Part shown: positions 1 to 53,339 of the stretch, piece by piece | How the letters are laid out: each line of letters starts with the position of its first letter | Numbering within the stretch: the stretch's first letter is position 1 | Origin: an uncultured Roseiflexus sp. | GTDB taxonomy: Bacteria; Chloroflexota; Chloroflexia; Chloroflexales; Roseiflexaceae | Direction: 5' to 3' | Length of the DNA stretch: 53,339 nucleotides | NCBI GenBank assembly: GCA_937935075.1 | Contig: CALGYB010000033.1 | Location: 1 to 53,339 of the forward strand | Translations under genes and position numbers: made by a program | Notes under the pieces: model-generated | The model's database searches: none | What the model was told of the DNA's origin: nothing | What the model saw: the letters and a program-made list of their open reading frames with translations, nothing else

Positions 1-2
1 CG

Positions 3-641
3 GCGACACGCACGCCGACAGCGACTGCCGAACCGACCGCCGTCGCCGAACCGACGGCGACGCGCACGGCATCGCCCAGCCGCACGCCGACGGCGACGCG
101 CACGGCATCGCCCACCCGCACCCTCTCGCCGACGCGGACGCCGACGGCGACGCGCACGTTACCCCCGACGCGCACGGCATCGCCCACCCGCACCATGCAA
201 CCGGGCAACGCCGCCGGCAGCAGCCGACCGTCGAGCCTGACAGCATCGCCATCATCAGGCGAAAGCGCACAAACGAGAGAAAGCGTCGCTCCTGCCGTCA
301 CCCGTCGTCCGTATGATCATCTGCCCGCCTGGGGTCCCGACGGGTTGCCGACAGCGGCGCCGTTCATTGCTATGGGAGCGCGTGAGCCGTACAGAACGCT
401 GCTCACACCTTCGGCTGCCCCGTCTATTTCACCCATACCGGCGCCGCAACCGACAATCATCGTATCCACAACGACCACATCAGCGGCGCGTGTTGTCGAT
501 TTCCCAATCATCGCCATCAAGATAAGCGCCGGAGTGCTTTTGCTCATCGCTGCCACATGGCTTGCCGTTCGTTCGCTGCGCCGCCAGAAAGCGAACACCT
601 CCGAAAGCGGCGTAGAGGCGGAATGGTTTTACGAGATATGA
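3..641 (+). CDS. C-terminal part of a Thr/Pro-rich surface protein with a membrane anchor (5' end outside window)
   Basis: The frame is open from the window edge to the TGA at 639-641, giving 212 visible residues; the true start lies upstream. Visible residues 1-64 are a degenerate repeat of Thr, Pro, Ala, Arg and Ser (units like TATRTASPTRT), the kind of stiff linker found in secreted proteins. A less repetitive Ser/Thr/Pro stretch follows. A single hydrophobic helix at about visible residues 167-190 is followed by an Arg/Lys cluster (RSLRRQK) and a short acidic tail, so the protein should sit in the membrane with its bulk outside. The ligand-binding or enzymatic part, if any, is outside the window, so no function can be named. 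An internal ATG at 195 opens the same frame, but the repeat continues in frame before it. Confidence 0.75.
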   Translation, partial: ATRTPTATAEPTAVAEPTATRTASPSRTPTATRTASPTRTLSPTRTPTATRTLPPTRTASPTRTMQPGNAAGSSRPSSLTASPSSGESAQTRESVAPAVTRRPYDHLPAWGPDGLPTAAPFIAMGAREPYRTLLTPSAAPSISPIPAPQPTIIVSTTTTSAARVVDFPIIAIKISAGVLLLIAATWLAVRSLRRQKANTSESGVEAEWFYEI

Positions 642-667
642 CACGACCGTAAGCGCTGTGCTATAAT
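638..667 (+). promoter_or_regulatory. Sigma-70-type promoter of the ROK gene
   Basis: ATGACA (638-643) and TATAAT (662-667) are separated by 18 bases. The -35 box overlaps the stop codon of the upstream gene. Transcription should start near 674, leaving a leader of about 48 bases before the ROK start codon. Confidence 0.65.
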
Positions 668-721
668 GGCGCTTTCAGATGTGCTCGTTTGCATTGCCGC
701 GCTATCACAGGGAGGTGTGCC

Positions 722-1696
722 ATGCTTGACCCGACGCCGCTCATCCAGGAGCGATTGTCACAAAACCGCTGGGGGTTGCTCGGCGGTCAAGGATGCGTCC
801 TCGGGTTCGATGTCGGCAGTTATGGATTGCGAGCGGCGCTGGTGGATCTCAGCCGTCACACCTATGTCAGCGCACACCGTGAACCGGAACGCGAGACGCC
901 GCAGGAACTCGTGGGGGGGGCAATTGATCTTGGGAACGAACTCATGGCTGCACATAGCGTCACCTCCTCGCAACTGGTTCGTGTCGGGGCGGGATTCGGC
1001 GGGCCGGTGGATGTCCGCCAGGGGATTGTGCTGCTCTCGCCGCGCGTCCCGGGTTGGGAACGCTATCCGCTGCGTGAAACATTCGAGAACGCCTTTGATG
1101 CGACGTGCGTCGTCGATAACGATGCCAATCTGATTGCTCTGGCAGAAGCGACCTTTGGGGTGGGGCGCGATACGCAACATATGGTCTATATTCATCTGAG
1201 CACCGGCGTCGGCGCCGGTCTTGTGCTCGATGGGCGTCTGTACCACGGCGCCACCACGACTGCCGGTGAGATTGGGCATGCTGTTGTCGGTCCGGTCGAT
1301 CCGACGCGCCCCGGTGAGCGACCCAAAACCCTGGAAGAGCATGTATCGATCAAAGGGTTGCTGAACCGGGCGGCGGAACTTGGCCTGCACACGACCTTGC
1401 TGAGCGATATTTTCAGTGATCATCCCGCAGCGCAACAGGTCGTCGCCGAAGCGATCGACATTCTGGCGGTGCGCATTGCGCAGATTGTCGCTCTCATCGA
1501 TCCGCAAATGGTCGTGATCGGCGGCGTCGTTGCCCGCAACGGCGGCGAAGCATTTATCAGCGCGATTCGTGAACGGATGCACATGTACATCGGGAAGATG
1601 GTCGAACGCCCGGTTCAGGTCGTTGGCGCCATGTTGGGCGCTGACAGCGTTGCGATTGGCGCCGTGGCGCTGGCGCTCGAAAGTATGCGCGACTGA
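722..1696 (+). CDS. ROK family protein (sugar kinase-like)
   Basis: A 324-residue protein of the ROK (repressor/ORF/kinase) family. The start at 722 is chosen because GGGAGGT lies just upstream; the frame extends to 689 without a comparable site. The ATP-binding phosphate loop is seen as DVGSYGLRAALVD (from residue 30), the catalytic Asp lies in DNDAN (from residue 132), and the sugar-contacting GEIGH is at 182-186. There is no N-terminal helix-turn-helix, so it is more likely a kinase than a repressor. The usual zinc-binding CxCGxxGCxE stretch after GEIGH is absent, replaced by a Pro/Arg-rich segment. ROK kinases phosphorylate glucose, fructose or N-acetylated hexoses; the substrate here cannot be read from sequence. 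It is transcribed alone, ahead of the SRP RNA gene. Confidence 0.85.
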   Translation: MLDPTPLIQERLSQNRWGLLGGQGCVLGFDVGSYGLRAALVDLSRHTYVSAHREPERETPQELVGGAIDLGNELMAAHSVTSSQLVRVGAGFGGPVDVRQGIVLLSPRVPGWERYPLRETFENAFDATCVVDNDANLIALAEATFGVGRDTQHMVYIHLSTGVGAGLVLDGRLYHGATTTAGEIGHAVVGPVDPTRPGERPKTLEEHVSIKGLLNRAAELGLHTTLLSDIFSDHPAAQQVVAEAIDILAVRIAQIVALIDPQMVVIGGVVARNGGEAFISAIRERMHMYIGKMVERPVQVVGAMLGADSVAIGAVALALESMRD

Positions 1697-1702
1697 GCCA
1701 GG

Positions 1703-1731
1703 TTGCGCTGCCGGGGTGAACACGCTATAAT
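1703..1731 (+). promoter_or_regulatory. Promoter of the SRP RNA gene
   Basis: TTGCGC (1703-1708) and a perfect TATAAT (1726-1731) are separated by exactly 17 bases. The predicted start is near 1738, which matches the first base of the SRP RNA stem. Confidence 0.85.
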
Positions 1732-1737
1732 ATGCGC

Positions 1738-1830
1738 TGCACCGCGGGGCGGCAGATACTTGCCGAACCCCGCCAGGACCGAGAGGTAGCAACGGTAGGC
1801 GAGTTCCTCTGGGTGTCCCGCGGTGTCACC
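1738..1830 (+). ncRNA. ffs: Signal recognition particle RNA, small bacterial type
   Basis: The conserved domain IV is clear: CGCCAGGACC, then GAGAGGTAGCAACGGTAG, with the tetraloop and asymmetric-loop bases that bind Ffh. The ends pair: CACCGCGGGG near 1739-1748 is complementary to the CCCGCGGTG segment at 1817-1825, closing a hairpin of about 93 bases. This RNA binds the Ffh M domain and FtsY during co-translational membrane targeting. It has its own promoter, and a rho-independent terminator follows directly. Confidence 0.92.
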
Positions 1831-1831
1831 A

Positions 1832-1854
1832 CCGGCGCAAGGCGTCGGTTTTTT
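1832..1854 (+). terminator. Rho-independent terminator of the SRP RNA gene
   Basis: A seven-pair stem, CCGGCGC (1832-1838) with GCGTCGG (1842-1848), has one G-U pair and a three-base loop, and is followed by six T (1849-1854). Confidence 0.85.
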
Positions 1855-1865
1855 ATGAAGACCGG

Positions 1866-2303
1866 TCAACTGCACAACTCGATGGCGCGGCGTCCTAACT
1901 CGCGAATATCCTCGGAAATATCAGGATCATCGAGTTCATCCCAAGTGACCCAGCGCGCTGCTTGCACTTCGCGTTCGGCGGTCGTCAGTTCGCCGTTGCG
2001 CACCCGCGCGAAGTAGATCAGATCGATATGTTGATGCCCTGGCGTAATGTCTTCGAGCAGGATGCAGTAGGGTTGTGGCAGCACGCGCACCTCGCCGAGG
2101 ATGCTGCCGCTCGTCAGCAGTTCCACCTCAAGCCCGGCTTCTTCGCGCACCTCGCGGATGGCCGCCTCGTCGGGCAGTTCGTGCGGGTCGATGTGTCCGC
2201 CGGGCGGCAGCCACTTCCCTAACTTTCGGTGCAGGAGCAGTAAGGTTCGCCGTTCGTGGACAACGAACGTCGTGGCAGTGAAATCGCGGGTGATGTCTGA
2301 CAT
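1866..2303 (-). CDS. Nudix hydrolase
   Basis: A 145-residue Nudix protein. The Nudix box GX5EX7REUXEEXGU is complete at residues 36-58 (G36, E42, REVREEAGL from 50), which supplies the metal ligands for hydrolysing nucleoside diphosphates linked to another group. The N-terminal FVVHERRTLLLLHRKLGKW and the PPGG before the box resemble the MutT-like, NTP- or sugar-nucleotide-cleaving branch, but the substrate cannot be assigned. The ATG at 2303 is preceded by CAGGGAAC. A palindromic TAGTATACTA at 2340-2349 contains a plausible minus-strand -10 (TATACT). The gene converges on the SRP RNA gene, whose terminator lies 11 bases from this stop codon. Confidence 0.88.
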   Translation of the reverse strand: MSDITRDFTATTFVVHERRTLLLLHRKLGKWLPPGGHIDPHELPDEAAIREVREEAGLEVELLTSGSILGEVRVLPQPYCILLEDITPGHQHIDLIYFARVRNGELTTAEREVQAARWVTWDELDDPDISEDIRELGRRAIELCS

Positions 2304-2394
2304 GGCATGTTCCCTGGTAATACTGCTGTTTCGAGAGGGTAGTATACTATACGGCGACAGGCATTCCTGGGTATGCAGCAGGACCGTTAGCGTA

Positions 2395-2424
2395 TAGACG
2401 GGCGTGATGCATGTGGGTTATAAT
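2395..2424 (+). promoter_or_regulatory. Candidate promoter of rsbS-rsbT
   Basis: TAGACG (2395-2400) and a perfect TATAAT (2419-2424) are 18 bases apart. The leader to the rsbS start would be about 120 bases. The -10 box is convincing; the -35 is weak. Confidence 0.5.
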
Positions 2425-2552
2425 TGGCAGTTGTCTGGCGCCGCAATCGCCGTCAACTTCGTGTCGCATCGTTATTCGGGTTCATGTTTGTTCACCTGCT
2501 CTGGCAACCCTGAGAGACCAGGACCATCCCCGCGCAGGTTGAGGAGGGATCG

Positions 2553-2936
2553 TTGGAAAGCTTCAGAATACCCATTCTGAAGATCGGCGATGTGCTGATC
2601 GCCTCGATTCAGGTGGCGTTGCACGATGCGTCTGCGGTGCAGTTCAAGGACGATCTGCTGCAAAAAATCTACGACACCAAAGCGCGAGGTCTGATCGTCG
2701 ATCTTACCGCTGTTGATGTGGTTGACAGTTTTATCGGGCGTCTGATCAGCGACATCGCTTCGATGGCCGGCCTGATGGGGACGAAGGTTGTCATTACCGG
2801 TCTTCAGCCGGCTGTTGCCATCACACTGGTGGAATTGGGGCTGGAACTAACCGGTGTGATGACTGCGCTCAATCTCGAGAAAGGTCTGGCAATGCTCCGC
2901 CGACAGGCTGAGGAGGACGCCGATGGCACAGGCTAA
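2553..2936 (+). CDS. rsbS: RsbS-like STAS-domain anti-sigma antagonist
   Basis: A 127-residue single STAS domain. The TTG start at 2553 is supported by GAGGAGGG at 2541-2548; there is no ATG alternative near the conserved N-terminus. The phospho-acceptor serine is S59 in DVVDSFIGRL, the same position as the serine of Bacillus RsbS. In characterised stressosomes RsbS forms the core with RsbR and holds the kinase RsbT until stress triggers phosphorylation. Here it overlaps rsbT by 14 bases, so the two are translationally coupled. No RsbR, RsbU, RsbX or sigma factor gene is adjacent, so the downstream target is not visible. Confidence 0.87.
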   Translation: MESFRIPILKIGDVLIASIQVALHDASAVQFKDDLLQKIYDTKARGLIVDLTAVDVVDSFIGRLISDIASMAGLMGTKVVITGLQPAVAITLVELGLELTGVMTALNLEKGLAMLRRQAEEDADGTG

Positions 2937-3324
2937 GGTTGCGCCGATCCGTAGCGACCTCGATATCGTGATCGCTCGCACCCTTGCCCGTGATACTGCA
3001 AAGGCGCTCGGCTTCGGTGCGATTGATCAGGCGCGTATTGCAACCGCTGTCAGTGAACTGGCGCGGAATATCTTTCTCTATGCCGGTACCGGCACCGTAA
3101 CCATTCGCGAAATTGAGCGCGGCGGGCGGAAAGGGATCGAAATCATCTGCGAAGACCAGGGACCTGGCATCGCAGATATCGATCTCGTCATGCAGGATGG
3201 CTACAGCACGTCGCGCGGCATGGGGATGGGGTTGCCCGGCGCGAAGCGATTGATGGACGAATTCGATATTAAGTCCGCCGAAGGGCAGGGAACGATCATC
3301 CACTGCCGGAAGTGGCGCACCTGA
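2923..3324 (+). CDS. rsbT: RsbT-like serine kinase (anti-sigma regulatory factor)
   Basis: A 133-residue GHKL ATPase of the RsbT/RsbW type. The N box (SELARNIFLYA, N49), the G1 box (DQGPGI) and the G2 box (STSRGMGMGLPG) are intact, so ATP binding and phosphorylation of the RsbS serine are expected. The short Gly-rich ATP lid and the GTIIHCRKW ending match RsbT rather than RsbW. It overlaps rsbS. In known systems RsbT released from the stressosome activates a PP2C phosphatase or a diguanylate cyclase; neither lies nearby. Confidence 0.87.
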   Translation: MAQAKVAPIRSDLDIVIARTLARDTAKALGFGAIDQARIATAVSELARNIFLYAGTGTVTIREIERGGRKGIEIICEDQGPGIADIDLVMQDGYSTSRGMGMGLPGAKRLMDEFDIKSAEGQGTIIHCRKWRT

Positions 3325-3641
3325 CCGGATACAGTCCAGAAGAACGAAGCGCCGACGAGTCGTCAACCTGCACAACTCGCCGGCGCTTAATTGTGAGAGA
3401 GTGTTGTTGCTTCTCTGATAGAGCGATCAGCCGGGTGTCGCCCAATTATTGCCCGTAGTGACCATCTTGCGGCTGACGTTGGCTGAGCGTCCAAAACGTC
3501 GCCAAAGCGACGCTCTCATCGTTTTTGCCGCGGTGACCGTCTTGCGGCCAACGTTGGCTGAGCCTGTCGAAGCCAACGTCAGCCGCTCCATGTCCTTGAT
3601 TGATTGTCCAGGTTGTGGGCGATCGCTCTATCAGGAGCCTG
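3325..3641. other. Gene-free stretch rich in inverted repeats
   Basis: This 317-base gap between convergent genes has no convincing coding frame. It holds one and a half copies of the palindromic repeat described separately at 3469-3586. A second small inverted repeat, GAGCGTC/GACGCTC, lies around 3485-3515. Confidence 0.5.
3469..3586. repeat. Palindromic interspersed repeat, copy 1 (one and a half units)
   Basis: A left arm GCGGCTGACGTTGGCT occurs at 3469-3484. A full hairpin follows at 3544-3586 with left arm GCGGCCAACGTTGGCT, loop GAGCCTGTCGA and right arm AGCCAACGTCAGCCGC. The first left arm is a perfect complement of this right arm, while the second left arm has two mismatches. The flanks (GTGACCATCTTGCGG, TTGATTGTCCAGG and GCGATCGCTCTAT) recur at copy 2 near 5.1 kb. 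Confidence 0.8.
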
Positions 3642-4001
3642 TTACCCTTGTGCCCTGGCGAGGCGCTCGATCCGGTTGAGCAGATCGCTGATTTCAAACG
3701 GTTTGAGCATATGATCGTCGGCGCCGGCGGCGCGACTGCGCTCGATATCGATGGCTTCGGCGCGCACCGACAGAACAATGATCGGCACGGAACGCCGCGC
3801 CTTGATCTGCCGGCAGACTTCCCAACCATCCAGATATGGCAGATTGATGTCGAGCACGATCAGATCCGGCCGATGTTCGGCTTCACGCTGAAGCGCCTCC
3901 ATGCCATTACGGGCAACGATAATATCGTGACCTTCAGCGATCAGGACACGCTGCACCAGCTCAAGGATGTCACGATTGTCATCGACAATGAGAATGCGCA
4001 T
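3642..4001 (-). CDS. Single-domain response regulator (CheY-like receiver)
   Basis: A 119-residue receiver with no output domain. The acidic pair is D7-D8, the phospho-acceptor is D51 in VLDINLP, the Thr/Ser switch residue is S78 (VLSVRAE) and the conserved lysine is K100 (MLKPF). Such proteins relay phosphate within a phosphorelay or act by protein contact. No histidine kinase is adjacent, so the partner is unknown. The proximity to rsbS-rsbT, in convergent orientation, is not evidence for a shared pathway. Confidence 0.88.
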   Translation of the reverse strand: MRILIVDDNRDILELVQRVLIAEGHDIIVARNGMEALQREAEHRPDLIVLDINLPYLDGWEVCRQIKARRSVPIIVLSVRAEAIDIERSRAAGADDHMLKPFEISDLLNRIERLARAQG

Positions 4002-4033
4002 CGGAGTAGTCGGGCTGTCTTTCTTTGCGGCGT

Positions 4034-4061
4034 ATTATACCGCAAGACGTTCCTCTATCAA
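4034..4061 (-). promoter_or_regulatory. Promoter of the response regulator
   Basis: Read on the minus strand, TTGATA (4061-4056) and TATAAT (4039-4034) are 16 bases apart. Transcription would start near 4028, about 27 bases before the ATG. Confidence 0.7.
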
Positions 4062-4347
4062 TGCGGATGTCGTTCGTTTGCTACGATGCGCCGTTTTTGC
4101 TCATCTCATACATGCGCGGTCATTCGTACCATACTGCCGGGACGCCGCGGGCGAAAGCCCTCGCTGAGCAAGTGAAAGCCCCGCCGGGGCTGCTGATGCC
4201 AATGCGCGGTCATGCGTCCACGACTGCCAACGCGCGTTTTGGATCGTTACACCTTGCGAACCGGGCGCTCGAACATCTTGTCTGACTGACCGCAAGTTTG
4301 GGTCAATACCGTAGGTGTATCCGTGTATAGATGTTGCCGGGGGATGT
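4062..4347. other. Gene-free stretch
   Basis: Only short overlapping frames occur here and none has recognisable protein character. A small GC palindrome, AGCCCCGCCGGGGCT, lies near 4178-4192. The rest shows nothing I can name. Confidence 0.4.
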
Positions 4348-4740
4348 ATGTCAACAGGATGGCCTGTATACGATAATGAGTCCCAGTATCGCCGTATTGT
4401 GGCGTATCTTATGCCTGGCGAAACCCTGTACGCTGTCTATGACTGCAAAGGCGTAGGAACCGGTTTTGTCGGCATTACTGATCGGCGCGTCATTTTCTAC
4501 GACCAGGGAATGCTGGTGAAAAAACGCTCGATGATCTCTATTCCCTATCAGAATATTCTGGCTGTCGCCGTTGCCGATGAAGGAGTGATCTTTCAGAGCG
4601 GCGAAATTGTTCTTCTGACCGCGTTTGGTCGGTTTGCCTTTGAATTCCGCGGTCCCGACAAGGCCGATTGGGTGTATCGGTTCATCCTGGGACAGATTAT
4701 GGTATCGAAATATCCGAACCCATCAACAGGATTGGGATAA
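4348..4740 (+). CDS. Small PH-like domain protein
   Basis: A 130-residue protein. The ATG at 4348 is preferred over 4315 because a GGGGGAT purine stretch precedes it and the first 11 residues of the longer form look non-native. The pattern PGETLYAVYDCKG, TGFVGITDRRVIFYDQG, KKRSMISIPYQNI, then beta strands and a final helix is typical of bacterial PH-like proteins. These form small beta barrels that bind lipid or protein surfaces. It has no signal peptide or membrane helix. The GDCCVxC protein follows after 25 bases on the same strand, so the two are probably co-transcribed. Confidence 0.7.
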   Translation: MSTGWPVYDNESQYRRIVAYLMPGETLYAVYDCKGVGTGFVGITDRRVIFYDQGMLVKKRSMISIPYQNILAVAVADEGVIFQSGEIVLLTAFGRFAFEFRGPDKADWVYRFILGQIMVSKYPNPSTGLG

Positions 4741-4765
4741 TGATCAGGGATTCCCGGAGGGGGGT

Positions 4766-4966
4766 ATGAAACACAACACCATCATCTCTTGTCCGGTCTG
4801 TGGTTACGCCAGCGCTGCGGATATGCCCGCCAATGCATGTGTGGTCATGTATGTGTGCGCGCAGTGCGGCGCGGTGCTGCGCCCGCTTCCTGGCGATTGC
4901 TGTGTGTTCTGCTCCTATGGCGACGACCTCTGCCCGCCGGAACAGATGCGTATGGCTGATGCCTGA
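4766..4966 (+). CDS. GDCCVxC-motif small zinc-ribbon protein
   Basis: A 66-residue protein. The ATG at 4766 follows a strong GGAGGGGG ribosome site; upstream codons in the same frame overlap the previous gene and are not native. Two Cys pairs (C9/C12 and C31/C34) suit a zinc ribbon. They are followed by GDCCVFCSYGDDLCPP with C45, C46, C49 and C56. The GDCCVxC signature defines a family annotated in databases as a (seleno)protein of unknown function, because some members carry selenocysteine; here every position is a normal Cys codon. The Cys-rich tail suggests metal or redox chemistry, but nothing more can be claimed. Confidence 0.8.
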   Translation: MKHNTIISCPVCGYASAADMPANACVVMYVCAQCGAVLRPLPGDCCVFCSYGDDLCPPEQMRMADA

Positions 4967-5074
4967 AGCGGCTCTGCTTCGAACGGCGCTTATCACAATA
5001 ACCTCTGTCCGATCCGATGGGCGAAGGCGCTGCCTTCACTCACCCAATTCAGACACGCTCTCGTTGACCGTCTT

Positions 5075-5117
5075 GCGGCGGACGTTGGCTGAGCCTGTCG
5101 AAGCCAACGTCCGCCGC
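5075..5117. repeat. Palindromic interspersed repeat, copy 2
   Basis: A perfect 16-base inverted repeat, GCGGCGGACGTTGGCT (5075-5090) and AGCCAACGTCCGCCGC (5102-5117), encloses the loop GAGCCTGTCGA. The flanks (TTGACCGTCTTGCGG and TTGATTGTCCAGG...GATCGCTCTAT) match copy 1. It lies between converging genes, where its RNA could act as a bidirectional terminator or 3' stabiliser. Confidence 0.85.
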
Positions 5118-5191
5118 TCCACGTTCTTGATTGTCCAGGTTTTGGTTGATCGCTCTATACGCCTCTGTGTAAGCATGCCCGTGCAGCGCTG

Positions 5192-5986
5192 CTATCCTCG
5201 CTGTCGCAATAGCGCACCCTGAGGGTCTGCCTCGTTCATCATCAGCACCTGCTGCAACCGCAGTTTGAGGTGCGCGAAGGCCGGCTCAGCAACCACAGAG
5301 TAGGAACGCGGACGCGGCAGATCGACCGTCAGTTCCAGTGCAACCTGCGCCGGACGCGGGGTCAGGACGTAGACGCGGTCCGCCAGGAGCAATGCTTCGT
5401 CGATGTCGTGGGTCACCAGGAGAATCGTCCGGTCGAGCCGATCCCACAGCCCCAGCAGCCATTGCTGGAGTTGGGCGCGGGTCAGGGCGTCGAGCGCGCC
5501 AAATGGTTCGTCGAGCAACATGATCGGGCGATGCCAGAGGACGGTGCGGAGCAGCGCAGCGCGCTGCCGCATGCCGCCGGAAAGCATGGCAGGGCGGGCG
5601 TCACCCCATCCCGCCAACCCGAAATCGTGCAGCAGGGCGCGCGCCTCGCGGCGGGCAGCCGCCACATCGCCGCGCTGCACTATCGTTGCCAGCACGGCGT
5701 TGTCGATAATACTGCGCCAGGGAAGAAGCGCATCGCGCTGCGGCATGTACGCCACCTGCCCGCGGCGCCCGGTGACATCGACGCTATCGATCAACACTGC
5801 GCCTGCGTCGGGCGTCTCCAACCCGGCAATGATATTGAACAACGTGCTCTTGCCGCTGCCACTGGGACCGATGATCGCCACAAATTCGCCCGCCTCTGCA
5901 TGAATCGCCAATTGATCGATGACGGTCACCGGTCCATCGGGCGTCCGAAACGTCTTACTGATTTCACGAACGTCGAGCATCACCAT
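5192..5986 (-). CDS. thiZ: ABC transporter ATP-binding protein for a thiamine precursor
   Basis: A 264-residue ABC ATPase of the nitrate/sulfonate/thiamine-precursor class. Walker A GPSGSGKST is at 40-48, the Q loop is in YMPQRDALLPW, the signature is LSGGM, Walker B is LLDEPFGALD and the switch histidine is in VTHDIDEA. It is the last gene of the operon headed by the TPP riboswitch, after the permease and binding protein, and should power uptake of a pyrimidine precursor of thiamine. The 82-base gap before it holds a palindromic repeat and no strong ribosome site is visible. ATGs at 5986 and 5980 are both possible starts (MVMLDV). Confidence 0.85.
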   Translation of the reverse strand: MVMLDVREISKTFRTPDGPVTVIDQLAIHAEAGEFVAIIGPSGSGKSTLFNIIAGLETPDAGAVLIDSVDVTGRRGQVAYMPQRDALLPWRSIIDNAVLATIVQRGDVAAARREARALLHDFGLAGWGDARPAMLSGGMRQRAALLRTVLWHRPIMLLDEPFGALDALTRAQLQQWLLGLWDRLDRTILLVTHDIDEALLLADRVYVLTPRPAQVALELTVDLPRPRSYSVVAEPAFAHLKLRLQQVLMMNEADPQGALLRQRG

Positions 5987-6036
5987 ACAATGACCGGTTC
6001 GCTACACAATCCGCTCATTCAGCGTGTTGCGCTCGG

Positions 6037-6063
6037 CGCTGGCTGAGCCTGTCGAAGCCAGCG
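6037..6063. repeat. Palindromic interspersed repeat, copy 3 (short form, inside an operon)
   Basis: CGCTGGCT (6037-6044), loop GAGCCTGTCGA (6045-6055) and AGCCAGCG (6056-6063) form a perfect eight-pair stem with the same 11-base loop as copies 1 and 2. It sits between the binding-protein and ATPase genes of the thiamine-precursor operon, where it could set their relative expression. Confidence 0.8.
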
Positions 6064-6068
6064 TGTTG

Positions 6069-7058
6069 TTACGGCAGAAACGCATTGGTGAACGCCTTTT
6101 CCGGCTCGATCATGCGTGCAATCAACCCGCGATCCGCCATCCACTGCGCATAATCGCGCCAGACGTCGAGTTTTTGTTCGCCCCAGCGCGGCGCTTCCGC
6201 CTGATACTGGCTTGCCAGATACTGCTGGCTGCGTTTGACCAGTGTTGCGTCGAGTTCGGGCGCTGCTTTCAGCAGCACATCGGCGGCTTCGTTCGGCTGC
6301 TCGATAGCGAAGCGATATCCGGCGCTCGTGGCAGCGAGGAACCGACGCACCAGATCGGGCTTTTCGGCGATCATCCGTTCGCTGGTGATCAGCACCGGGG
6401 TGTAGTAATCGGGAATGCATTGGAGGTCGTTCATCATCAGAATCGTGAGCGGCGCCCCGCGCACTTCGGCTTCAACGCCTGTCCATCCTTTGAAGATCCA
6501 GGCAAAATCCACATCGCCGCGCTCGGTCGCTACAAAAAAGTCGGTGCTGCCGATATCCACGAATTCGACCTCGTCGAAGCGATCACCGGCGCCATCGCAC
6601 TCCATTAATCCGCGGATTGTCGCCTGTTCGATGGGAGAACCGAAGGCGCCATACTTTTTGCCGGCAAAGTCGCGCGGTCGGGTGATGCCTTCATCGGCGC
6701 GGCTCGCAAAGCCGCTGGTGTTGTGCTGAATGATTGCGGCAATCGACACAATCGGCACCCCCTCGACCCGCGCATACGTGACGGCTTCCTGGAAGGAGAT
6801 GCCAAAGTCGAGTTTACCCGCCGCAACCAGTTGTTCGACAGTTCCGCCCTCCTGCGCGCCCAGGATTTCGACATCCAGCCCCTGCTCCTGGTAGTACCCC
6901 ATGTCGCGCGCCACGTACAGCCCCGTATGGTTGGTGTTTGGCGTCCAGTCAAGCCCGACACGAACCGGCGTCAATTCCTTCGCCGGCGCCGCCGGTGCAG
7001 CGCCGCCACAGGCGGCAAGCACGAATGCTGTCAGCAACAGAATACTTGTTCGTTTCAC
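6069..7058 (-). CDS. thiY: Substrate-binding lipoprotein for a thiamine pyrimidine precursor (NMT1/THI5-like)
   Basis: A 329-residue lipoprotein. A hydrophobic signal ends in the lipobox LAAC with C17 as the lipid-anchored cysteine, followed by an Ala/Pro spacer. The segment DWTPNTNHTGLYVA is the hallmark of ThiY-type proteins, which bind formylaminopyrimidine or hydroxymethylpyrimidine; QEGGTVEQL and GVEAEV are also typical of the fold. The GTG start at 7058 overlaps the permease stop by four bases (GTGA), with GAGGG eight bases upstream. The CCCFC motif of THI5 synthases is absent, so this is a transport protein. Control by the upstream TPP riboswitch supports the substrate class. Confidence 0.87.
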   Translation of the reverse strand: MKRTSILLLTAFVLAACGGAAPAAPAKELTPVRVGLDWTPNTNHTGLYVARDMGYYQEQGLDVEILGAQEGGTVEQLVAAGKLDFGISFQEAVTYARVEGVPIVSIAAIIQHNTSGFASRADEGITRPRDFAGKKYGAFGSPIEQATIRGLMECDGAGDRFDEVEFVDIGSTDFFVATERGDVDFAWIFKGWTGVEAEVRGAPLTILMMNDLQCIPDYYTPVLITSERMIAEKPDLVRRFLAATSAGYRFAIEQPNEAADVLLKAAPELDATLVKRSQQYLASQYQAEAPRWGEQKLDVWRDYAQWMADRGLIARMIEPEKAFTNAFLP

Positions 7059-7873
7059 GATTCATCCCTCCATGAGATAATCCAGCGTTCCAGCACGGTC
7101 ACGAACGCAAACAGCCCAATCGTCAGCAGCGAGGTCACCAGTGCCGCCACGAACACCTGATCGGTGCGAAAGGCGCGCAGTGAACGCGCAATGTACACGC
7201 CAAGGCCGGCGCTCGCGCCGATCCACTCAGCCAGCACGGCGCCAATGATGCTATAGGTCACTGCAACTTTGATGCCGGTAAAGATCGAGGGGAGCGCCGC
7301 AGGCAGCCGCAACAGGCGCAGCAATTGCCAGTAACTCGCCCCCATCGCCTCCAGCAACCGCCGCTGGTCGCGGTCCGCCGCCTGCAACCCGTCGGCGGTG
7401 TTGACCACGATAGGAAAGAACGTCACCAGTGCGACGACCAGCACCTTGGGCAGCATGCCAAACCCAAATCCCACCACGAGCAGAGGAGCGATTGCCACAA
7501 TCGGGATCGTCTGTGAGGTCACCAGCAGCGGGTACACGGCGCGCCGCAGGAACGGCGACGCATCAATCAGCACGCCCAGCGCGAAACCGCCGATCAGTGC
7601 CAGCCCAAAGCCGGGGGCGGTCACCGACAGCGTTGCTGCGATGTGTTCACCCAGCACCGGCAGGTTGTTCATCAGGGTGGTCAAAATGCGCGACGGCGGC
7701 GGCAGGAGCCATGCCGGCAGCGCCAGGCGCCACACGATCAGTTCCCACGCCGCAACCAGCGCACTCAGGAGCGCGAAGGGCGGCAGAACCTGCGCAACGC
7801 GCTGCTGCCATCTGCCGCTCCTTCCGCCAGGCGATGCCGCCTGAACGACATGCTGCGCCTGTTCACTCTGCAT
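7055..7873 (-). CDS. thiX: ABC transporter permease for a thiamine precursor
   Basis: A BPD-type inner-membrane permease of about 272 residues from the ATG at 7873 (MQSEQAQ); the frame continues to 7915, but that would overlap the previous gene by 53 bases rather than 11. Five to six hydrophobic helices are evident. The EAA loop that docks the ATPase is seen in LEAMGASYWQLLRLLRLPAALPSIF. The organisation with its binding protein and ATPase matches the ThiXYZ system. Ribosome-site support for 7873 is modest. Confidence 0.85.
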   Translation of the reverse strand: MQSEQAQHVVQAASPGGRSGRWQQRVAQVLPPFALLSALVAAWELIVWRLALPAWLLPPPSRILTTLMNNLPVLGEHIAATLSVTAPGFGLALIGGFALGVLIDASPFLRRAVYPLLVTSQTIPIVAIAPLLVVGFGFGMLPKVLVVALVTFFPIVVNTADGLQAADRDQRRLLEAMGASYWQLLRLLRLPAALPSIFTGIKVAVTYSIIGAVLAEWIGASAGLGVYIARSLRAFRTDQVFVAALVTSLLTIGLFAFVTVLERWIISWRDES

Positions 7874-8159
7874 ACTTCGCCAGCTTCTCGGCAATCGTAG
7901 AGCCGCGCGGGTCATAATCCACTTTGATCAGCGTGAAGACCCGCGTTGCTCCTGCCTGGAGCACCGCTTCCTGCGCCTGTTTGATCACTGCCATAATTGC
8001 GTCGTACTCCCCCTCGATCGTCGTTTCCATTGGACCGACGCGATATGGCAGGCCACTTGCAGCGACTACGGCGATGGCAGCGTCGACAGCCGCGTAGGTT
8101 GCGGCTTTATCCGGTAATCCTCCCGGCAGGACCTCGAAACTGATGGTTACTGATGACAT
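7863..8159 (-). CDS. Thiamine-binding MTH1187/YkoF-like protein
   Basis: A 98-residue protein, starting at the ATG at 8159 after GGGAGG; the longer frame to 8177 lacks a site. MTH1187/YkoF-like proteins have a ferredoxin-like fold, and YkoF binds thiamine or its pyrimidine. The conserved PMETTIEGEYDAIMAVIKQA and the final TLIKVDYDPRG are visible. It is the first gene behind the TPP riboswitch and its terminator, so it is the most directly controlled. It probably acts as a cytoplasmic thiamine-binding partner of the transporter; this role is inferred from family and position. Confidence 0.83.
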   Translation of the reverse strand: MSSVTISFEVLPGGLPDKAATYAAVDAAIAVVAASGLPYRVGPMETTIEGEYDAIMAVIKQAQEAVLQAGATRVFTLIKVDYDPRGSTIAEKLAKYAE

Positions 8160-8175
8160 GGCGCCCTCCCGATAC

Positions 8176-8210
8176 AAAACCGCCGCTCCCCAGAAGTAGG
8201 GAGCGGCGGT
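8176..8210 (-). terminator. Riboswitch-controlled intrinsic terminator
   Basis: A perfect 12-pair stem pairs GGGAGCGGCGGT (8199-8210) with ACCGCCGCTCCC (8179-8190), with an 8-base loop; on the minus strand it runs into TTTT. It lies between the TPP aptamer and the first coding region, so ligand binding should favour termination. Its tail is short, and the ribosome site of the first gene lies just beyond it. Confidence 0.8.
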
Positions 8211-8225
8211 TCATAGACTACGCAT

Positions 8226-8324
8226 TGCATTCCCTACGCTGGCATGACCCAGGTCAGGTTCGGAGGGTCAGCGGCATCGTCGGGCCGCACTCTCAGCCAG
8301 GCTCACCTGGCTCCCCTAGCTACG
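8226..8324 (-). promoter_or_regulatory. TPP riboswitch (THI box)
   Basis: Read on the minus strand, the conserved aptamer elements are present in order: TAGGGGAGCC, GGCTGAGAGTGCGG, ACCCTCCGAACCTGACC and GGGTCATGCCAGCGTAGGGAA. CTGAGA is the pyrimidine-binding loop, and the ACCTGA/GCCAGCG arms hold the diphosphate. It precedes an intrinsic terminator and the thiamine-precursor uptake genes. The expected logic is that thiamine diphosphate binds and shuts off transport. Confidence 0.95.
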
Positions 8325-8356
8325 CCGTGCACGGCGCTATCGGTTGTTAAGCGTAA

Positions 8357-8385
8357 ATAATACGACGTTCCATAGCGCCTGTCAA
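8357..8385 (-). promoter_or_regulatory. Promoter of the TPP riboswitch operon
   Basis: On the minus strand, TTGACA (8385-8380) and TATTAT (8362-8357) are 17 bases apart. The predicted start near 8350 lies about 25 bases before the aptamer. Confidence 0.85.
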
Positions 8386-8554
8386 ACGCAGTTGCGAAGG
8401 TCGGCCACTTTTGCAAAAACAGGACCATCGTCCTGCTCTCAGCGCCTGATCCGCCTTTTCCGGCACAGCAGCATGTGCGAGAATGCCGCTGCACCCTATC
8501 GACTCGATCTGCACCATGCTTTCGTGTTCTGTCTTTCTTGAAGAAGGAACGTGT

Positions 8555-9730
8555 ATGTCTCGACATCTGCTGTGGATGATGATATGTCTGGCAATGGCTG
8601 CCACAATTCTGCCTGGAGGCGACGCCGCGCACGCCGCGCCCGGCTACGAGATTCAGGTGGTGAAGACGGGCCTTGATCGGCCCTGGAGCATCAATTTCGC
8701 ACCCGATGGACGCCTGTTCTTTACGGCGCGCAACAGCGGTCGCCTGTACGCCTTGAACATCACAACCGGCGCTGTACAGTCGTTTGGCGGTCTGCCGCCT
8801 GCCCGGTTTCGCGTCGAAGGCGAAGCCGGTATGCTGGGGATGGCGCTCGACCCTGATTTTGCGACGAATGGGTGGGCATATATCTGCTACAGTTCCTTCG
8901 ATGAGGCTGGCAATCGCCGGAACCGGCTCTCACGGTTCACGATCGACCTTGCTGCCGGCATCGTGACCGGGGAGCGACCCCTGATTGATCCCATGGTCGG
9001 TGCAACGCACCATAATGGATGTCGCGTCGTTATATCGCCTGACAACCAATACCTGTTCGTATCGATGGGCGATGCAGTCGTTCCATCGCTCGCGCAGGAC
9101 CTCGATAGCACGGGGGGCAAGACCTTCCGCATCTTCAAGGATGGCAGCATTCCGCTCGATAACCCGTTCTATGATAACGGTCGGTTGCCGCGCTCACTGA
9201 TCTGGACGTATGGGCACCGCAACCATCAGGGGCTGGCGTTTCACCCGACGACCGGCGATCTCTGGAGCACCGAGCACGGACCCGACATCATGGATGAACT
9301 CAATGTTTTGATCGCCGGGCGCAACTACGGCTGGGGTTGGGGCAGCGGACCGCGCTCTTGCCTGGGGACGGTCAACTGTGATGGCGTACCCGATTTTATG
9401 CCGCCGGTGGCGGTGTTCAACACCGACAGCACGGTTGCCACGTCCGACATGATGTTCTACACCGGCAGCTCATTCCCTGCGTGGTTCGGCGATCTTTTCT
9501 TTGTCACGTTGAAGACCGGCAGGCTCTACCGCCTGAAGATCGACAATCGCACGATTGTCGAGCAGGAGATTCTGATCAATGGGCAATACGGTCGCCTGCG
9601 CGATGTGACGGTGGGACCGGATGGGTTCATCTATGTCTCCACCGACGCGACAGATGCAATATTGCTGCGCATCCGCCCGACCATCGAACGACCGTATCGC
9701 GCCCTGTTGCCGTTGGTTATGCGGGGGTAG
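8555..9730 (+). CDS. Secreted PQQ-type aldose sugar dehydrogenase
   Basis: A 391-residue protein starting at the ATG at 8555 after AAGAAGGAA; the frame to 8483 has no site. A signal peptide (MSRHLLWMMICLAMAA...AHA) directs export. The six-bladed GSDH/YliI-type propeller is marked by GLDRPWSINFAPDGRLF, EGEAGMLGMALDPDF, THHNGCRVVISPD (active-site histidine), YGHRNHQGLAFHP and STEHGPDIMDELNVL (cofactor and calcium site). Family members oxidise aldose sugars in the periplasm with pyrroloquinoline quinone. The protein ends in RPYRALLPLVMRG, a tail discussed in the findings. Its stop overlaps the convergent ABC ATPase gene by 14 bases. Confidence 0.87.
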   Translation: MSRHLLWMMICLAMAATILPGGDAAHAAPGYEIQVVKTGLDRPWSINFAPDGRLFFTARNSGRLYALNITTGAVQSFGGLPPARFRVEGEAGMLGMALDPDFATNGWAYICYSSFDEAGNRRNRLSRFTIDLAAGIVTGERPLIDPMVGATHHNGCRVVISPDNQYLFVSMGDAVVPSLAQDLDSTGGKTFRIFKDGSIPLDNPFYDNGRLPRSLIWTYGHRNHQGLAFHPTTGDLWSTEHGPDIMDELNVLIAGRNYGWGWGSGPRSCLGTVNCDGVPDFMPPVAVFNTDSTVATSDMMFYTGSSFPAWFGDLFFVTLKTGRLYRLKIDNRTIVEQEILINGQYGRLRDVTVGPDGFIYVSTDATDAILLRIRPTIERPYRALLPLVMRG

Positions 9731-11027
9731 CGATCTCTTCGAGGAAAAAACGCCCCTGTGCGTCGTCGTAGCCGAAGAGTTCGGCATAGCGCCCCCATTT
9801 GCTGGCGATATCGAGTTGCTGTTCCGCCTCGTCGGGTGGGAAGTCGCGCTCCAGAGCAGTAAGGAGCACCTCGCGGCGCAGCGAGCGTTCTCCCGATGCT
9901 TCCAGCATGCGCAGCATCCAGCGAAAGAAGGGCAAGCGCCGCAGCCGTGAGGCAAAGATTTCTTTGCGTGCCAGAATGCTGGCGTCGGCAAACGTTTCGC
10001 CGAGCGGCGTAATGATCAAGTCGCCGGTTTCGACGCGGGCGAAGCCAAGAAGTTCCGCCGCTTCGATCAGCGCCTGCAAATTGTTGAAATCCAGTCCCAA
10101 TTCTTCCGCCAGTTGGTAAATGTCGTCGCGCTCGGTGGGGGTGTTGTTCACGTGCTCGAGGAGACCGGCGAGTTCGGTAACCTCGGCGGCGGGCAATGCG
10201 CGTGTGCGCCCAGCCTGCCCCGGTTCCGTGCCGAACTCGACATGTTCTGGTTGTGTCTGCCCCATGAGAATGCCGTAGACGCGGTCGGTCAGCGCAACGA
10301 ACGCGTCTGATTTGCGGTCGCGCGGATGCGGCAGGGTCACCGGCACTTCGGCGATGATCCGCCCTGGACCCTTGTCCATCACGACGATCCGATCCGCCAT
10401 GAAGATTGCTTCTTCGATATTGTGGCTGACCATCAACACAGCGCGGATCTGAAGTTGACCGCCGGTCCAGAGTTCGAGCACTTCGCCGCGCAGCGTCTCG
10501 GCGCTCAGCACATCCAGCGCGCTGAACGGCTCGTCGAGACAGAGCAATTCGGGGTTCGCGGCGAGCGCGCGGGCAATCCCGACTTTCTGGCGCATGCCGC
10601 CCGACAGTTCGCGCGGATACGCCTGCTCGAATCCATCGAGACCGACCAGGTCGATCAATTCGACCGCGCGGGCATGGGCCTGTTCCGCTGGCATGCCCCG
10701 CGCCCGCATGGCAACAGCCACATTCCCTTCGACGGTCAACCATGGAAAGAGCGCAAACGACTGGAACACAATCGTCGCATACGGATTGACGCCGTTCAAC
10801 GGCGCGCCACGGTAGCGCACCTCGCCTTCGCTCGGTCGACTCAGCCCGGTAATGATACGCAGCAGCGTGCTCTTGCCGCAGCCCGATGGTCCGAGCAGCG
10901 CGACAAACTCCCCTTCGCGAATCGTCAGGTTGATATGCTCGATGGCAGTGAAGCGTTTCTCGCCGCGTCCGTAGCGCTGCGCAACATTCTTCAGTTCGAC
11001 CAGCACTGCGCCGTTTGATGTCGCCAT
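9717..11027 (-). CDS. ABC ATPase with C-terminal AAA-associated domain
   Basis: A 436-residue protein. Residues 1 to about 255 form a nitrate/sulfonate/bicarbonate-type ABC ATPase: Walker A GPSGCGKST, FQSFALFPWLTV, signature LSGGM, Walker B LCLDEPFSALD, and VSHNIEEA with the switch histidine. After a linker, residues from about 290 form the so-called AAA-associated C-terminal domain: an ELAGLLEHVNN helix, DDIYQLAEELGLDFNNL, ITPLGETFADA and a long helical tail that looks like a winged helix. It lies 18 bases downstream of a tandem permease gene. The extra domain may sense a regulator or the transported ion; its function is not established. No substrate-binding protein is encoded here. Confidence 0.87.
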   Translation of the reverse strand: MATSNGAVLVELKNVAQRYGRGEKRFTAIEHINLTIREGEFVALLGPSGCGKSTLLRIITGLSRPSEGEVRYRGAPLNGVNPYATIVFQSFALFPWLTVEGNVAVAMRARGMPAEQAHARAVELIDLVGLDGFEQAYPRELSGGMRQKVGIARALAANPELLCLDEPFSALDVLSAETLRGEVLELWTGGQLQIRAVLMVSHNIEEAIFMADRIVVMDKGPGRIIAEVPVTLPHPRDRKSDAFVALTDRVYGILMGQTQPEHVEFGTEPGQAGRTRALPAAEVTELAGLLEHVNNTPTERDDIYQLAEELGLDFNNLQALIEAAELLGFARVETGDLIITPLGETFADASILARKEIFASRLRRLPFFRWMLRMLEASGERSLRREVLLTALERDFPPDEAEQQLDIASKWGRYAELFGYDDAQGRFFLEEIATPA

Positions 11028-11045
11028 ACGTCAACTCCTGGATCG

Positions 11046-12770
<1,725 letters not shown>

Positions 12771-12835
12771 AAACGCTCCGGTCAACCAAAAGTGACAGGC
12801 GAACGTGAGAAATCTGCTGCCACGCAGGCGGGGAA

Positions 12836-12877
12836 ACAGGCAGCCGCTGTGCTGCCTGTGCAACAGGCGCTATTATA
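12836..12877 (-). promoter_or_regulatory. Promoter -10 and leader hairpin of the tandem permease operon
   Basis: A minus-strand TATAAT lies at 12877-12872; no good -35 is visible. Downstream, ACAGGCAGC (12836-12844) and GCTGCCTGT (12851-12859) form a nine-pair hairpin in the leader. The gap 12771-13181 otherwise holds the opposing promoter and leader of the pseudouridine synthase gene. Confidence 0.5.
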
Positions 12878-12932
12878 CTACTGACAGAGATGGACTCGTT
12901 CTTCGCGGTTCGCAGGTTTGGCAAACATGTAG

Positions 12933-13181
12933 TATAATACGAGAAGTCCACACTTCATTGCTCCTCGTCGGAATGAAGTAGCGAGACCTGCTGTGATAAT
13001 CCCCCGGCGCAGAGCCGCAGGGAAGCAAAGAAACATCCACAAGAGTGGCGCGTCCGTTTATCGGTAAGCAGAAAGCGGCTTGACGATCAATCTTTGTCGT
13101 GAGACCGGCGTTTTCTCCAGACGCCCCATTGCGCCGGGATACTGCAACTGAACGTCCGCGTGGTGAGGAGACAATTCAATC
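12933..13181 (+). promoter_or_regulatory. Promoter -10 and unusually long leader of the pseudouridine synthase gene
   Basis: A perfect TATAAT at 12933-12938 faces the gene, leaving a leader of about 235 bases. It contains several G/C-rich segments (for example CCCCCGGCGCAGAGCCGCAGGG near 13003-13024) but matches no riboswitch class I can recognise. The ribosome site GGTGAGGAG lies at 13162-13170. Confidence 0.4.
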
Positions 13182-14861
13182 TTGAGTGCAGAACGATTGC
13201 AGAAAGTGCTGGCAAGCGCCGGCATTGCGTCGCGGCGTGACTGTGAAGAGTACATCGCCGCAGGACGGGTTATGGTCAATGGCAAAGTGGTCCGCATCCC
13301 CGGTACACGCGTGGACCCGGAGCACGATGAGATCTTCGTCGATGGAAAGCCGATCGGTAAGATTCACCACCGCACCTATGTGATGCTCCACAAGCCGGCG
13401 GGTGTGGTCTCGACGACCGATGATCCGCAGGGTCGCCCGACGGTGGTTGATCTGGTCAATCTTGAACAACGATTGTTCCCCGTGGGTCGGCTCGATTACG
13501 ATTCGGAAGGATTGCTGCTGTTGACAGACGATGGCGAATTGACCCAGAAGTTGACCCACCCCAGCTACCAGGTCGAGAAAGAGTATCGGGTCCTGTTAGA
13601 CGACGCCCCCTCGCCGAATGCGCTGCGCGCCTGGCGCTCCGGCGTCGAACTGGACGGTGTGAAAACGGCGCCGGCCTGGGTCGAACTGATTGAACGCACA
13701 CCCGAAGGAGCGTGGGTGCGCGTGATTTTACACGAGGGGCGCAAGCGCCAGATCCGCGAAGTGGCGCGATTGCTCGGATATGAGGTGCGGCGGTTGATCC
13801 GTGTGCGCGAAGGTCCGCTGACTCTGGGAGACCTTCCAAGCGGTACGTGGCGCTTTCTTACAGACGAAGAGGTTGACATGTTACGAGAACACGCCGAACG
13901 AAGCGTGGCGGTCGCCGATGCGGAACAGCCGCGTCAGCGCGAACAGGACGAAACAAAAGCCGCTGGCGGTCGACGGTTGCGGCGTATCAATCCGTCAGCG
14001 CGGTTGTTGCAGAAAGGTGAAAGAGTGACAGAGACGGCTCTGCCCGAACTCGATGAAGCGATTGGCGCAGAGGAAGGTCTTCCGCCGGTCGTTGAAGAAG
14101 GGCATAAGGTGCACGACAAAGAGGTCGTCCGTCGTGATGTCCCTCCATCGCGCGACGTCCGGCGCGACGAGCGGGGTGGCGGGTACCGGAGCGAGCGCCG
14201 CGACGAGCAGGGTGGCGGCTACCGGAGTGAGCGCCGCGATGAGCGGAGTGGTCCACGCGACGTCCGGCGTGACGAGCGGAGTGGCGGCTACCGGAGCGAA
14301 CGACGCGACGAGCGCGGGAGTGGTCCGCGCGACGTCCGGCGTGACGAGCGGAGTGGCGGCTACCGGAGCGAGCGCCGCGACGAGCGCAGTGGGAGCGGGC
14401 CGCGCGATTTCCGGCGCGACGAGCGCGGGAGTGGTCCGCGCGACGTCCGGCGTGACGAGCGGAGTGGCGGCTACCGGAGCGAGCGGCGTGATGAGCGGAG
14501 TGGCGGCTACCGGAGTGAACGCCGTGATGAGCGCAGTGGGAGTGGGCCGCGCGATTTCCGGCGCGACGAGCGGGGTGGCGGGTACCGGAGTGAGCGCCGC
14601 GATGAGCGCAGTGGGAGTGGACCACGCGACTTCCGGCGTGACGAGCGCGGGAGTGGACCGCGCGATTTCCGGCGCGATGAGCGGAGTGGCGACTACCGGA
14701 GCGAGCGGCGCGACGAGCGGAGTGGGAGCGGGCCGCGCGATTTCCGGCGCGACGAGCGGAGTGGCGGCTACCGGGGTGAGCGCCGCAACGAGCGCGGGTC
14801 GGGAGGCTTTTCGCGCAACGACCGCCCTGCACCGCGCTACTCCGAAGATGATGAGGAATAA
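13182..14861 (+). CDS. rluB: RluB-type 23S rRNA pseudouridine synthase with a long Arg-rich repeat tail
   Basis: A 559-residue protein. The TTG at 13182 is the only start that keeps the whole S4 domain; GGTGAGGAG lies 11 bases upstream. Residues 1-60 form the S4 RNA-binding domain (RLQKVLASAGIASRRDCEEY). Residues 65-235 form the RsuA/RluB/E/F synthase domain with the catalytic Asp in GRLDYDSEGLLLLTDDG and the RKRQIREVARLLG motif. The family turns a uridine of 23S rRNA helix 89 into pseudouridine. A charged linker leads to residues from about 325 onward, a repeat of RRDERSGGYRSE-like units ending in an acidic tail. The tail is over 200 residues, far longer than in typical RluB. The repeats keep two other frames open, which are not real genes. 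A strong terminator follows. Confidence 0.88.
   Translation: MSAERLQKVLASAGIASRRDCEEYIAAGRVMVNGKVVRIPGTRVDPEHDEIFVDGKPIGKIHHRTYVMLHKPAGVVSTTDDPQGRPTVVDLVNLEQRLFPVGRLDYDSEGLLLLTDDGELTQKLTHPSYQVEKEYRVLLDDAPSPNALRAWRSGVELDGVKTAPAWVELIERTPEGAWVRVILHEGRKRQIREVARLLGYEVRRLIRVREGPLTLGDLPSGTWRFLTDEEVDMLREHAERSVAVADAEQPRQREQDETKAAGGRRLRRINPSARLLQKGERVTETALPELDEAIGAEEGLPPVVEEGHKVHDKEVVRRDVPPSRDVRRDERGGGYRSERRDEQGGGYRSERRDERSGPRDVRRDERSGGYRSERRDERGSGPRDVRRDERSGGYRSERRDERSGSGPRDFRRDERGSGPRDVRRDERSGGYRSERRDERSGGYRSERRDERSGSGPRDFRRDERGGGYRSERRDERSGSGPRDFRRDERGSGPRDFRRDERSGDYRSERRDERSGSGPRDFRRDERSGGYRGERRNERGSGGFSRNDRPAPRYSEDDEE
14150..14815 (+). repeat. Degenerate tandem repeat inside the pseudouridine synthase gene
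   Basis: About 36- and 39-base units alternate. One encodes RRDERSGGYRSE and the other RRDERSGSGPRDF or RRDERGSGPRDV. Roughly twenty RDER/RDEQ cores are present. Units differ mainly at silent positions and in Ser/Gly number, as expected for expansion and contraction by recombination. Confidence 0.85.
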
Positions 14862-14877
14862 CCCTGCTTGGCGCAAC

Positions 14878-14922
<45 letters not shown>

Positions 14923-14925
14923 CTA

Positions 14926-15564
14926 TCAGTTCGTTGAGCGAGGGGTGGCAAAAACCTGCGTCCAGTACCTTCCGTATGAACCGCCGTCAGCGTAGGCGAC
15001 GCCGATCTCGCGTAAATTGCAGTTCAGCATATTTGCCCGGTGCCCTGAACTGCTATACCATCCCTGCACCACCTGTTCGGCAGTGCGATACCCGGCTGCA
15101 ATGTTTTCGGCTGCCGTTGAATATGTATACCCCGTGCGTCGGATGCGATCCCAGGGAGTGGACCCATCCGATCCAGTGTGGCTGAAGAAATTGTTTGTCG
15201 CCATATCCTGACTGTGCGCAGCAGCAGCGGTTGTCAGCTGCGGCGAGACCGTCAGCGGGGCGCATCCTGCCGCCACACGATGCTGATTCGTCAGATCGAC
15301 GACCTGCTGGGCAAGCGATGGTAGCGTGTCCGCGCCGCTGTTACCGGTTGTGCCTGGCACGCTAACAAGCGGCAGGTAAACCCTCGTTGTCGCTGCTGGC
15401 GCAATGGCGCTTTCGGCAGACACAGATATCGCTGCATCCGTGTCTGTTGCTGGTTCGCCAATGTCATCAGGGGGAGCGACGGTCGTCTGAGCAGAGAGCG
15501 TGAGCGGTATCAGACTCAGTGACACGGCTATGATGAGAACTGCGATGCGATATGGTAAAGACAT
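14926..15564 (-). CDS. Secreted CAP-domain (SCP/PR1-like) protein
   Basis: A 212-residue exported protein: a signal peptide (MSLPYRIAVLIIAVSLSLIPLTLSA), a Thr/Ala-rich linker that includes TTRVYLPLVSVPG, then a CAP domain from about residue 85. Its cavity residues are visible: HSQDMATNNFFSHTG (His), ENIAAGY (Glu) and GHRANMLN (His). Bacterial CAP proteins are extracellular, with roles proposed in lipid binding or wall interaction; none is established for this group. It converges on the pseudouridine synthase gene, with the terminator between them. Confidence 0.87.
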   Translation of the reverse strand: MSLPYRIAVLIIAVSLSLIPLTLSAQTTVAPPDDIGEPATDTDAAISVSAESAIAPAATTRVYLPLVSVPGTTGNSGADTLPSLAQQVVDLTNQHRVAAGCAPLTVSPQLTTAAAAHSQDMATNNFFSHTGSDGSTPWDRIRRTGYTYSTAAENIAAGYRTAEQVVQGWYSSSGHRANMLNCNLREIGVAYADGGSYGRYWTQVFATPRSTN

Positions 15565-15709
15565 CTACGCGCTCCGGGAAAACGTTGTGGTGCGATACGA
15601 ACGCTCTAGTTCTTTACTTTGATTTTACGGCCTGTCCGCTCGTCTGGAAATAGCTCGATAGTCCCCGCGTGGCATAGCTGCTGGTACGCCGCACGATCAG
15701 GTCATCCGG

Positions 15710-16792
15710 TCAATGCGCCAGAACGTAACTCATCGGTGCGCATTGGCGCACAAAGCCTTTGAGTTCCAGCACCGCCAGCGCGGCGGATATTTCATAGACC
15801 GGCATCGATGTGCGCCGTTGGAGATCATCGATGTGGAGCGGTTCGTACCCGACCAGCGCCAGCACTGCCGCTTCGATGGGGTCATCGGGGAGGGCAGTGC
15901 GCACCTCTTGCTGGCTGGCTGTCACACTCATGTCGAGCGCTTCCAGAATATCGCCGGCACACGTTACCAGACCGGCGCCGGCGCGGATCAGTTGGTTGGT
16001 TCCTTCGGATCGCGGGCTGAAGATTGGTCCTGGCACAGCAAAGACGTCGCGCCCCTGTTCGAGCGCATAATCGACGGTAATGAGCGCGCCGCTTTTCGCT
16101 CCGGCTTCCACCACCAGCACGCCACGCGCCAGACCGCTGATCAACCGGTTGCGCACCGGAAAGAGTTGCGGTATAGGGCGTGCGCCAAGCGGGAATTCCG
16201 AAATCAACGCGCCGCTGTTGGCAATACGTTGCGCCAGAGATGCATGGCGTTCGGGGTAGACCATATCGGCGCCGCACGGCAGAACCGCCAGGGTGCGCCC
16301 GCCAGCGTCGAGCGCCGCCGTATGCGCGATGCTGTCGATGCCCAGCGCCAGCCCGCTCACAATCGTGACTCCCGCCTCGACCAGTCCGGTCGTCAGGCGG
16401 CGGGTAGCTTCGCGGCCATAAGCGGTTGGCTGGCGCGTGCCGACCACTGCAACACTCCAGGCATCAGCGTCGGAGAGGGCGCCGCGCACATAGATCAGCG
16501 GCGGCGGCAAGGGAATATGGCGCAGGGATGCGGGATATGCGGGGTTCTCGCGGTCGATGAGGGTGATGCCGGCACGTCGGGCGCGCTCCATCTCACGGTC
16601 GAGATCGAGTGTGCGCCGTGCTTCGATGAGGGTTTCGATCAGTTTGGGCTCCAGTCCGGCGGCAGCAAGTTCGGCAGCCGACGCATGCCAGGCGGCTGCG
16701 ATCGAGCCGCACCGTTCGATCAAGCGGTCGAGCCGAGCCGGACCGATGCCATTCACCCGGTTGAATCCCAGGTAGTAACGAGTGTTCTCCAT
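15710..16792 (-). CDS. dprA: DNA-processing protein DprA
   Basis: A 360-residue DprA (Smf). An N-terminal helix-hairpin-helix region (FNRVNGIGPARLDRL) precedes the Rossmann-like core with VVGTRQPTAYG, SGLALGIDSIAHTAAL, VLPCGADMVYPERH, ISEFPLGARP, FPVRNRLISGL and GRDVFAVPGP. A C-terminal winged helix (about residues 295-360) is intact. DprA loads RecA on incoming single-stranded DNA during transformation and protects it from nucleases. Its presence fits competence but does not prove it, since many non-competent bacteria keep the gene. It lies 78 bases after the spermidine-synthase-like gene on the same strand. Confidence 0.93.
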   Translation of the reverse strand: MENTRYYLGFNRVNGIGPARLDRLIERCGSIAAAWHASAAELAAAGLEPKLIETLIEARRTLDLDREMERARRAGITLIDRENPAYPASLRHIPLPPPLIYVRGALSDADAWSVAVVGTRQPTAYGREATRRLTTGLVEAGVTIVSGLALGIDSIAHTAALDAGGRTLAVLPCGADMVYPERHASLAQRIANSGALISEFPLGARPIPQLFPVRNRLISGLARGVLVVEAGAKSGALITVDYALEQGRDVFAVPGPIFSPRSEGTNQLIRAGAGLVTCAGDILEALDMSVTASQQEVRTALPDDPIEAAVLALVGYEPLHIDDLQRRTSMPVYEISAALAVLELKGFVRQCAPMSYVLAH

Positions 16793-16870
16793 GGCGCACC
16801 TGGCTTTTCAGGAAAAGCAGTAGCCGGCAGCCCGATATCTGCCGACAGAGTGTAGTATACCGGGCGCCTA

Positions 16871-17725
16871 TTACCAGGGTTCGATCGCACGCAACGGGCG
16901 CAATGCAGCGGCGAGATCGCTCAGATTGGCGTCGAAGCCGTATCGCTGCGCTATATCGTGTGCACGGGCGCTGAGAGCGGTAACCGGAGCAGGCATGCGG
17001 CCGGCGCCGAACACGACGAGGGAATGACGCAGTGGCGCCGCCAGGGTGGTGTGCCAGGAGGAACGAAAGACCTTCACTTTTGTGGAAAAATGTGGGTCGC
17101 TGCGCAGCATGTTGACGCCAATGACCCCGCCGGGACGCAAACGTTCTCGACAGAGCGTGTAGAACTCTGCTGTTGCCAGATGATCCAGATGGTCGCGGGC
17201 GTCGCTGAACGCATCCATGATGATGATGTCGTAGCGGTGCGGCGTTGACCGGAGATACTCCTGCGCATCGGCGGTATGAAGGCGCTGTCGTTCGTCGAAA
17301 GTCACGCCGAAGTAGTCGGCGGCGATGGTTGCGAACGCTGGATCGATATCGATATTATCGATGACCACATCGGGCAGATGGGCATGCAGCGCCAGCGAGA
17401 TGCGTCCGCCGCCGAAACCGAGCATGCAGACGCGCCGCGGCGCCGGATGCCAGAGGAGCGTGAGCAAAAGGGCGCGGGTATAGGGCGCCAAAAGATACAA
17501 TGGGCGCTCAATATCGATCCGTGACATCGGTCCGTCGAGGGCGCCGGTTTCCGGGTTCAGAAAGAAGAGGCTGATGAACGTTGCGTCCTTGATCACCCAG
17601 AGCCGCACCTGCGCCAATGACCGATCATCAATGACGCCGTCGGGAAGCGTGCGGAGCCGCGCCAGGCGTTGGGATAGCGCCGCAGTGTATGCGGTAAGGC
17701 GCGACGATGCGTGTGCGGGTGTCAT
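16871..17725 (-). CDS. Spermidine synthase-like methyltransferase-fold protein
   Basis: A 284-residue class I Rossmann protein resembling polyamine aminopropyltransferases. The nucleotide-binding loop is RRVCMLGFGGGRIS, the acidic ribose contact is in IDNIDIDPAF, and the catalytic-region aspartates lie in TADAQEYL and IIMDAFSD. The N-terminal beta hairpin that holds the substrate is reduced, and the second catalytic Asp context differs from true spermidine synthases, so another substrate is possible. The ATG at 17725 has GAGGGCGG upstream and lies 9 bases after the UbiB-like stop, so the two genes should be one operon. Confidence 0.8.
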   Translation of the reverse strand: MTPAHASSRLTAYTAALSQRLARLRTLPDGVIDDRSLAQVRLWVIKDATFISLFFLNPETGALDGPMSRIDIERPLYLLAPYTRALLLTLLWHPAPRRVCMLGFGGGRISLALHAHLPDVVIDNIDIDPAFATIAADYFGVTFDERQRLHTADAQEYLRSTPHRYDIIIMDAFSDARDHLDHLATAEFYTLCRERLRPGGVIGVNMLRSDPHFSTKVKVFRSSWHTTLAAPLRHSLVVFGAGRMPAPVTALSARAHDIAQRYGFDANLSDLAAALRPLRAIEPW

Positions 17726-17734
17726 ACGCCGCCC

Positions 17735-19501
17735 TCAGCGATCATTGCGGGGCCAGATCGTCCAGAGCGCGACGCCGACTGCTACAGCCCACGACCAGAG
17801 CGCCTCGTCGGCGAAACCGTTGATCCGCAGCAACACCCCGCCGATAAACAGTGCAGCGGCGATAATACCGCCGGAGAGCCGGTTTGTCGCCTGTTCGACA
17901 CGCTTCATACCGCGCTCGAGTCGTGAGAGGTCGACGCGCATCTGCAATTCGCCGCGATTGGCGGCTTTGTAGTAGGCGTCCATTTGGCGCGGCAAGGTCG
18001 CCGCTACCTGACTGAGCGCCGTCACTTCACGACGGATCTCTTCCAGCCAGTTGCCATTGCGCCGTTCGCGGTCGAGCATGGCTTGCGCAAATGGTTGCGT
18101 TTCTTCAAACAGATTGATATCGGGATGCAGCCCGGTCACAATGCCGCTCACCAGGCTGATCGCTCGTCCCAGGTAGATCAGGTCTTGCGGTATCTGGAAA
18201 GGGAGATCGCGCACAAGGTGCTCCGTTTCATCGAACAGTTTCTCGACGTCGATGTTGGTCAACTCGCGTTGCGAGCGGGCATAGGTATGTCGCAGGACAA
18301 TCTGGATCGCCTGAATAATCGGACGCCGGTCGGCGCCGGGCAGAATCATGCCCAGGCGGTCGAGCGTCTCCACAATCCGCTCCGGATCGTTGGTCGCAAG
18401 CCCGATCACGCCGTTTCGCATAATTTCCATCGTCGTCGGCGGCAGATACCCGACCATGCCGCAGTCGAGGAGAATGAGCGTAAATGGCGCGCCGGGTTTG
18501 ACGCCGTTGGTTTGGGGCGGCGGCGGACCGTCGACGCGCACGAAGATGTTGCCGGGGTGCGGATCGGCGTGGAAGAAGCCGTCGATGAAGAACTGTTTCA
18601 GGTAGGCGCGGTTGAGGCGAGTGGCAACTTCGGTGCGATCGATGCCAGCCTGCTCGAGTGCGGCATAGTCAGTGATTTTGATGCCATCGACGCGCTCCAT
18701 GATCAGCACGCGCCGCGTCGAGAGGTCAGGATAGGGTTTGGGGAAGTACACCCCCGGCGTATCGGCGAAATTGATGCGAAACCGCAGCGCATGCTGCGCC
18801 TCGCTCACATAGTCGAGTTCCTCGCGCAGCACACGGGCGAATTCCTCGAAGAGAAGTTCTAGATCGGCGCGCCGCCGGATCAGTGGATAGTTCTTCACAA
18901 TACGCACTGCCCACAGCACAGCGCTCAGATCGATCTCGACGATCTCATCGATGCGTGGGCGCTGAACCTTGATTGCGACCGGCCTCCCGTCGCAGAGTTC
19001 GCCATAGTACACCTGGCCGAAAGACGCCGCTGCAACCGGCGTCGGGTCGAAATGCGCAAAGATCCGTTCGGGTGACGTGCCCAACTCGACAAAGAGCGTT
19101 TGCAGCACATATGGCAATGGCGCCGGCGGCACTTCGTCCTGCAGACCGGCAAGTTCGTCGGTGATTGCTGCGGGAAGCACATCAGCGCGGGCGCTGAGAA
19201 ACTGACCAAGTTTGATCAGCACGCCGCCCATTCGGACTGCCAGATGCCGAAATTCGCGCGCGATGCGCTGATAGCGCACAACGCCGGTGCGTTGCGCGTA
19301 CCAGCGGGTCAGTCGGTAGCGGTTGAACAGAATATCGAAAATGAAGACGTGGACAATCACCCGGAAGAAGAACCAGGACACACGAATAAAGCGCCGCCGC
19401 CTTGGGACCGGGAAAGGGCGAAGGTTGGGCGGCAGCGGCGGAAGCGAGCGTATAGCGCCGGAGTCTGAACCGGTCGTTGTCGGCTTTGTGACCGTTTGCA
19501 C
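17735..19501 (-). CDS. ABC1/UbiB family atypical kinase
   Basis: A 588-residue protein from the GTG at 19501; the frame runs on to 19903, but that would overlap the divergent gene and its promoter. The family's KxGQ motif is in GGVLIKLGQFLSARADVLP, followed by PAPLPYVLQTL and the Ala-rich nucleotide loop VAAASFGQVYYGEL. Then come VAIKVQRP (catalytic Lys), FFHADPHPGNIFV and LLDCGMVGYL (the metal-binding DFG-like Asp). Two C-terminal hydrophobic stretches suggest membrane anchoring. UbiB/COQ8 proteins support quinone biosynthesis as ATPases; in phototrophs they may support other isoprenoid lipids. A minus-strand TATAAT at 19514-19509 places the transcript start at the GTG, so the mRNA looks leaderless. 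Confidence 0.87.
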   Translation of the reverse strand: MQTVTKPTTTGSDSGAIRSLPPLPPNLRPFPVPRRRRFIRVSWFFFRVIVHVFIFDILFNRYRLTRWYAQRTGVVRYQRIAREFRHLAVRMGGVLIKLGQFLSARADVLPAAITDELAGLQDEVPPAPLPYVLQTLFVELGTSPERIFAHFDPTPVAAASFGQVYYGELCDGRPVAIKVQRPRIDEIVEIDLSAVLWAVRIVKNYPLIRRRADLELLFEEFARVLREELDYVSEAQHALRFRINFADTPGVYFPKPYPDLSTRRVLIMERVDGIKITDYAALEQAGIDRTEVATRLNRAYLKQFFIDGFFHADPHPGNIFVRVDGPPPPQTNGVKPGAPFTLILLDCGMVGYLPPTTMEIMRNGVIGLATNDPERIVETLDRLGMILPGADRRPIIQAIQIVLRHTYARSQRELTNIDVEKLFDETEHLVRDLPFQIPQDLIYLGRAISLVSGIVTGLHPDINLFEETQPFAQAMLDRERRNGNWLEEIRREVTALSQVAATLPRQMDAYYKAANRGELQMRVDLSRLERGMKRVEQATNRLSGGIIAAALFIGGVLLRINGFADEALWSWAVAVGVALWTIWPRNDR

Positions 19502-19561
19502 ATGTCGTATTATAGCATCACCTTTTGCGCGCAAACCTCTGATTTCTGTTATCATTCCGTT
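19502..19561. promoter_or_regulatory. Divergent promoter region with leaderless starts on both sides
   Basis: Minus strand: TATAAT at 19514-19509, start codon GTG at 19501. Plus strand: TTGCGC (19525-19530) and TATCAT (19550-19555), start codon ATG at 19562. Each -10 ends seven or eight bases before its start codon and neither gene has a ribosome site, so both transcripts should begin at or next to the start codon. Confidence 0.6.
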
Positions 19562-20179
19562 ATGCGCACCGCCCTCTGGCTTATTCGACACGGGCAAACG
19601 CTGCTCAACAAACAGCGTCGTTATCAGGGACGCACCGATAGCCCGCTGACGCCATTTGGCGTCCGGCAGGCGCAGGCGCTGGCACGTCGCTTGCAACGGC
19701 TTCCTTTCACGGTTGCCATCATCAGCCCCTGTGAGCGGGCGCGGGCAACAGCAGCAGAAATGTTGCAGGGGCGGGAAATTCCACGGATCGAAGATGCGCG
19801 CTGGAGTGAAACGGATCACGGTCGTTGGGAAGGATTGACGTATGCCGAGGTGCGCGCGCGCTTTCCCGAAGAAGCAGTTGCGCGCTTCGCCAATGCGCTG
19901 CACGGTCGAGCGCAGGGCGGTGAAAGCCTTGCCGAGGTCAATGCGCGTGTTCTGGAGGCGTGGAACAGCCTGTTATGCGAATATCCCGGCGGGCGCATCC
20001 TCGTCGTGACCCACGCCGCCCCCATTCAATTGATCCTTTGCCGTATCACCGGTCTGGCGCCGACCGATCACTGGCGCTGGCGCATCGATCTGGGCAGCCT
20101 GACCGCGATCGATGTCTATGGCGGCGGATCAATCGTGCGTGTAGTCAATGAAACGCCGTTGTTAGGGGTTAGGGGTTAG
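19562..20179 (+). CDS. Histidine phosphatase, possibly alpha-ribazole phosphatase (CobC-like)
   Basis: A 205-residue phosphoglycerate-mutase-like phosphatase. The phospho-histidine motif is LIRHGQT. Further catalytic residues lie in SPCERARATA (Arg), in WSETDHGRWEGLTYAE (Glu) and in VVTHAAPI (second His). CobC removes phosphate from alpha-ribazole phosphate in cobalamin assembly. The acidic D-GxWEG motif matches that group, and cobS lies 630 bases downstream on the same strand, which makes CobC plausible, though phosphoglycerate mutase-like repair roles cannot be excluded. The last codons run into a TTAGGGG-type repeat. Confidence 0.82.
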   Translation: MRTALWLIRHGQTLLNKQRRYQGRTDSPLTPFGVRQAQALARRLQRLPFTVAIISPCERARATAAEMLQGREIPRIEDARWSETDHGRWEGLTYAEVRARFPEEAVARFANALHGRAQGGESLAEVNARVLEAWNSLLCEYPGGRILVVTHAAPIQLILCRITGLAPTDHWRWRIDLGSLTAIDVYGGGSIVRVVNETPLLGVRG

Positions 20180-20442
20180 CATTCCACCTTCCGCTCCCGT
20201 TGTTGCTCGTGACATCTTCATTGTTATCCTTCCCACCGTCCCTTTTCACCCTTCCCGTTGCTCTTTCCACCTTCCACCTTTGTGGGGTCGAAACGTTCAC
20301 CCCGCAAGCCGTCCATTCCTGGGCGCGCAGTCGTCCGCGCGCGCCGTTTGTGGGGAGCGCCGGGGTTCCTGCGCGCGATTCCGTATGCGGTATGCAACGC
20401 TCGACGCCTCAAACCTGCAACCTTCCCGCCTTCAACCTTCTT
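20180..20442. other. Gene-free pyrimidine-rich stretch
   Basis: Repeats of CCACCTTCC and CCCTTTTCACCC type give a C/T-rich plus strand at 20185-20282, and CAACCTTCCCGCCTTCAACC occurs near 20418-20437. Nothing coding is convincing. It separates convergent genes. Confidence 0.5.
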
Positions 20443-20778
20443 TCAATGTCCGCCCTCGCCGAACATATTCAGCAGCACGACGCCGACAATGATCAGCACA
20501 ATACCGATCACACCGGTGATATTCAACTGTTCGCGCCATACCAGCACGCCGATGACCGCAATGGCGGCTGTTCCCAATCCTGACCAGATGGCATAAGCGA
20601 CTCCGAGCGGGATTGTGCGCAGGCTGAGGGACATGAGGTAAAATGAGACGCCGTAACCGGCGATCACCAGAAGCGTTGGAATCAGGCGCGTAAAGCCATC
20701 GGCGGCTTTGAGCGCATTGGTTCCGATCAGTTCACAAACAATAGCGCCAAACAGGAACATCATGCCACGCGGATCCAT
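20443..20778 (-). CDS. Small multidrug resistance (SMR) family transporter
   Basis: A 111-residue four-helix membrane protein. The ATG at 20778 has GGAGGTGGT directly upstream; the much longer open frame before it is an antisense shadow of cobS. The essential membrane glutamate is E16 (GAIVCELIGT), and the conserved AYAIWSGLGT holds W65. The final helices VIGVLVW and IGIVLIIVGVVLLN are typical. SMR proteins work as dimers exporting cationic drugs, guanidinium or spermidine with proton exchange; the substrate is not readable. Its start is 33 bases from the divergent cobS start. Confidence 0.9.
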   Translation of the reverse strand: MDPRGMMFLFGAIVCELIGTNALKAADGFTRLIPTLLVIAGYGVSFYLMSLSLRTIPLGVAYAIWSGLGTAAIAVIGVLVWREQLNITGVIGIVLIIVGVVLLNMFGEGGH

Positions 20779-20811
20779 ACCACCTCCGTATCGAAACAGG
20801 AACATACGCTG

Positions 20812-21615
20812 ATGTCCTCTGAGCATACCACGTCGCAGCGCGCGCCGCGCAACTGGTGGGGTCCATTGTGGCCCATCGGCGAAGCGTTGCGTTTCCTGAC
20901 GATCATTCCTGTGCCAGGGTTGCCGCCGATGACAGAGGCCTTCTCGCGCACCGTTCCAGGCTTTCCGGTTGCAGGGCTGGCACTCGGCGCGTTGCTCGCC
21001 GTCATTGGCTGGATCGTCGGGGCGCTCTGGAACGAAACGGTGCGCGCGGTTGCGCTGGTGGTCGCCTGGGGTGTGTTGACGGCAGGGCTGCACCTTGATG
21101 GCTTGTGTGACACCTTCGATGGCGTGATGAGCTGGCGGTCGCGTGAACGTAAACTGGAGATCATGCGCGACAGTCGGATCGGCGTGATGGGAGCGCTGGC
21201 GCTGGCTGCCGTGGCGGGATTGAAGGCTGTGTTTCTGGCGGCTGCCGGAGATGCCTGGCTCTCTGCGATATTGCTTGCACCGGTCGCAGGGCGCTGGGCG
21301 ATGGTGTATGGCGCTGTGCGCTTTCCGCCAGCGCGGGAAGGCGGGTTGGGACGCACCTTCCACTCGCAGGTGCGCGTCGGCGATGTCCTGATTGCCGGCG
21401 GCACGACGCTGTTCCTGGCGCTGGCGCTGGGCGGCGCGCAAGGACTGATCGCGCTGGCGCTCGCCTGGTTGGTTGCCCATCTCCTGGGGCGCTGGTGGAC
21501 GCATGCCCTTGGCGGATTGACGGGCGACACCTACGGCGCACTCTGTGAGATTGCCGAGGTTGTCGCCCTCGCGGCGCTGACTGCGAGCCTTCCGGTGCGC
21601 ATGGTGACAATGTGA
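20812..21615 (+). CDS. cobS: Adenosylcobinamide-GDP ribazoletransferase (cobalamin synthase)
   Basis: A 267-residue integral membrane enzyme that joins adenosylcobinamide-GDP and alpha-ribazole to make cobalamin. The catalytic, metal-binding motif is HLDGLCDTFDG, followed by MRDSRIGVMGA; both are diagnostic. The opening FLTIIPVPG is also typical. Multiple hydrophobic helices follow. The neighbouring CobC-like phosphatase would supply alpha-ribazole, but they are separated by the opposing SMR gene. The ATG at 20812 follows AGGAA. No cobalamin riboswitch is seen. Confidence 0.93.
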   Translation: MSSEHTTSQRAPRNWWGPLWPIGEALRFLTIIPVPGLPPMTEAFSRTVPGFPVAGLALGALLAVIGWIVGALWNETVRAVALVVAWGVLTAGLHLDGLCDTFDGVMSWRSRERKLEIMRDSRIGVMGALALAAVAGLKAVFLAAAGDAWLSAILLAPVAGRWAMVYGAVRFPPAREGGLGRTFHSQVRVGDVLIAGGTTLFLALALGGAQGLIALALAWLVAHLLGRWWTHALGGLTGDTYGALCEIAEVVALAALTASLPVRMVTM

Positions 21616-21752
21616 TGCCCGGATCTGCAACCGGCGTCCTTGTGATCTCGCACAAAAGCGCAAAGGCTTTCCATATAAGTAAGGACGAGCCGTCATCGAC
21701 GGCTACATATCTTTGCGCCTTTGTGTCTTTGTGTGCGCTTGAGGCATTTGAT
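21616..21752. other. Gap between convergent genes with inverted repeats
   Basis: AGCGCAAAGGC near 21657 is partly complementary to GCGCCTTTGTG near 21714, and AGCCGT/ACGGCT (21689-21705) forms a short hairpin inside. This may end transcription in both directions. Confidence 0.4.
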
Positions 21753-22232
21753 CTAAGTCCATAACCCCATCACGCTGCGCATGATCGCCAGTTCGCCGAT
21801 GTGGTATGAATTGTGCGAGGCAATGATGGCAATCTCGCGCACGATTGAATGCTGATACGCGCCGCTGTTTGACAATGGGGCAAAGAGATCGATGTCAGGA
21901 TCGTTGATAATATTCACCAGTTGCTGCCGGTCGGCGAGGAACTGCTCGATGGTCCGGGTCCAACCAGCCTGATCGGTGGTCGCCGCTGGATCGGGCCAGA
22001 GGTCGTCGGGGAAATGGGGCCAGGTATAATGGTTCGATTGGATGTACTCCAGAATATCGCGCTGGCAGATGCGCAGATGTTCCAGCAGATGCCAGAAGGT
22101 GTAGGGGCAGTTCGGCAGGTGCGTGTTGATCTGCGACTCGGGAAAATCGGCGACTGCATCCTCGAAAGTCATATGCGCCCGGCGCTCGGTCAGCATGTTG
22201 GTCAACTGTTTGCGCAGTTCAGCGTTATCCAT
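21753..22232 (-). CDS. DinB-fold protein
   Basis: A 159-residue four-helix-bundle protein of the DinB/YfiT type. Metal-ligand histidines are suggested by TFWHLLEHLRICQ (about residue 47), and a later histidine by ASHNSYHIGELA (about 140). Family members are thiol-dependent transferases or metalloenzymes, often of unknown substrate. The ATG at 22232 follows AAAGGAA. It faces away from the DUF5995 gene, with an 81-base shared promoter region. Confidence 0.8.
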   Translation of the reverse strand: MDNAELRKQLTNMLTERRAHMTFEDAVADFPESQINTHLPNCPYTFWHLLEHLRICQRDILEYIQSNHYTWPHFPDDLWPDPAATTDQAGWTRTIEQFLADRQQLVNIINDPDIDLFAPLSNSGAYQHSIVREIAIIASHNSYHIGELAIMRSVMGLWT

Positions 22233-22313
22233 CGAACGGTTCCTTTCAGTGTCAATTCGGCGACCTGTGCTGGTTGAACAGACGTCCGTCGCCTGAGTCA
22301 GGGGATTTCTTCA

Positions 22314-23069
22314 ATGATACACCACTCATTGATCGAGCGTATGCATGCCCATATCGACGAATGGGAGGCGACTGGTGACCGCAGGGCGATCTTTCTGGCG
22401 TGCTATGCGCTCATGACGCGCAACATGCTCGATGGTATCGAAGCAGAACGTTTTGATGACAATGCCTGGGTGTATACGCTGGTGCATCAGTTTGCGGAGT
22501 ACTACTTCATTGCTCTGGAAGGGTACGAACACGGTACGGGCTGGTTGCCGGATGTCTGGCGGCAGGCGCACGATCTGGCGCGCACCCCGCACATGGCGCC
22601 GCTGGTGCATCTCCTGCTCGGCGTCAACGCGCATATCAACTGTGATTTGACGCTCGTACTCGATGATATGCTGCGTGACGAGTGGCATGATCTGGCGCCG
22701 TCGCTACGCGACTCGCGGCTCACTGATTACCTGATGGTGAATACGATCATCGGCGAAACGATCGATGTTGTGCAGGATACTGTGCTGGAACGCTACTCGC
22801 CAGCCATGAACATTGTCGATGTGGCGCTTGGTCCGCTCGATGAGTGGTGCACCTCCCGCCTGATCCGCAACTGGCGACGTGATGTGTGGGATCAGGCGAT
22901 GGTGCTGGTGCAGACGCGCGAATCGCAAATGCGAGAGGAACTGCGTCGGCAGGCGGATCGTCAGGCGCTCAAGCGGATGCAGCTGGTTGTTGCAGGAGGT
23001 GCGTTGGGAGCGCGCGCCTTTGGTTTGTCACAGCGTTGGTTACGCCGCCTGGGTATGATAGCGGATTGA
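22314..23069 (+). CDS. DUF5995-like protein
   Basis: A 251-residue soluble, helix-rich protein. The segments GDRRAIFLACYALMTRNM, VYTLVHQFAEYYFIALEGYE and VHLLLGVNAHINCDLTLVL match the DUF5995 family, whose function is not known; the conserved His/Asn/Asp residues suggest a metal or small-molecule site. The C-terminal 35 residues are basic and amphipathic. No signal peptide or operon partner is seen. Confidence 0.7.
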   Translation: MIHHSLIERMHAHIDEWEATGDRRAIFLACYALMTRNMLDGIEAERFDDNAWVYTLVHQFAEYYFIALEGYEHGTGWLPDVWRQAHDLARTPHMAPLVHLLLGVNAHINCDLTLVLDDMLRDEWHDLAPSLRDSRLTDYLMVNTIIGETIDVVQDTVLERYSPAMNIVDVALGPLDEWCTSRLIRNWRRDVWDQAMVLVQTRESQMREELRRQADRQALKRMQLVVAGGALGARAFGLSQRWLRRLGMIAD

Positions 23070-23089
23070 GGTTGTCGAAAGCCGGGACC

Positions 23090-23533
23090 TCACGCAGCGA
23101 AGGCATCCGCCGGGTTTGCAGCGCCGGATGTAACGTTACGAACCTGCACAGCAAGCGTTGCAGCGTCGGTAAACCCGAGATTCACAAAGCGCACCACACC
23201 CGCTGCATCGAGCACGACCGTCGCCGGAGCGGTGAGGATGCCGAGCCGATCAACGAGGTGCGGGTACTCCGGCGCTACCAGGGTGCGCACGGTCACTGTT
23301 CCGTGCAGAGCAGCCGCCAGGTGCGCCAGCGCCGGCGCCTGACGGGTGCGGCACTCGACGCATCCAGGCGTCGAAAAGCCGACCACTGCCGGTTTTCCGA
23401 CCGGAATAATACCCTCGAACGGTGATTCGCTTGCCAGTGAGCGAACCTTCCAGGCGCGCCAGATGCGGATGCCTGCCCACGCCAGCGCAACTACGGCAAT
23501 AATCGCCAGAATCAGCAGCAATCGTTCTATCAT
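23090..23533 (-). CDS. Membrane-anchored thioredoxin-like protein
   Basis: A 147-residue protein from the ATG at 23533 (GGCGGA upstream). An N-terminal anchor, MIERLLLILAIIAVVALAWAG, is followed by a thioredoxin fold whose redox pair is C58/C61 in STPGCVECR. The cis-Pro region is GILTAPATVVLDAAG. The CVEC centre is unusual compared with CGPC. It lies 109 bases downstream of a DUF4395 membrane protein gene on the same strand, a pairing often seen in databases, and they probably share the promoter at 24.1 kb. A role in thiol transfer across or at the membrane is inferred. Confidence 0.82.
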   Translation of the reverse strand: MIERLLLILAIIAVVALAWAGIRIWRAWKVRSLASESPFEGIIPVGKPAVVGFSTPGCVECRTRQAPALAHLAAALHGTVTVRTLVAPEYPHLVDRLGILTAPATVVLDAAGVVRFVNLGFTDAATLAVQVRNVTSGAANPADAFAA

Positions 23534-23642
23534 CGTTTCCGCCTGTGGCATTGGAAGAGTCGGGGCGCCACGCCTGATCCGTAAGAATCCGACGTGCCCC
23601 ATTCGTACCCGTGTTCCATCACGCGCCGTATCGGACAGGCGC

Positions 23643-24089
23643 TCAGTGCAACGTGCGCAGGCGCTGGATCTGGAAGAAAATGAAACAGCCGACGCAGAAG
23701 CCAAAAACCAGATTAATCGCCGCCAGCGCGACCACCAGCAGCGCCAGCGCCCATCCGAACGTCGGTGCGCCAAGGAACAGCGCGACACTCGCCAGGATCA
23801 GCACCGCTGCGCCCATCCCCTGCGCAAAACGGTGGGGCGCTCCGTCTTCCTGATGGATGTCGGGGCGCAGCAACCCGGCGGGGCGCAACACGTCACGGTA
23901 GAGCCGCTGAATGAGCGCCAGTTCAGGCGACGCCGCACCGAGCGCCATCACAAGCGCAACCACTGCGACCAGCCACGGCAGATCGATGATAAATGCAACC
24001 AGCAGCAGCGCGATGATCGCCGCCTGATTGACCCGCAGCGCCATGCGGTCGAAAACCGGCGCTATGGTGTTCATCTGTTCGACAGGCAT
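23643..24089 (-). CDS. DUF4395 membrane protein
   Basis: A 148-residue protein starting at 24089 (GAGG upstream). Residues 10-25 carry FDRMALRVNQAAI, followed by two hydrophobic hairpins, and near the C-terminus GFCVGCFIFFQIQRL with a CVGC pair. DUF4395 proteins are integral membrane proteins of unknown function, often adjacent to thioredoxins. A CxxC in the membrane next to a membrane thioredoxin suggests electron relay between them; this is inference. The gene is first behind a promoter overlapped by a long inverted repeat. Confidence 0.82.
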   Translation of the reverse strand: MPVEQMNTIAPVFDRMALRVNQAAIIALLLVAFIIDLPWLVAVVALVMALGAASPELALIQRLYRDVLRPAGLLRPDIHQEDGAPHRFAQGMGAAVLILASVALFLGAPTFGWALALLVVALAAINLVFGFCVGCFIFFQIQRLRTLH

Positions 24090-24122
24090 CTTGAGTTCCT
24101 CGCGTAACTTTAGCAAGATTTG

Positions 24123-24163
24123 TCATGATCTTAGACAAATCCATCGATTTTGTCAAGATCATG
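24123..24163 (-). promoter_or_regulatory. Promoter overlapped by a long inverted repeat (candidate operator)
   Basis: Minus strand: TTGACA (24156-24151), 17 bases, TAAGAT (24133-24128). Arms TCATGATCTTAGACAAA (24123-24139) and TTTGTCAAGATCATGA (24148-24163) are complementary apart from one extra base and cover both promoter boxes. A repressor bound here would block the DUF4395-thioredoxin transcript. Confidence 0.75.
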
Positions 24164-24367
24164 AGATGATGCATTACCATCGACCGGGCTTACGCAGTGG
24201 CGTGTTTCTGGGGCCGTCACAGCCCGCAGCAGCGTGGCCCTCCCGATCATTGACAGACCCGTATGCGCAGAGTATCATGCCGTTCTGACGCCGGGTATGC
24301 GCTGCCGCGGCATTCTTGCAGACATGCTATCGCGCGGCTGACCCGCGCTGTGGGAGAGGCTTCTTTG

Positions 24368-25354
24368 GTGCGCAATTGGAAGTTGTGGCTTGGGATTGTC
24401 GTTAGCGCCGTTTGCCTCTGGATTGCGCTTCGCGGACTCGACTTCCAGACCTTCTGGCAGGTCATGCGTCAGGCACAGTACTGGTGGCTTGCGCCTGGAG
24501 TTGGCGTCTATTTCCTGGCGGTCTGGGCGCGCACGTGGCGCTGGCATTATATGTTGCGCCATCTCGCGCCGATCCCGGTGTCGCGTCTCTTCCCCATCGT
24601 CGTCATTGGCTACATGGGCAACAACGTCTACCCCGCGCGCGCTGGCGAAGTTCTGCGCTCGTATGTTCTGAAGCGCAAGGAACAGGTGCCGATCAGCGCA
24701 TCGCTGGCGACTGTCGTGCTCGAGCGCCTCTTCGATGGGCTGGTGATGCTGCTGTTCGTCTTTGTGACGCTGCCCTTCGCGCCGCTGCCGCCGGTCTACT
24801 CTTCATTGGTCACCGTTCTCAGCGTTCTCTTTCTGGCGGCGCTGGCGGCATTTCTGGCGATTGCCGCGCGACCGGCGCGTATGAGCCGCGTGTATGCCTG
24901 GGTCGTGGATCGGTTCGTTCCTGAACGCTTCCGCGCTACCGTTCATGGTCTGTTCGACCGCTTCGTCGAAGGGTTGCAGTCGCTGCGCAGCCCGCGCGAC
25001 CTGGCGCTGATCTTCGTGTCGTCAACACTCATCTGGTTGACCGAGACCGGCAAGTACTGGTTCGTGATGCATGCCTTCCCGTTCGAGACATCATTTCTGG
25101 TGCTGATGCTCATGACAGCAGTGGTGAATCTGTTTACCACGCTCCCTTCGACGCCAGGGTACATCGGCACCTTTCACGTGCCCGGCATCGCGGTGCTGAT
25201 GGCGTTTAACGTCGATCAGGCAGTGGCGACCAGTTACACAGTCGTGCTGCATGTGGCGCTCTGGTTGCCGATCACGGCGCTCGGCGCCTGGTACATGCTC
25301 AGTGAGCATCTGGGGTGGCGCGATTTTGGCAGGGCGACGGAGGCAGTTCAGTGA
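24368..25354 (+). CDS. Lysylphosphatidylglycerol synthase TM-type (flippase-like) membrane protein
   Basis: A 328-residue integral membrane protein. GTG at 24368 follows GGGAGAGG at 24352-24359 with 8-base spacing; a longer frame to 24263 exists but lacks a site. Family motifs include the basic-aromatic ARTWRWHYML, GYMGNNVYPARAGEVLRSY and ERLFDGL, and the late TLPSTPGYIGTFH. Proteins of this AglD/MprF-N-like family have about eight helices and are thought to flip lipids or glycolipids. Its stop overlaps the next gene by four bases, which couples it to an FAD oxidoreductase. Confidence 0.83.
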   Translation: MRNWKLWLGIVVSAVCLWIALRGLDFQTFWQVMRQAQYWWLAPGVGVYFLAVWARTWRWHYMLRHLAPIPVSRLFPIVVIGYMGNNVYPARAGEVLRSYVLKRKEQVPISASLATVVLERLFDGLVMLLFVFVTLPFAPLPPVYSSLVTVLSVLFLAALAAFLAIAARPARMSRVYAWVVDRFVPERFRATVHGLFDRFVEGLQSLRSPRDLALIFVSSTLIWLTETGKYWFVMHAFPFETSFLVLMLMTAVVNLFTTLPSTPGYIGTFHVPGIAVLMAFNVDQAVATSYTVVLHVALWLPITALGAWYMLSEHLGWRDFGRATEAVQ

Positions 25355-26697
25355 AAGTCGCAATCATTGGCGCGGGTGTTGCCGGGCTGACGGCTGCCTA
25401 CGACCTGGCGCGCAGCGGTCATAGCGTGGTGGTTTACGAAGCGGCGCCGATCGCCGGCGGGCTTGCGTCGGGGTTTCGCGATGAACGCTGGGAGTGGCCC
25501 CTCGAACGTTTCTACCACCATCTGTTCGAGAGCGATGTTGCCATCAAAGCGCTGGTGCAGGAGATCGGATTTGCCGATCACCTCTTCTTCCGCCGACCGA
25601 TCACCGCGCAGTGGTGGAATGGTCGTGCGTATGCGCTCGATGGCGTGCTGCCGGTGTTGCGGTTCCCGGCGGTGCCCTTCCTCGATCGACTGCGCTTCGG
25701 GCTGGCTGCCGCCTATCTGAAATACGTCACGAATGACTGGCAGGCGCTCGAGAAGGTGACGGCGGCGCAGTGGACGCTGCACCGGTGCGGTCCGCATGTC
25801 TACCGCGAGATCTGGCGTCCGTTGCTGGAGGGCAAGTTTGGTCCCCATGCCGACGAGGTTAACATGGCGTGGCTCTGGGCGCGGCTCAAGGCGCGCAGTT
25901 TCCGGCTGGGCTACTTTGTCGGCGGGTTTCAGGCGTTCTGCGATGCGCTGCTCGAACAGGTGCGACGCCTCGGCGGGGTGGTGCGCCTTGGCGCTCCGGT
26001 GGCGGCGCTGACGCCGCTGGACGATGATGTGTGGCAGGTGACGGCTGGCGGCGCGCTCACCGGCGCCGCTGAGGACGTTGATGCGGTGATCGTCACCGGC
26101 TCACCGGCGCTGCTGGCGCGCCTGGCGCCGCACCTGCCGGTGGAGTATCTCAGCCATCTGCGGGCATTGCGCTCGATGGGGGCGGTGGTGATGACGATTG
26201 CGCTGCGGCAGCGCCTGCTGACCGATGGCACATACTGGTTGATGCCGCCAAAACGCGAGTTCCCCTTCCTGGCGCTGGTCGAACACACGAATTTCATCGA
26301 ACCGGCGCACTACGGCGGTGATCACCTGATCTACTGCGGCGATTATCTTGACCCGGATCACGAGTATTTTCGCCTTACCCCCGATGAATTGCTTCAGCGC
26401 TTCCTCCCGGCGCTGAAGCAGGTCAACCCGCACTTCGAGCCGTCGTGGGTGCGGGCGTACTGGCTCCACCGCGAACCGTATGCGCAGCCGATTGTGCCGG
26501 TCAATCACGCGCGCAACATTCCACCGCTGGCGACGCCGCTGCGTGGCCTGTTCTGGGCAAGTATGAGCCAGGTGTATCCGTGGGACCGCGGGACGAACTA
26601 TGCAGTCGAACTCGGGCGGCGTGTGGCGGCGGAGTGCCACCGGTACGCCGAGACGCTGCGGCTGCGCGGCGGCGGCGTGGCGCTGCGCGCACGGTAA
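25351..26697 (+). CDS. FAD-dependent amine oxidase/desaturase-like oxidoreductase
   Basis: A 448-residue protein from the GTG at 25351, overlapping the upstream stop (GTGA), with a GGAGG-type site before it. The FAD dinucleotide fold is clear: VAIIGAGVAGLTAAYDLARSG, then VVVYEAAPIAGGLASGF. A second FAD motif is at the C-terminus (LRGLFWASMSQVYPWDRGTNYAVELG). It resembles protoporphyrinogen oxidase/UDP-galactopyranose-mutase-like and polyprenyl-lipid-associated oxidoreductases often found beside glycosyl or flippase genes. The substrate is unknown; coupling to the flippase-like protein suggests a lipid or saccharide-lipid product. Confidence 0.8.
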   Translation: MKVAIIGAGVAGLTAAYDLARSGHSVVVYEAAPIAGGLASGFRDERWEWPLERFYHHLFESDVAIKALVQEIGFADHLFFRRPITAQWWNGRAYALDGVLPVLRFPAVPFLDRLRFGLAAAYLKYVTNDWQALEKVTAAQWTLHRCGPHVYREIWRPLLEGKFGPHADEVNMAWLWARLKARSFRLGYFVGGFQAFCDALLEQVRRLGGVVRLGAPVAALTPLDDDVWQVTAGGALTGAAEDVDAVIVTGSPALLARLAPHLPVEYLSHLRALRSMGAVVMTIALRQRLLTDGTYWLMPPKREFPFLALVEHTNFIEPAHYGGDHLIYCGDYLDPDHEYFRLTPDELLQRFLPALKQVNPHFEPSWVRAYWLHREPYAQPIVPVNHARNIPPLATPLRGLFWASMSQVYPWDRGTNYAVELGRRVAAECHRYAETLRLRGGGVALRAR

Positions 26698-27041
26698 TGC
26701 GTATGGCGGACACAACCACAGCCTGGGTTACGGCGCTCGGCGGCGCGTTCATGGTGACGCTGGCGACGCTGCTGCCATGGTTCCGTCTGCGGTTCGGCGG
26801 AAAACCATGGGACGAGACGTTCCGCGATCCGCGATTGCGCCGTATCGCACGCATCCAGGAACGACTGGCGCAGGGGTCGCTTGGGGCGATGGGAGCGGGT
26901 TTTCTGGTGTCAGGCGCCGGCGTTTTGCTGAACCTTCCCCCCGTGCCGGCGCAACTCGTCGCCTCGATCTGCTACGGACTCGCGCTCGCCGGTCTGGTGG
27001 CGCAGGTGGCGTTGATCATTCGCTCGCGCAAGATTGAGTAA
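26697..27041 (+). CDS. Small two-helix membrane protein of unknown function
   Basis: A 114-residue protein whose ATG overlaps the stop of the oxidoreductase gene (TAATG), so translation is coupled. Hydrophobic helices lie at about residues 12-28 and 60-105, with a charged loop (DETFRDPRLRRIARIQERL) between them. I recognise no family. It is probably an accessory membrane subunit of the preceding pair. Confidence 0.65.
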   Translation: MRMADTTTAWVTALGGAFMVTLATLLPWFRLRFGGKPWDETFRDPRLRRIARIQERLAQGSLGAMGAGFLVSGAGVLLNLPPVPAQLVASICYGLALAGLVAQVALIIRSRKIE

Positions 27042-27119
27042 GGAGTCCACGTCGAAAGTCCGCCTATCGTCGGTGTTGTCGTGAACGGTCAGGCGAGACG
27101 ATGCTTTCGATGTTCCATA

Positions 27120-27158
27120 CATACGAGGAGGAGAATTTCATACGAGGAGGAGAGGGAG
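27120..27158 (+). promoter_or_regulatory. Duplicated ribosome-binding site before glgP
   Basis: CATACGAGGAGGAGA occurs twice, at 27120-27134 and 27139-27153, with four bases between. Only the second is correctly spaced for the ATG at 27159, through AGGAGGAGAGGGAG. The first is a perfect extra copy. Confidence 0.8.
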
Positions 27159-29636
27159 ATGACCACACAGTACGTCCCCACCCGCACCGGTATGACGGTC
27201 GAGGCGTTCAAGCGCGCATTCCTCGATAACCTGTACTACATTTTGGGGAAAGACACCGGTTCCGCCGCGCCGGCCGATTTCTATATGGCGCTGGCGTACA
27301 CGGTGCGCGACCGGATGATCCACCGCTGGCTGGAAACTATGCGCGTCTGTGAACGTTCGCGCGCGCGCACAGTGTACTACCTCTCGGCGGAATATCTGCT
27401 GGGACGCCAGTTGGGGAACAACCTGCTGAACGAAGACCTGACGGAGATTGCGCGCGAAGCGCTCGCACAGTCAGGGTTGAACCTGGAAGAATTGTGTGAA
27501 CTCGAACCTGAACCCGGACTGGGCAATGGCGGTCTGGGACGGCTGGCGGCGTGTTTCCTCGACTCGCTGGCGTCGCTCGATTATCCTGCCGTCGGGTATG
27601 GCATTCGCTACGAATATGGCATCTTTCGCCAGACATTCGTGGATGGATGGCAGGTCGAGCAGCCGGATCACTGGCTGGCGCGCACCTATCCGTGGGAATT
27701 TCCGCACCATGATATGCGGGTGGAGGTTGGGTTCGGCGGGTATACCGAGCCGTGGACGGATGAGCGCGGTCATTACCGCGTGCGCTGGAAGCCGGCGCGC
27801 ACGGTCTTCGGCGTTCCGTACAACGTGATGGTCCCCGGCTATGGCACCGATAATGTGAACACCCTGCGCCTCTGGAGCGCGCAGGCGGTTGAGTCGTTCG
27901 ATCTGCGCCTGTTCAACGCAGGCGACTACATACGCGCTATTCAGGATCGCGTGCTCTCCGAAAATATCACGCGCGTGCTCTACCCGGACGACACGACGCC
28001 GCAGGGACGTCAGTTGCGCTTGGAGCAGCAGTACTTTTTCGTCGCTTGCTCGCTCAGCGACATTCTGCGCACCTTCCGTTCGCAGGAGAGCGATTGGGAA
28101 CGGTTGCCGGAACGCGTCGTCATTCAACTGAACGATACGCATCCTGCAATTGCGATTGCTGAGTTAATGCGATTGCTGCTCGACCACGAAGGGCTGACGT
28201 GGGAACAGGCGTGGGGGATTACATCGCGCTGCTTTGGGTACACCGTCCATACGCTGTTGCCAGAGGCGCTCGAAGAGTGGCCCGTCGAACTGTTCGAGCG
28301 TCTGCTGCCGCGTCACCTGGAGATTATCTACGAGATCAACGCGCGCTTTCTTGCAGAAGTGGCGCAACGTTATCACGGCGATGTGGAACGGCTGGCGCGG
28401 ATGTCGATCATTCGCGAACACCCGGAGCGCCGCGTGCGCATGGCGCATCTGGCGTGCATTGGCGCGTATGCGATCAACGGCGTCGCTGCGCTGCATAGCC
28501 GCCTGCTGCGGGAACATACTCTGCGCGACTTCGCCGAATACTGGCCCCATAAGTTCTCGAATAAAACCAACGGCGTGACGCCGCGCCGCTTTCTGAAACT
28601 GTCGAACCCCCGCCTTGCCGACCTGATTTCAGCGCATATCGGCGATACGTGGCTGACCGACCTCGATCAGTTGCGGCGCCTCGAACCGCTGGCGGACGAT
28701 CCGGCGTTCCGCGCTGCCTGGCGCGAGGTGAAGCAGCGCAACAAACAGGCGCTCGCCGCTGATATTCAGCAGAGCCTGGGGCTGGCTGTCGATCCGACAT
28801 CACTCTTCGATGTGATGGTCAAGCGTCTGCACGAGTACAAACGGCAACTGCTCAAGGCGCTGCACATTATCACGCTCTATCGGCGTATCCTCGAAAACCC
28901 GTCGCTCGACATCCTGCCGCGCACCTTCATTTTTGGAGCGAAGGCGGCGCCGGGTTACTGGAAGGCAAAACTGATCATCCGCCTGATCAATGGCGTCGCT
29001 GAGGTGGTCAACGCCGATCCGGTCGTCTGCGGACGGCTGAAGGTTGCGTTCCTGCCCAACTTCAACGTGTCGCTGGCAGAGCGCATCTACCCGGCAGCCG
29101 ATCTGTCGGAGCAGATCTCACTGGCCGGCAAGGAGGCGTCGGGCACGGGCAACATGAAGTTCGCCCTGAACGGCGCTGTTACGATCGGGACGCTCGATGG
29201 CGCCAACATTGAAATTCGCGAGCGCGTCGGTGAAGAGAACTTCTTCCTCTTCGGTCTGACGGCGGAAGAAGTGTTTGCGCTGCGCAACGGCGGTTATCGT
29301 CCGCGCGAGATCTATGATCGCTCACCGGCGCTGCGTGGTGTGATCGATATGATTGCTGGGGGATGCTTCTCGCGTGGCGACCGCGAGATGCTGCGCCCGC
29401 TCGTCGATGACCTGATCAACCACGATCCGTTCATGCTCCTGGCGGATTATGAGTCCTACTGCGCCGCACAGGAAGCGGCTGATGTCGCCTACCGCGATCA
29501 GGAACGCTGGACACGTATGTCGGTCCTGAATACGGCGCGTTGCGGCTACTTCTCATCGGATCGCACGATCCGCGAATACTGCGAGGAGATCTGGAACGTG
29601 CGCCCTGTGCGCATTCAGTCGCCGGGGCAGGGATAA
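27159..29636 (+). CDS. glgP: Glycogen phosphorylase
   Basis: An 825-residue glycogen/starch phosphorylase, the usual length. The ATG at 27159 is set by the strong AGGAGG upstream. Conserved blocks are present: [17 protein letters not shown], the glucose-site [27 protein letters not shown] (as [12 protein letters not shown]) and [15 protein letters not shown]. The pyridoxal phosphate lysine lies in [15 protein letters not shown]. The enzyme releases glucose-1-phosphate from stored polyglucose. It heads a same-strand run with a D-lactate dehydrogenase-like gene and pgi. Confidence 0.95.
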
Positions 29637-29813
29637 TACGAGAAACGCAAGGCGTGAGGCAAGTGGGGTTCAGACGGGAAGGTTGCACGTGGTGCGCCTG
29701 GTTCCCGGTTCTGAGTTCTCAGTTCTCGGTTCTGGGTTCTCAGTTCCCGGTTCTGAGTTCTCAGTTCCCGGTTCTCCTCCCGGCTGATACATGTGAAAGG
29801 ATAGTGCCATTTT
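29637..29813 (+). other. Gap before the D-lactate dehydrogenase gene
   Basis: The gap contains the simple tandem repeat at 29700-29776 and then a short spacer with GTGAAAGGATAG, which gives a ribosome site for the next ATG at 29814. Confidence 0.5.
29700..29776 (+). repeat. Tandem repeat of GTTCTCAGTTC(C/T)CG type
   Basis: About five to six units of a 14-base pattern built from GGTTCTGAGTTCTCAGTTC and GGTTCTC lie end to end. The units differ at one or two bases. It is not coding. Confidence 0.8.
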
Positions 29814-30809
29814 ATGGATGTTCTCGTATATGATGCTCACTCCTATGATCGGACCTTTCTCGACGCCGCCAATCAGGGGCGGCATCGCCTGACGTATACC
29901 GCCGCGCAGCTTGACCCGCAGACGGCGATGCTGGCGCACGGGTTTCCGGCGATCTGCTGCTTCGTGAACGACCAGGCGACGGCGGAGGTGATCGAGCGCC
30001 TGGCGGCGGGGGGCACGCGCCTGATCGCACAGCGTTCCACCGGCTACAACAATATCGATCTTGTCGCTGCGGAGCAGTATGGCATCACTGCCATGCGCGT
30101 CGGTTACTATTCGCCCTACTCCGTCGCGGAGTTTGCCGTCGGTCTGTTGCAAACGCTCAACCGGCGCATCCATCGCGCCTACAACCGTACCCGTGAGTTC
30201 AACTTCCGCCTCGCGGGCCTGCTGGGGCGCGACATCTACGGCTCGACGGTCGGGGTGGTTGGCACCGGCAAGATCGGCGCGGTCTTTGCCCGCATTATGC
30301 ACGGCTTTGGCTGCTCGCTGGTTGGCTACGATGTGACGCAGAATCCCGACTGCCTGGCGCTGGGGATGCGCTATGCTTCGCTCGAAGAACTGCTGCGCGT
30401 GTCGGATATCGTGAGCCTGCATGTGCCACTGTTGCCGGAGACGTATCATATCATCAACCGTGAGACGCTGGCGCTGATGAAGCCCGACGCCTTTTTGATC
30501 AACACCAGCCGTGGCGGTCTTATCGACACCGATGCGCTGATCGAAGCGTTGCGCGCCGGGCGCATCGCAGGAGTTGGTCTCGATGTGTACGAAGAGGAAG
30601 AGGGGGTATTCTTCCACGATCTTTCCGACAAGGTGATCACCGATGATACCCTGGCGCGCCTGATGACCTTTCCAAATGTGCTCGTCACCGGGCATCAGGC
30701 GTTCTTTACCCGTGAGGCAATGACCACAATTGCGGAAACAACCATCCGCAACATCACCGACTTCGAGGAAGGGCGCGAGAATGAGAACATCCTGCGACCG
30801 AGGAGGTGA
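29814..30809 (+). CDS. D-lactate dehydrogenase-like 2-hydroxyacid dehydrogenase
   Basis: A 331-residue D-isomer 2-hydroxyacid dehydrogenase. The NAD loop is VGVVGTGKIGAVFARI; the catalytic Arg lies in NTSRGGLIDTDAL, the Glu in the GVGLDVYEEEEGV region and the catalytic His in TGHQAFFT. The opening MDVLVYDAHSYD and the FFHDLSD loop are characteristic of E. coli LdhA-type D-lactate dehydrogenases. It should reduce pyruvate to D-lactate with NADH. It lies three bases before pgi, so the two are co-transcribed. Confidence 0.88.
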   Translation: MDVLVYDAHSYDRTFLDAANQGRHRLTYTAAQLDPQTAMLAHGFPAICCFVNDQATAEVIERLAAGGTRLIAQRSTGYNNIDLVAAEQYGITAMRVGYYSPYSVAEFAVGLLQTLNRRIHRAYNRTREFNFRLAGLLGRDIYGSTVGVVGTGKIGAVFARIMHGFGCSLVGYDVTQNPDCLALGMRYASLEELLRVSDIVSLHVPLLPETYHIINRETLALMKPDAFLINTSRGGLIDTDALIEALRAGRIAGVGLDVYEEEEGVFFHDLSDKVITDDTLARLMTFPNVLVTGHQAFFTREAMTTIAETTIRNITDFEEGRENENILRPRR

Positions 30810-30812
30810 GCG

Positions 30813-32444
30813 ATGACGGTTCTGACGCAACTCCCTGCCTGGCGCGCGTTGGAAGCGCATTATCAGGCGATTCGTGATGTTCACTTGCGTCGGTTGTTTG
30901 CCGACGATCCCGGTCGTGGCGAGCGTCTGAACGCCGAAGCCGCCGGTCTGTTCTTCGACTACTCGAAAAACCGGGTGACCGACGAAACGCTGCGTTTGCT
31001 GATCGCACTGGCGGAAGCGCGCGGGTTGCGCGCCCGCATCGATGCCATGTTTCGCGGCGAGCGGATCAACGTCACCGAGAACCGCGCCGTTCTCCACGTT
31101 GCCTTGCGCGCGCCGCGCGATGCGGTGATCCTGGTCGATGGCGTGAATGTGGTTCCTGATGTGCACGCCGTGCTCGACCGTATGGCGACATTCGCCGAAC
31201 AGGTGCGCAGCGGCGCCTGGATCGGGTTCACCGGCAAGCCAATTCGCAATATCGTCAACATTGGCATTGGCGGTTCCGACCTGGGACCAGTGATGGCGTA
31301 TGAGGCGCTCCGTCACTACAGCGACCGCAATCTGACGTTGCGCTTTGTATCGAATATCGACGGCAGCGATTTTGCCGAGGCGACCCGCGACCTCGATCCG
31401 GCGGAGACGCTGTTCATTGTGGCGTCGAAGACCTTCACGACCCTCGAAACCATGACCAACGCGCGCACTGCGCGCGCCTGGCTGCTGGCGGCGCTCGGCG
31501 ATGAGGCGGCGGTTGCGCGCCATTTCGTCGCCGTCTCGACCAATGCCGACGAGGTGGCGAAGTTCGGCATCGACACGACGAATATGTTCGGTTTCTGGGA
31601 TTGGGTCGGCGGACGCTACTCGATGACCTCGGCGATCGGTCTTTCGACTATGATTGCGCTCGGTCCCGACCGTTTCCGCGAGATGCTCGCCGGTTTTCAC
31701 GCGATGGACGAGCACTTCCGCACCGCGCCCTTCGAGCGTAATCTGCCGGTGATCCACGGGTTGCTGACCGTCTGGTATGCGAACTTTTTCGGCGTTGAGA
31801 CAGTTGCTATTCTTCCCTACGACAATTACCTCAAGCGTTTCCCGGCATACCTGCAACAACTGACGATGGAGAGCAACGGCAAATCGGTGACGCTGTCGGG
31901 TGCGCCGGTGACGTATCAGACCGGACCGATCTACTGGGGTGAGCCGGGCACGAATGGTCAGCACTCGTTCTACCAGTTGATCCACCAGGGGACGCGGCTG
32001 GTGTTGTGTGATTTCATTGGTTTTGCGGAGACCCTCAACCCGCTTGGCAACCACCACGATCTGCTGATGGCAAATATGTTCGCGCAGGCAGAGGCGCTGG
32101 CGTTTGGCAAAACCACCGAAGAGGCGCTGGCGGAGGGCGTGCCGGAGTGGCTGGCGCCGCATCGAACATTCCCCGGCAACCGTCCGTCGAATACGATTCT
32201 GGCGGAACGGTTGACGCCGGCGATCCTCGGTGCGCTCGTCGCCCTCTACGAGCACAGCATCTTTACGCAGGGCGTCATCTGGGACATCAACCCCTTCGAC
32301 CAGTGGGGCGTCGAGCTGGGCAAGGTTTTGGCGGGGCGCATCGCTCCTGAGTTGATGAGCGATACTCCGCCATCACCCGCACACGACAGTTCGACCACCG
32401 CGCTCATCCGGCGTTATCGCGCATGGCGCGGGCGCAAGGCGTAG
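30813..32444 (+). CDS. pgi: Glucose-6-phosphate isomerase
   Basis: A 543-residue phosphoglucose isomerase. Substrate-binding blocks [62 protein letters not shown] and [19 protein letters not shown], with the catalytic Glu and His, are all present. The final [10 protein letters not shown] is typical. With glgP upstream and the dehydrogenase before it, this suggests a polyglucose-to-lactate route; phosphoglucomutase is not in the window. Its hairpin terminator follows at 32463. Confidence 0.95.
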
Positions 32445-32462
32445 GAGAGAACGCAAAGCATG

Positions 32463-32495
32463 GCTCCGTCGCACCTCGGAGAGGTGCGATGGAGC
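32463..32495 (+). terminator. Hairpin after pgi
   Basis: GCTCCGTCGCACCT (32463-32476) pairs with AGGTGCGATGGAGC (32482-32495), all 14 pairs including one G-U, around a five-base loop. There is no clear T tract, so it may act as a 3' stabiliser instead of a terminator. Confidence 0.65.
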
Positions 32496-32525
32496 GCATA
32501 TTCGGTCCTATCAGTCCTGATACCG

Positions 32526-32879
32526 TCACATATGAATGATAAGGGCAGTACGAGTGAGTTCAACATAGTGATGCGTCTGAAAGGCTTCGACGATTGCTGG
32601 AATGGCGCGGATGAATAAGGCTTCGAGGTCAGCATTCGTAATGTTGCCGGTGGATACAACCAGAAGTTTGTGGGGTTGGCGGGTCAGAAGAAAAGAACTC
32701 ACGAAGTCAACGTCTTTGGTTACAACGATGCGCTCTTCGCGGAGAGAGACCGTATTGATTTCGCTATCTGTCGAGCGATTACCGTCAGGAAGATCAAGGG
32801 TGTGAATGGCGTCGTGTCCAGCTTCTCGCAGGCGCTAGACCAGGCGTCGTGGCATTTGGGCATCGACGAGAACGTTCAT
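32526..32879 (-). pseudogene. Broken DUF5615 (PIN-like toxin) gene with an in-frame amber codon
   Basis: From the ATG at 32879 the minus strand reads MNVLVDAQMPRRLV, then TAG (32837-32835), then RLREAGHDAIHTLDLPDGN and on to a normal stop at 32526, 116 codons plus the interruption. The opening LVDAQMPRRL, the REAGHDAIH stretch, and the later RIVVTKDVDFVSS and KLLVVSTGN are typical of DUF5615, a PIN-like family paired with DUF433 proteins. Relatives usually have Trp or another residue where the amber codon stands; a single TGG-to-TAG change would explain it. It overlaps the DUF433 stop by four bases. Confidence 0.8.
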
Positions 32880-33110
32880 GCTGTTACTAGCTCCAGACGC
32901 TTGACCCGACTCAACTGTGCCGCAAATGTCAGCGCAGCAAGAATATCGTCACGCTCAAGATCTTCGTAATCTGCAAGGATCTCGTCAATGGTCATTCCTG
33001 AGCTCAGCATTTCCAGGGATTGTTTCAACAGGATAGCGCAATCCACGAATGACAGGCTTGCCATGGCAGATGTCGGGGTCGATGGTGATGCGACTCAGGA
33101 GCATGTTCAT
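32876..33110 (-). pseudogene. Frameshifted DUF433 (antitoxin-like) gene
   Basis: From the ATG at 33110 (GGAG upstream) the frame reads MNMLLSRITIDPDICHGKPV, IRGLRYPVETI, and then diverges into PGNAEL. In the next frame it resumes as LEMLSSGMTIDEILADYEDL and on to the stop at 32876. Removing one base from GGG at 33016-33018 (CCC on the coding strand) restores a 77-residue DUF433 protein with the diagnostic CHGKPVIRG motif and the helical DDILAALTFAAQ end. DUF433 proteins are DNA-binding partners of DUF5615 proteins. A 63-codon open frame remains from 33064 but lacks the conserved N-terminus. Confidence 0.8.
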
Positions 33111-33264
33111 TGATGTTCTCCGTCTGCAGAACAGCGTACCGGCGAGCACAAGTATACCATAGGGCGTCCTTCAAAGATATCAGGTTGAAGCGTAGATCTT
33201 CGATGCCCGTTGATGTATGGCGGTCGTTGTAAGGACGACCGTTCCATGTGCTACAATGACATCT
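33111..33264 (+). promoter_or_regulatory. Promoter region of tsaE, with a short palindrome
   Basis: TACAAT at 33252-33257 lies seven bases before the tsaE ATG, and TTGTAA (33227-33232) is a possible -35 with 19-base spacing. CGGTCGT/ACGACCG (33221-33227 and 33235-33241) forms a hairpin overlapping that -35. The lack of a ribosome site fits a leaderless message. Confidence 0.5.
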
Positions 33265-33780
33265 ATGAGCGTACGAAGCGTTGTCCATTCGCCGTATGTC
33301 CTTGATTTTGTTTCGCATAGCGTCGCGCAGACGATGCGCATCGGTCAGCGCCTTGGCGAATTGTTGCAGCGCGGCGACGTCGTGGCGCTTCGTGGCGACC
33401 TTGGCGCGGGAAAGACGCATCTGATCAAGGGCATTGTCCTTGGTCTCGGCTCGACCGATGTGGTCAACAGCCCGAGTTTCGTGCTGATCAATCAGTATCG
33501 CGCCGGTGCACGGCATGGCGGGATGCCGATTTACCATGCCGATCTGTACCGCATTGAGCGGCTGGCGGAAGTGTATGGCGTCGGGCTGGAAGAAGCGCTC
33601 GACGGTGATGGTGTTTGCCTGATCGAGTGGGCGGAACGCGCCGAAGCACTGTTGCCGGACGAACGGCTCGATGTGCATCTCGGTCACCTGAGCGAAACCA
33701 AGCGGGTGGTGCGCTTCACGCCGCATGGTCGGCATTATGAGGAGTTGGTCGATACGCTGAAGAAGACAGCGTTCACCTGA
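33265..33780 (+). CDS. tsaE: tRNA threonylcarbamoyladenosine biosynthesis ATPase TsaE
   Basis: A 171-residue P-loop ATPase. Walker A GDLGAGKTHLIKGI is intact, followed by NSPSFVLINQY, the acidic IYHADLYR and LIEWAERAEALLP. TsaE binds the TsaB-TsaD dimer and drives turnover in t6A37 modification of ANN-decoding tRNAs. ATG at 33265 is chosen because upstream residues are not conserved and overlap the promoter. tsaB follows after four bases, the standard pair. Confidence 0.92.
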   Translation: MSVRSVVHSPYVLDFVSHSVAQTMRIGQRLGELLQRGDVVALRGDLGAGKTHLIKGIVLGLGSTDVVNSPSFVLINQYRAGARHGGMPIYHADLYRIERLAEVYGVGLEEALDGDGVCLIEWAERAEALLPDERLDVHLGHLSETKRVVRFTPHGRHYEELVDTLKKTAFT

Positions 33781-33784
33781 TTGT

Positions 33785-34435
33785 ATGCTGCTTGCGATCG
33801 ACACATCAACGGCTGATGCCGGCATTGCCTGCTACGACGGGGAGCGCGGCGTGATCGGCGAGTGCGTCTGGCGTGCCGGGCGCGATCATACCGCGCAACT
33901 CCTGCCGCAGATTGACCTGTTACTGCGCCACATTCGCGGTGCACGCAGCGATATACGGGCGGTTGCCGTGGCATTGGGACCGGGGAGTTGGAGCGGATTG
34001 CGGGTCGGGATGAGCGTCGCCAAAGGGTTTGCACTAGCGCGCGACCTGCCGCTGATCGGCATTGGCACGCTTCAGGCGCTGGCGTACCAGCACCGTATTG
34101 CTCATTTGCGCGTCGTCCCGATCATCAATCTGGGGCGCGGCAGAGTGGCCGCGCTTGCCGATGATGCACCGGAACCGCAGAACGTGACGCTCGCCGATCT
34201 TGCGGCAATGATCAACGAACCGGCGCTCTTCTGCGGCGATATCGATGCCGAAATCCAGGCGACGCTGCGCCGCCTGCTGCACGACCACGCCCGCTTTCCG
34301 TCGCCGGCGGCGAATGCGCGTCGCCCTGCATACCTGGCAGAACTGGCGTGGATGCGGCTGGTCGCAGGAGAACGTGACAGTGTCGCCACGCTCGAACCGA
34401 TCTATCTGGGGCAGCCGGTCAGAACCGCCGGCTGA
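33785..34435 (+). CDS. tsaB: tRNA threonylcarbamoyladenosine biosynthesis protein TsaB
   Basis: A 216-residue ASKHA-fold protein. LAIDTSTADAGIA, the helix ending in HTAQLLPQIDLLL, VALGPGSWSGLRVGMSVAKGFA and IGTLQALA are the family signature; the second lobe is divergent, as usual. TsaB is the non-catalytic scaffold for TsaD. The gene ends 53 bases before the oxidoreductase gene. Confidence 0.92.
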   Translation: MLLAIDTSTADAGIACYDGERGVIGECVWRAGRDHTAQLLPQIDLLLRHIRGARSDIRAVAVALGPGSWSGLRVGMSVAKGFALARDLPLIGIGTLQALAYQHRIAHLRVVPIINLGRGRVAALADDAPEPQNVTLADLAAMINEPALFCGDIDAEIQATLRRLLHDHARFPSPAANARRPAYLAELAWMRLVAGERDSVATLEPIYLGQPVRTAG

Positions 34436-34488
34436 GCAATGCCCGACACGAGACATCCAACCCTGATGCGCAGACGGAGGAACACGTC

Positions 34489-36279
34489 ATGCCGCTGCAA
34501 ACACTCCAGATTGCACTGACCGATCAGCGCGTGATGACAGAGCATCTCCCTGCTGAGGTTGAACAACGTTTCCTCGGCGGGCGTGGCGCTGCCGTCTGGC
34601 TTCTCGCACACCGTGTGCCGCCGACCACCGGTCCGCTCGCGCCTGCCAATCTCCTGATCTTTAGCGCCGGTCCGCTCGCGGGTGTGACGTTCAGCGGGTT
34701 TACCGTCACAACGCGTTCGCCGATTACCAATTCCATTTCGCACGGATGGGCGTCGGGGCGATGGGGATCCCACCTCCGTCGCGCCGGTCATGATCTGCTC
34801 GTCCTCGAAGGGCAAAGCTCTGAGTGGTGTTGGATTCAGATCAATGGATCGCAGGTGGATATTCGACCGGCGACGCACCTCCTTGGCCTCGACACGCAGG
34901 CGACGAACCAGGTGCTGCGCCAGGAACTTGGCGATGAGTATGCGGTGCTCTGTATCGGACCGGCGGGAGAAGCGGGGGTTTCGTATAGCGCTATTGTTGC
35001 CGAAGGCGCGTTTGCTGTCGAACCGGCGGGCACCGGCGCAATCATGGCGCGCAAACGTGTAAAAGCGATTGCCGTGCGTGGCGTGCAGCCCTGCCCGGTT
35101 GCCGACCGGCAACGACTCGATCAGGCGCTGGCGAGCATTGCCCGTCGCATCGCCGCCAGTGACGTCGCCGCCGGTTTTCGCCAGTATGGCAGCCTGTACT
35201 ACGCGCAGCGCGCCGAAGAACTGGGCGCCTTGAGCGCGCGCAATGGGCAATCCCATGCCGTGTCGCATGCCAGCGCGATCAGTCGAACAGCGCTGGCGCA
35301 GCGCGGTCGGCGGGAACCACGCGGTTGCGAAGGATGCCCGCTTGCCTGCCATAGTGTGTATATCCGCAAAAATGGCGAACCGGTCGCCTACCCCGACCTC
35401 GAGGCGCTCGCCGGCCTGGGCTGGCGATGTGGTCTGACCACGCCGGATGCCATCATTCTGGCGAATGATCTTTGCCTGCGTCTGGGTCTCGATGTGTCGG
35501 AAACCAGTGCAGCGCTGGCGTTTGTCATGGAGTGCCGCGAGCGCAGGTTGATTAATACCGGAAATCTGGCATGGGGTGATCTCGAGTCGGTGATTGGCGC
35601 GATTCGCCGCCTGGGACAGCGCCAGGAAAAGCGTGACATTCTGTCGCTGGGGGTCGGCGAAATGCAGGAAGTCTACTATGGAAGCGGTACGTTTGCACCA
35701 CAAGTGCGACAACTGGCGTTTCCAGCGCTCGATCCGCGCGCGTTGCCCGAAATCGCGCTGGCAGACGCCACTGCACCGATTGGCGGCGACTACCGTTACG
35801 CGATGATCTACGAGCCGTTCCTCGTCGAACCGCCTGTCTGGCTTCCCACCGACCCCAGCAATCCCCACTCGATCCAGGGCGTCGTCCCGCGCCTGATCTG
35901 GCACGAACGGTTTGCAGCGGCGATCGACGCCGCAGGGTTGTGTCGCCGTCTGGCGCTGCTGGCGTATCAGATCGCTCCTGCTGACCTGAACGAACTGCTG
36001 GCAGCGACGCTGGGACGATCGTTTACCAGCGTTGATGTGGCGAAGATTGGCGAACGGATCGTCACGCTGGAGCGCCGGCTGGCGGTGCAGTACGGCGCCG
36101 GACGCGATGCGCTGCCCCATCGCTGGATGGAAGAACCGCTCGAAGATGGACCGGCAGCGGGGAAATTGCCGCTCCTCGAAGAGATGCTAGCGGAGTATTA
36201 TCGCCGCCACGGATGGGACGAACAGGGACGACCTTCGGAAGCTCGTCTGGCGGAACTCGGGATTGCGCTCCCTGCCTGA
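34489..36279 (+). CDS. Aldehyde:ferredoxin oxidoreductase family protein
   Basis: A 596-residue member of the tungsten-pterin AOR family. The N-terminal domain has FLGGRGAAVWLL and the SGRWGSHLRRAGHDLLVLEG pterin-site motif. Iron-sulfur ligands are visible in GCEGCPLACHS (CxxCxxxC), with the fourth in DAAGLCRRLALLAYQ. Members oxidise aldehydes or related carbonyl compounds with ferredoxin. The substrate is unknown, and no ferredoxin or molybdopterin gene adjoins. A hairpin at 36358-36386 ends its transcript. Confidence 0.85.
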   Translation: MPLQTLQIALTDQRVMTEHLPAEVEQRFLGGRGAAVWLLAHRVPPTTGPLAPANLLIFSAGPLAGVTFSGFTVTTRSPITNSISHGWASGRWGSHLRRAGHDLLVLEGQSSEWCWIQINGSQVDIRPATHLLGLDTQATNQVLRQELGDEYAVLCIGPAGEAGVSYSAIVAEGAFAVEPAGTGAIMARKRVKAIAVRGVQPCPVADRQRLDQALASIARRIAASDVAAGFRQYGSLYYAQRAEELGALSARNGQSHAVSHASAISRTALAQRGRREPRGCEGCPLACHSVYIRKNGEPVAYPDLEALAGLGWRCGLTTPDAIILANDLCLRLGLDVSETSAALAFVMECRERRLINTGNLAWGDLESVIGAIRRLGQRQEKRDILSLGVGEMQEVYYGSGTFAPQVRQLAFPALDPRALPEIALADATAPIGGDYRYAMIYEPFLVEPPVWLPTDPSNPHSIQGVVPRLIWHERFAAAIDAAGLCRRLALLAYQIAPADLNELLAATLGRSFTSVDVAKIGERIVTLERRLAVQYGAGRDALPHRWMEEPLEDGPAAGKLPLLEEMLAEYYRRHGWDEQGRPSEARLAELGIALPA

Positions 36280-36357
36280 TCTATCTTCCTGCATGGTGCA
36301 ACCTGATCGCAGGTTCCAGCGTCTCACCGGCGAAGAGCCTGCTGGAAAATCTCGATG

Positions 36358-36386
36358 AACAGGCGAAGGCGTCGCCTTCGCCTGTT
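36358..36386 (+). terminator. Perfect hairpin after the AOR gene
   Basis: AACAGGCGAAGGCG (36358-36371) and CGCCTTCGCCTGTT (36373-36386) are perfect complements around one T. There is no T tract. It shares the GGCGAAGGC core with the terminator at 14.88 kb. Confidence 0.6.
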
Positions 36387-36414
36387 ATGCTTCAGTGCGC
36401 CGGAGAACCACAAT

Positions 36415-37182
36415 ATGACGCTCCATGTCGATGATGTCTTTGCGCCGCTCGACCACGACCACGTCCTGAAGCGCCTGGCGGGGGGCAATGAGACCGACGT
36501 GTACTGGACCGATGACCGTCGCTATGTCGTCAAACTCAAGTACGACCTGGGGGGAAATCTGAGCCAGGCGCTGCAATGGGCGCGGTGGATGCGCGAGGTC
36601 GCCGACCGCTATACGTCATGTCTGGGAGAGCGCCACACGATTCCGAACCATTTCATCCTGGCGCGCGGTAGTGATGGGCACATCTATCCGTTGGCAATCC
36701 AGCCCTTCCTTCCTGATGCCCGACCGCTCGACGCGCTCAACTATCATACGCTGACGCCGGAACAGCGCGCGATCGTCGCCCTCCAGCTCAGCGAAATCCT
36801 GCGTCGAGCGCATGCCTTCTATCACACAACCGGCAGCATGCCCGATCTGTATGGGCAATCCGCTCGCAGCAACGATGAGCGTGAGCGAATGAAAGCGATT
36901 AATCGTCTACCGCAACGCCTCTGGAGTTTTCTTGTCGAGCGTACCGTGCTGCGGTCGCACAATCTGTTGCTGCTGCGCGACCCGGATATGCGCATCGTGT
37001 TGATCGATTATGACCCGGTGCGACGAAGTCGCCTCTACCGCCTGATCTATTTCGCAGTGCGTCGGATCCTGCTGCTGCGCGACCTGGCAGCGATCGCATG
37101 GCTGCGTTGCGGAATCGATAAGACCGTGAGCGATCGGGCGCCGACGCCGCAGACATCCATATCGCTGCACGATCCGTCATGA
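36415..37182 (+). CDS. Kinase-fold-like hypothetical protein
   Basis: A 255-residue soluble protein. ATG at 36415 follows GGAG; a longer frame includes the hairpin and is unlikely. LAGGNETDVYWTDDRRYVVKLKYD looks like a glycine-rich loop and nucleotide-contact lysine of the protein/aminoglycoside kinase fold. A later LLLLRDPDMRIVLIDYDPV could be the metal-binding Asp region, but the usual catalytic HxD is unclear. The basic C-terminus (RRSRLYRLIYFAVRR) may contact membrane or nucleic acid. The function is unknown. Confidence 0.6.
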   Translation: MTLHVDDVFAPLDHDHVLKRLAGGNETDVYWTDDRRYVVKLKYDLGGNLSQALQWARWMREVADRYTSCLGERHTIPNHFILARGSDGHIYPLAIQPFLPDARPLDALNYHTLTPEQRAIVALQLSEILRRAHAFYHTTGSMPDLYGQSARSNDERERMKAINRLPQRLWSFLVERTVLRSHNLLLLRDPDMRIVLIDYDPVRRSRLYRLIYFAVRRILLLRDLAAIAWLRCGIDKTVSDRAPTPQTSISLHDPS

Positions 37183-37244
37183 CATAGCGATACAGATCGC
37201 ACTGAAACGCGCGAAACATGACCGAAAATTGTGATCTTGCCACA

Positions 37245-37273
37245 TTGTCGCGCCGGAAGGCGTCTGCTATAAT
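37245..37273 (+). promoter_or_regulatory. Promoter of ftsH
   Basis: TTGTCG (37245-37250), 17 bases, TATAAT (37268-37273). The leader of about 95 bases contains AGGAGCAGCGCTCCT near 37348-37362, a small palindrome that holds an AGGAG too distant from the ATG to be the ribosome site. Confidence 0.75.
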
Positions 37274-37374
37274 ATTGGTACGAGCGGTCGAAGAGGACAA
37301 TCGTCATCTGTCCGTATCCGCTGTTGTGCCGCGCAAGATCAATCAGGAGCAGCGCTCCTAGAACGTGAACGATT

Positions 37375-39285
<1,911 letters not shown>

Positions 39286-39396
39286 ACTGCTGCACAATTT
39301 ATACGGCATAATTATTGACAAAAACCCAAGCCCGCCCGAGACGATGGCCTTCCTGCCGGGTTCTCGGGCATAGGCCTGCTCCGGTAAGCTAAAACC
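39286..39396 (+). other. Gap after ftsH
   Basis: An AT-rich segment, then GCCCGAGA (39334-39341) and TCTCGGGC (39362-39369) form an eight-pair inverted repeat that may act as a terminator. TTGACA at 39315-39320 has no matching -10. No coding capacity is seen. Confidence 0.4.
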
Positions 39397-40569
39397 ATGC
39401 GGCTGTACTGGGAACAACCCTATGCCAGCGAGTTCGAAGCCCAGGTAGTACGGGCCTGGAGCGAGGGCACAAAGCACTATGCGGTGCTGGATCAGACCCT
39501 TTTTTACCCCACCGCTGGGGGCCAAGCCTGTGATACCGGCACCCTGGGTGGGGTGGCGGTGGTGGAGGTACTCGAGGACACCAAGGCCACCGGCAGCGTG
39601 ATTCACCGTCTGGAAGGCCCCCTATCCGAAGGACAAAACGTCGTGGGAAAGCTCAACTGGGCGCGCCGCTACCGACACATGCAGCGCCACACCGCCGAGC
39701 ACATGCTGGGGCAGGCATTTTTGCGGGCCGCAGGCTGGAACGTGGTGGCGGTCAACATGGGCAGCCCCATCTGTACCATGGACTTCGACGGTGAGCCCGC
39801 CGAGGAAACCGTCCGCCAGGCCGAGGCCCTGGCCAACTGGGCAGTGTATGCCAACACCCCGGTACGCACCTACTTTATTGACCACACCGAGGCCGAGGCT
39901 CACGGTCTGCGCCGTTCGCCCAAGGTAACGGGCACCATCCGGGTGGTGGAGATTGAGCACTGGGACAAGGTGGCCTGCGGGGGCCTGCACGTGGCCCACA
40001 CCGGCGAGGCAGGCCCCATCAAAATCACCAAATTCGAGCGCTACAAGGGCGGTACGCGCATCTACTTTGTAGCGGGCTGGGAGGCTTTGGAGCTTTTCGA
40101 CCAGGAGCATCGCCTGCTCACGCGGCTGGGTGAGCGGTTTAGCTCGGGCCTGCTGGAGCTGGAAAAGCCCATCGAGAACATGCGGAGCGAATGGCAGCGG
40201 GTACGGGCCGAAAACGCCGCTCTCAAGGACGAGCTGGCCGAGCGCCTCATGCGCGAACTGCTCACCGAGTTCCCCGGTCTGACCATCGGGGCCCTGGTTC
40301 CAAACGCTGTGCTGGACATGGTGGGCAAGCGGCTGGCGGAGTGGCCCGGGGTGCTGGCCCTGCTGCTCGCCCAGGCCGAGGACAAAGCCCGTTATGTGCT
40401 GCTCAAGCATCCGAGCCGCCACGAAGACTTGCAGGCCCTCTGGGACGCCGTGCTGAAGCCACTGGGGGCCAGAGGTGGGGGGGCTTTGGTCAAGCTGGGG
40501 GTGCTGCCCCTGGCGGCCCTACACCCCGCCCTGGAAGGCTTCCAGAAATACCTGTCCAGCCATTCATGA
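39397..40569 (+). CDS. Alanyl-tRNA editing protein, AlaX-long type
   Basis: A 390-residue protein with no catalytic synthetase domain. FYPTAGGQACDTG, the editing-site HTAEHMLGQAF (HxxxH) and the later CGGLHVAHTGEAG (CxxxH) are the zinc ligands of AlaX/AlaRS editing domains that deacylate Ser- or Gly-tRNA(Ala). The C-terminal 150 residues form a DHHA1-like domain (ALVKLGVLPLAALHPALEG). The length matches AlaX-L. Codon use is Meiothermus-like. Confidence 0.85.
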   Translation: MRLYWEQPYASEFEAQVVRAWSEGTKHYAVLDQTLFYPTAGGQACDTGTLGGVAVVEVLEDTKATGSVIHRLEGPLSEGQNVVGKLNWARRYRHMQRHTAEHMLGQAFLRAAGWNVVAVNMGSPICTMDFDGEPAEETVRQAEALANWAVYANTPVRTYFIDHTEAEAHGLRRSPKVTGTIRVVEIEHWDKVACGGLHVAHTGEAGPIKITKFERYKGGTRIYFVAGWEALELFDQEHRLLTRLGERFSSGLLELEKPIENMRSEWQRVRAENAALKDELAERLMRELLTEFPGLTIGALVPNAVLDMVGKRLAEWPGVLALLLAQAEDKARYVLLKHPSRHEDLQALWDAVLKPLGARGGGALVKLGVLPLAALHPALEGFQKYLSSHS

Positions 40570-40570
40570 A

Positions 40571-42775
40571 CTACGATTCCAGGCTCATCTTGGGCATCAT
40601 CCGGCGGAGCGGCTCCGGCAGCCACCAGTTCCACCGGCCCGCGAGCACCAGCACCGAGGGCACCAGCACCAGCCGCACCAGGGTCGCATCCAGCAAGACC
40701 GCCACCGCCAGACCCAGTCCGATGGTCTTGTTGGCGACCACCTGCCCAAAGACGAAGGCCGAGAAGACAATAATCATGATCAGAGCCGCACTGGTGATTA
40801 CCCCGGCGGTGCGCTCCAGGGCATACCGCACCGCCTGGGGGGTATCCAGCCCGGCCAGATGGGCCTCCTGAACGCGGGAGAGCAAAAAGATTTCGTAGTC
40901 CATCGAGAGGCCAAAAATCACCGCAAAGAGCAGGATGGGGAGCGAGCTATCTATGCCGCCCACATCGGTAGGCGCCCCCACCAGTCCGGCGCCCAGGCCC
41001 TCCTGGAAGATCAGGGTGATCAGGCCGTAGGCCGCCCCCACCGTGAGGGTGTTCATCAGGATGGACTTGAGGGGAATCAAGAGGCTGCGGAAGGCCACGG
41101 CCAGCAGCAGAAATGTGGCCACAAAGACCGTCCCGATGGCTGCGGGCATGGCCCCCACCAGGGCCTGGGTAAACTCCATGGAGCCCACCGGCGCACCGCC
41201 CAGCAGCACCCGCTCAAAGCCCGCGTTCCGGGCTTCCTGCTTGAGCCTGGCATACCACTCGGGAATACGGGGAGCCTGTACGGCATCGCGGGGAATCACC
41301 GTCAGGCGCAGGTAGCGGCGGTTCTGGCTCACGTACTGGGTGGAGAGGCCCACCAGCTCGGCAAACCCGCCCTGGCCCGAGAGCCGCCCGGCCAGAAAAG
41401 GCGAGACCACCAGCCGCACCTCGGGCCAGGCCGAAAGGCGCTGCTCGAGGTCGCGCCAGCGGGCCCGGTTCTCGGGGGTGAAGCCTTCTTCGCCCAGGTC
41501 CAGGAGGATTTCAAAGGAATCCAGGGCACCCCCCAGCCCCATCTGCCGGATCAGCTCGAGGCCCTTGCGCGACTCCACATTCGGGCCCAGCCCAAAAGCC
41601 CCGGTATAGCCCAGCTTCATCTGGGTGGTCGGCCAGGCCAGGGCCAAGAGCAGCCCGGCCACCCCAAACGCCCACATCCAGGGGCGCCGCATCACCACCC
41701 CGGCCCAGCGGCCCCAGAAGGGGCTCACCTGCCCACTGCTGGTGGGCTTGAAGGCCAGGCGACGCGGGGAGTTCACCCGCTCGCCCAGCATTGAAAGGAT
41801 GGCCGGGAGCAGGGTAATTGAGGCCAGCACCGTGAGGGTAATGGACATCACCCCGCCCACCCCCATCGAGCGGATGAAGGTCAGGTCGGGCACCAGCATA
41901 GCCCCCATGGCGATGGCCACCACCAGCCCGCTCGAGGCCACCGTCCGCCCGGCGGTCTGGGTAGTGATGGCTGCCGCAGCCTGCGCCGAGCGCCCCGAGG
42001 CCAGCTCTTCGCGGAAGCGGTTGACCATCAGCAAGGCGTAGTCGATGCCGGCCCCCAGCGAAAGCATGGTGATGACCGAAAGGGCGAAGCTGCTAACCTC
42101 TCCCGCATAGGTGAGGAAAAACAAGCCGGCCAGGCCGGTGGTGATGGCCACCACCCCCACCATCAGGGGCAGCCCGGTGGCGACCAGCGCCCCAAAGGCC
42201 AGCAAGAGCACCAGCCCGGTCAGGGGCAGGGCCATCAGTTCGCTGCGCTTGACATCGGCCTCTAGCAGGTGCAAGAAGTCCTTGGTGACGGCAGTGGCCC
42301 CGGTCACGTAAAAGCGAATCTCGGGGGTCTGGGCTGCCCTGGCCTCGCGCCGCAGGGCCTCGATCACGGCCTCGCTGTTCTCGAGGCGGGTGTCCAGCAA
42401 GGTAGCGGTAATCCTGCCATCGGGGCTTTGTTGTTGCAAGGGGCTGGGCGTATCATAGCGACTCAGGCGCACCACCCCCTCGAGGCTCTGGATTCGGGCC
42501 ATTAGCTGGTTGTAGACCGCTCGAAACCGGGGGTCGCTTTCGGGCAGGCTAGACTCGCTCACCAGCACCGTACGGTCTACTGATTGCTGAGCGAATTGTT
42601 CGGTATAGATTTGCGTGACCTTTTGGGCCTCGCTGTTTTTCACGTCACTTGCATTGGCCGCCAGACGCCCGGGGGCCATGCGAGCCGCCGGAATGGCCAG
42701 CAAGACCACCAAGACCCAAACGACAACAACCTGTAACGGATACCGGGTTACGAAGCGGGCAAGGCGGGCAAACAT
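40571..42775 (-). CDS. MMPL-family RND transporter
   Basis: A 734-residue transporter with two halves of about six helices each. Conserved acidic helices carry SLGAGIDYALLMVNRFREEL and FGLSMDYEIFLLSRVQEA. Two large external loops lie after the first helix of each half. MMPL proteins move lipids or hydrophobic compounds with proton exchange; the cargo is unknown. ATG at 42775 is chosen over a TTG at 42790. The gene is tail to tail with the AlaX gene, one base apart. Confidence 0.87.
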   Translation of the reverse strand: MFARLARFVTRYPLQVVVVWVLVVLLAIPAARMAPGRLAANASDVKNSEAQKVTQIYTEQFAQQSVDRTVLVSESSLPESDPRFRAVYNQLMARIQSLEGVVRLSRYDTPSPLQQQSPDGRITATLLDTRLENSEAVIEALRREARAAQTPEIRFYVTGATAVTKDFLHLLEADVKRSELMALPLTGLVLLLAFGALVATGLPLMVGVVAITTGLAGLFFLTYAGEVSSFALSVITMLSLGAGIDYALLMVNRFREELASGRSAQAAAAITTQTAGRTVASSGLVVAIAMGAMLVPDLTFIRSMGVGGVMSITLTVLASITLLPAILSMLGERVNSPRRLAFKPTSSGQVSPFWGRWAGVVMRRPWMWAFGVAGLLLALAWPTTQMKLGYTGAFGLGPNVESRKGLELIRQMGLGGALDSFEILLDLGEEGFTPENRARWRDLEQRLSAWPEVRLVVSPFLAGRLSGQGGFAELVGLSTQYVSQNRRYLRLTVIPRDAVQAPRIPEWYARLKQEARNAGFERVLLGGAPVGSMEFTQALVGAMPAAIGTVFVATFLLLAVAFRSLLIPLKSILMNTLTVGAAYGLITLIFQEGLGAGLVGAPTDVGGIDSSLPILLFAVIFGLSMDYEIFLLSRVQEAHLAGLDTPQAVRYALERTAGVITSAALIMIIVFSAFVFGQVVANKTIGLGLAVAVLLDATLVRLVLVPSVLVLAGRWNWWLPEPLRRMMPKMSLES

Positions 42776-42981
42776 AAAGCACAACCCCAAACTTACTCAA
42801 CTTGCTTCTTCCTTCACAAGAAGACAAGAGCAGATGCCGCAATTTGACCATCAAACCAGACACCCTATTGGGCCTCGAGTAGTCGAGAGGGGCGGGCCTT
42901 GAAAGGCATCTGGTATTGACCCTACACACTTGCAGTCATCCGCCCAACTTCGGGCCGAGCAGGCAGCGTACAATCGTCGGA

Positions 42982-43242
42982 ATGGACTTTCTGATTGCGG
43001 CGCTCTTACTTGGCCTGGTGATTTATTTCGTCTTTCGGGTGCTGCGGGGAGTATTGCCCGCTCGTCTGTGGGCCCGCTTCCGCCCCCTGGGAATGCGCCT
43101 TGTGCCCCGCAAGGCTACCGAGAAATGTACGGTCTGCAAGGAGGTACTCAACCCGGCTGAAGTGGCCGCCCTACGCCAGGGCAGGCGCAAATGCCCCGAA
43201 ATGGCCCGCTGCCCTTATCAGCGCAGCCGGTGGCTGAACTGA
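42982..43242 (+). CDS. Small membrane-anchored zinc-ribbon protein
   Basis: An 86-residue protein. A single N-terminal helix (DFLIAALLLGLVIYFVFRVL) leads into a basic segment, then ATEKCTVCKEVL and RRKCPEMARCPY give four cysteines for a zinc site. TACAAT at 42969-42974 sits seven bases before the ATG at 42982, with no ribosome site, as in leaderless Deinococcota transcripts. The function is unknown. Confidence 0.7.
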   Translation: MDFLIAALLLGLVIYFVFRVLRGVLPARLWARFRPLGMRLVPRKATEKCTVCKEVLNPAEVAALRQGRRKCPEMARCPYQRSRWLN

Positions 43243-43497
43243 TAGCAAACCTCGAGCGTAGTTGAGCCGATCGCCGATGGCCTGTAGCTGATAGCCAGAA
43301 CGCCATCTTGGCCCCAGGCCCTCTAGCACACATCGTAAGGACTATCCCTGTCGTGCCTAAAGGTCATTGCTTTCGGCGGCCTTAAAGGCATTCACTGCCC
43401 TACAGGTACTTTGCCCTCGCCTGCATTTAACCCACTTTGAACCACATCACTATAGAGTAAGGTGGTACACGTAGGTTTGCATTGGGCAAAGGAAATT

Positions 43498-45288
43498 ATG
43501 AGAATCGGGCAATTGGCATGGGGTTTGCTGAGTTGGTGGATTCTGCTGGCGGGGGCTGTTGCCGAAGCCAGGGACCCCACGCAGTACGTGTTTGTGGTGG
43601 ATGTTTCGGCCTCGATGATCGGGCGGGAAGATGGGCGCACGGTGATCTTCCCGCTGGTGCAACGCGAGTTGATGCGCTTTGCTGAACGAGTTACCAACGA
43701 GACCGAGGTGCGCCTGGTGCCCTTTAGTAAAGAGCCCCTGGGCGCGGTTCGGTTTGTGCTGCCGCGCGAGCGCGAGGAGATGCTGCGCTATATTCGCATC
43801 CTGCGGGCCGAGGGCAGTGCCAGCCATATTTTTGGTAGCCTGAAGCAGGTCTATGGCGAGCTTTGCAACGAACCTCGAGCCTTTTTTCTCTTTACCGATG
43901 GCCTGGACAACTCGACGGAGCCCGGCCAAATGCCGGAGCTAAAGAGCCAGTGCCCGCTTACCTTGGTTACGCTGGCAGCACTACCCAAAGGCTTTTCCGA
44001 GGCATGGATAGGATTACGCCAGAACAACCTGCTCAGCCAACCTTCCAGGGAGCCCCAAAGCGCACCGCCTAACCCAGAAAACCCGGCCAAGAGTGAAAAT
44101 AACGCCCCGAATGAAGCATCCGGTACGCCTGAAACTCCACAAACCCCGACCTCTACGAACCCTGTCCTAGCAGGAGTGCAAAAAGAATACGGTGAGCAGC
44201 CCAGCTCCGAGCCCACGTCAGCCCCCGCGCCAGCCAACCCTGAAACCCGGTCAGACCCTCCCCAAGTGCCTCCCACACCCCAGGCCGAGACACGTCCAAA
44301 ACCGACAGCACCCGCCCCATCTAAGCCAGACCCACCTGCCCCTAAACAGCCTGCCCAACCGACCAAGCCCCGCCCCGCCAACCCCCCTGCAGCCACGCCG
44401 CCTGCCGCGCCGGCCAAGCCCACTCCACCCCTCGCCGTGCCGCCTGCCCCTTCACCCCCTCAGCCTGCCCAGTACCGGTTGCAAGCGGTGGGTTCGCCCA
44501 GCCTGGTAGACGGCGCAGTGGTGGTGGTGTACCGCCTCGAGGGCAGCCCCGAAGCTACCCTGCCCCTCGAGCTCAGCCTCAAGGAAGTCCCTCCCGTACT
44601 GCGTGTGAGCTATGATGATCACCTCGAGGCCATTTCTTTGCGCCCCGGCGAACAGTTCGAGCTTCGCGTATCCAACCCGGGCCAGCAAGCAGCCGTCCTC
44701 GAGACGGTCTTCAAAGTGACGAGCGCGCCTGGTGCTTTGGTCGAACTGCCCCCAGTGCTGCGGCTAACCGTGCCCCCCCTCGGGGTCTCGCGGGGCTGGC
44801 CGGAGTGGAAATGGGCTTTGATCGGGCTACTGGGGGTGATACTTCTAACAGGACTGGGCCTATTGTGGCCTCGCCTGCGCCAAAGGGCCCAGACCGCCCT
44901 GCGGGCCGAACCAGCGAGCACCAACCAGGGCATGAGCTACGGGCCAACCGAGGGGGGCGAGGCGCAGGTGTTACGCCCTCCAACCACGCCCAGTCTGATT
45001 AGCCTGGATTTTTTTGGTGCAGCCCCAGAGCAACGGCGCAAATACCTCCCAGCCATGATGGGCGAGTATGACCTAGGGCAAGCCATCGGCGATCCGGCCC
45101 TCGAGCGCCTGCGGGTGCGCCCCAAACCTGGGGGACTCGAGATTCTTCACATCCCCGGACACCTGTGCTTGTACCTCGAGGGCAAAGAAGCCCTCCACCC
45201 AGGTCAGATCGTGGCATCGGGTCACACGCTTTACATCTCCGACCTCAGCGGGGGCGCTATCGGCCTGCTGAGCGTTCAGACGATGTGA
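43498..45288 (+). CDS. Von Willebrand A-domain protein with proline-rich linker and membrane helix
   Basis: A 596-residue protein starting at 43498 with AAAGGA upstream. A signal peptide (ending AVAEA) exports it. A VWA domain follows (about residues 30-190), with the metal-binding DVSASM at the start of the MIDAS site and LFTDGLDNS. A linker of about 130 residues, mostly Pro/Ala/Thr/Glu, is likely disordered or extended. A folded beta-rich region comes next. A helix of about 22 residues (WALIGLLGVILLTGLGLLW) near 440-460 is followed by a C-terminal region of about 135 residues that would be cytoplasmic. Surface sensing or assembly is possible; no specific function can be assigned. Confidence 0.8.
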   Translation: MRIGQLAWGLLSWWILLAGAVAEARDPTQYVFVVDVSASMIGREDGRTVIFPLVQRELMRFAERVTNETEVRLVPFSKEPLGAVRFVLPREREEMLRYIRILRAEGSASHIFGSLKQVYGELCNEPRAFFLFTDGLDNSTEPGQMPELKSQCPLTLVTLAALPKGFSEAWIGLRQNNLLSQPSREPQSAPPNPENPAKSENNAPNEASGTPETPQTPTSTNPVLAGVQKEYGEQPSSEPTSAPAPANPETRSDPPQVPPTPQAETRPKPTAPAPSKPDPPAPKQPAQPTKPRPANPPAATPPAAPAKPTPPLAVPPAPSPPQPAQYRLQAVGSPSLVDGAVVVVYRLEGSPEATLPLELSLKEVPPVLRVSYDDHLEAISLRPGEQFELRVSNPGQQAAVLETVFKVTSAPGALVELPPVLRLTVPPLGVSRGWPEWKWALIGLLGVILLTGLGLLWPRLRQRAQTALRAEPASTNQGMSYGPTEGGEAQVLRPPTTPSLISLDFFGAAPEQRRKYLPAMMGEYDLGQAIGDPALERLRVRPKPGGLEILHIPGHLCLYLEGKEALHPGQIVASGHTLYISDLSGGAIGLLSVQTM

Positions 45289-45507
45289 TTTGGCGTTTCA
45301 TACCAACTCTAACCGTATGCCCAACTTTTAGCGAACAAGGTGGGAGTAGGTGGTAGGATGTAGGATTTTATTACCTGTCATATCAGATTCAAAAAGATAC
45401 TTCACCAAACCAAAAACCCCAGGGGCTATCTTTTTGAATCCTAGAGCACTCCCTTCGGTCGGGTTAGTTGGTTACCATTCGGTAACAAACTAACCGAATC
45501 TGGTATC
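45289..45507. other. Gap holding a repeat element and internal inverted repeats
   Basis: Contains the element at 45300-45506. Inside it, GATTCAAAAAGATA and TATCTTTTTGAATC form a 14-base perfect inverted repeat around 45386-45437. A second inverted repeat (GTTAGTT-GTTACC / GGTAAC-AACTAAC) lies around 45464-45494. Confidence 0.6.
45300..45506. repeat. Terminal-inverted-repeat element, copy 1
   Basis: About 207 bases bounded by ATACCAACTCT on the left and AGATTCGG-type ends (CCGAATCTGGTAT) on the right. The right end is identical over 17 bases (AACCGAATCTGGTATCA) to the fragment at 48.54 kb. No transposase is encoded. Confidence 0.6.
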
Positions 45508-45543
45508 AAACAGAAAATAACCAGGTGGATAATCTCCACCTGG
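45508..45543 (-). terminator. Terminator of glnK
   Basis: CCAGGTGGA (45521-45529) pairs with TCCACCTGG (45535-45543). On the minus strand the stem is followed by TTATTTTC, a weak T tract. Confidence 0.75.
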
Positions 45544-45568
45544 CCTGAAGCGCCAAAACGCGCTTGGT

Positions 45569-45919
45569 CTAGGAAACCGGGGTGACGGCTGCGGTATCCT
45601 CCTCGCCAGTGCGAATCCGGTAGACCTTCTCCACCGGCAGCACGAAAATTTTGCCGTCCCCCACCTCGCCGGTACGCGCACCCGCCAGAATGGCCCGCAC
45701 AGTGGGCTCCACAAAGTGGTCGGAGACGCCGATTTCCAGGCGCACCTTTTCCGAAAGCTCCATCTTGACGGTAGTACCCCGGTAGGTCTCGACCCGCTCG
45801 GTTTCGCCACCATGGCCCTGTACCCGGCTGATTGAAATGCCGCGCACCTCGGCTTTGAAGAGGGCCTCCAACACATCGTTGAGCTTCTCAGTCCGAACGA
45901 TGGCCACAATCAGTTTCAT
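45569..45919 (-). CDS. glnK: Nitrogen regulatory protein P-II (GlnK-like)
   Basis: A 116-residue P-II protein. KLIVAIVRTEKLNDVLEAL, the T-loop region (GHGGETERVETYRGTTVK) and the ATP-binding TGEVGDGKIFVLPVE are present. Tyr46 is kept, but position 51, the uridylylated tyrosine of enteric P-II, is Val. Regulation is therefore probably by ATP/ADP/2-oxoglutarate alone. It follows amtB by 11 bases, so its partner is almost certainly that channel, which P-II proteins close when nitrogen is abundant. Confidence 0.93.
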   Translation of the reverse strand: MKLIVAIVRTEKLNDVLEALFKAEVRGISISRVQGHGGETERVETYRGTTVKMELSEKVRLEIGVSDHFVEPTVRAILAGARTGEVGDGKIFVLPVEKVYRIRTGEEDTAAVTPVS

Positions 45920-45930
45920 CGCAGTTCTCC

Positions 45931-47292
45931 TTAATCGGTGCCGCCCACCGGCTTGGGCCTGGCCACCGGCATGGGAGCCTCACTCTTAACCAGGATGGCG
46001 CCCTCGCCGCTGGTGTAAGCTTCCTCGCCGTGCTGAGTAATATCCAGACCCACACCCTCTTCCTTGACCGGAACCTTGAGCGGGGTGATGGCCCCCACCA
46101 GCTTCAGCAGCACGAAGGTCATGGCGCCGCTATAGACCACCGCAATTAGCACCGCAAAGGCTTGTATCAACACCTGGGCCGGGTTGCCCCCAATCAGGCC
46201 GTTGAACAAACCATTCACCGACTCCTGAGCGAACACCCCGGTCAGGATAGCGCCCGTAATACCGCCCACACCGTGTGCAGCAAACACATCGAGCGAGTCA
46301 TCCATGCCGCTCTTGGCCCGCCACAACAGCACGTAATAGCTCGGGAAGGCCCCGATTGCACCCATCACCAGGGCAAAGAAGGGCGAGACAAACGCGGCGG
46401 CTGGGGTAATCACCACCAGACCCACCACAATAGCCGTGGCCAGCCCCACCGCGGTTACCCGGCCCGTGCGCATGAGGTCAATCAGCGACCAGACCACAAT
46501 GGTGGCCGCCGGGGCCAGGATGGTGTTGGTCAGGGCCAGCCCTGCGGTTGCGCTGGCCGCCCAGGCGCTGCCCGCATTGAAGCCAAACCAGCCGAACCAC
46601 AGCAGGGCCGCCCCCAGCAGCACAAAGGGCACATTGTGAGGCAAAATAGCCTGCCGTCCAAAATCCTTGCGCGCTCCTAGCACCAGGGCCGCTACCACCG
46701 CGGCAATCCCGGAGTTGATGTGTACCACCGTGCCGCCGGCAAAGTCCCAGGCCCCCAGGTCGGCCAGGAAGCCGCCCCCCCAGACCCACTTGGCAATGGG
46801 GGCGTAGACAAACAGACCCCACAGCGTGATGAACAACAAAAAGGCCGGGAAGCGCATCCGCTCCACCACTGCGCCCGAGACCAGCGCAGCGGTAATGATG
46901 GCGAAGGTGCCCTGGAAGATCATCCAGAGCATGTGGGGAATGGTGATCTCGGCAATGGCCCCCTTGTTCTCCATACCCACGTTGTTTAGGAACATGTAGC
47001 GCAGGTCGCCGATAAAGTTGCCGTCGCCCGAAAGGGCCAGGGTGTAGCCCAGCAAGGCCCAGGCCACCGCCACGAAGCCCAGCGCCGAGAAGCTCATCAT
47101 CATGGTGTTGAGGGCGTTCTTGGAGCGCACCATCCCCCCGTAGAAGAAGGCCAGGGCCGGGGTCATCAAAAGCACCAATCCGGTTGCCACCAGCATCCAA
47201 GCGGTGTCTGCTGCACTGAACTCGGGGCCCTCGGCGAAGGCCAGGCCCATCATCATGGTCCCTAGGAATATGGGTAGTCGAAGGTTTTTCAT
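45931..47292 (-). CDS. amtB: Ammonium transporter AmtB
   Basis: A 453-residue Amt channel. A signal-like first helix is followed by eleven membrane helices. Pore residues include WAWALLGYTLALSGDG-like helices, the twin histidines (VHINSG and FAAHGVGG) and the conserved WFGWFGFNAGSA. ATG at 47292 follows AGGAGGT; the preceding TTG is less likely. The gene order is amtB-glnK, opposite to the enteric glnK-amtB. A good promoter with an adjacent palindrome precedes it. Confidence 0.94.
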   Translation of the reverse strand: MKNLRLPIFLGTMMMGLAFAEGPEFSAADTAWMLVATGLVLLMTPALAFFYGGMVRSKNALNTMMMSFSALGFVAVAWALLGYTLALSGDGNFIGDLRYMFLNNVGMENKGAIAEITIPHMLWMIFQGTFAIITAALVSGAVVERMRFPAFLLFITLWGLFVYAPIAKWVWGGGFLADLGAWDFAGGTVVHINSGIAAVVAALVLGARKDFGRQAILPHNVPFVLLGAALLWFGWFGFNAGSAWAASATAGLALTNTILAPAATIVVWSLIDLMRTGRVTAVGLATAIVVGLVVITPAAAFVSPFFALVMGAIGAFPSYYVLLWRAKSGMDDSLDVFAAHGVGGITGAILTGVFAQESVNGLFNGLIGGNPAQVLIQAFAVLIAVVYSGAMTFVLLKLVGAITPLKVPVKEEGVGLDITQHGEEAYTSGEGAILVKSEAPMPVARPKPVGGTD

Positions 47293-47315
47293 CAACCTTT
47301 CACCTCCTGGGCAAG

Positions 47316-47344
47316 AGATTACTCGAGCTTTAGCATATTGTCAA
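47316..47344 (-). promoter_or_regulatory. Promoter of amtB-glnK
   Basis: Minus strand: TTGACA (47344-47339), 17 bases, TAATCT (47321-47316). Upstream lies the perfect palindrome ATATGTACATAT (47358-47369), within TTGTGACATATGTACATA, which loosely resembles a CRP-family site; it is a candidate nitrogen- or energy-responsive operator. Confidence 0.75.
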
Positions 47345-47369
47345 TCTCAATTGTGACATATGTACATAT

Positions 47370-47595
47370 ACTTTGTAACACTTTACCAAAAGAATCTGCT
47401 TATATTTCAAATACATTCGCAGATCCTGCAATTTGCGCATTTTCAACAAACATCTTACGAAGATGGCGAGCAAGCGATATGGCATTCCGTGCAAACCCAG
47501 ATTCGCGCAGCAGGGAGGGTGGGGCCCTGCGAACCCCACAAAGCAACCCGCCATACCACAAACAACAGATTTTGGTTCTAAACTGGTACCCAACT
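47370..47595. other. AT-rich gap between amtB and hrcA
   Basis: The stretch 47370-47480 is markedly A/T-rich compared with the rest of this part. Frames that cross it lack conserved content. No CIRCE element (inverted TTAGCACTC) is seen before hrcA. Confidence 0.5.
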
Positions 47596-48501
47596 ATGAC
47601 TGAGCGGCAACGGCGCATTCTGCATCTGCTGGTGGATAGCTATATCCAGACCCAGACCCCGGTACCCTCGAGCGTACTGGCGGATCGGCTGTCGTTGTCG
47701 CCGGCAACCATCAGATACGAGTTGATAGAGCTCGAGCGGCAAGGCCTGATCGGCAAGCCCCACACTTCGGCCGGCCGCATCCCCACGCGAACCGGATTCC
47801 AGCACTACGCCCTGTCCAAGCTGCCGCCCAACCCCCTACCCCAGGCCACGCTGGACAAGCTGGCTCAAGTACTAGAAGATGCGGGCTCGAGGCGTGAAGC
47901 CCTGCTTGTGCAGGTGGCTTCCAGGCTCTCGGGCTACCCGGCGTTGCTCCGGCTCAGACCCCAGCGTGCACCCAAACTATTGCAAGTGCACCTTTCCAAC
48001 CTGACACCTGGCAAGATACTGGCGGTAGCCGTTCTGGAAGGTGGGCGGGTGCGCGAAGCCCGTATTGAGCTATCCTTCACCCCTAACGAAGCCCAACTGA
48101 GTGAGGCAGAACACCGCTTGTTCAAGGCAACCCAGCCTGTAACAGCCAGCACACCGGCCATGATGGAGCTGTATGAATCCATCAGAAGAGCCTTTGCCCA
48201 AGGCAGCCAGGAGGAATACCGCGAAGGAGTGGGGTTGTTGCTAAGCGAGCCAGAGGCCCAAAACCCTATGTTTTTACGCCAGGCTATAGCGGTTTTTGAA
48301 ACCCCCAGCGACTCCACCTTCACCCCTCCTGGGGGTGTGAACGTCCGGGTCGGCGAGGACGAGGGGGTCTCGCTGGTACAGGCCGGAATCGGGGTTGACG
48401 ATCAGGTAGGCGAGCTTTCCCTGCTAGGCCCGGTGCGGATGCGCTACGAAAAGGCCCTCTCGGTGGCCTTCACCATGAGCCAAGCGTATATGGGAAAGTG
48501 A
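47596..48501 (+). CDS. hrcA: Heat-inducible transcription repressor HrcA
   Basis: A 301-residue protein, somewhat shorter than the usual ~340. N-terminal winged helix: RQRRILHLLVDSYIQTQTPV, then SPATIRYELIELERQGLI and SAGRIPT. The GAF-like core follows. GVGVDD and YEKALSVAFTMSQAY form the typical HrcA end (as GIGVDDQ and MRYEKALS). HrcA represses groESL and dnaK by binding CIRCE with GroEL as co-factor. The start at 47596 begins MTERQRR, the expected N-terminus; the longer frame to 47338 is not conserved. Confidence 0.9.
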   Translation: MTERQRRILHLLVDSYIQTQTPVPSSVLADRLSLSPATIRYELIELERQGLIGKPHTSAGRIPTRTGFQHYALSKLPPNPLPQATLDKLAQVLEDAGSRREALLVQVASRLSGYPALLRLRPQRAPKLLQVHLSNLTPGKILAVAVLEGGRVREARIELSFTPNEAQLSEAEHRLFKATQPVTASTPAMMELYESIRRAFAQGSQEEYREGVGLLLSEPEAQNPMFLRQAIAVFETPSDSTFTPPGGVNVRVGEDEGVSLVQAGIGVDDQVGELSLLGPVRMRYEKALSVAFTMSQAYMGK

Positions 48502-48528
48502 GTATAGTGCATGGGTATCTCTACAACG

Positions 48529-48553
48529 GTATACCCAACCGAATCTGGTATCA
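48529..48553 (+). repeat. Fragment of the terminal-inverted-repeat element
   Basis: AACCGAATCTGGTATCA (48537-48553) matches the right end of the element at 45.5 kb exactly over 17 bases. It lies about 42 bases before the moaD-moaE gene, close to its promoter. Confidence 0.65.
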
Positions 48554-48594
48554 CCTCTAGACACCTGGCCCTCGAGCCTGGACAATCTATAATC

Positions 48595-49293
48595 ATGCGT
48601 GTTCGGGTGTTGCTATTTGCCCTTTTCCGTGAGCAGGCCGGACAGGCCCGGCTCGAGCTCGACCTCCCTGCCGGTTCGACGGTGGCCGATGCCAAAACCC
48701 TGCTGGAGCAGCAGTATCCCCTACAACTCTCGGGGGGACTGGCGGCCATCAACGAGCGTCTAGCCCAGCTTGGCGACCCCTTGCAGGAAGGGGATGAGCT
48801 GGCCTTTTTGCCTCCAGTTTCGGGGGGCTCGGCTTCTCTTTCGAAGAGCGTACAGGACAACGAAAGCTACGGCCTGACCCATGAAGTTCTGGCCGTTCAA
48901 CCCTGGGTGGACTGGGCCTCGGATGACCCTTATGGCGCTGTGGTCAGTTTTCTGGGCACCACCCGCAGCCCGAACAAAGGTCTTGCCGTGACCCATCTGG
49001 AATACGAGGCCTACCCGGGCATGGCCGAAAAAGTTATGCGGCAAATTATCGCCGAGATGCGCGAACGCTGGGTGCTGGGCCGGGTGGCCCTGTGGCACCG
49101 TTTGGGCCGGGTGTTGCCCGCCGAAGGCTCCATTCTGATAGTGGTCTCGGCCCCCCACCGCCCCGAAGCCTTTGAGGCTTGCCGCTACGCCATTGAGCGG
49201 GTCAAGCAAATCCTGCCGGTGTGGAAGAAGGAATTCCTGCCCGATGGGTCACACTGGGTGGAGGGGCACGCATCCGAAGCACACAAGCTCTAG
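48595..49293 (+). CDS. MoaD-MoaE fusion (molybdopterin synthase, both subunits)
   Basis: A 232-residue protein beginning MRVRVLLFALFREQAG, a typical MoaD N-terminus. Residues 1-78 are MoaD, ending in FLPPVSGG, where the two glycines would carry the thiocarboxylate sulfur if freed. A linker of about 15 residues leads to MoaE (about 95-230), with VSFLGTTRSPNKG, LEYEAYPGMAEK, HRLGRVLPAEGSILIVVSAPHR and PVWKKEF. Molybdopterin synthase inserts the dithiolene sulfurs of the molybdenum or tungsten cofactor. Because MoaD must have a free GG end, processing after Gly78 or an unusual mechanism is needed; mycobacterial MoaX is cleaved in this way. Confidence 0.88.
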   Translation: MRVRVLLFALFREQAGQARLELDLPAGSTVADAKTLLEQQYPLQLSGGLAAINERLAQLGDPLQEGDELAFLPPVSGGSASLSKSVQDNESYGLTHEVLAVQPWVDWASDDPYGAVVSFLGTTRSPNKGLAVTHLEYEAYPGMAEKVMRQIIAEMRERWVLGRVALWHRLGRVLPAEGSILIVVSAPHRPEAFEACRYAIERVKQILPVWKKEFLPDGSHWVEGHASEAHKL

Positions 49294-49678
49294 TGAGATG
49301 CGGATGTCCCAGCGCTGAAGACTGATGGCCCAAGTAAAGGTCACGCCATGCTGAGAACGCCCGCAACAGCGGCACAAGGTTCGTCGAATCTAACAACGAA
49401 AACACCTGTCATTCCGAGTGGCTTCTAGCCTTTGACGACTTCGTCTCTCCTCCTCTTTATTTTCCACCCCTTTCGGGGCTTTCCCTTTATATGACACTTT
49501 TGACTGGATTTTTGCGTCTTTCGCGTCACCGTTCTGAGTGTCTGGTCAGCCATCAACGCCACGGCCCACGTCGCGACCTCAACAGATTTTCAACTCTGTG
49601 GCTCTTATGAGCCGAATGAAGTATGAGAAACTCCGCCCTGGACTGAGTATCTTTATTGGCTCAGTTGCGCTAGGCGTG
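49294..49678. other. Gene-free stretch before rpsA
   Basis: About 385 bases without a convincing gene. Some T/C-rich segments occur (TTCGTCTCTCCTCCTCTTTATT near 49440-49461). I see no tRNA or repeat of the TIR family in it. Confidence 0.4.
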
Positions 49679-49708
49679 TTGGACAAACCCAGAAACCTGT
49701 GCTATAAC
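49679..49708 (+). promoter_or_regulatory. Promoter of rpsA
   Basis: TTGGAC (49679-49684), 18 bases, TATAAC (49703-49708). The leader of about 130 bases ends in GAGAGGAAACAGGCGA before the ATG at 49847, and could carry an S1 autoregulatory structure. Confidence 0.75.
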
Positions 49709-49846
49709 TAACAGGTATGTCTTAACTTAGGGCTTAAGAACCCTGGGGAGACAATCCGTCGCGCAGACCATCCCAAACCAAACCCAGAGCAATCTGGGCG
49801 GGAATTTTGACGCGACAAAAGGTAAGGGCAGAGAGGAAACAGGCGA

Positions 49847-51523
49847 ATGGAAGACCAAGCTACCCAGACTCCAGTGGAAACTGGAAAAGAACCCCAAGTG
49901 TTTAGCATGGAGCAAGCCCTGCAAGACGCAGAGGCTCGCCTCGAGAAGACCGTGCAGCGCGGTCAGATCGTCACCGGTACAGTGGTGCTCATCACCAACG
50001 ACGGCGTCATGGTGGACATCGGCGCGCGCACCGAAGCCATCATCCCCTTTAATCAGCTCACCGAGGAGCCGCTTTCCGAGGAAGAGTTGAAGAACTTGCT
50101 CAAGCCCGGCGATAGTGTAACTGCCTATGTGGTGCGGGCCGACCTCGAGAACGGCCAGGTGGTGCTTTCCAAGAAGCGGGCCGAGGCCGACCAGAGCTGG
50201 GTCAAGGTGCAGGCCCTGTTCGATCAGGGCGAGCCGGTGATGGTAGAGGTGAAAGAAAAGGTCAAGGGGGGTCTGGTCGCGACCATCGAGGGTATCCGCG
50301 CCTTCCTGCCTGCCAGCCAGGTAGACCTCAAGCGCACCCCGGAGCTCGACGAGTACGTCGGTCAGAGCTTCCTGGTCAAAATTATCGAACTCAATCGCAA
50401 GAAGGGCCGGGTCATCCTCTCACGCCGCACCGTGCTGGAAGCCGAGCAAAAAGCCGCCCGCTCCAGCATCCTCTCCTCGCTCAAAGAAGGCGATGTCGTG
50501 GAGGGTCAGGTGGTCGAAGTCACCGAGTTTGGCGTGTTCGTGGCCCTGGGCGGCGTGGATGGCCTGGTACACCGTAGCGAGATTACCTGGGGCCGCTTCA
50601 ACCACCCCAAGGACGTGGTGCACAAAGGCCAGACCGTGAAAGCCAAGGTGCTCTCGGTGGACACCGAGCGCGAGCGGGTCAACCTCTCCATGAAGGCCCT
50701 CACCGAAGACCCCTGGCTGACGGTTTCGGAGCGCTACCCCATCGGCTCCAAGCTGAACGGCAAGGTGGTAGGTCTGACCCAGTTCGGGGCCTTTGTGGAG
50801 GTGGAGCCGGGCCTCGAGGGTCTCATTCACATCTCCGAGCTGTCCTGGACCAAACGCCCCAAGCACCCCAGCGAAATCTTGAAGGAAGGCCAGGAGGTCG
50901 AAGCCCAGGTGCTGCGCATTGACCCCGCCGAGCGCCGCCTCTCGCTGGGCCTCAAGCAAACCCAGCCCGACCCCTGGAAGAGCCTGCCCGACCGCTTCCC
51001 GCCGGGTACTCCGGTCAAGGGCAAGGTTACCGGCCTGACCGACTTTGGGGTGTTCGTGGAGATCGAGCCGGGCATTGAAGGCCTCATTCACGTCTCCGAG
51101 CTGGCCTACGAACGCGTCGAGAAACCCTCCGAGCTATTCAAGAAGGGCGACGAAGTCGAGGCAGCCATCCTGCAGATCGACCCCGTAGAGCAGCGCATCA
51201 GCCTCTCGCGCAAGCGCCTCCTGACCCCGCCCCCCCAGGCGGTTAGCGTCCCCGGCGACGAGGAGGGCGAAGGCCGCAAGGGCCGCCGCGACGGCAAGGG
51301 AGGCGAGCGTCCCAAGCGTCCCAAGGGCAAGGGTGGCCCGCGTGAAGGGCGTGGCCGCGAGCGCGATTTCGACTACGGGGGTTCCACCGGCGCAGCCGCC
51401 TACACCAACTATGACCCCAACGTGGCCGCTGCTTCCAACACCAATGTCAAGCTCGGCGACGTGTTCGGCGACCTGCTGAGCCAACTTAGCCTAGAAGAAG
51501 ATAAGGACAAGGAAAAGGCCTGA
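49847..51523 (+). CDS. rpsA: Ribosomal protein S1 (five S1 domains)
   Basis: A 558-residue S1 protein. Five OB-fold S1 domains are visible: about 36-110 (GQIVTGTVVLITNDGVMVDIG), 125-190 (EPVMVEVKEKVKGGLVATI), 210-280 (GDVVEGQVVEVTEFGVFVAL), 297-365 (GSKLNGKVVGLTQFGAFVEV) and 382-452 (GTPVKGKVTGLTDFGVFVEI). A basic Gly/Arg/Lys tail (RKGRRDGKGGERPKRPKGKG) and an acidic end follow. S1 binds leader RNA of messages and aids initiation. E. coli S1 has six domains; five is normal in Thermus relatives. Confidence 0.95.
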   Translation: MEDQATQTPVETGKEPQVFSMEQALQDAEARLEKTVQRGQIVTGTVVLITNDGVMVDIGARTEAIIPFNQLTEEPLSEEELKNLLKPGDSVTAYVVRADLENGQVVLSKKRAEADQSWVKVQALFDQGEPVMVEVKEKVKGGLVATIEGIRAFLPASQVDLKRTPELDEYVGQSFLVKIIELNRKKGRVILSRRTVLEAEQKAARSSILSSLKEGDVVEGQVVEVTEFGVFVALGGVDGLVHRSEITWGRFNHPKDVVHKGQTVKAKVLSVDTERERVNLSMKALTEDPWLTVSERYPIGSKLNGKVVGLTQFGAFVEVEPGLEGLIHISELSWTKRPKHPSEILKEGQEVEAQVLRIDPAERRLSLGLKQTQPDPWKSLPDRFPPGTPVKGKVTGLTDFGVFVEIEPGIEGLIHVSELAYERVEKPSELFKKGDEVEAAILQIDPVEQRISLSRKRLLTPPPQAVSVPGDEEGEGRKGRRDGKGGERPKRPKGKGGPREGRGRERDFDYGGSTGAAAYTNYDPNVAAASNTNVKLGDVFGDLLSQLSLEEDKDKEKA

Positions 51524-51541
51524 ACTCGAGCCTCAAACGCT

Positions 51542-51568
51542 AAGCCGCCCGTTCTCGGGCGGCTTTTT
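51542..51568 (+). terminator. Terminator of rpsA
   Basis: GCCGCCC (51544-51550) pairs with GGGCGGC (51557-51563) around six bases, followed by TTTTT (51564-51568). The TIR element begins at the next base. Confidence 0.88.
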
Positions 51569-51681
51569 ATACCAACTCTGCACGTGAGTGGCGCTAAACG
51601 CGCCCCTCACTTGCCGCGCCAGGGGGCGCGTCCGTGGGACTTGTATATCGCTTTTGGGTCACTTCTGGGCAGATTTGGTAT
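51569..51681. repeat. Terminal-inverted-repeat element, copy 2
   Basis: A 113-base element bounded by ATACCAACTCTGC (51569-51581) and GCAGATTTGGTAT (51669-51681), complementary over 12 of 13 bases. It starts directly after the rpsA T tract, and its right end runs into the stop codon of the minus-strand aminopeptidase gene. No coding capacity is seen. Confidence 0.75.
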
Positions 51682-52754
51682 CACAAGCCCTCAAACCGCC
51701 CCTTCTCCTGCAACACCTCGCCATCGGCCAGTATCCGCCCCCCCTGGCGTAAATCCAGAATCAAGTCCCAGTGGATCGAGGAGGTGTTGGTGCCGCCGGT
51801 CTCGGGGTAGCTTTGCCCCAGGGCCAGGTGCACCGTACCGCCGATTTTTTCGTCGTAGAGGATCAGGCCGGTAGAGCGGTTGATGCCGAAGTTGGTGCCG
51901 ATGCCTAGCTCGCCCAGGTAGCGGGCCCCAGGGTCGGCCTCCAGCATCCTGTGCAGGTAGGCCTCCCCTACCTGGGCGCTGGCTTCCACCACCTGCCCGC
52001 CCTGGAAACAGAGGTGCACCCCCTCCACCCGTTGCCCCGAAACTACTACCGGCAGGTTGAAGCTCACCCGGCCTTCGGCGGAGGTCTCGAGGGGGCCGGT
52101 AAAAACCTCCCCACTGGGCATGTTGCGCTTGCCGTCGGAGTTGATCCAGGTGCGCCCCTCCACCCTGAGCCGCAGGTCGGTTCCCTCGGCCTGGATGCGG
52201 ATTTCCTTGACCTTTTGTAAGCGCTTGATAAGGGCAGCCTGAAAGACCGACAGCTCGCGCCAGGTCGCGACCGGGTCGGGGCGGTCGAGGTACATGGCCC
52301 GCTCCACAAACGCCCGAAAGCCCGCCGTGGACATCCCCGCCTGCTGGGCATAACCGGCGGTGGGGTAGAGGGTCAGGCACCAGCGCTTGCGGGCCCGCAT
52401 TTGCTGGTAGGGCCGCCAGCCTGCCCGAAACTGGGCTAGACGCGCCGGGGGTACCTCGGCGAGCTCGAGGGGGTTCTGGGCACTCTCGATACGCAGGTTG
52501 GCATCTACATGTTCCATGAGGCGCATCTGCGGGAGCGGGGGCTGGTTCAACCACTCGCCTCCATGCAGGAAAAAGGGCCTCGAGGTGGCCGCTGGAAAGA
52601 GCTGCACAATGGGGTAAGCACCGCGCTGCAAGACGGCCTCCTGCAGGGCCTCGAGCAAGGGCAACGCAGCCGGTTCGGCTTCAATCAGAAGCGTCTGGCC
52701 GGGTTGCAAGTCCAGGCAGTACTCGGTCAACAGGGCTGCAAAACGGGTTTCCAT
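51681..52754 (-). CDS. M29-family aminopeptidase
   Basis: A 357-residue thermophilic aminopeptidase (aminopeptidase T/AmpS type). Metal ligands of the family are represented by VFTGPLETSAEG (Glu in the SGEVFTGP loop), VGEAYLHRMLEADP, GELGIGTNFGIN and the C-terminal GGTNTSSIHWDLILDLRQGG with His and Asp. The N-terminal half binds the substrate. The enzyme releases N-terminal residues in the cytoplasm using two metal ions. ATG at 52754 is the only conserved start. The TGA stop at 51683-51681 overlaps the end of the TIR element by its last base. Confidence 0.9.
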   Translation of the reverse strand: METRFAALLTEYCLDLQPGQTLLIEAEPAALPLLEALQEAVLQRGAYPIVQLFPAATSRPFFLHGGEWLNQPPLPQMRLMEHVDANLRIESAQNPLELAEVPPARLAQFRAGWRPYQQMRARKRWCLTLYPTAGYAQQAGMSTAGFRAFVERAMYLDRPDPVATWRELSVFQAALIKRLQKVKEIRIQAEGTDLRLRVEGRTWINSDGKRNMPSGEVFTGPLETSAEGRVSFNLPVVVSGQRVEGVHLCFQGGQVVEASAQVGEAYLHRMLEADPGARYLGELGIGTNFGINRSTGLILYDEKIGGTVHLALGQSYPETGGTNTSSIHWDLILDLRQGGRILADGEVLQEKGRFEGL

Positions 52755-52912
52755 ACCCTTCAGTTATACCTGCCAGCCCGAAAAACTATACCCCCCTGGA
52801 GAATCCGTAACGCCTAATTTGAACGGTAATTTCAGGCAATTTGGCCTATAGTATTGCTTCTTTGCGCACATGCACGTGAAACTCGCCACTTCTGCGCTAT
52901 GATGTAGAAAGC

Positions 52913-53339
52913 ATGAGCGAAGTCAAAATCACCCCGCTGGCCCGTCGTCTGGCGGAAGAAAACGGCATAGATTGGCGTCAGATTAGGGGCACCGGCCCCG
53001 ATGGTACGGTGGTCGAACGGGATATTCTGGCCTTTTTGGCAAGGGTCATGGCGGGTGAAGTCAACCTACCCCCGGCCCCTGAAGAGATGGTCCCCCCACC
53101 TGGCGCTATCCCCGATATGGCCCAGGCCCAGGCAGCCTTGCAGAAGGAGGGGGTACAGCTAGGTGACCTGGTGCCCCCCCCACCGGCCACCACGCCATCC
53201 GCCCCCTCTCCCACACCGACCCCGTCTCCCCTATCGGCAGCGCCCACCATGGACGATATCGAGTTTGACCTCGATCTCGACCTGGACACCCCAGCCCCCC
53301 CGATACCCCCTGCCGCCGCAGCCTTTGAGGAAGCACCCA
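52913..53339 (+). CDS. E3-binding-like domain protein (3' end outside window)
   Basis: Open from the ATG at 52913 to the window end, 142 visible residues. Residues 6-42 (TPLARRLAEENGIDWRQI, then GTGPDGTVVERDILAFL) match the peripheral subunit-binding domain of 2-oxoacid dehydrogenase E2 proteins. No lipoyl domain precedes it. The rest is Pro/Ala/Asp-rich, with acidic repeats (DDIEFDLDLDLD). In E2 this domain recruits E1 or E3; here it is a free-standing N-terminal module and its partner is unknown. TATGAT at 52899-52904 is a plausible -10. Confidence 0.75.
   Translation, partial: MSEVKITPLARRLAEENGIDWRQIRGTGPDGTVVERDILAFLARVMAGEVNLPPAPEEMVPPPGAIPDMAQAQAALQKEGVQLGDLVPPPPATTPSAPSPTPTPSPLSAAPTMDDIEFDLDLDLDTPAPPIPPAAAAFEEAP

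Follow-up and report, generated by a model that had tools for sequence, protein, structure and literature searches.

Here we report that an rRNA pseudouridine synthase of the RsuA/RluB family, encoded by an uncultured Roseiflexus sp., carries a long arginine-rich mixed-charge repeat tail, and that such tails occur across the order Chloroflexales, with their composition kept through complete replacement of the repeat unit. The gene was studied within a window of 53,339 nucleotides (the whole stretch of DNA that was analysed), and its tail was compared with those of relatives in the order, in the phylum and beyond. Bacterial Arg-rich low-complexity regions and short disordered extensions of RluB and RluF are already known, as described in the accessible parts of PMC6821194, PMC9479744 and PMC3919597; a search of the open-access literature returned no description of a long tail on a member of the RsuA/RluB family. 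We tentatively propose that the tail retains the enzyme at sites of ribosome assembly, a reading to which we give somewhat less than an even chance.

Domain organization and genomic context

The features of the gene are collected in Table 1. As the original prediction had it, the catalytic part is ordinary; S4 and PseudoU_synth_2 domains were recognized by Pfam in frame with the tail. The Asp105 residue of the GRLD motif and Tyr135 of the catalytic domain, for which active-site roles are described in the accessible part of PMC3919597, are invariant in nine aligned sequences. The TTG start codon is kept in four Roseiflexus-type proteins of the alignment, and a motif of the RRxxRRI type, like that of the linker, was recognized by eye in relatives from three out of four sampled families of the order. 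The source contig (contig 33) belongs to a draft genome of 4.85 Mb, in which this enzyme is the single match above the TIGR00093 family cut-off. Close relatives of this genome are Roseiflexus metagenome-assembled genomes, and G003 is a closed genome of the same genus (5,801,598 bases).

Table 1. Features of the synthase gene in the window
Feature	Position	Strand	Details
Whole gene, RsuA/RluB/RluE/RluF-family rRNA pseudouridine synthase with long tail	13182..14861	+	TTG start, 559 aa
S4 RNA-binding domain, residues 4-49	13191..13328	+	Pfam PF01479, 54.8 bits (cut-off, 22.8)
PseudoU_synth_2 catalytic domain, residues 66-193	13377..13760	+	Pfam PF00849
Linker, residues 247-323	13920..14150	+	Basic motif GRRLRRINPSARLLQKG, then an acidic stretch; AlphaFold confidence <50 from residue 265
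Arg-rich mixed-charge tandem array of 18 units (11-13 aa each)	14151..14795	+	Repeat, motif and charge analyses
C-terminal cap GSGGFSRNDRPAPRYSEDDEE	14796..14858	+	Alignable within the genus; acidic end

A perfect 11-nt inverted repeat (TATTATACTAC at 12871-12881 and GTAGTATAATA at 12929-12939) lies between a divergent transporter gene and the synthase gene; each arm contains a TATAAT-like box, and the pair may possibly represent two divergent promoters or an operator. Elsewhere in the window, Rfam models identified a TPP riboswitch (8213-8327, minus strand, 65.1 bits) and a bacterial small SRP RNA gene (1736-1832, plus strand, 55.2 bits). An open frame cut by the window start (3-641, plus strand) encodes a Thr/Arg/Pro/Ser repeat, TRTASPTRTPTATRT, followed by a likely membrane segment, and contains tandem DNA repeats at 15-194. 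Another tandem repeat, apparently intergenic, occupies 29701-29776 with a 21-base unit, GTTCCCGGTTCTGAGTTCTCA, or alternatively a 7-base unit.

Assignment of the enzyme within the family

The protein scored 165.6 bits against the RsuA/RluB/RluE/RluF family model TIGR00093 (cut-off, 109.3), and all four single-enzyme models of the family gave scores below their cut-offs (RluB, 146.9/290; RluF, 153.3/318; RsuA, 126.5/275; RluE, 88.3/284). A glutamate at position 135, in the loop 131-138, is reported as specific to RluB, with Asp in RluF (accessible part of PMC3919597); the corresponding residue of the window protein is Gln130, which matches neither enzyme, and Arg138 is replaced by Lys133. RNA complexes of RluB and RluF (4lgt and 3dh3) are the best PDB matches of its AlphaFold model. 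In the tree, the starred RluF and the starred RsuA clades exclude the window protein, and no resolved link joins its clade to E. coli RluB. Since the score lies below the RluB cut-off and the diagnostic glutamate is absent, we assign the protein to the RsuA/RluB family; the earlier designation 'RluB-type' is right at the level of the family only, and would be putative for RluB itself. U2605 is a possible target.

Repeat structure and coding frame of the tail

Tandem Repeats Finder placed the array at 14159-14794 with a period of 36 (the best-scoring row has a period of 222), and the in-frame array begins at residue 324 (window position 14151). The motif RR[DN]E[RQ] occurs 18 times between residues 327 and 534 at a spacing of 11-13 aa, within two main kinds of unit, RRDERSGGYRSE and RRDERSGSGPRDF, which are distinguished by -SGGYRSE versus -SGSGPRD(F/V). 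The longest exact direct repeat within the array is 71 bp, compared with 25 bp from base 15001 to the window end, and the repetitiveness of the array is far above chance. The C-terminal 295 residues (265-559) have AlphaFold pLDDT values below 50, most of the core being modelled with high confidence, and are thus predicted to be intrinsically disordered; no solved structure was matched as resembling the tail. A repeat tail of more than 200 residues on the synthase, as first proposed, is thereby confirmed, with 18 units and disorder by prediction.

Divergence between units at the first, second and third codon positions was 0.10, 0.02 and 0.39 for 18 RRDERx segments, 0.04, 0.04 and 0.22 for nine GGYRSE segments, and 0.06, 0.00 and 0.25 for eight PRDxRRDER segments. 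As the differences between units are concentrated at the third position of codons, the reading frame of the tail is the selected one, and the tail has the appearance of translated coding sequence.

Three other open frames were seen over the array, at 13987-14832 (minus strand), 13995-14894 (minus strand) and 14053-14937 (plus strand), in agreement with the earlier remark that the array keeps antisense and alternative frames open. The openness of the five alternative frames (277, 36, 288, 94 and 290 codons) was compared with that in two sets of 500 shuffles, in which synonymous codons were either dealt anew or drawn from the remainder of the gene. Frames at least as long as observed were obtained in 500, 320, 500, 271 and 44 of the 500 shuffles under the first scheme and in 473, 211, 48, 202 and 232 under the second, the antisense frames with 44 and 48 equally long shuffles coming closest to an excess. 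No Pfam match was found in the alternative frames; being similarly open in the synonymous-codon shuffles, they were rejected as genuine genes, and the openness of the antisense strand follows from composition.

Charge composition of the window tail

The window tail, counted as the 313 residues after the core, is 52% charged with a net charge of +0.04 per residue (R, 0.27; K, 0.01; D+E, 0.24), contains 14% Gly and has Tyr or Phe in most units. Its positive charges are dominated by Arg, with little Lys, and are balanced by Asp/Glu, which is the make-up of arginine-enriched mixed-charge domains; the combination of clustered RGG and net positive charge that marks an RGG box was not found in it, and the tripeptide RGG appears only twice in the unit list. 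None of 500 period-preserving permutations had a local net charge as low as that of the window tail, and among the 30 complete tails described below, charge mixing exceeded such permutations in 17 (5% level) and was not exceptional in 13. With its locally mixed charges and its Gly, Ser and Tyr/Phe residues, the tail is best described as an arginine-rich mixed-charge domain and not as an RGG tail.

Tails across the order

The gene was matched in 47 of the 60 relatives searched in the order (13 had no match). In 46 of the 47 matching genomes the protein continues for 20 residues or more beyond the aligned core, a survey in which the second half of the core was counted as tail at three loci (L053, L054 and L055), because of an insertion in that core; one contig ends inside the core (G025) and another soon after it (G018). 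The tail is present order-wide where the gene reads past the core. The loci L053, L054 and L055 (G018, G021 and G019, respectively, of one genus in the same family) have in common an acidic insertion within the catalytic domain, close to query residue 160 (e.g., DEAGDNDNYDIDEAAAKDE).

The 30 complete tails, two of which come from the phylum search and one of which (L055) is counted with the second half of its core, are 154-581 aa long and contain 0.187-0.308 Arg, 0-0.027 Lys, 0.098-0.253 Asp+Glu and 0.005-0.088 aromatic residues (about 5% on average), with a net charge per residue of +0.029 to +0.116. The Lys/(Arg+Lys) ratio has a mean of 0.039 in the tail and 0.207 in the core, and in all 30 proteins the tail value lies below the core value, so the loss of Lys cannot be put down to G+C content alone; the set spans 53-69% G+C, and genomes at about 53-55% G+C are among those with Lys-poor tails. 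The standard deviation of net charge over the tails is 0.020 in the coding frame versus 0.039-0.074 in the five other frames.

The sequence of the tail is not similarly kept. In four genomes of the same genus, whose cores are 94-97% identical, 45%, 38%, 19% and 7% of the window-tail 6-mers were recovered, and in the five other genomes compared the figure was 0%. Two closed genomes of one other genus (G054 and G045) have cores that are 92% identical and share 0% of tail 6-mers in both directions. A different unit takes over from genus to genus, and even from one congener to another, with composition conserved and sequence not, and the absence of shared 6-mers at similar composition is what would be expected if slippage or recombination repeatedly rewrites the array. 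The number of units, which had been predicted to vary between strains, differs between species, as does the unit sequence. Cores that are 92% identical, followed by tails of similar charge chemistry without a common 6-mer, offer a clean natural experiment on selection for bulk chemistry. Thermophily was also considered as the reason for the tail; some of the tailed relatives (Herpetosiphon) are presumably mesophiles.

Tails outside the order

The phylum search matched 280 of 300 genomes, with tail lengths known only among the matches listed. Seventeen loci outside the order (L072-L088) were chosen for long open frames, with a few class sisters added, and not at random, and four of them carry true C-terminal tails of at least 99 residues (G282, 353; G205, 229; G313, 104; G249, 99 and Lys-rich). 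Twelve others stop 3-43 residues past the aligned core, and in most of these the long frame consisted of free sequence upstream of the start. For comparison, 46 residues follow the aligned core in E. coli RluB and 8-9 in the Lawsonibacter, Spirochaetales and Geobacillus rows. On the 34-row tree, whose deep branches are poorly supported, the tail state requires a minimum of five changes, and similar tails arose elsewhere, in other Chloroflexota and in Paracoccus. The 229-residue tail of G205 (L073) contains a long repeat, RNEARPSRAPYRAGSKPYPRREPFDRSEPNERGGEFHERSG, and 6% Lys, unlike the Lys-poor tails of the order. At another of these loci (L081 in G139; 1977-3506, minus strand), a single frame joins an RsuA/RluB-family synthase to a cytidylate kinase (residues 284-497; Pfam PF02224, 201 bits).

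Sequence searches found no second copy of the tail in G003 or in G000, where the antisense strand of the array itself, with seven stops, gave the sole additional match; one weak match in G042 (E value, 0.003) contains a stop. In a 0.8-Mb sample of the closed genome G003, a loose composition filter passed 15 of 3,167 frames, among which no further tail of such repeats was recognized. By eye these 15 resemble shadow frames rich in His and Gln, and four of them have a repeat index of 0.17-0.22 versus 0.50-0.84 for segments of the window tail.

Alternative explanations for the tail

The tail could be a classical RGG-type region with strong direct RNA binding, or an RNA chaperone that melts or anneals rRNA, possibly with self-driven phase separation. 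Its 27% Arg and 14% Gly, the aromatic residue in most units and a net charge that is slightly positive in all 30 complete tails speak for such a role, and low-complexity regions rich in Arg are over-represented in RNA-binding proteins of bacteria according to the accessible part of PMC6821194. Against it, Asp and Glu (24%) cancel nearly all of the positive charge in the window tail, RGG tripeptides are scarce and the charges are interspersed. In the accessible part of PMC9324279, alternating Arg/Asp peptides did not phase separate and lost their affinity for neighbours, well-mixed Arg/acidic peptides lost affinity for RNA and neighbours in vitro, and in synthetic Arg/Asp tails interspersed charges neutralized each other and weakened this affinity and a positive excess raised condensate entry. 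From what that part of the source describes, one would not by default expect the tail to bind RNA strongly or to phase separate by itself, and we regard this explanation as unlikely. The earlier proposal of an RNA-binding, phase-separating type of tail holds for the richness in Arg; the tail, disordered by prediction, has a near-neutral mixed charge and not a net-positive RGG character.

A second explanation, which seems to us rather improbable, is that the tail is an entropic spacer or a solubilizing appendage: a highly charged chain, neutral overall, that binds no specific partner and serves to keep the enzyme in solution or away from mature ribosomes. A near-neutral, half-charged, well-mixed and disordered chain whose sequence is not conserved between genera would suit such a role; however, Lys should then be as acceptable as Arg, yet it is almost absent from all 30 tails, and the aromatic residues, which are unfavourable to solubility, are kept.

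We hold it to be just as improbable that the array is neutral, i.e., slippage-prone DNA beyond the last essential residue, harmless and with a composition set by G+C content and the founding unit. Repetitiveness, widely differing lengths, fast sequence turnover and the repeated appearance of similar tails would all fit neutrality. The third-position bias among units argues against it, as do the return of the Arg-without-Lys, near-neutral make-up after complete unit replacement across the whole G+C range, the retention of the tail in the members of the order that are readable past the core, and a spread of net charge about two to four times wider in the five other frames.

That the array is an assembly artefact or is read in the wrong frame is exceedingly improbable, since complete tails are carried by the closed single-contig genomes G003, G054, G045 and G047 (378, 326, 289 and 184 residues after the core, respectively), the longest exact repeat of 71 bp allows ordinary reads to span the array, and the frame closes with an acidic cap alignable genus-wide, even though a contig ends inside the tail in 16 of 47 relatives and N gaps occur in two more. 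By a uniform model with rounded contig counts, 2.4 contig ends would be expected for a tail of 1,100 bases and 3.6 for 1,700 bases. Short-read assemblies do struggle at the tail, and the gene is in consequence often truncated in draft genomes.

A possible role in retention at ribosome-assembly sites

The explanation that we favour, with the reservation stated at the outset, is that the tail is a low-affinity multivalent retention device selected for its bulk chemistry: Arg over Lys, near neutrality, interspersed charges, Gly/Ser spacers and Tyr/Phe in most units. Such a chain could make weak, many-pronged contacts, by Arg with RNA phosphates and bases and between Arg and Tyr, that would retain the enzyme on nascent pre-50S particles or in RNA-rich assembly foci, with site specificity provided by the S4 and catalytic domains. 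Because no particular sequence would be read, repeat slippage and recombination could rewrite the unit with function kept. We infer the step from tail chemistry to retention.

An analogous case is provided by PDB entry 9cl9, 'WT 12C IM fraction, B-b3 with RluB bound', in which 278 residues are modelled of a chain corresponding to E. coli 1-283, so most of the RluB extension that was deleted for crystallization is built on the particle. Judging from the entry title, this particle would be a ribosome-assembly intermediate, which suggests that extensions of the RsuA/RluB family may touch the assembling subunit and makes the anchoring on pre-ribosomes first put forward for this tail plausible by analogy. 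According to the accessible part of PMC11194073, RluB is present in the precursor particles that accumulate without RlmE. On the other side, the extension of E. coli RluB, at 46 aa, is short, and it is basic (+0.22) where the Roseiflexus-type tail is nearly neutral, so 9cl9 serves as an analogy only. The loss of affinity of well-mixed Arg/acidic peptides in vitro and the 13 tails with unexceptional charge mixing also count against retention. In the accessible part of PMC11194073, moreover, re-expression of RluB did not relieve the growth or assembly defect of an E. coli strain lacking ten enzymes, a result that counts against a strong role. As no partner of the tail was found in G000 or G003, and no second tail in 0.8 Mb of G003, a network of like tails is not supported.

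A more far-reaching form of this explanation, for which we see only a slim chance, is that in this order the Arg-not-Lys mixed-charge tail is an address tag that places the enzyme in an assembly compartment, by the same physical grammar that eukaryotic proteins with arginine-enriched mixed-charge domains (R-MCDs) employ for nuclear speckles, with chemistry alone being read. If true, this would explain the wholesale replacement of letters between sister species. In either form, the idea that a bacterial arginine mixed-charge domain acts in ribosome biogenesis can be tested directly on this protein.

Comparison with known systems

E. coli RluB, the 23S Psi2605 synthase, and RluF have the same S4 and catalytic architecture and C-terminal extensions of about 40 residues. 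The accessible part of PMC3919597 describes the RluB crystal construct as ending at residue 251, with the last 40 residues predicted to be disordered, and the RluF extension as disordered and invisible in the crystal. The RluB extension differs from the window tail in being short past the aligned core, basic and non-repetitive.

A repeat tail on an enzyme of the RsuA/RluB family was also found in Paracoccus pantotrophus, an alphaproteobacterium and thus of a different phylum, where a locus of pPAN3 (L118; about 2501-3901, plus strand) encodes S4 and PseudoU_synth_2 domains and, after them, a repeat tail of 250 aa in which R, E, D, G and F are abundant. This tail is of independent origin and contains 11% Lys, with the unit GERKPFARRED. 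The DEAD-box helicases of the order (L095 in G003, L094 in G042, L093 in G045 and L096 in G000) have, past the helicase core, tails or linkers that are short, rich in Arg and also contain acidic residues, but they lack long tandem arrays and are richer in His, Ala and Thr; Arg/Ser-rich low-complexity regions have been linked to bacterial DEAD-box helicases in the accessible part of PMC9479744.

The R-MCD proteins, as described in the accessible part of PMC9324279, share with the window tail Arg with interspersed acidic residues, a near-neutral to slightly positive charge and low complexity. They are eukaryotic, whereas the window protein is a bacterial rRNA-modifying enzyme, known from sequence alone, whose tail is rich in Gly and regularly punctuated by Tyr/Phe.
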